A stretch of 20,134 bases of DNA. Origin: a virus. A program made the translations under genes and the position numbers. The DNA lies in IMG/VR virus record IMGVR_UViG_3300030060_003757, positions 1 through 20,134 of that record, one strand, 5' to 3'. The stretch's first letter is position 1, and each line of letters starts with the position of its first letter. Positions 1 through 20,134 of the stretch are shown here, piece by piece. A model generated the notes under the pieces. That model made no database searches. It saw only the letters and a list, made by a program, of their open reading frames with translations, and was not told the DNA's origin.

Positions 1-2220
1 CTGTGATTTTAACTGCATGTTTAAATTAAATTCAAATTCCATTAATTCTTTTTTAATAGCAGCTTCTCTTTCCATTTTAGCAATGTCAAATTGACTTTGT
101 GCTTGAGATATTTGTATTTTACTTTGCGCAAGCGCTTGTTGTTTCTGCATATCAGCAGCAGCAGCAGCTTCAGCAGCTTGTGTATTTGATTGAGTTTGAG
201 CTTGTATGTTTTGCATTTGCATTTGTCTGTCTAACTCTTGTTTCTTTTTACGCCTTAATTTTAAAAGCTGATTTGCAAGTTTTAAGTTTTTAACTTCTCT
301 TACGTCAATAGCATCTTCTAAATATATTTGTTCTTTTTGAAGAGCCATTTGTATGTTGTTTTCTAACAATGCTTTTTCTTCTTCATCAGGCATTAAATCT
401 AAATATATACCAAAATCATGTAGATGTAAGTCTTTTACTTCTGTTAAAGTAGCTACATTAAATTTACCTAATGTGTTTAAAAATTGATTTTTAGTATTAG
501 AATACTCAAGTACATCAGATATTCTAAGTGATAAACACTCAGCTGTTTTTAATGTTAAATATAAACCAGCTTGTAATATGTGTCTTGTAGCTGTGTTACT
601 ATTAGCAGCTGCTATTTTTTGTAAACCAACTAATGAATTACTATCAGGCATACTACCGTCTCTCGCTTCATTTAACCCAGTTACATCACGCATCATCTGC
701 ATATAGTAGTTGTATGTTTGTATTAAACTAGCTATTTTTTGATTACCACCACTAGATCTTAACTCTTGTATAGGTATTTTACCTTGATTAAAGTCACCGT
801 CTTGTGTCATTGATCTACCAATAACACTACCAGTTTGAAAATACATATTTAATGCTTCTTGTGGATTATAGTTTGTTCCATTACCTAAATCTATTTCAGC
901 AATTCCGTCAGCATCCATGTAAATACCATCAGGAACTAATCTTGATAATACTTGTTGTAATTTTAAATGTGTAAGCTGTATCATGTCAGCAAAGCTTGTC
1001 ATTCTACTAACTAATGATTCTGGTTTACCTTTATAAATTCTAGGAGCACATATTTGATAAGACATATGTACTTTTGTTAAGTCTGCTTTTGGCCTTGTCA
1101 TATTTTCAGCCATACCCCAGTCTAAAACTTTATTGTAGCCAACTATTTTTGTACCACAATACAAAACCTCTATAGATCTATCAACTTTTTTAAACCTTGA
1201 TCTATCGTCTTTCGGTGGGTTAAATGTATCGCTTTTTTCTAACGCTTTTTCATTACCACTTGCACCTTTTTTAATTTTATAAACTTGATTTTTATAAGTT
1301 TTATATTCAAAATTTAATAAATAAACAAAGTTATCACCGGTTTTTTGAGTTCTATAAAAATCACCAGTAGTATGATTGTCTTCAATTTCTTTTATATCTT
1401 CATCTGTTAGTTCAGAAAATCTTTTCTTTAACTCAGAAACAGAAACTCTTTCTACTTCTCCAATATAATATAAGTCATCAAAATAAGGTGATTCTGTGTA
1501 AGAGTGAACAATATCAACAGGGTCAACGTATTTTAACTTAACACCGTCAGAAACGTTAAAATAATTTTTAACGCAAGCTATACCTAAAACAGTTAGATCA
1601 TAATCTAATCTTTTCTTTAATAAATCATAATCATTTAAAGCCATTAAGTTGTTTATAGCTTCTTCTTCAGCTATTTCAATGCTTTGTTTGTAATCAAGTT
1701 GCATGTGTAAAGAAAGCTCTTCATTTGTTTCTGGTAAAGTATTAGGGCTTTGACTTTGAAATAAAGATATTTGTAAAGCTCCTTCTACGTCATTGTAAAA
1801 TTCCTTATTGTTCATATCGTTTACAATGTTCTCAATATATTCTGTTCTTTTTTCTGCAGCTGTAGGATCTTGCGAGTAAGCTTTTAATTCATAAGCTCTA
1901 TCAGATATACCGTTAACTACTATATCTACAAACTTAGGTATAATAGGTACAGGTCTCCAATCTAAATTAAGATAAGATAAATCACCATTTATAGATAACT
2001 CATCTTTATATTTTTGTACAGACTGCTCGCCTCTAGCATATAATCTTAATTCATTATTTCTTTGCTTAGAGTGTAAGTATTTATTTGTGCCAGCATCTTT
2101 TCTAAACCACTCATGTTCTATGGAATTTGCAACTTGCAAACCATATTCTAAACCAGCTTTCTCAGCATCTGAGACAGCGTGACTTGGAAAGCTAGATTTT
2201 TTCTGTGTAGTAATTGCCAT
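1..2220 (-). CDS. Phage portal protein (3' end beyond window)
   Basis: The minus strand is open for all 740 codons from the ATG at 2220 to the window edge, so the C-terminus is missing. In this family the portal is the dodecameric ring at the capsid vertex through which DNA is packaged. What I see: an N-terminal acidic/helical region, YVDPVDIVHS near residue 231 (typical of the portal stem/wing region), and VTGLNEARDGSMPDSNSLVG near residues 512-531, which resembles the ITGINE-RDGS signature of crAss-like portals as I remember it. The last ~100 visible residues form an Ala/Gln-rich coiled coil (AAEAAAAAD, QALAQSKIQISQAQSQ) like a portal crown or barrel. The start abuts the terminase stop (TAAATG), with AT-rich sequence and no Shine-Dalgarno before it. 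TerL-portal adjacency supports the call. Family membership in Crassvirales is an inference. Confidence 0.85.
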   Translation of the reverse strand, partial: MAITTQKKSSFPSHAVSDAEKAGLEYGLQVANSIEHEWFRKDAGTNKYLHSKQRNNELRLYARGEQSVQKYKDELSINGDLSYLNLDWRPVPIIPKFVDIVVNGISDRAYELKAYSQDPTAAEKRTEYIENIVNDMNNKEFYNDVEGALQISLFQSQSPNTLPETNEELSLHMQLDYKQSIEIAEEEAINNLMALNDYDLLKKRLDYDLTVLGIACVKNYFNVSDGVKLKYVDPVDIVHSYTESPYFDDLYYIGEVERVSVSELKKRFSELTDEDIKEIEDNHTTGDFYRTQKTGDNFVYLLNFEYKTYKNQVYKIKKGASGNEKALEKSDTFNPPKDDRSRFKKVDRSIEVLYCGTKIVGYNKVLDWGMAENMTRPKADLTKVHMSYQICAPRIYKGKPESLVSRMTSFADMIQLTHLKLQQVLSRLVPDGIYMDADGIAEIDLGNGTNYNPQEALNMYFQTGSVIGRSMTQDGDFNQGKIPIQELRSSGGNQKIASLIQTYNYYMQMMRDVTGLNEARDGSMPDSNSLVGLQKIAAANSNTATRHILQAGLYLTLKTAECLSLRISDVLEYSNTKNQFLNTLGKFNVATLTEVKDLHLHDFGIYLDLMPDEEEKALLENNIQMALQKEQIYLEDAIDVREVKNLKLANQLLKLRRKKKQELDRQMQMQNIQAQTQSNTQAAEAAAAADMQKQQALAQSKIQISQAQSQFDIAKMEREAAIKKELMEFEFNLNMQLKSQ

Positions 2221-4434
2221 TTATTCTATTATTTTCGACGTTACTCCTTTGTTATTATACTTAGATAATCCAAAAGAAATTTTTATATTTTGTTTATCAG
2301 CAACTGGTTTGTATAAATTTCTATTACAAGCCATTATAGCTAATCCCGAGCTAATCGTTGCGTCATATTTTGTTCTGTTATTAATATCAAATCCAGACCA
2401 ATCAGTTAAGGTTCTATTAAAATACATGTCACCATAAGTGTGGTCTTCTTTTAAACCTATATATTTTTGTATATAAGTTTCTATAGCCGCGGCATGTGCT
2501 TGCCTTATATCTTCACTAGAATTAGGTATACCACCTATTTCTTTTTCAGCTGTTGATAATTTATTCCAAACTTTATCAGGTCTATTCATACTAAAACCTC
2601 TATATCCTCTACGTTTAAAATAATATAATAACCTTGGTTTATTGTTTTCTGCAAGTATTGGCATACCGTAAAATATACAAGCCATTAAAACATCTTCAAA
2701 AAACATTTCAGCGGTTTGTGGTCTAGCTATATACTCTAAAAAAAACTGGTTTGGTGGTACATTTTCCATACTAAACTTAGTAAGTCCATGTAAAGATCCT
2801 TTTGATCCTTTGTTATCTACAGTACCAGATATATCATAGCTATCACAACCAAAAGCTCCAACGTGTTCGTTACCTGGGTATTTTTTACCATTACGCATAA
2901 CAATATTGTTTTGCATATTGTTATCAGGAATCCAACTAACATAAAATCTACCGTTTGGATTAGGTGCAAAAAACACCCTTGTATCTTTTATACCGTTAAC
3001 CCACTGAAAACTACCTTGCGTTACTAAATGTGTTTTAGTACTATCGTTTATATAATCTATTTGCTCGTATATTTTTACTAAATTAAATATACTGTTTTTA
3101 GTTTCATCTCTAAACGCATGATCTTCACTTCTTGGAAACTGTCTGTAAAACTCATTTAAAGCATCTTGATCATTTTTTAATCCATCAACTTCGTTTTGCC
3201 AGTGATCTATTACACCTATATCTATTAGTTCGTTATCTGGTCCGACGACATCATTGTCTGGACTATTAAATACTGGAATACCGTGTTGGTCAATAAATCC
3301 TTCGTAGTTCCACTCCATTGGGATAAAAAGAGAATATAGCCCAGACTTTGTCTGTCCATTTCTGTTTCGTTTTGTGACATCTGAAGCATCGTATAATTTT
3401 TTAAAGTTATCACCTCCTTTGTCAAGAGCATTACTCGTTGACCCCATCATGCATTTACCTATTACCCTACTACCTAATCGTAGCGTTGTTTTCGTAACCC
3501 TCCAGTTGTTGAGGATGTTGTTCGGCCTTTCCCATTTACCTGATTCATCATGTACGAGGAGTTTGAGTTTCTCCCCATCGTAGGAGTTATCACCCGTGTT
3601 CTTCCAATCGATGGTTGTGTCAAGACCTTGTAAGGCTTCGGGTTTATCGGTACTTGTAATGTTCCGTCTTGTAAGCTTTGATGCTGGAACTCTGTAGGCA
3701 AGTTCAGTCTTGGGCCTGTCCATACCGTCCTGTATCGGCTTGAAAAAGAAGGGGTAATTAACCGATATGGGTACCACCTTGTCTGTAAACATCTTCTTCG
3801 CATCAGGCCCAGACTTGGATAATATACCAAATCTAGAGTCACTTGATATGGTTGCCATATTAACCGTCTCTCCTGAAGCCATAAAGGAAAAACCAGATCG
3901 TCTGTTTTTAAGATAACACATCCCATAGGATCGTTTATCTGCTTTACAAGCTTCCCAGAAAATATAGAATAATCTGTTTGCTTCACGAAAGTCTGGTTTC
4001 CCAACGTCAATTTTACTCCACTGCAAGTACATATAATGAGTACCAGTAATATAAGTAGGCTTGTTTTTATTATAATACCAAAAACCTTCTTCTCTTTTTT
4101 TAAACTCATTTTCTATGTAATCTATATACTTGCTTTTAAATTCTTTTGGGTATTCCTTCCAGTCAAATATTGTATTAATTCTATTTAATTCTTTAGGATA
4201 TTCTGTTACTTCCCATTTATTACTTTTAAACTTATGTACTTGTTTAGGTTGTTGTGGTAAAGCTATTTTGAGGTTTTGTATCTCATATATATCACCTATC
4301 ATACCTGTTTTAGATATAACAACAATATCATGTTCTTGGTTATATCCATAATCCCATTTTTTAGATTTATTTAATCTTTTAATGGTATTTATTTTTATAG
4401 GCTCTACGACCTTATATAAAGTTTGCTCGTACAT
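2221..4434 (-). CDS. terL: Large terminase subunit (TerL)
   Basis: 737-residue packaging motor: an N-terminal ATPase that translocates DNA into the prohead and a C-terminal RNase H-fold nuclease. Visible motifs: a degenerate Walker A, KNRRSGFS (176-183), lacking the usual Lys-Thr/Ser pair; Walker B KLLVHDES (291-298), with Asp296 and catalytic Glu297; a coupling motif GSTSN (331-335); nuclease acids in GAFGCDSYD (Asp531) and the late motif TKYDATISSGLA (Asp691). The degenerate P-loop and the gene's place before the portal fit crAss-like terminases. The start overlaps the stop of the upstream TerS candidate by one base (TAATG), suggesting translational coupling. The ATPase region (about 3230-3960) is much richer in G+C than the ends of the gene. 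Function is secure; clade is less so. Confidence 0.92.
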   Translation of the reverse strand: MYEQTLYKVVEPIKINTIKRLNKSKKWDYGYNQEHDIVVISKTGMIGDIYEIQNLKIALPQQPKQVHKFKSNKWEVTEYPKELNRINTIFDWKEYPKEFKSKYIDYIENEFKKREEGFWYYNKNKPTYITGTHYMYLQWSKIDVGKPDFREANRLFYIFWEACKADKRSYGMCYLKNRRSGFSFMASGETVNMATISSDSRFGILSKSGPDAKKMFTDKVVPISVNYPFFFKPIQDGMDRPKTELAYRVPASKLTRRNITSTDKPEALQGLDTTIDWKNTGDNSYDGEKLKLLVHDESGKWERPNNILNNWRVTKTTLRLGSRVIGKCMMGSTSNALDKGGDNFKKLYDASDVTKRNRNGQTKSGLYSLFIPMEWNYEGFIDQHGIPVFNSPDNDVVGPDNELIDIGVIDHWQNEVDGLKNDQDALNEFYRQFPRSEDHAFRDETKNSIFNLVKIYEQIDYINDSTKTHLVTQGSFQWVNGIKDTRVFFAPNPNGRFYVSWIPDNNMQNNIVMRNGKKYPGNEHVGAFGCDSYDISGTVDNKGSKGSLHGLTKFSMENVPPNQFFLEYIARPQTAEMFFEDVLMACIFYGMPILAENNKPRLLYYFKRRGYRGFSMNRPDKVWNKLSTAEKEIGGIPNSSEDIRQAHAAAIETYIQKYIGLKEDHTYGDMYFNRTLTDWSGFDINNRTKYDATISSGLAIMACNRNLYKPVADKQNIKISFGLSKYNNKGVTSKIIE

Positions 4435-4709
4435 TACTTAGATCTTTTTTCAGCAAAACCAGAAAAAGCATTATCTTTACTTTCTTCTTTTATTTTACCA
4501 TCAAGCATGTCTTGCTCTTCTTGTATTCTATTTAATATTTCAAAAGCATCAAATATAGCTAGTTTTTTTGTAGCAGCAGCGTTTTTTAATCTATCAGCAC
4601 TAATATCGTCTTCACTATCAACAATAGCTTCTTTAGCTACTTTTATTAATTCTTCAACCGCTTTGTGCCCAGCTTGGATTATATTCTTTTTCGTTTCCTT
4701 TACGCTCAT
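4434..4709 (-). CDS. Probable small terminase subunit (TerS)
   Basis: 91-residue, mostly helical, charged protein. The central segment ADRLKNAAATKKLAIFDAFE (residues 39-58) followed by ILNRIQEEQDML resembles the small terminases annotated in crAss-like and other marine phages, which assemble into a ring that recognises DNA and hands it to TerL. It sits directly before terL, with the TAATG stop-start overlap typical of terS-terL pairs. Its first 56 bases overlap the end of the GroES-like gene in another frame, an unusually long overlap for this window. The ATG at 4709 is the only N-terminal Met; no Shine-Dalgarno precedes it. No helix-turn-helix is obvious by eye. The assignment rests mainly on position, size and the central motif. 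Confidence 0.6.
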   Translation of the reverse strand: MSVKETKKNIIQAGHKAVEELIKVAKEAIVDSEDDISADRLKNAAATKKLAIFDAFEILNRIQEEQDMLDGKIKEESKDNAFSGFAEKRSK

Positions 4710-5244
4710 ATTTTATTTGTATTAAATTAGATTTTATTTTATAAAGAAGCTCGCCGTCTATAATAAACTCATGCTCAACGTTATTTCTAAAACCAACTAA
4801 ATCACCTGGTTTATGTTTTGCACTACAATATTTTATTACACCTACACAATGTTTTTCAGCATTTGTGCTATACACATTGTCGTTTTCTACAGGTTTTACA
4901 AAAGAATAATCATCTACAGCTTTCCACTTGTTGTCTCTTTTATATAAAAAAACACACTCTATAGGACAAACGTATTTATTTTCATTTATATAGAATCTAC
5001 TGTTCTGTAGTTTTCCTCTTACATCATATGATTTTCTAAAAATATTATGATGTATGATTATTTCATCACCAACTTTAATACTGGTTTTATAATGTTTTGG
5101 AACAGCTAACACAACAGCAGTTCTATTTATACTTTTATGCTCTTCAATACGAGTATTTATTATTAATTCCTTGTCACCTATTTTTTTAACATTATTGTAT
5201 CTATTACCGACAGGCTTTATAATAAAATCAAACAATCCTTTCAT
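4654..5244 (-). CDS. Tandem GroES-like (Cpn10) co-chaperonin
   Basis: 196-residue protein that I read as two GroES folds in one chain. Module 1 (about 1-102) has NRTAVVLAVPK (41-50) followed by IKVGDEIIIHHN (56-67), matching the GroES pattern of a G/A-x-V-L-A-V strand then K-V-G-D-x-V. Module 2 (about 112-180) has CVGVIKYCS, HKPGDLVGF (144-152) and EFIIDGELLYKIKSNLIQI (159-177), matching the GroES C-terminal half (KxGDxVxF, then IDGExLY-I and a final beta strand). The stretch THRIEEHKSIN-like at 30-40 is where the GroEL-binding mobile loop would fall; module 2 has little room for a loop. By analogy with T4 gp31 it may cap host GroEL during folding of virion proteins, but chaperonin binding is not shown. 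The start overlaps the SET gene by 17 bases. Confidence 0.6.
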   Translation of the reverse strand: MKGLFDFIIKPVGNRYNNVKKIGDKELIINTRIEEHKSINRTAVVLAVPKHYKTSIKVGDEIIIHHNIFRKSYDVRGKLQNSRFYINENKYVCPIECVFLYKRDNKWKAVDDYSFVKPVENDNVYSTNAEKHCVGVIKYCSAKHKPGDLVGFRNNVEHEFIIDGELLYKIKSNLIQIKYERKGNEKEYNPSWAQSG

Positions 5245-5599
5245 TTTCTAACGTGTGATGTCTATAGTTTACAAGTATTTCTGTGTTTTTAATTATGTTT
5301 TTTTCAGCTAACATAAGCAAATCTTTATTAGGAAGGTAATAAAACTTAGCGTTGTTATCGTCACTGTGATTAACATATCTACCTAATATTGTTTTACATT
5401 TATTATCTACACTTCCTAAGCCAATAATATCACCTTTTAATATATTTTTTTTTGAAAACACACCTTCACCGTGTATATTTGACTGTTTTTTATAATATAT
5501 ATCAGATGTAAATTCTAAAACCACACCATTGTTCGTTATAAAATTTAACTGATCCTGTGTTAAACCAAGATCTTTTAACATATCTTTATAACCCGTCAT
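5228..5599 (-). CDS. Miniature SET-domain protein
   Basis: 123-residue protein with the ordered motifs of a SET domain: IHGEGVFSKKNILKGDII (42-59, SET-N), GRYVNHSDDNNA (73-84, the NHSxxxN core that binds S-adenosylmethionine), and EILVNYR (107-113), equivalent to the ELxxDY motif with the catalytic Tyr (Tyr112) kept and Asp replaced by Asn. SET enzymes methylate protein lysines. Here the I-SET region between the motifs is very short and there is no post-SET cysteine cluster, so it is near the minimal size. Substrate is unknown: host protein, GroEL and virion protein are all possible. It starts at a TAATG overlap with the upstream 73-codon gene and ends inside the GroES-like gene, so the three are probably co-translated. 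Confidence 0.7.
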   Translation of the reverse strand: MTGYKDMLKDLGLTQDQLNFITNNGVVLEFTSDIYYKKQSNIHGEGVFSKKNILKGDIIGLGSVDNKCKTILGRYVNHSDDNNAKFYYLPNKDLLMLAEKNIIKNTEILVNYRHHTLENERIV

Positions 5600-5820
5600 T
5601 AATACTCTAAATTATATTCTATTGCTATTGCCATATTTTTATTAAAATCTTTCCAAGGAATAATATCGTTACCCTTTTCAATAAAAATACTGTATTTATC
5701 TTCATCTTCAACTATTGCATTGATAGTATGCCCTCCGTAGACCTCTTGACCTACGGAGTAATGCATAGCTTCATTTTTATAGTCTTTACCGATGCTAATC
5801 TTTCTTATCAGCTTCTCCAT
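5599..5820 (-). CDS. Small conserved-looking phage protein, function unknown
   Basis: 73 residues if started at the ATG at 5820; the frame is open to an ATG at 5895 (98 residues), but that would overlap the upstream gene by 101 bases and add LVSILPMVLLLRYLRK, which looks like read-through of the upstream coding sequence. I prefer 5820, which keeps a 26-base overlap and has GAGGA just before it, though that GAGGA also encodes Glu-Glu of the upstream gene. The protein looks beta-rich: ISIGKDYKNEAMHYSVGQEV, then YSIFIEKGNDIIPWKDFNKN and the ending MAIAIEYNLEY. I have an impression of similar small proteins in marine phages but no function to offer. It contains a GC-rich hairpin-forming segment and its stop overlaps the SET start (TAATG). 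Confidence 0.65.
   Translation of the reverse strand: MEKLIRKISIGKDYKNEAMHYSVGQEVYGGHTINAIVEDEDKYSIFIEKGNDIIPWKDFNKNMAIAIEYNLEY
5733..5758 (-). other. Perfect 8-bp inverted repeat inside a gene
   Basis: CTCCGTAG at 5733-5740 and CTACGGAG at 5751-5758 are exact reverse complements separated by ten bases. In the minus-strand mRNA this makes a GC-rich 8-bp stem with a 10-base loop (GUCAAGAGGU). It lies within the coding sequence for YSVGQEVYGG and stands out because the flanking DNA is very AT-rich. No U tract follows, so it is not a classical terminator. It could be an RNA stability or pausing element, or simply codon coincidence. Confidence 0.35.
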
Positions 5821-6058
5821 CTTCCTCAGGTATCTCAGTAATAGTACCATCGGTAATATTGATACTAACTTTTCCGTACTCTTCTTGTAAGTCATTTTGC
5901 ATTTGGTTTAACTCTTGTTGCACTGCAGCCATTTGACTTAAATATGCGAACTTTTGATTTTCTAAAGTACCTACTTGTAATCTGATACCGTCAATCATTT
6001 TAAGTTTACCTTGTAACTCTTCTAATTGTTCGTCTTTGATTTTTTTAGCTTTTGCCAT
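5795..6058 (-). CDS. Small coiled-coil protein
   Basis: 87 residues. Residues about 5-62 are a long amphipathic helix rich in Glu, Gln, Leu and Lys (KDEQLEELQGKLKMIDGIRL, then LSQMAAVQQELNQMQNDLQE), predicted by eye to form a coiled coil. It is followed by EEYGKVSINITDGTITEI, a short beta-type segment that I associate with small marine phage proteins found in structural regions, and a highly acidic tail (EEDGEADKKD). No enzyme motif or membrane segment is present. The ATG at 6058 is preceded by AATAATAGAAATT and no Shine-Dalgarno. It probably acts as an oligomeric accessory or scaffold-like protein, but that is a guess from shape only. The 3' end overlaps the next gene by 26 bases. Confidence 0.7.
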   Translation of the reverse strand: MAKAKKIKDEQLEELQGKLKMIDGIRLQVGTLENQKFAYLSQMAAVQQELNQMQNDLQEEYGKVSINITDGTITEIPEEDGEADKKD

Positions 6059-6089
6059 AATTTCTATTATTTATTTAATTAAACTTAAT

Positions 6090-6419
6090 TTATGCCCAAG
6101 GTAGAGGTTTCTCTACATTTCTTGGGGTTTTTTGTGCAGTTATCTGTTCTTGAACTAATTGTTTATTCGATTCAATATTAGCAACTGCTTTTACAAACTC
6201 TCTAACGTCAGCTTCTGTAAGCTCGTTAAAAGCTGTAAAATTGTCAGGATCTGGATCACCTAAAACAGCTACTCCATTTATAGCAGCAGTTACTTTGTTT
6301 TCACCAGTTCCTTCAGATCCAGTATAAGAATAATAAACTTCTGTTACTACATCAGTTAAATTATCTATAGCTGGAGCTGTTAATATTTTTTCTATTTGAT
6401 ACGTGTATGTTATTGCCAT
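6090..6419 (-). CDS. Small virion-associated-type protein, function unknown
   Basis: 109 residues starting MAITYTYQIEKILTAPAIDN. The layout is an N-terminal strand pair, VVTEVYYSYTGSEGTGENK, a beta-strand segment VTAAINGVAVL, then an Asp/Pro linker (GDPDPDNF) and a helical half FNELTEADVREFVKAVANIE that ends in a short LPW-containing tail (RNVEKPLPWA). This resembles a family of ~100-residue proteins seen near structural genes of marine phages (I recall DUF7936-type proteins), but I cannot confirm it. It lies between the coiled-coil gene and the BACON-domain gene. The start at 6419 follows TAATAATATAATC without a Shine-Dalgarno. Its last codons form the arms of a strong hairpin noted separately. 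Confidence 0.65.
   Translation of the reverse strand: MAITYTYQIEKILTAPAIDNLTDVVTEVYYSYTGSEGTGENKVTAAINGVAVLGDPDPDNFTAFNELTEADVREFVKAVANIESNKQLVQEQITAQKTPRNVEKPLPWA
6095..6133. other. Bulged hairpin over a stop codon region, with T6 on the plus strand
   Basis: On the plus strand CCCAAG (6095-6100) pairs with CTTGGG (6121-6126), and GTAGAG (6101-6106) pairs with CTCTAC (6111-6116) across a GTTT loop, leaving one ATTT bulge (6117-6120). A run of six T (6128-6133) follows. Read on the plus strand it looks like an intrinsic terminator that would stop antisense transcription. Read on the minus strand, where the genes lie, the same stem covers the codons for RNVEKPLPW ending three bases before the TAA at 6092-6090, and is followed by AU-rich RNA rather than a U run. 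It is therefore a candidate mRNA 3'-end or processing structure rather than a clear terminator. Confidence 0.4.
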
Positions 6420-6453
6420 GATTATATTATTACGCTATTTTCACATTTTTTAC

Positions 6454-7026
6454 CTATGGTTCGCCACGACCACCTCCGCCGCCTTCACCACCACCACTAC
6501 CAGCTGCTTGAGAAACAGTAGTGTTTCTTGTTGTAGAGCTATTAGAGCCATTAGGGTGTGCACCGTTTGTAGTACCAACATTTAACCTAACTGTTATAGT
6601 ACCACTTCTAGCGCCTCCGTTAGCACCATTTAATCCAACTGTATACGATATACTTCCGCTGCCAGATCTAGGGTTACCGCTAGTACCACCTTGCTGTGTT
6701 GATATTGTAACCCAACTTGGTTTTGATGATACATACCACGTTGAGTATGTTCTATGAGATACTGATATTGTAGCAGTACCACCACTAGAACTAAAAGAAG
6801 CAGAACCAGGTGATGTTGAAACACTTGTTGGTGAGTGTTGATAACTATACCACTCGCTTAAGGCGTGAGGAGCAGAGTTATCAGGCTTGTTAGCATTTAA
6901 ATTACTAATATTTATAGTTTCATACTGACTAGTAGCCGCGTCTTTTAACGAAAAGTCATCATCATCGTTGTCTATCTCATCTCGTATGTCCTGCATACTT
7001 ATCTGTCCGCTTGTTTGTATTGGCAT
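6454..7026 (-). CDS. Tail protein with BACON-like beta-sandwich domain
   Basis: 190 residues in three parts. Residues 1-60 (MPIQTSGQISMQDIRDEID and SLKDAATSQYETINIS) match the small N-terminal module common in phage tail-fibre-like proteins (SGxIS-x-DI-x-E). Residues about 74-175 follow the BACON pattern: SASFSSSGGTATISVS, TWYVSSKPSWVTIS, GSISYTV, ARSGTITV, and the closing NTTVSQAA. BACON domains are beta-sandwich modules thought to bind glycans or mucin; they are frequent in Bacteroidota proteins and known in crAssphage tail proteins. The protein ends in a flexible Gly-rich tail (SGGGEGGGGGRGEP). It is probably a minor tail or adhesion protein. The start overlaps the methyltransferase stop by one base (TAATG). 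No signal peptide, consistent with a virion protein. Confidence 0.7.
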   Translation of the reverse strand: MPIQTSGQISMQDIRDEIDNDDDDFSLKDAATSQYETINISNLNANKPDNSAPHALSEWYSYQHSPTSVSTSPGSASFSSSGGTATISVSHRTYSTWYVSSKPSWVTISTQQGGTSGNPRSGSGSISYTVGLNGANGGARSGTITVRLNVGTTNGAHPNGSNSSTTRNTTVSQAAGSGGGEGGGGGRGEP

Positions 7027-7601
7027 TATGAGTAATTTATTATTGGTATGTTATACTTATTTGAATTATAATATTTATTACTAGGTGGATTCACATCTAC
7101 TTCGTGATACTCTACATTTTCAAAACCTAAGTCTGTTGGCATGTTCCAATAAGTAAACTTACAGTTTGGTTTTCTAACAAGATCCACGTGAATTGGTAAC
7201 GCGTTTAAAAAATCATCACCATAAGTATCTTGTAAAATTGCATCAAACTTAGTTTGCATTAAAGGCATTTTATCTACCCACAAACCTTCTACAATAGTTA
7301 CGTTACTTTTATTACTTGCCCACTCTTGTAACTTAGGTATAATGTCCTTGTGACACTCTATAATTGTGTGAGATTTAGGTTTTCTAGCTTGTATGGCATC
7401 AGATAATATACCCATACCAAATCCTATTTCTAAAACGTCATCTCCTTCACTCACACATAATTCAGCCATCTTTTGCATAATAGGTGTTTCCCAACCCATC
7501 ATTACTTCATAGGTTTCGTTATGACTAGGATCTACCCAGTAAATTCCATTTTCATCAAATGTTAAATCTGATGCTCTATATCTCTCTGCAAAATTAGGCA
7601 T
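7026..7601 (-). CDS. GAMT/RMT2-like SAM-dependent methyltransferase
   Basis: 191 residues resembling guanidinoacetate N-methyltransferase and related arginine methyltransferases. Motifs in order: VMMGWETPIM (33-42; GAMT has WETPYM, whose Glu contacts the guanidino group), VLEIGFGMG (56-64, SAM-binding glycine motif I), IIEC (80-83, acidic end of strand 2 binding the SAM ribose), VEGLW (104-108), ILQDTY (122-127; GAMT ILYDTY, with the second guanidino-binding Asp), and CKFTYWN (147-153). It is shorter than GAMT (about 236 residues), mainly at the N-terminus. The chemistry suggested is methylation of a guanidino group, on a small molecule or an arginine. Its position between the giant fibre and a tail protein suggests modification of a virion component or host metabolite, but the substrate is unknown. 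It overlaps the fibre gene by 8 bases. Confidence 0.75.
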   Translation of the reverse strand: MPNFAERYRASDLTFDENGIYWVDPSHNETYEVMMGWETPIMQKMAELCVSEGDDVLEIGFGMGILSDAIQARKPKSHTIIECHKDIIPKLQEWASNKSNVTIVEGLWVDKMPLMQTKFDAILQDTYGDDFLNALPIHVDLVRKPNCKFTYWNMPTDLGFENVEYHEVDVNPPSNKYYNSNKYNIPIINYS

Positions 7602-10600
7602 TACAATTACAATTTTTACACTTGTTACACTTTTTCAACTCTTCAACTTCTTGAGTTAATTCTTTTACAGCTTCAATTAATATACCCACCACATTACCAT
7701 AAGCTACAGACTTCATACCTTCATCATCTGTTTTTACAACCTCTGGTAAAATCTTTTCTATTTCTTGAGCTATAACACCAATTGACTTTTTATCTTCACC
7801 TATCTTGTTAAATTCAACACCTCTAAGTTTATTTACTTTTTCTAGCGAGTTGTCAATTGTCTTAATATTTTCTTTTACTCTTTCATCAGAGTAAGCTATA
7901 ACATCACCAGTTGCTCTAATAGTTCCGTTAACATCTAATCTATAACTAGGTGTGCTATCTTTTATTCCAACGTTACCACTTTCATTAACAGTTAAAGTTT
8001 CTTGAGAGTTACCAGAACCACCCATATAAACTCTCCACCTGTCTGCATCACATCTTAATGTAGCTACAGATGTAGTACCATATTCCATTTGTTGACCTAT
8101 ATCAGAACTTGAATTTAAGTTACCAATAGTACTTGAAGCAGTAACAGAACCTGTTACAGATATACCCGCAGAGCTTGTTATTAATTTTTGACTTCCGTTA
8201 TAATGTAAGTTTGCATAACCATTTGAACCACCCCAACCAACACAAGTATGTAGTGATCCCATACTGCTTTCTGATTGTAAACTGTTGTTAGCACCGTGTT
8301 TATAGTTTCTTATAAAGTTATTTGTACCGTCATGATATATTCTAAAGTCAGCGTCGTTACCAAGTCTTATTTCTTTACTATCTTGCCACTCTGTATGACC
8401 ACTTACTGTGTCATCAGCATCGCTTCTTATATATTTACTTTGAGTAGATGAACTAGTTAAAAACCCAGAATCATTTGTTAAGTCTGAAGTAGCTGTTGGT
8501 ATTGTTGGCGTGCCTGACAAAGAACCGTAAGCACCATCAAAGTTAGAAGTACCAGCTCCAATATCAGCTAAAACTTGAGCACCTGTTCTGTATTTTATTT
8601 CGCCGCCATCAGAAACTAAAAACTTATCAAGATCCGATGTTGCGTTGGAAATAGATTCTATCTTGGCTTTAGATTTAATATGTAAATCATAAGTTGTACT
8701 TACCGCAGTACCGGCAAAAAACCCACCTTCAACTTTTACACTACCAGCCATTGTCCCAGCGTGATGTAATGTTATCTTAGCACTTCCACCTGTACCATTA
8801 ACTATTAAATCTTCACCGTCAATAGTTACATTATCTGTAAATGTTTTTTCTCCAGCTATTGTTTGATTACCTGTTAGTTTTACAGCAAACCCATCAACTT
8901 CAGTTTCTGTGTAATACCTACTATCATGATTATGTGATGAAGCGGCAAAGCCTGAAACGTTACTAGAGTGTATTGTACCAGCGTTTTCAGCTGTCCAGTC
9001 AATAATTTGATTACCTGATGGTATTGTAGTGTTACCTTCTAATGCAGTTCCTGAGGTTGTACCAAAACCAGGAAAACTTGTTATATTACTAATTGCAGTA
9101 GCATTTGTTGCTATTCCAGTAATATCTTGATCACCTGTGTTTGTACCAGATAAGTTTGGAGCAGATATACCAGTCTTTGTAATATTAAGAGCAGAAACTG
9201 TTGTTTCACCGTCATTACCACTTAGCTTAAATATATACTGACCAAAATTACCATTACCCTCACTACTAGTATCTTCTATGTAATCAAATTCTGCTACAGT
9301 ATCATTAACACCAATTTTCATTACTTGACTACTAGTACTACCACTTCTCGAAACATTTAAAGTGTCTGTGTTAGTATTAGTATCTATAACAACACCACCA
9401 TCAAACCTAACTGAACTATCAAAAGTTCCTCCATTTGCTTTTGAAACAAAAATTGTAGTATCTCCTTCTAGTGCAGTCCCCGAAGTTGTACCAAAACCAG
9501 GGAAACTAGTTACGTGTTGGGTAACACTTGACGAAGATATTCTTGCGTCGTCAAAAGTTCCTGAATTTATATCACTAGCAGCATGGTTATGTGATGCAGC
9601 TGCGTAACTACCGGAAGCTTGTGCTCCTAATTCTGCTAAAGTAGGTTTATGACCTTCGTGATATATTTCGTTACCTTCAATAGTAACTTTACCAGCAGCA
9701 GATCTAGCTATAGTAGTATCACTAGAATGACCTAAGTTTATAGCGCCTGCCGTAGTTATATTTCTATCGTAATCTAATAAGTTTGTATAATCAGTGTTTT
9801 CTAAACCAGAAAAGTTTGATGTTATAAATAAGTTTTGTAACGGTATTGTTTGATAACTAGAATTACTAGGTGACCAACCGTAATAATCAACTGTTATTCT
9901 AGTATTATAACCATTATTTGTAGCTGTTGTAGTACCGTTACCAGTATGTAAAGCACCATCTGCTTTAAACATTGTTCCCCAGTTTGTAACACCGTTGTTG
10001 TTTGAGTTTAAAGGTGTTTGAGCGTTATCTACAATACCACCAAAATCTGCGGTAACTTTAGTTGTCCAAGCGTATGTTTCAGGGGTTGTGCCCTGTGGGG
10101 TGTTTTCTTCTACTGTTATTGTTGAACCAGGGTATAAAGAACCTGTCCAGCTTAATTGTTGTCCAATTTTAGCTTGAAGTGGCCAAGGTGTTGAAGGTTT
10201 AACTTCAAATCTAAACTTATAATAAGTTGATGGTACAGCCCACGATGTATCTTGTCTACCATCTAATAATTTTTTAACATTTGATAACTGACTATCACCA
10301 TCTTGCCAAGAACTACCGTTCCAATACTCAACATTTTGTATAGCCGCATATCTAATAATATCTGCTCTAGCATTTTTAAGAAACATGCTTAAGTGTAAGC
10401 TTCCGTTGTAGCTATCAAAATAATAATTATCTTCAACTGTACCGTGATATAATCCAAAAGTAGTGCCATCAACAGTTAAGTTACCAGTTATAGTACCACC
10501 AGCTTTTGGTAAAGCAGCGTTAGCTGTAGTAGTTGTACTTGTTAATACACCGTCTCTTGTAGCTATATCTACTCCATCAACTGTACCTCCTACAGTTATG

Positions 10601-13600
10601 TTATTAGTAACGCCAAGTGAGGCAGAACTTAATGAACCAGTAAAAGAAGCCGCACCGCCTGATGTTATTTTAAATCTTTCAGTTGAACTAGAACCAGTAC
10701 CCATAGATATACCGTAATTATTTCCAGTACCATTAAATTGAAGATAACCCATCTCTGTGCTATCAATTTTCATTTGTAATCTTTTACCAGCGTTTGTCCA
10801 ATCAGTACCGTTTGCTGTTCTAACATCTCTAATAGTTAGTTTAGCATTATTATTTTGAGTACCTTTAAATATTGCATTATCAGATGTATTTCCACTAGTG
10901 TTACCTAAAGCGCCACCGTCAAATGTTATTACACCAGTAGCTGTATCATCAGCATCACTTCTTAAATACTTAGAATCTGTTTGTGTTGTTATATCAAATG
11001 AAGTTAAATAACTACCAGCAACTTGAGCACCTATATTTGTTCTAGCATTTGACTTTTGAGCGTTGGTTAATCCTTGATTATCTGTATCTACCCTAACTCT
11101 ATTACCTAGAGAATTTGTTACTGTAGTAGAAAATTCATCATCGTCATTTAACGCAGCCGCTAATTCATTTAACGTATTTAAATCACTAGGAGCTGAATCA
11201 ACTAAGTTTGCTACAGCAGTATCTACATAACTTTCAGTAGCATAACCAGATAAACTAGTAGCACCAGTAAGAACAGTTCCATTAGCAGTTACATTACCTG
11301 TAATTGTTAAATCGCCATCTTCTTCAAGTGTTAATAAAGTCCCACTTGTTCCAGTTCCATGTTTACCAATACTAAATGTAGAGGCTGAGTCGTTATTGTT
11401 ACTATCAATATTAATTCTAACTTTATCATACGAGTTAATAGTAATACTATCGCTATATGTTCCGTTATCTGTAGATGTTATACTATGATTAAGTTGAGTT
11501 CCATAAGTGTCACTATCCCAAGTTAAAAATAAACCACCAAATCTATATAAGTGAGAAAATGAATTATTTACAGCTCTACCGTAAATATGGTCACTAGTAA
11601 TTAACTCAGCAACATTTAAAGAGGTTGAGAACGTTTTAGCACCTGATATAGTTTGAGCACTAGCTTTTGTAACAAGTCCACTTAAATCTTGATCACCAGT
11701 AAGAACGGTTCCGTTAGCTGTTACAGTACCTGTAAAAGTTGCACTACCATCATGAGATATTGTTAATCTAGTTTGTGGTGAAGAGTCTGTAATTGTTGAT
11801 GTTTTAAATCTAAGTTCTGCATTAGGGCCTGAAGCTGCTGCTGTGTTACTAAAAGCTTCTACTTCTGCTAAAACTCTGGCACCAGGACTAGTTGTATCTG
11901 AACTATAAAATTCAATATTACCTAAACTAACGTTATCCCAATCACCATTATTTAAATTTCTTGAGTCTTGTATTCTTAATGTTGGAGCTGTTCCGTTTAG
12001 AATTACATCCCCTGCAAAAGTTGCAGATGAACTATTTAATACAAACCAGTTTTCACTTAACGGCGCTGTTGCTGAGTTATTATCTATTGCTCCAGTTTCA
12101 ACATCAGATCTACCAAGAGCAATAACATTATCTCCAATAAAAGCTATACCGTGGTCGTTACCACTATTACCAGGAGCCTTTAAATATACATAGTCTCCAG
12201 TATTAGCATACCAACCTTGATATAAAACATCATGAGTTGTTCCATTGCTCCAGCTATCAGCTACCTTTCTAAACAAAGCACCACCAGCTTTTGATACTAT
12301 TTCGTCGTGCATAGTTAAGGTACCTGATATATCTGCATTACCGTTAATATCTAAAGATGTTCCTTCTAGTTCTGTACCTTGTATTTTGCCATAAAAAGTA
12401 GCGCTTTTGTCAGAGTCTAAAAACAATACATTTTCTAAAGAAGATCCAGTGTAAAGCTGAAACTTCATTCTTGATTTCTTATCTGAACTTGTAAACGTAT
12501 TATCTGCTTCTACTAAAACAGTACCAACTGTTAAGTCACTTGTAACAACACTGTCTCTTGCCTTAAAATTTATTACACCAACATCGTCACCAGTAGCAAA
12601 GTTACCGCTACCATCATGATCTTTTCTTGTTGAAAGATCAAGAACAGCTTTACTTGTAGCATCAGTTTTTCTTACAGTAAAGTTACCATGAGATATTTGG
12701 CTACTTGGTAAAATTTCATGAACTAAACTACCATCTACTTTAAACTGTATTCTAGTAGAGTCAGCATCATTATCAGTATCAGCTTCTATATAAACATATG
12801 AGTTAGCTGCTCTAATTTTAAAATCTACATCATTAGTAGTATCAATGATTTGAATTCGAGGAGTATTAGCGTGAGTAATAGTTAAATCACCTGCAAAAGT
12901 ACCACCGTTTGCAGCAGATACAAAGTCTGTTGGTATTGTAGGTGTTCCAGATAAAGAGCCATAAGCACCATCAAAAGAAGTTCCACCAATAGCGCTTAAA
13001 AATTGTGCGGCACTTAAATAAGATAAAGTTTCATTCGCATTTATTCTTACATAAGAAGCAACGCTTACATCACCTAATTGAGCAAAAGCTGTACCAACTG
13101 TTGAAAACGTAGGTAAACCTGATATATCAACACCATCAACTGTGCCACTTACAGTTATATTCCCTTCTATAGTAACGTTACCAGCAGTGTCTTGTTTAAA
13201 AGCATCTGAATTAGCACTACTACCAATATTAAAATTACCAGAAGCGTCTTTCCATAACCTATGACTAGTAGCATTACTACTGGTAATAGCTATACCATTA
13301 CCATCACCATCACCATTTTGCCTTAAAACAAAAGCACCTGTAGTTGATACTCCAGTACCACCGTTAAGTTCTATAGCGCCTGTAGCCGTGCTTGTTGTAG
13401 TTATGTTGCCTGCAAAACTAACACTACCATCTCCGTTAAACGCATGTTTTATATTAGAACCAGGACTAGTACCTAATCCAAATTGTAAAGTAGCAGAATT
13501 GCTACCACCATTTCTTATATACCAAGCATTGTTATTGTTTGTGTTATCAAATATAACAGCTCCATTACCATCAATATTAATATGACTTGAATCAAGATTA

Positions 13601-14691
13601 ATAGCACCTGCAAAAGTTGCGTTTTGTGAACTATCTAATCTTAACGCTAAGGTTGGTGAGTTTGCAGAGGTTGAGTCTGTATAAAACTCTAAATAGCCGT
13701 TAGCTGTGTTACCAGTTTGATCAGTACCACCTTTTATAGCAGCTCTAGTTGTTTTGTAATAACTACTACCACTATAGTAGTTATCTGTAAAAGTTATTAT
13801 AGATCCCTTTTGATCTGTATCAGCTTCTAAATTATTATATAAATCTAAATGTGCATTGGTAGCAGAAAAAGAACCTTGTGCTGTGTGTGTAGAACTTTTT
13901 GTAACAGTATGCATACCAGAACTTATTGTTCCAATATTTTTTAAGTTTCTATTTAAATCTATAAACTGTGTATTACCACCGCTACCTATCCACAAACCAT
14001 TTGATGAAGCGTCTGTTCCTCCTGTATAAAATCTAAACTCTTGCCTTGCCGACCATCCACCAGACATATTATTAGGAAAACCAATAACTTTCATTCCACC
14101 CTCAGCTGAAACGATAACAGTTTCATCAGACTCATTAATATTGCTTCTTAAAGTGTTTCTAGTATCTCCACCGGCTATTATAACAGAATCATCATTACCA
14201 AGTAATAGGGCTGCGTTTTCTGATACTCTTTCTAAAATTGTTAATTCAGTACCATTTCTATCTACTTTTAATAAAGGAACAGAAGTTGTGCCCTCGTAAG
14301 CACCTGTATCGCCTGATGGCTCATAATCAAATAGTATATAACCATTTGTAGTACCAAACGTAAGCTTGCTGTTCATAGTTACAGCACCATTAAAATTAGG
14401 ATTTTCTAAATTTAAAGTTGTATTACTACCACCTAACGTAAGTGTTACTGCGCTACCATCACCTTTTATAGCGCCTGATTGTTCAAATATAATATCTACG
14501 TTATTCGTACCATCACCAATAAAAACATCAGACGAACCATCACCTAATAAAATATCTCCAGCTGTATTATTAAAAACTAAATTACCATTACTATCAGTAT
14601 CAATAGTACCAGCGTTAGCACCAGCGTCAGTCGTAAACTGTATCTTATTTCCTTTCTTTAATATTATATCACTTAAAAATGGTATTGACAT
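7594..14691 (-). CDS. Giant tail fibre with C-terminal S74 intramolecular chaperone
   Basis: 2365-residue fibre. The N-terminal ~120 residues (IPFLSDIILKKGNKIQF, then Gly/Asn/Asp-rich short strands) look like a beta-helix anchor. Most of the chain is built from repeated fibre modules: at least seven variants of ATFAG-x-I/V, two copies of DGAYGSLSGTPTIPT, two of TSFPGFGTTSGTALEG, two of YxRSDADDT, two of TVDGVDI, and SHNH motifs like the HxH metal-binding sites of T4 gp37. A non-repetitive block encoded at about 9720-10440 (LLDGRQDTSW, then WPLQAKIGQQLSWTGSLYPG) may be a globular ligand-binding domain. The C-terminus (from Ser2268) is a Peptidase_S74 domain: SDERVKENI, SIGVIAQEIEKILPEVV, VAYGNVVGILIEAVKEL. 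These domains trimerise fibres and then cleave themselves off just before the Ser. A Cys-rich tail follows. The gene is intact; it likely binds the host surface. Confidence 0.9.
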   Translation of the reverse strand: MSIPFLSDIILKKGNKIQFTTDAGANAGTIDTDSNGNLVFNNTAGDILLGDGSSDVFIGDGTNNVDIIFEQSGAIKGDGSAVTLTLGGSNTTLNLENPNFNGAVTMNSKLTFGTTNGYILFDYEPSGDTGAYEGTTSVPLLKVDRNGTELTILERVSENAALLLGNDDSVIIAGGDTRNTLRSNINESDETVIVSAEGGMKVIGFPNNMSGGWSARQEFRFYTGGTDASSNGLWIGSGGNTQFIDLNRNLKNIGTISSGMHTVTKSSTHTAQGSFSATNAHLDLYNNLEADTDQKGSIITFTDNYYSGSSYYKTTRAAIKGGTDQTGNTANGYLEFYTDSTSANSPTLALRLDSSQNATFAGAINLDSSHINIDGNGAVIFDNTNNNNAWYIRNGGSNSATLQFGLGTSPGSNIKHAFNGDGSVSFAGNITTTSTATGAIELNGGTGVSTTGAFVLRQNGDGDGNGIAITSSNATSHRLWKDASGNFNIGSSANSDAFKQDTAGNVTIEGNITVSGTVDGVDISGLPTFSTVGTAFAQLGDVSVASYVRINANETLSYLSAAQFLSAIGGTSFDGAYGSLSGTPTIPTDFVSAANGGTFAGDLTITHANTPRIQIIDTTNDVDFKIRAANSYVYIEADTDNDADSTRIQFKVDGSLVHEILPSSQISHGNFTVRKTDATSKAVLDLSTRKDHDGSGNFATGDDVGVINFKARDSVVTSDLTVGTVLVEADNTFTSSDKKSRMKFQLYTGSSLENVLFLDSDKSATFYGKIQGTELEGTSLDINGNADISGTLTMHDEIVSKAGGALFRKVADSWSNGTTHDVLYQGWYANTGDYVYLKAPGNSGNDHGIAFIGDNVIALGRSDVETGAIDNNSATAPLSENWFVLNSSSATFAGDVILNGTAPTLRIQDSRNLNNGDWDNVSLGNIEFYSSDTTSPGARVLAEVEAFSNTAAASGPNAELRFKTSTITDSSPQTRLTISHDGSATFTGTVTANGTVLTGDQDLSGLVTKASAQTISGAKTFSTSLNVAELITSDHIYGRAVNNSFSHLYRFGGLFLTWDSDTYGTQLNHSITSTDNGTYSDSITINSYDKVRINIDSNNNDSASTFSIGKHGTGTSGTLLTLEEDGDLTITGNVTANGTVLTGATSLSGYATESYVDTAVANLVDSAPSDLNTLNELAAALNDDDEFSTTVTNSLGNRVRVDTDNQGLTNAQKSNARTNIGAQVAGSYLTSFDITTQTDSKYLRSDADDTATGVITFDGGALGNTSGNTSDNAIFKGTQNNNAKLTIRDVRTANGTDWTNAGKRLQMKIDSTEMGYLQFNGTGNNYGISMGTGSSSTERFKITSGGAASFTGSLSSASLGVTNNITVGGTVDGVDIATRDGVLTSTTTTANAALPKAGGTITGNLTVDGTTFGLYHGTVEDNYYFDSYNGSLHLSMFLKNARADIIRYAAIQNVEYWNGSSWQDGDSQLSNVKKLLDGRQDTSWAVPSTYYKFRFEVKPSTPWPLQAKIGQQLSWTGSLYPGSTITVEENTPQGTTPETYAWTTKVTADFGGIVDNAQTPLNSNNNGVTNWGTMFKADGALHTGNGTTTATNNGYNTRITVDYYGWSPSNSSYQTIPLQNLFITSNFSGLENTDYTNLLDYDRNITTAGAINLGHSSDTTIARSAAGKVTIEGNEIYHEGHKPTLAELGAQASGSYAAASHNHAASDINSGTFDDARISSSSVTQHVTSFPGFGTTSGTALEGDTTIFVSKANGGTFDSSVRFDGGVVIDTNTNTDTLNVSRSGSTSSQVMKIGVNDTVAEFDYIEDTSSEGNGNFGQYIFKLSGNDGETTVSALNITKTGISAPNLSGTNTGDQDITGIATNATAISNITSFPGFGTTSGTALEGNTTIPSGNQIIDWTAENAGTIHSSNVSGFAASSHNHDSRYYTETEVDGFAVKLTGNQTIAGEKTFTDNVTIDGEDLIVNGTGGSAKITLHHAGTMAGSVKVEGGFFAGTAVSTTYDLHIKSKAKIESISNATSDLDKFLVSDGGEIKYRTGAQVLADIGAGTSNFDGAYGSLSGTPTIPTATSDLTNDSGFLTSSSTQSKYIRSDADDTVSGHTEWQDSKEIRLGNDADFRIYHDGTNNFIRNYKHGANNSLQSESSMGSLHTCVGWGGSNGYANLHYNGSQKLITSSAGISVTGSVTASSTIGNLNSSSDIGQQMEYGTTSVATLRCDADRWRVYMGGSGNSQETLTVNESGNVGIKDSTPSYRLDVNGTIRATGDVIAYSDERVKENIKTIDNSLEKVNKLRGVEFNKIGEDKKSIGVIAQEIEKILPEVVKTDDEGMKSVAYGNVVGILIEAVKELTQEVEELKKCNKCKNCNCNA
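7597..7890 (-). other. Peptidase_S74 self-cleaving chaperone domain with Cys-rich tail
   Basis: Encodes the last 98 residues of the giant fibre, from Ser2268 in YSDERVKENI. By analogy with endosialidase and T5/K1F fibre chaperone domains, the peptide bond before this Ser is the predicted autocleavage site, with the Ser-Asp pair as nucleophile region. The chain then has the conserved GVEFN, IGVIAQEIE and VAYGNVVGILIEAVKEL segments and a terminal coiled coil. It ends with ELKKCNKCKNCNCNA, four cysteines spaced C-x2-C-x2-C-x-C, which is not part of the usual family ending as I know it. Confidence 0.8.
8495..8541 (-). repeat. Fibre repeat, copy 1 (encodes DGAYGSLSGTPTIPT)
   Basis: 47 bases matching 12929-12975 at 40 positions. 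The seven differences fall only at every third base, so both copies encode the same 15 residues. This is a protein-level repeat kept by selection inside the giant fibre. Confidence 0.8.
9021..9084 (-). repeat. Fibre repeat, copy 1 (encodes TSFPGFGTTSGTALEG)
   Basis: Matches the segment at 9452-9512, about 430 bases away. The shared 16 residues are identical at the protein level while the DNA differs at scattered silent positions. It marks a duplicated fibre module. Confidence 0.75.
9452..9512 (-). repeat. Fibre repeat, copy 2 (encodes TSFPGFGTTSGTALEG)
   Basis: Second copy of the module at 9021-9084, lying just before the SHNH-containing segment of the giant fibre in protein order. Residues flanking the shared core differ (GDTTIF here, GNTTIP in the other copy). 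Confidence 0.75.
12929..12975 (-). repeat. Fibre repeat, copy 2 (encodes DGAYGSLSGTPTIPT)
   Basis: Partner of 8495-8541, more than 4 kb away in the same gene and encoding the identical peptide. In both copies the peptide follows an LxxIGxxxFDGAYG-type context, so the repeated unit is larger than the exact match. Confidence 0.8.
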
Positions 14692-14701
14692 GTCTTATAT
14701 T

Positions 14702-17266
14702 TTAAATTCTTCCTGATATTCTTTTTCTACTCACAGTGCTTTGTACTTTAGCTCTTGAGTCTTGTATTCTTGTTTTAGGTCTAGCACCTGTAAAAACTAC
14801 TCTTATATCTCTTACATACATTGGGCCTTCTTCTTGCGCATCTGAGTCTGGCGCATAAAAAGCTATTAATTCATAACCGTATTTTTGAGCAGCTATAGAT
14901 AACGATTTTTCTTGCCAAGCACCTAAAGATCCACTATCAAATCTTACTTGTTGTCTAAAGCAATAAAAATTACTATTTACAACTTTAGCATCACTACTAT
15001 CTAAATAACTTGTTTCATTTGTATAACCAGAGGTGTATCGCCCATGCGCGTTATTATTGTTTGTATAAGCGACTAAATATGGCATATTCCAACCACTTTG
15101 ACTTGTAGGTCCTCTAAATTCACCTTTTACTGTTACAGCTGTATTTGGTGGTATGTATGTAACTACTTTTGCTAAAGGGTAATGTTCAGTTCTACCGTTA
15201 GCTATAGTCCAATTAGTTTCACCGTTTTTTCTAAATATTAAGTGACCACCTTCTAAAAGAGCCTCTGTTCCTTCTTCAAAGTTAAAATCTATAAATTGCA
15301 CGTTTTGCCAGTGGGCTCCACCTCTTTCCCAAGTGTTTCTACCTTCTGGCCCGCCACTACCATAGCTATAATCATTAGCATCAACAGCACCAGTGTTGTT
15401 TGTGTAACCACTATATATTTCTGGTATTTCTTTATACCATTTTGGATTAAAATACGAATCTATAAATTTAATACCACCTGATCCAACTCCGTTATAAATC
15501 ATTGTTCTAAATCCTTCAAAAAACCATCTTCTAAAGTTTTGGCCTGGTGGAGAATAGTAATGGTAAAAAGGTCTGTTTTCACTATTAAGAACTATATTGT
15601 TATGTATAGGTGTTATATCTCTATTGTGGTGAAAAAACCAAGCATAATCATCAGATCTTGTTCCGTAATTGTATGCAACTTCACAAGCCATGTCATAAAA
15701 AGCATCTGTGTAAAAATTAGTATAATGATTTCTAGTAGCATAATTATTTACAAGCTGCATATCCATATGTGAAGACCAACACCAGGTACCTGCCCATCCA
15801 TTGTTTACTAATACAGAGTTTCTATGAACAAAACTATGTGGATGTCTAGTATGTAACCCAGTATAACTTTGGCTAGGATTATTATTATTCCAACAAACAT
15901 TGTTTTCATATCTACTTTGACAATCGTATCTAGAGTCTGTAGTATAATCATTTTCTCTATATCTACTATTATAACCAGCTGTAAAACAAGAAGCTCTGTA
16001 ATATGTATTATTAGTATTACCACCCATTTGTTTCCACTCAACATTTTTTAATACTATTTCTCTAGTACTTGCTCTACTATAATCAGTATAATACTCTACA
16101 TAACAATACGCTCTAACATCTGTGTCTACACCGTATATTTGTATTGGTCTTGTAAGTTTTTGCACTAAACTACCAACTTTTCTAACATTACCTATAGCTG
16201 GGCTAACTGTTAGTGTATTACCACTTTTACCGGTTATTTCATAAGATGAATTATAATCCCAATTAGTATCGGTATCATTGTTAACATCTATATTTATATA
16301 ATCACCTACATCAAAATTAGTTGAATTACCTATAGTTACTGTTGTATCATTTACAGCTGCAGCACTTGTTAATGTTGTTGCGTTTTGTCTAACGTGACAC
16401 CCTCCTGAGTGGTGTATTTTATCAAAACCAGTTTCAAATACTTCTGTACCACTTGATATAGTACCAGATATACTAGAGTCTAAAGTTAATGTTTTTGTGT
16501 TGTGATTTATTGCGGTTATTTCTTTTACATTTCTGTTGCTTCCTGTTCCGAATATAATTTTGTAGCCTACTCTGAATATTTTAGTGTAATCAACAACTAA
16601 AGAAGTACCGCTGGCAGAAGAAACTATTGCCTTGGGGCCTACAAATTTTCTTATATATATTCTTTTGTTTGATGTATCAATATCATGAATCCAAGCCCCT
16701 TCATCACCTCTAACTCTATAGTCTTGATCTGTTGAGTGATAAATGGCAATCCAATCTCCTATAGCAAAACCAGTTGTACTAGCTACATGAACATAAGCGT
16801 CTTCAACTGCTACCGCAGACGCGGTATTAGTTATAGTAACATTATCATCACCCATAAACTTCCAAGATGAATAAGTAACATTTTCTATCCATATACCATG
16901 CTGATCATCATTATTACCTTCAAACTCTAGTCTTATATTATTACCTGTTGCAGATAATAAAGCTCCAGATGAACTACCACCTTCAGTAAAGTCTTGTGCA
17001 GAGACACCATCAGTTTTAGAATAATCAGTAGACCCATTACCTTGTACTGTAATTCTACCGTTTATTCTAATTTTACCATTAGTTGCAAAATGTAAATTAC
17101 CTCTAACAGATATATCACCAAAACCAGTACCAGCTCTTAAATCAGAGTTTATTGTTACTTTATGTCCTTGTGAAATAGTAAATGTGTCTCCGTCAGCTGG
17201 AGTTGAACCTCCCCATGTTTGTGAACTAGTCCAATTTCCAGATGCGCTACTAGTTAAGTTCGCCAT
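14702..17266 (-). CDS. G8-domain beta-helix tail spike-like protein
   Basis: 854 residues. The N-terminus (about 10-76) is a G8-type domain: GNWTSSQTWGGSTPADGDTF, ISQGHKVTIN, DISVRGNLHF, KIRINGRITVQG. G8 domains occur in CEMIP/TMEM2-like and other sugar-associated beta-helix proteins. Then come strand-rich segments (TGFAIGDWIAIYHS, NFDVGDYINIDV) and a middle region encoded around 15530-15900 that is unusually rich in Asn, Tyr, His and Trp (HTRHPHSFVHRNSVLVNNGW, AGTWCWSSHMDMQLVNN), with regular NNxxxx turns typical of a right-handed parallel beta-helix. A jelly-roll-like stretch (YPLAKVVTYIPPNTAVTVKG, then EKSLSIAAQKYGYELIAFYA) and a basic tail (SRKRISGRI) end it. A polysaccharide-binding or -cleaving spike is likely; no catalytic residues can be assigned. 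It starts inside the upstream 62-residue gene. Confidence 0.8.
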   Translation of the reverse strand: MANLTSSASGNWTSSQTWGGSTPADGDTFTISQGHKVTINSDLRAGTGFGDISVRGNLHFATNGKIRINGRITVQGNGSTDYSKTDGVSAQDFTEGGSSSGALLSATGNNIRLEFEGNNDDQHGIWIENVTYSSWKFMGDDNVTITNTASAVAVEDAYVHVASTTGFAIGDWIAIYHSTDQDYRVRGDEGAWIHDIDTSNKRIYIRKFVGPKAIVSSASGTSLVVDYTKIFRVGYKIIFGTGSNRNVKEITAINHNTKTLTLDSSISGTISSGTEVFETGFDKIHHSGGCHVRQNATTLTSAAAVNDTTVTIGNSTNFDVGDYINIDVNNDTDTNWDYNSSYEITGKSGNTLTVSPAIGNVRKVGSLVQKLTRPIQIYGVDTDVRAYCYVEYYTDYSRASTREIVLKNVEWKQMGGNTNNTYYRASCFTAGYNSRYRENDYTTDSRYDCQSRYENNVCWNNNNPSQSYTGLHTRHPHSFVHRNSVLVNNGWAGTWCWSSHMDMQLVNNYATRNHYTNFYTDAFYDMACEVAYNYGTRSDDYAWFFHHNRDITPIHNNIVLNSENRPFYHYYSPPGQNFRRWFFEGFRTMIYNGVGSGGIKFIDSYFNPKWYKEIPEIYSGYTNNTGAVDANDYSYGSGGPEGRNTWERGGAHWQNVQFIDFNFEEGTEALLEGGHLIFRKNGETNWTIANGRTEHYPLAKVVTYIPPNTAVTVKGEFRGPTSQSGWNMPYLVAYTNNNNAHGRYTSGYTNETSYLDSSDAKVVNSNFYCFRQQVRFDSGSLGAWQEKSLSIAAQKYGYELIAFYAPDSDAQEEGPMYVRDIRVVFTGARPKTRIQDSRAKVQSTVSRKRISGRI

Positions 17267-17438
17267 CTAATTCTGATTGTATTTCAGCTAAGTAGCTTGT
17301 GTCTAAAGATAACTCAAAAGTTAAATCATCGTTAGTGTCTACTTTAGCATTATCATTAACAACAATCGAACACTCGGGAACATCATTAGTTACCACGAGT
17401 GTCTTTTCGATCTTGTCGTATTTTACTTTAATTATCAT
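17250..17438 (-). CDS. Small hypothetical protein between fibre genes
   Basis: 62 residues, acidic, with a strand-like start MIIKVKYDKIEKTLVVTNDV and an end LSLDTSYLAEIQSELDGELN. I recognise no family. It is supported as a gene by its tight fit: 22 bases after the 582-residue fibre gene's stop, a 17-base overlap with the G8 spike start, the same strand, and codon use like its neighbours. The leader before it contains two tandem copies of TTAAATAAAA ending at the ATG and no Shine-Dalgarno. The position suggests a tail assembly or fibre-attachment helper, which is inference only. Confidence 0.6.
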   Translation of the reverse strand: MIIKVKYDKIEKTLVVTNDVPECSIVVNDNAKVDTNDDLTFELSLDTSYLAEIQSELDGELN

Positions 17439-17460
17439 TTTATTTAATTTTATTTAACTA

Positions 17461-19209
17461 TTATGAGTAGCTAGGTGTTTTACTTGTCGATCCTTTGATT
17501 GAAGTAATCATAACTTCAATATCATTATCTGGAACATCACTAAATGTTATTCTTATTGTTGTTGTGCTTGCTGATCCAGCAAAGTTCTTTCTTTCAACAA
17601 CAGCAAAAACAGTTTCTTTTGTGCTTGAGTCAAAAAGTTGAACTATAACATCTTCAGTACCTAAATCGTGTTGTATTGCACATACTTGATTACCACTTGC
17701 AAATGTACTGTCAGATACATCAATAGTAGCATGAACAGATCTAGCAGCTAATGTCGTTGGTGTTAAAGCCTCAGAGTTGTTACCACTTCTTGCGTCAGCA
17801 GCACTTGCTAATTTTACAACACCCGAGTTACTAGCATCTGCAGTTGGTAAAGTTCTTGTTGAGTGTGACGAAATAACACCATCAGTCATTGCTAACGTAT
17901 CAATTACAGTAACACCTGAAGTGTCAATATCACTGTCAGTACCTATTTGTGTATTATATGTACCAGAAGCCTGTAGGCCGTTTAATTGTGTTTGAATGTT
18001 AGAAGTTACTCCATCTAAATAATCAAACTCTGTTGATGTTACACCTGTAGCTCTTAAATCTTTAGCATAGTTTAAATCGTTATGATCACCAGTAAAACCA
18101 TCAATTTTGTTTATCTCAGCAGGAGTTGCTGATATTGTTCCACCTGGAGCAGCTGCAAATAAAGCAACATGACCAGATAAATCTGCTAACGTTACTGTTC
18201 TATCATTACCTAACACAGCTGTTGTTAAATTTAACTCATGAGCAGCATTGGTACCTGAAGCACCTTCAAATTGTAACGTATTATCTGTAACAACTTTTAC
18301 AGTTTCATTAGCTGTTGTAGTATCACCTGAAACAATAATGTTTGTTACTTTTAACGTACCAGAGCTAGGTATATATTTAATACCTGGATCTGATAAACCT
18401 GTTTGAGCACCAGTAGCATTAGCAACAAAAGTTACAAACTGTTCAGTTGAACTATTTGAATCAGCTATAGTTTGTAATGTATCAGTGTTTGTGTCTGTGT
18501 TAGCCCAAGGCACGTTAACTACAAGATTATCTTGATCGTCAGTTTCAACTTGGTATAATCTATTTGAAGTTGTTGATATTGAATTAGGTGCTTGAGTTGT
18601 TCCAGTAGCACCTACATTTGCGTTTATAGTATTACCACTTAGTGATAAACCTGTACCAGCAGCTCTTTGTGTGTTAGTATCTGTATCAGTCCAAGGTATA
18701 TTTATAACACCTCTACCAGACGAATCAACTTGTAAACCGTATGTTCTACCGTTTGTAGTTGTTACTTCGTTAGCAGCTACTGTTTGTGTAGTGCTACTAA
18801 ATAATTTTATTGCTCCAGCTGTTGTAGCATCTGCCGCGCCTGTAGCAGCACCAGTTATAGTTATTGTATCACCAGTACCTTTAGATACAGAAACTGTACC
18901 AGCACCAGCGAATATAACGTCATCAGTTGTATTTCCAGAAGTTCCTGATCCTGATAATCTTAATTTTATACCTGACGAATCTACAACAGAAGTTGCGTAT
19001 TCATTCATTGCGTCGTTAGTGTCTGTTGATAGAGTTCTAAATTCAACTCCACCCGATCCATTATCGTGACCGACTTTTAATGCATTGGCACCACTATCAA
19101 AGTATATCGCACCAATGGCTGCAGTAGGAGCAGAGCTCGTAACATGCATTTTTATGTTTTGTAGTTCCTGTCCCGTGAGGTCCAGGTCGTGTAGAAATTT
19201 AATTGCCAT
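17461..19209 (-). CDS. Tail fibre protein with repeated NVPW modules
   Basis: 582 residues. The N-terminus MAIKFLHDLDLTGQELQNIK with TSSAPTAAIGAIYFDSGAN is the start module of many marine phage fibres. The middle has a repeated unit: GRTYGLQVDSSGRGVINIPW then TDTDTNTQ, and NRLYQVETDDQDNLVVNVPW then ANTDTNTD. Later come phage-fibre motifs such as DGVTSNIQTQLNGL, GVVKLASAADARSGNNSEAL and TPTTLAARS. The C-terminal tip (from about residue 500) contains CAIQHDLGTEDVIVQLFD and ends in a beta-rich segment, likely the surface-binding end. A similar H-x-LG tip motif ends the neighbouring 242-residue protein. The ATG at 19209 follows an A-rich leader (AAACTAAACAAACAAGAAA). Confidence 0.85.
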   Translation of the reverse strand: MAIKFLHDLDLTGQELQNIKMHVTSSAPTAAIGAIYFDSGANALKVGHDNGSGGVEFRTLSTDTNDAMNEYATSVVDSSGIKLRLSGSGTSGNTTDDVIFAGAGTVSVSKGTGDTITITGAATGAADATTAGAIKLFSSTTQTVAANEVTTTNGRTYGLQVDSSGRGVINIPWTDTDTNTQRAAGTGLSLSGNTINANVGATGTTQAPNSISTTSNRLYQVETDDQDNLVVNVPWANTDTNTDTLQTIADSNSSTEQFVTFVANATGAQTGLSDPGIKYIPSSGTLKVTNIIVSGDTTTANETVKVVTDNTLQFEGASGTNAAHELNLTTAVLGNDRTVTLADLSGHVALFAAAPGGTISATPAEINKIDGFTGDHNDLNYAKDLRATGVTSTEFDYLDGVTSNIQTQLNGLQASGTYNTQIGTDSDIDTSGVTVIDTLAMTDGVISSHSTRTLPTADASNSGVVKLASAADARSGNNSEALTPTTLAARSVHATIDVSDSTFASGNQVCAIQHDLGTEDVIVQLFDSSTKETVFAVVERKNFAGSASTTTIRITFSDVPDNDIEVMITSIKGSTSKTPSYS

Positions 19210-19231
19210 TTTCTTGTTTGTTTAGTTTTTG

Positions 19232-19960
19232 TTAGTTAGCGTATACTGTTCCAGAATTTAATGCCGAAAAGAATACTTTTGAATTATTTTTATTTATATG
19301 TGAGTGTGGTACAATTGCAACATCCCCTGTACTTAGTTTTACAGAAATTGTTGGAAATTTACCTAAATTATGAGGAATTGCTAATTCAAACTGTCCATTT
19401 ACAAAAGACAGATCACCTGTAGCAAATGACTGCTCATACTCTTTGTCTTGCGCTCCGGTATATAATGTTAAATTATAATACACACCTGTTACAAAACCAT
19501 ACCCATCAGAATTATTATTACTATTAAGATGAGTTAGACCTAAGTTATAAAAATCAGTACTACCAACTTGTGATATACTATTTACTTTATAAACAGCAAA
19601 TATGTTCTGATCTTGTATTTGACTTATTACTATTTCTTTTTTTAAAAACGTGTTTAACACTGTTAATATGTTTTTATCACCATTATTTGGGTAAGCGCTA
19701 ACACGTATAGAAACATTTGATGTTGGAAAAGCGCCAACAACAGTATCATTATTGTTATCTTTTATATTACCAGATGACAAATCACCATGAGTATATTTAT
19801 ACGGTATATTTGAGTGTACACCTAAAACATTTGTTTGTGATAAAAAAGCGCCTACGTTTTCTAGTGAATAATTTTTTGTTCCACCACTAGAGTCAGTACC
19901 TATTAATTTATCGTTTTTGTCTGGTGTTGAGTCTTGAGCGTATTTAGTTATTCTTGCCAT
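19232..19960 (-). CDS. Tail adaptor/short fibre-like protein
   Basis: 242 residues. The start MARITKYAQDSTPDKNDKLI then GTDSSGGTKNYSLENVGAFL is a module I associate with short tail proteins of marine phages, where it probably serves for attachment to the baseplate or tail. The middle is beta-rich (VSIRVSAYPNNGDKNILTVL, KKEIVISQIQDQNIFAVYKV, YYNLTLYTG). The C-terminal tip FELAIPHNLGKFPTISVKLS followed by GDVAIVPHSHINKN resembles the tip of the neighbouring fibre and includes an HSH motif. No signal peptide or membrane segment. The first 17 bases overlap the holin-like gene. The role as adaptor rather than receptor-binding protein is not resolved. Confidence 0.75.
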   Translation of the reverse strand: MARITKYAQDSTPDKNDKLIGTDSSGGTKNYSLENVGAFLSQTNVLGVHSNIPYKYTHGDLSSGNIKDNNNDTVVGAFPTSNVSIRVSAYPNNGDKNILTVLNTFLKKEIVISQIQDQNIFAVYKVNSISQVGSTDFYNLGLTHLNSNNNSDGYGFVTGVYYNLTLYTGAQDKEYEQSFATGDLSFVNGQFELAIPHNLGKFPTISVKLSTGDVAIVPHSHINKNNSKVFFSALNSGTVYAN

Positions 19961-20134
19961 TTTTAAATTTATTATATTTTTCTACGCTTCGACCGCCAAA
20001 ATAAGCGCCAATAGTAGTCATTAGTACTAGTTGAAGTAAATCTACCCATTTTTCTTCTACTTCAAATTTTATTGATCCTGAGTCTATAAATACCATGAGC
20101 ACGGTCGCCACTATTAAGAATACTAGTACGAGAG
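19944..20134 (-). CDS. Holin-like small membrane protein (5' end beyond window)
   Basis: The frame reading LVLVFLIVATVLMVFIDSGS from the right edge is open for 62 codons and stops at TAA 19946-19944. A hydrophobic helix (about the first 16 visible residues) is followed by a short soluble segment (KFEVEEKWVD) and a second hydrophobic stretch LLQLVLMTTIGAYFGGRSVE ending in a basic/Asn tail (KYNKFKNGKNN). The GAYFGGRSVEK ending resembles small phage and gene-transfer-agent holins of the 3TM holin family, which permeabilise the inner membrane at lysis. The N-terminus is missing, so a first membrane helix may lie beyond the edge. It overlaps the next gene by 17 bases. Holin is a family-pattern call; a tail-associated membrane protein is the alternative. 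Confidence 0.6.
   Translation of the reverse strand, partial: LVLVFLIVATVLMVFIDSGSIKFEVEEKWVDLLQLVLMTTIGAYFGGRSVEKYNKFKNGKNN

Follow-up and report, generated by a model that had tools for sequence, protein, structure and literature searches.

Results

Here, we analysed an open reading frame of 196 amino acids on the minus strand at positions 4654-5244 of the entire IMG/VR virus record IMGVR_UViG_3300030060_003757 (20,134 bases, in the following 'the window'), which is probably a fragment. The gene is encoded by a marine phage and, judging from PHROG and tblastn matches, an AlphaFold2 model and structure matches in the PDB, its product is a predicted tandem GroES-like co-chaperonin. On the same strand follow a small conserved gene (4434-4709; 91 amino acids), a candidate small terminase subunit according to a PHROG search and the loci of relatives, the gene of the terminase large subunit (terL; 2221-4434; PHROG 6681, E = 4e-167) and a portal-like open reading frame (1-2220), which runs off the window and was named by its position in relatives. 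A preliminary description had placed the co-chaperonin gene just upstream of the terminase genes, an arrangement that turned out to be general: terL is found at most 1.4 kb downstream in all 154 loci having enough downstream sequence, and the small overlapping gene is present in 148 of them.

The co-chaperonin gene and the small gene share 56 nt (4654-4709, minus strand), which encode the C-terminal tail of the former (KGNEKEYNPSWAQSG) together with the start of the latter. Both frames are strongly conserved (NPSW; IIQAGHKA) across 129 distinct sequences, and the conserved overlap could reflect dual coding or a conserved DNA site, e.g. a packaging signal. Since the other frame is conserved as well, conservation of the tail was left out of the evidence for a co-chaperonin. 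Just upstream, overlapping the co-chaperonin gene by 17 nt, lies a gene for a 123-amino acid SET-domain protein (5228-5599, minus strand; Pfam E = 2e-8). SET proteins are usually lysine methyltransferases. No counterpart on the same strand was found in related loci at E 1e-4, and the SET gene thus looks like a recent accessory gene. The window also encodes a very long tail-type protein of 2365 amino acids (7594-14691, minus strand), the C-terminus of which presumably resembles the self-cleaving endosialidase chaperone of phage fibres.

The 196-amino acid protein matches PHROG 13932 'co-chaperonin GroES' (E = 1.2e-22; query residues 1-172 on 2-193 of 200), and tblastn yielded 77 phage records, namely Flavobacterium, Cellulophaga and Maribacter phages and one uncultured phage, many of which carry a GroES or cpn10 annotation. 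Membership in a GroES-named family was thus already known. The first description of the gene as a GroES fusion in a phage is borne out as far as the two domains are concerned, and has to be corrected in that the annotation co-chaperonin GroES already exists for this phage family. The proteins of Cellulophaga phage phi38:1, Maribacter phage Panino and the Flavobacterium elemo phages resemble the window protein in their full-length family match and in their site before terL; their annotations, like that of PHROG 13932, say GroES or cpn10 and leave the double-domain build unmentioned. The paper on Maribacter phage Panino likewise notes GroEL and GroES homologues with no comment on the double form (PMC11590407). 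Viral contigs hold more than 230 relatives (a lower bound), and 20 were found in genome bins, for the most part of Bacteroidota; the few archaeal or proteobacterial labels belong to metagenome bins and are no guide to the host.

A Pfam search with the window protein gave no Cpn10 match, which we counted against a co-chaperonin. Among 39 relatives, 13 matched Pfam Cpn10 (PF00166) weakly (best E = 5e-4), and the family member of phi38:1 scored above the curated cut-off. Sequence searches of the PDB returned chance matches only, both as a plain search with the window protein (echicetin) and with the family profile.

The motifs that had first drawn attention to the protein are all present in the open reading frame: IKVGDEIIIHHN at residues 56-67, HKPGDLVGF at 144-152 and EFIIDGELLYKI at 159-170, with the strands AVVLAVP and GVIKY preceding the two K-x-GD motifs. 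By themselves, such motifs are weak evidence for a tandem GroES. An AlphaFold2 model of the full-length protein (39 sequences; mean pLDDT 83.6, pTM 0.76) and profile comparisons point to two GroES-like barrels. Domain 1 (residues 1-110; 4915-5244, minus strand) would comprise a barrel, a mobile loop and an insert, and domain 2 (residues 111-178; 4711-4914, minus strand) a barrel with a shortened loop. The top full-length match of the model in the PDB was chain R of 7ekq (E = 5e-5, TM 0.51/0.51), followed by chain Q of the same entry (E = 4e-3, TM approximately 0.5) and then by single GroES chains. The two chains are annotated as Cpn20 co-chaperonin subunit and Chaperonin 23, and each of them matches GroES twice. 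When residues 1-112 were modelled separately (115 sequences; pLDDT 90.5), the top 19 PDB matches were all GroES, Cpn10 or gp31, although their E-values were modest (0.019 or higher). Below these 19 co-chaperonin matches, and with a lower probability, ranked alcohol dehydrogenase, an enzyme that contains a GroES-like domain. The structure searches hence returned neither a fold with one GroES barrel or none nor another family on top, and a tandem Cpn10 in one chain, as proposed in the preliminary description, is supported by both models and by the profile comparison.

For the latter, each half was scored against an alignment of 22 GroES sequences with 200 column shuffles as control. The first half reached 23.6 (shuffled maximum 18.6) and the second 45.8 (shuffled maximum 21.0), so that each beat 200 of 200 shuffles. 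Domain 2 matches the GroES profile along its length with a probability of 95%, and domain 1 weakly (19%), in an alignment that starts at residue 1, spans the loop and reaches the GD motif. Compared directly, the profiles of the two domains share the GD motif only (E = 0.017), and an internal repeat is therefore not evident by sequence. The predicted models show the GroES fold (PF00166) in the whole protein and in domain 1 alone, and the two GroES domains lie head to tail in one chain as in Cpn20, for domain 1 more by structure than by sequence.

A distant homologue comes from Cellulophaga phage phi18:3 (Pachyviridae), in which gp096, a protein of 200 amino acids encoded just before the terminase region, aligns with the tandem family in its first half and with GroES, including the mobile loop, in its second half. 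In the genome of this phage (NC_021794.1), positions 31108-31362 and 41458-42060 carry a single GroES and a tandem GroES. Taken together, the models, the profile scores above all shuffles and the link through phi18:3 gp096 make the tandem build of the 196-amino acid protein well supported as a prediction; the sequence evidence for domain 1 is the weakest link.

The two domains differ in their loops. In domain 1, the mobile-loop region (residues 12-41; 5122-5211, minus strand) contains a conserved L-I-[LIV]-N at residues 27-30; residues 27-29 are hydrophobic in 99% of 157 sequences, L27 and N30 are nearly always kept, and 27-29 align with the GGIVL(T) tip of the GroES mobile loop. Conservation of this loop exceeds the domain average (0.74 vs 0.64). 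A short variable loop (approximately residues 121-129; 4858-4884, minus strand) replaces the mobile loop in domain 2; the stretch is 11 residues long in 149 of 157 sequences and poorly conserved. A mobile loop with the hydrophobic tripeptide typical of Cpn10/GroES was accordingly found in domain 1 but not in both domains as in Cpn20. This fits the earlier suggestion that one mobile loop per chain might be at work, and since domain 2 has no proper mobile loop, we term the protein Cpn20-like rather than Cpn20. The second domain of phi18:3 gp096, in contrast, keeps a GroES-like mobile loop, and as phi18:3 thus has two loops, it would be simpler to assume that the group of the window protein lost the second one. 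Domain 1 further carries an insert (residues 65-84; 4993-5052, minus strand) with a nearly invariant HHN-x-FRR patch; few stretches of the family vary as little, and the conservation exceeds what is expected for a structural insert.

Potential partners were found in relatives. GroEL (PF00118) is encoded in 18 of 21 relatives' records and adjoins a single-domain GroES in the same 18; the three records with neither are shorter contigs and probably partial. G001, the nearest long relative (87% identical in the tandem protein), encodes tandem GroES, GroEL and single GroES. GroEL is absent from the 20-kb window, which is probably a fragment, and no GroEL was found in the phi18:3 genome; we counted both against a GroEL partner. 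The lids of phi18:3 would consequently have to use host GroEL. The phage GroELs share 37-39% identity with E. coli GroEL. The residues aligned with D52, D87 and D398 are conserved in them, whereas differences occur at several apical sites, which in E. coli contact GroES or substrate.

Discussion

What might a phage gain from a double co-chaperonin? Outside phages, tandem GroES proteins are known as Cpn20 of chloroplasts and apicoplasts (PMC5780408, PMC3542282). The phage protein resembles Cpn20/Cpn23, its best full-length structural match, in the two GroES-type barrels per chain, in its similar length and in its coexistence with a single-domain co-chaperonin. It differs in being phage-encoded with no organelle involved, in its low identity (approximately 12%), in having one recognisable mobile loop and in the insert of approximately 20 residues in domain 1. 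T4 gp31 (1g31) shares the fold, is matched by domain 1 and is likewise a phage co-chaperonin linked to head assembly, whereas gp31 and ordinary phage GroES are single-domain proteins of approximately 85-110 amino acids.

We suggest, with a probability of roughly 70%, that the protein is a Cpn20-like lid subunit that works with GroEL, mostly the phage's own, to fold head proteins. Duplication or fusion of GroES would have placed two barrels in one chain. Several such double chains may close into a lid on the GroEL ring, most often a phage-encoded one, and would dock through the loops of domain 1; lid and GroEL together would then fold head proteins that are poorly handled by the host system. 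Less certainly, the lid might be mixed with the phage's single GroES, e.g. as three double chains and one single chain, with seven barrels and four mobile loops in total. Such a seven-domain co-assembly is possible in so far as 18 of 21 records also encode the single GroES. Mixed lids with seven domains have been reported for chloroplasts (PMC5780408), and 7ekq consists of one Cpn11, one Cpn23 and two Cpn20 chains, again seven domains. For GroEL binding, a minimum of four functional subunits out of seven has been cited (PMC4242682), with which the four loops of the mixed lid would be in suggestive agreement. That a mixed lid of this kind, resembling those of algal chloroplasts, on the phage's own GroEL represents an independent origin of a Cpn10/Cpn20 system, specialised for head assembly, is a tentative proposal that we regard as somewhat doubtful. 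The invariance of HHN-x-FRR does not follow from a role as lid and was counted against our reading.

Alternatively, seven double chains could form a homo-oligomer, in which the first domains make up the ring on GroEL and the second domains stack on it as a further tier. The chamber would thereby become taller and could hold a large head protein, with no need for single GroES. One conserved loop per chain would provide seven loops for sevenfold GroEL, matching its symmetry, and T4 gp31 enlarges the chamber as well (PMC5780408). We nevertheless consider such a two-tiered lid rather unlikely, as it leaves the co-encoded single GroES without explanation and as Cpn20/Cpn23 chains, the best structural matches, carry their two domains side by side within one seven-domain ring. 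Unlikely, too, is that a former co-chaperonin now acts directly in head assembly or packaging, as scaffold or terminase partner and independently of GroEL. Such a role would agree with the strict position before the terminase genes, with the invariant HHN-x-FRR patch and with the fact that a complete GroEL/GroES pair is encoded separately at another site of the genome, but the domain 1 loop is conserved above the domain average, as would be expected if it binds GroEL. We regard it as highly improbable that one GroES domain is joined to an unrelated beta domain and looks like a tandem by chance: domain 1 is indeed barely detectable by sequence, yet its model places GroES on top of the PDB list, its profile score lies above all 200 shuffles, and in phi18:3 gp096 the first half aligns with the tandem family and the second with GroES, mobile loop included.

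In the open-access literature we found no earlier report of a tandem GroES in phages, although a prior mention is possible. Taken separately, neither the family nor the fold nor the concept of a tandem GroES is new; what is new, as far as we found, is a Cpn20-like double form in phages beside phage GroEL and GroES. It is an open question why chloroplasts keep double-domain lids although the number of domains misfits the sevenfold symmetry of the chaperonin. GroEL, single GroES and double GroES within one small phage genome offer a compact and testable second case, all the more accessible as the Flavobacterium, Cellulophaga and Maribacter hosts of the family's phages are culturable. If our reading is true, these phages would possess a new type of lid besides gp31 and a candidate machinery for the dedicated folding of head proteins.

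Follow-up and report, generated by a model that had tools for sequence, protein, structure and literature searches.

A putative protein-arginine methyltransferase of the GAMT family and its candidate target arginine in the tail gene cluster of a marine phage

The window analysed here is a virus fragment of 20,134 bases from a marine phage (IMG/VR record IMGVR_UViG_3300030060_003757), with a structural gene cluster on the minus strand. Identification by ORF, Pfam and PHROGs searches revealed a tail fibre protein of 2365 amino acids (7594..14691, minus strand), which bears at its C-terminus a Peptidase_S74 intramolecular chaperone domain (residues 2268-2320, 7732..7890, minus strand; E-value 5.6e-16 in Pfam). 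Its gene overlaps by 8 bases that of a methyltransferase of 191 amino acids plus stop (7026..7601, minus strand), which in turn shares one base with the gene for a small, 190-amino acid tail protein (6454..7026, minus strand). Domain search and tail analysis divide this last protein into an N-terminal segment, which is common to tail proteins with other C-termini, a BACON-like beta domain (approximately residues 70-173) matched weakly and under the Pfam cut-off (E-value 2.7e-3), and a glycine-rich C-terminal tail predicted to be disordered. The tail carries a GRG motif (G186-R187-G188; 6463..6471, minus strand), R187 being the proposed methylation site. The gene order is thus S74 tail fibre, enzyme and BACON-like protein, beyond which lie small genes, a GroES-like gene and the large terminase gene. 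The tail-fibre cluster described in the original prediction, made from the sequence alone, was therefore recovered, with a weak match for its BACON-like member. The open reading frame of the enzyme was exactly as predicted, and it contains WETPIM, VLEIGFGMG, IIEC, GLW and ILQDTY in the order given.

Other genes of the window deserve mention. The GroES-like co-chaperonin (4654-5244, minus strand; phrog_13932, E-value 5.5e-24) is encoded near the large terminase gene. Between it and the small genes lies a gene coding for a 123-amino acid SET-domain protein (5228-5599, minus strand; PF00856, E-value 2.1e-8), a possible lysine methyltransferase that was found in the window and in no other fetched locus. 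An 854-amino acid protein (14702-17266, minus strand), with a weak match to the G8 domain and a weak match to a K1-lyase rider, is probably another tail adhesin or depolymerase. A near-identity search of the whole window against the phage collection returned no match.

The 191-amino acid gene product belongs to the family of guanidinoacetate methyltransferase (GAMT), which is its closest relative by sequence, profile and predicted fold. A phmmer search against all PDB chains retrieved four GAMT sequences with E-values of 1.5e-18 to 7.9e-18, the next family being RsmA at 1.3e-3. With a profile built from 24 members, GAMT was matched at 1.2e-25 and the next family at 1.4e-3. The AlphaFold2 model of the enzyme (pLDDT 93.4) had GAMT structures as its best five PDB matches (E-values of 1.0e-12 to 2.2e-10), the next family following at 2.1e-7. 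Family libraries overlook this enzyme: Pfam and NCBIfam gave only generic or sub-cutoff methyltransferase matches (RrnaAD/RsmA and generic families), and PHROGs gave no match.

The residues expected to hold a guanidino group are also conserved. E38 of the WE motif (codon at 7488..7490, minus strand) and D125 of the DTY motif (codon at 7227..7229, minus strand) correspond in the alignment to Glu45 and Asp134 of rat GAMT. The former is the guanidino-binding glutamate, and Asp134 acts as the proton acceptor that abstracts the substrate proton (PMC12842229). Both acids are invariant in a 22-row alignment that includes human GAMT (its sequence was checked and is identical to 3ORH), as well as in 38 phage rows (37 phage relatives), which bears out the original prediction on this point. 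Residues invariant with human GAMT are V33, M34, W37, E38, M42, L57, E58, G60, G62, E82, D120, D125 and Y177. The enzyme contains the SAM-site motif GFGM(G/A) and the acidic residue closing strand 2 (IIE), and conservation at its SAM site (GFGMG, E82) equals that of the two guanidino acids. Approximately 30 GAMT residues located before the last strands, including the Leu170-Thr171 region, are absent from the phage proteins in the alignment. The missing stretch lies, we presume, near the site holding the guanidinoacetate carboxylate, and we take the Leu170-Thr171 segment and the following helices to close on this carboxylate. The N-terminus of the enzyme (about 32 residues) gave no convincing alignment to the GAMT lid (residues 1-42), which closes over the small substrate.

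Scans of viral contigs identified 76 enzyme loci. The phage collection contained one, in a phage of 634,780 bases, whose enzyme has 42% identity and adjoins structural genes. In this huge unannotated phage (LR745206.1), three large fibre-like genes immediately precede the GAMT-like gene. One candidate, L084, was rejected as a TrmB-like false match. In the tree, a main phage clade, which includes both the window and the huge phage, stands beside a more distant viral set (L068-L078). Throughout the main clade the enzyme gene is preceded, on its own strand, by a gene for a fibre or another large structural protein; of 48 such C-termini, 11 carry an S74 domain and some others a different phage C-terminal domain. 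Most downstream genes encode either a BACON-like protein, as in the window, or a CBM96-like beta-sandwich. The enzymes of the distant set lie outside fibre clusters, several of them beside 2OG-Fe(II) oxygenases, and retain VMM.WE and the catalytic Asp. Cellular relatives of the enzyme exist as well.

Two loci encode GAMT-like enzymes fused to a C-terminal Hint/intein-like domain, recognised by weak Pfam matches (L020, 9992-11044; L021, 9977-11026). These fusions are flanked by Ser/Thr repeat proteins of 576-722 amino acids, one of which ends in GGGGGGGGCGRGCQ and one in GGCMRGCI. At L187 (3518-4129), a GAMT-like relative in which both guanidino acids are lost is encoded downstream of a tail protein that shares the N-terminal segment; this neighbour has no RG tail.

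The BACON type lends itself to a presence/absence test, as the enzyme gene is present or absent at the same place in different phages. The alignments used to search for BACON homologues omitted the glycine-rich tail, and unique proteins were counted (L103, L104, L106 and L113, for which no upstream sequence was available, were excluded). The contrast rests on IMG/VR contigs, the phage collection containing no BACON homologues. When preceded by the enzyme gene, 22/22 BACON homologues have an RG in the glycine-rich tail (GRG in 21, LRG in 1); 20 of them come from the main set, and the other two are L218 and L284. Where the fibre gene abuts the BACON gene and the enzyme is missing, none of the eight tails has an RG. 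These results give specific support to the original suggestion that the neighbouring BACON-domain protein is methylated. The enzyme was not found elsewhere in the records of the eight enzyme-less loci; as these are fragments (4.5-65 kb), it may lie elsewhere in the genomes. All 21 tabulated tails accompanied by the enzyme contain a single Arg and lack Lys, and the glycine content of the tails is equal in both groups (0.49 vs 0.51). Two members of the enzyme-bearing group were blind cases: L218 has a GRG and only 54 upstream bases, which encode the C-terminus of the enzyme, and L284, found later, has both enzyme and GRG.

Close relatives illustrate the contrast. L101 has neither enzyme nor RG, and its domain is 77-79% identical to those of the enzyme-bearing L012, L016 and L102. 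The tail EGLGDGGGEDP of L143, without enzyme, is similar to EGLRGGDGLP of L017, with enzyme, except that the arginine is gone. In enzyme-less L105 a lysine lies within the glycine tail (GGGKGGGG); the idea that a SET-domain gene takes over at this lysine tail was dropped, there being no SET gene in the L105 locus. In a tree of the BACON proteins from which the tails were omitted, enzyme presence must have changed four times, on well-supported branches. Four changes are likewise required for the tail motif, which moves with the enzyme in 4/4 independent pairs. A sign test on these four independent contrasts gives p = 0.125, a sample for which significance is unreachable, and Fisher's test on 21/0 vs 0/8 gives 2.3e-7, a value uncorrected for relatedness.

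A dedicated arginine motif that changes with the enzyme was seen in the BACON type only. Among CBM96-like downstream proteins, GRG was present in 51/53 with the enzyme and in 7/10 without it (p = 0.025). Since GRG is kept in these seven enzyme-less cases, the motif is there independent of the enzyme and is largely a property of the CBM96-like family, which makes the substrate in this type less clear. These proteins (L041, L030, L025 and relatives) have 210-245 amino acids and a strongly conserved GRGGGT(F/Y)R..R.F near the N-terminus, mostly retained without the enzyme. Counted over all types, GRG occurs in 51/56 genes downstream of the enzyme and in 21/436 others, a ratio inflated by two homologous families; given this and the 7/10 enzyme-less CBM96-like proteins with GRG, the enrichment was rejected as proof. 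No RG neighbour was seen in the 635-kb phage or at L060.

The reading that we favour, with a probability of roughly 0.6, is that the enzyme is a GAMT-family protein-arginine methyltransferase dedicated to one arginine of the small tail protein. A SAM-dependent methyltransferase would thus be produced from a gene set between, and overlapping, those of the fibre and of the small tail protein. It would bind the C-terminal tail of the latter; flexible and rich in glycine, this tail, predicted to be disordered, could reach the active site, where E38 and D125 would hold and deprotonate the guanidino group of the single arginine (GRG, R187). A methyl group would then pass from SAM to a guanidino nitrogen of R187; we infer the use of SAM, the transfer and both the site and the degree of methylation. 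The pairing at L187, where an enzyme relative lacking either acid has a neighbour without the motif, fits this proposal. Alternatively, the RG motif may serve for enzyme binding instead of methylation. A location at the tip of the fibre, comparable to that of gp38 in T2-type phages, is probable for the small protein. The virion would then expose the methylated arginine, with possible effects on receptor binding, assembly or stability. The fuller account, in which a phage protein-arginine methyltransferase akin to a creatine-synthesis enzyme acts on one arginine of the neighbouring tail-tip protein and is gained and lost together with its target, has in our judgement slightly better than even odds.

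Other readings of the locus were weighed against this one. That the enzyme is a generic class I methyltransferase, acting on rRNA or otherwise and resembling GAMT by convergence, could be drawn from the Pfam and NCBIfam assignments mentioned above. It is hardly credible, given that the E-value of GAMT is better by some 15 orders of magnitude in the single-sequence search and by more than 20 in the profile search, that GAMT ranks first in fold and that both guanidino acids are invariant. The closest matches proved not to be generic methyltransferases devoid of the two acids, the outcome that would have spoken against the original prediction. A small-molecule guanidino methyltransferase, acting on guanidinoacetate, arginine, agmatine or a similar host metabolite and located in the tail cluster by chance or through module exchange, is a more serious but still unlikely possibility. 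The closest characterised relatives use guanidinoacetate, which could come from the host, and the cellular relatives as well as the second viral set outside fibre clusters agree with such a role. On the other hand, structural-gene linkage is maintained throughout the main clade, the roughly 30 GAMT residues near the presumed carboxylate site are missing, and a metabolite role gives no prediction of the co-occurrence with a tail arginine. An amidinotransferase (PF02274) was detected in 0/16 enzyme-bearing records, most of which are fragments, with control genomes positive. The host-metabolite role, also suggested in the original prediction, thus gained no support.

The enzyme may instead act on another residue or partner of the tail module, such as the long fibre, or bind the RG tail as a non-methylating assembly factor, a reading which we likewise hold to be unlikely. 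Binding of arginine by the two acids need not entail catalysis, the constant upstream neighbours are large structural proteins, and among CBM96-like proteins the motif does not follow the enzyme. The conservation of the SAM-site residues, equal to that of the acids, argues against this reading, and apart from the single tail arginine no feature was seen to vary with the enzyme. Less probable again is that the enzyme is mobile cargo of a variable tail region, the link with the motif reflecting co-transfer of enzyme and BACON genes as a block. Such a history would agree with the presence or absence of the enzyme at one fixed site and with the small number (four) of independent contrasts. The motif, however, lies at the far (3') end of the BACON gene relative to the enzyme gene. 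Enzyme-less BACON proteins are moreover interspersed with enzyme-bearing ones (L101 inside the L012/L016 group, L095 beside L005/L006), so that the domain is not split in two types.

If a dedicated protein-arginine methyltransferase is indeed encoded here, a phage would bring its own enzyme for one residue of its receptor-binding apparatus, and GAMT-type enzymes would extend to a viral protein substrate. Post-translational modification of the tail tip would then become a variable in marine phage-host recognition. The pair of one enzyme and one arginine is directly testable in E. coli. The open-access literature searched yielded no description of a phage GAMT or of an arginine methyltransferase encoded by a phage.

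Among known systems, GAMT itself (rat 1XCJ, 1KHH and 1P1B; human 3ORH) resembles the phage proteins in sequence, profile and fold, with common WE and DTY acids, GFGM and IIE SAM-site motifs and a C-terminal PP...YY segment. The phage versions differ in their size (mostly 185-220 amino acids vs 236 in human GAMT), in the lack of about 30 residues before the last strands, in a short N-terminus that does not convincingly align to the lid, and in being encoded within tail clusters. RMT2, the fungal delta-N-arginine methyltransferase, is related to GAMT and methylates a protein arginine, acting on ribosomal protein L12. Protein-arginine methylation is also the function proposed here. In class I PRMTs (PRMT1 and relatives), the classical substrate context is an RG in a disordered Gly-rich tail, as in the present proposal. 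The 191-amino acid enzyme is too short for the PRMT beta-barrel and its fold is nearest to GAMT; the PRMT family was not matched in Pfam or NCBIfam and only once in PDB (profile, E-value 0.47).

For the target, the nearest parallel is gp38 of T2-type phages, whose gene directly follows the fibre gene. We know of no modifying enzyme for gp38. It is a tip protein on a gp37-type fibre with glycine-rich parts (PMC12892980), as is proposed for the small tail protein, and it folds as a polyglycine II lattice, whereas the latter is BACON-like. This gp38-like position and plan, with an N-terminal segment joined to varied C-termini and a glycine-rich part, makes an exposed fibre-tip residue possible. 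Finally, virion proteins of Cellulophaga phages carry methylated Lys and Arg (PMC13288928). The same study, of 2026, is the first report of methylated phage proteins, among them a tail fibre with methyl-arginine in free virions; these marine phages are not known to encode methyltransferases, and its authors invoke host enzymes (PMC13288928). The marine setting and a methyl-arginine on the tail apparatus would be common to both systems, with the modification ascribed to the host in Cellulophaga phages and to a phage-encoded enzyme in the proposal made here.
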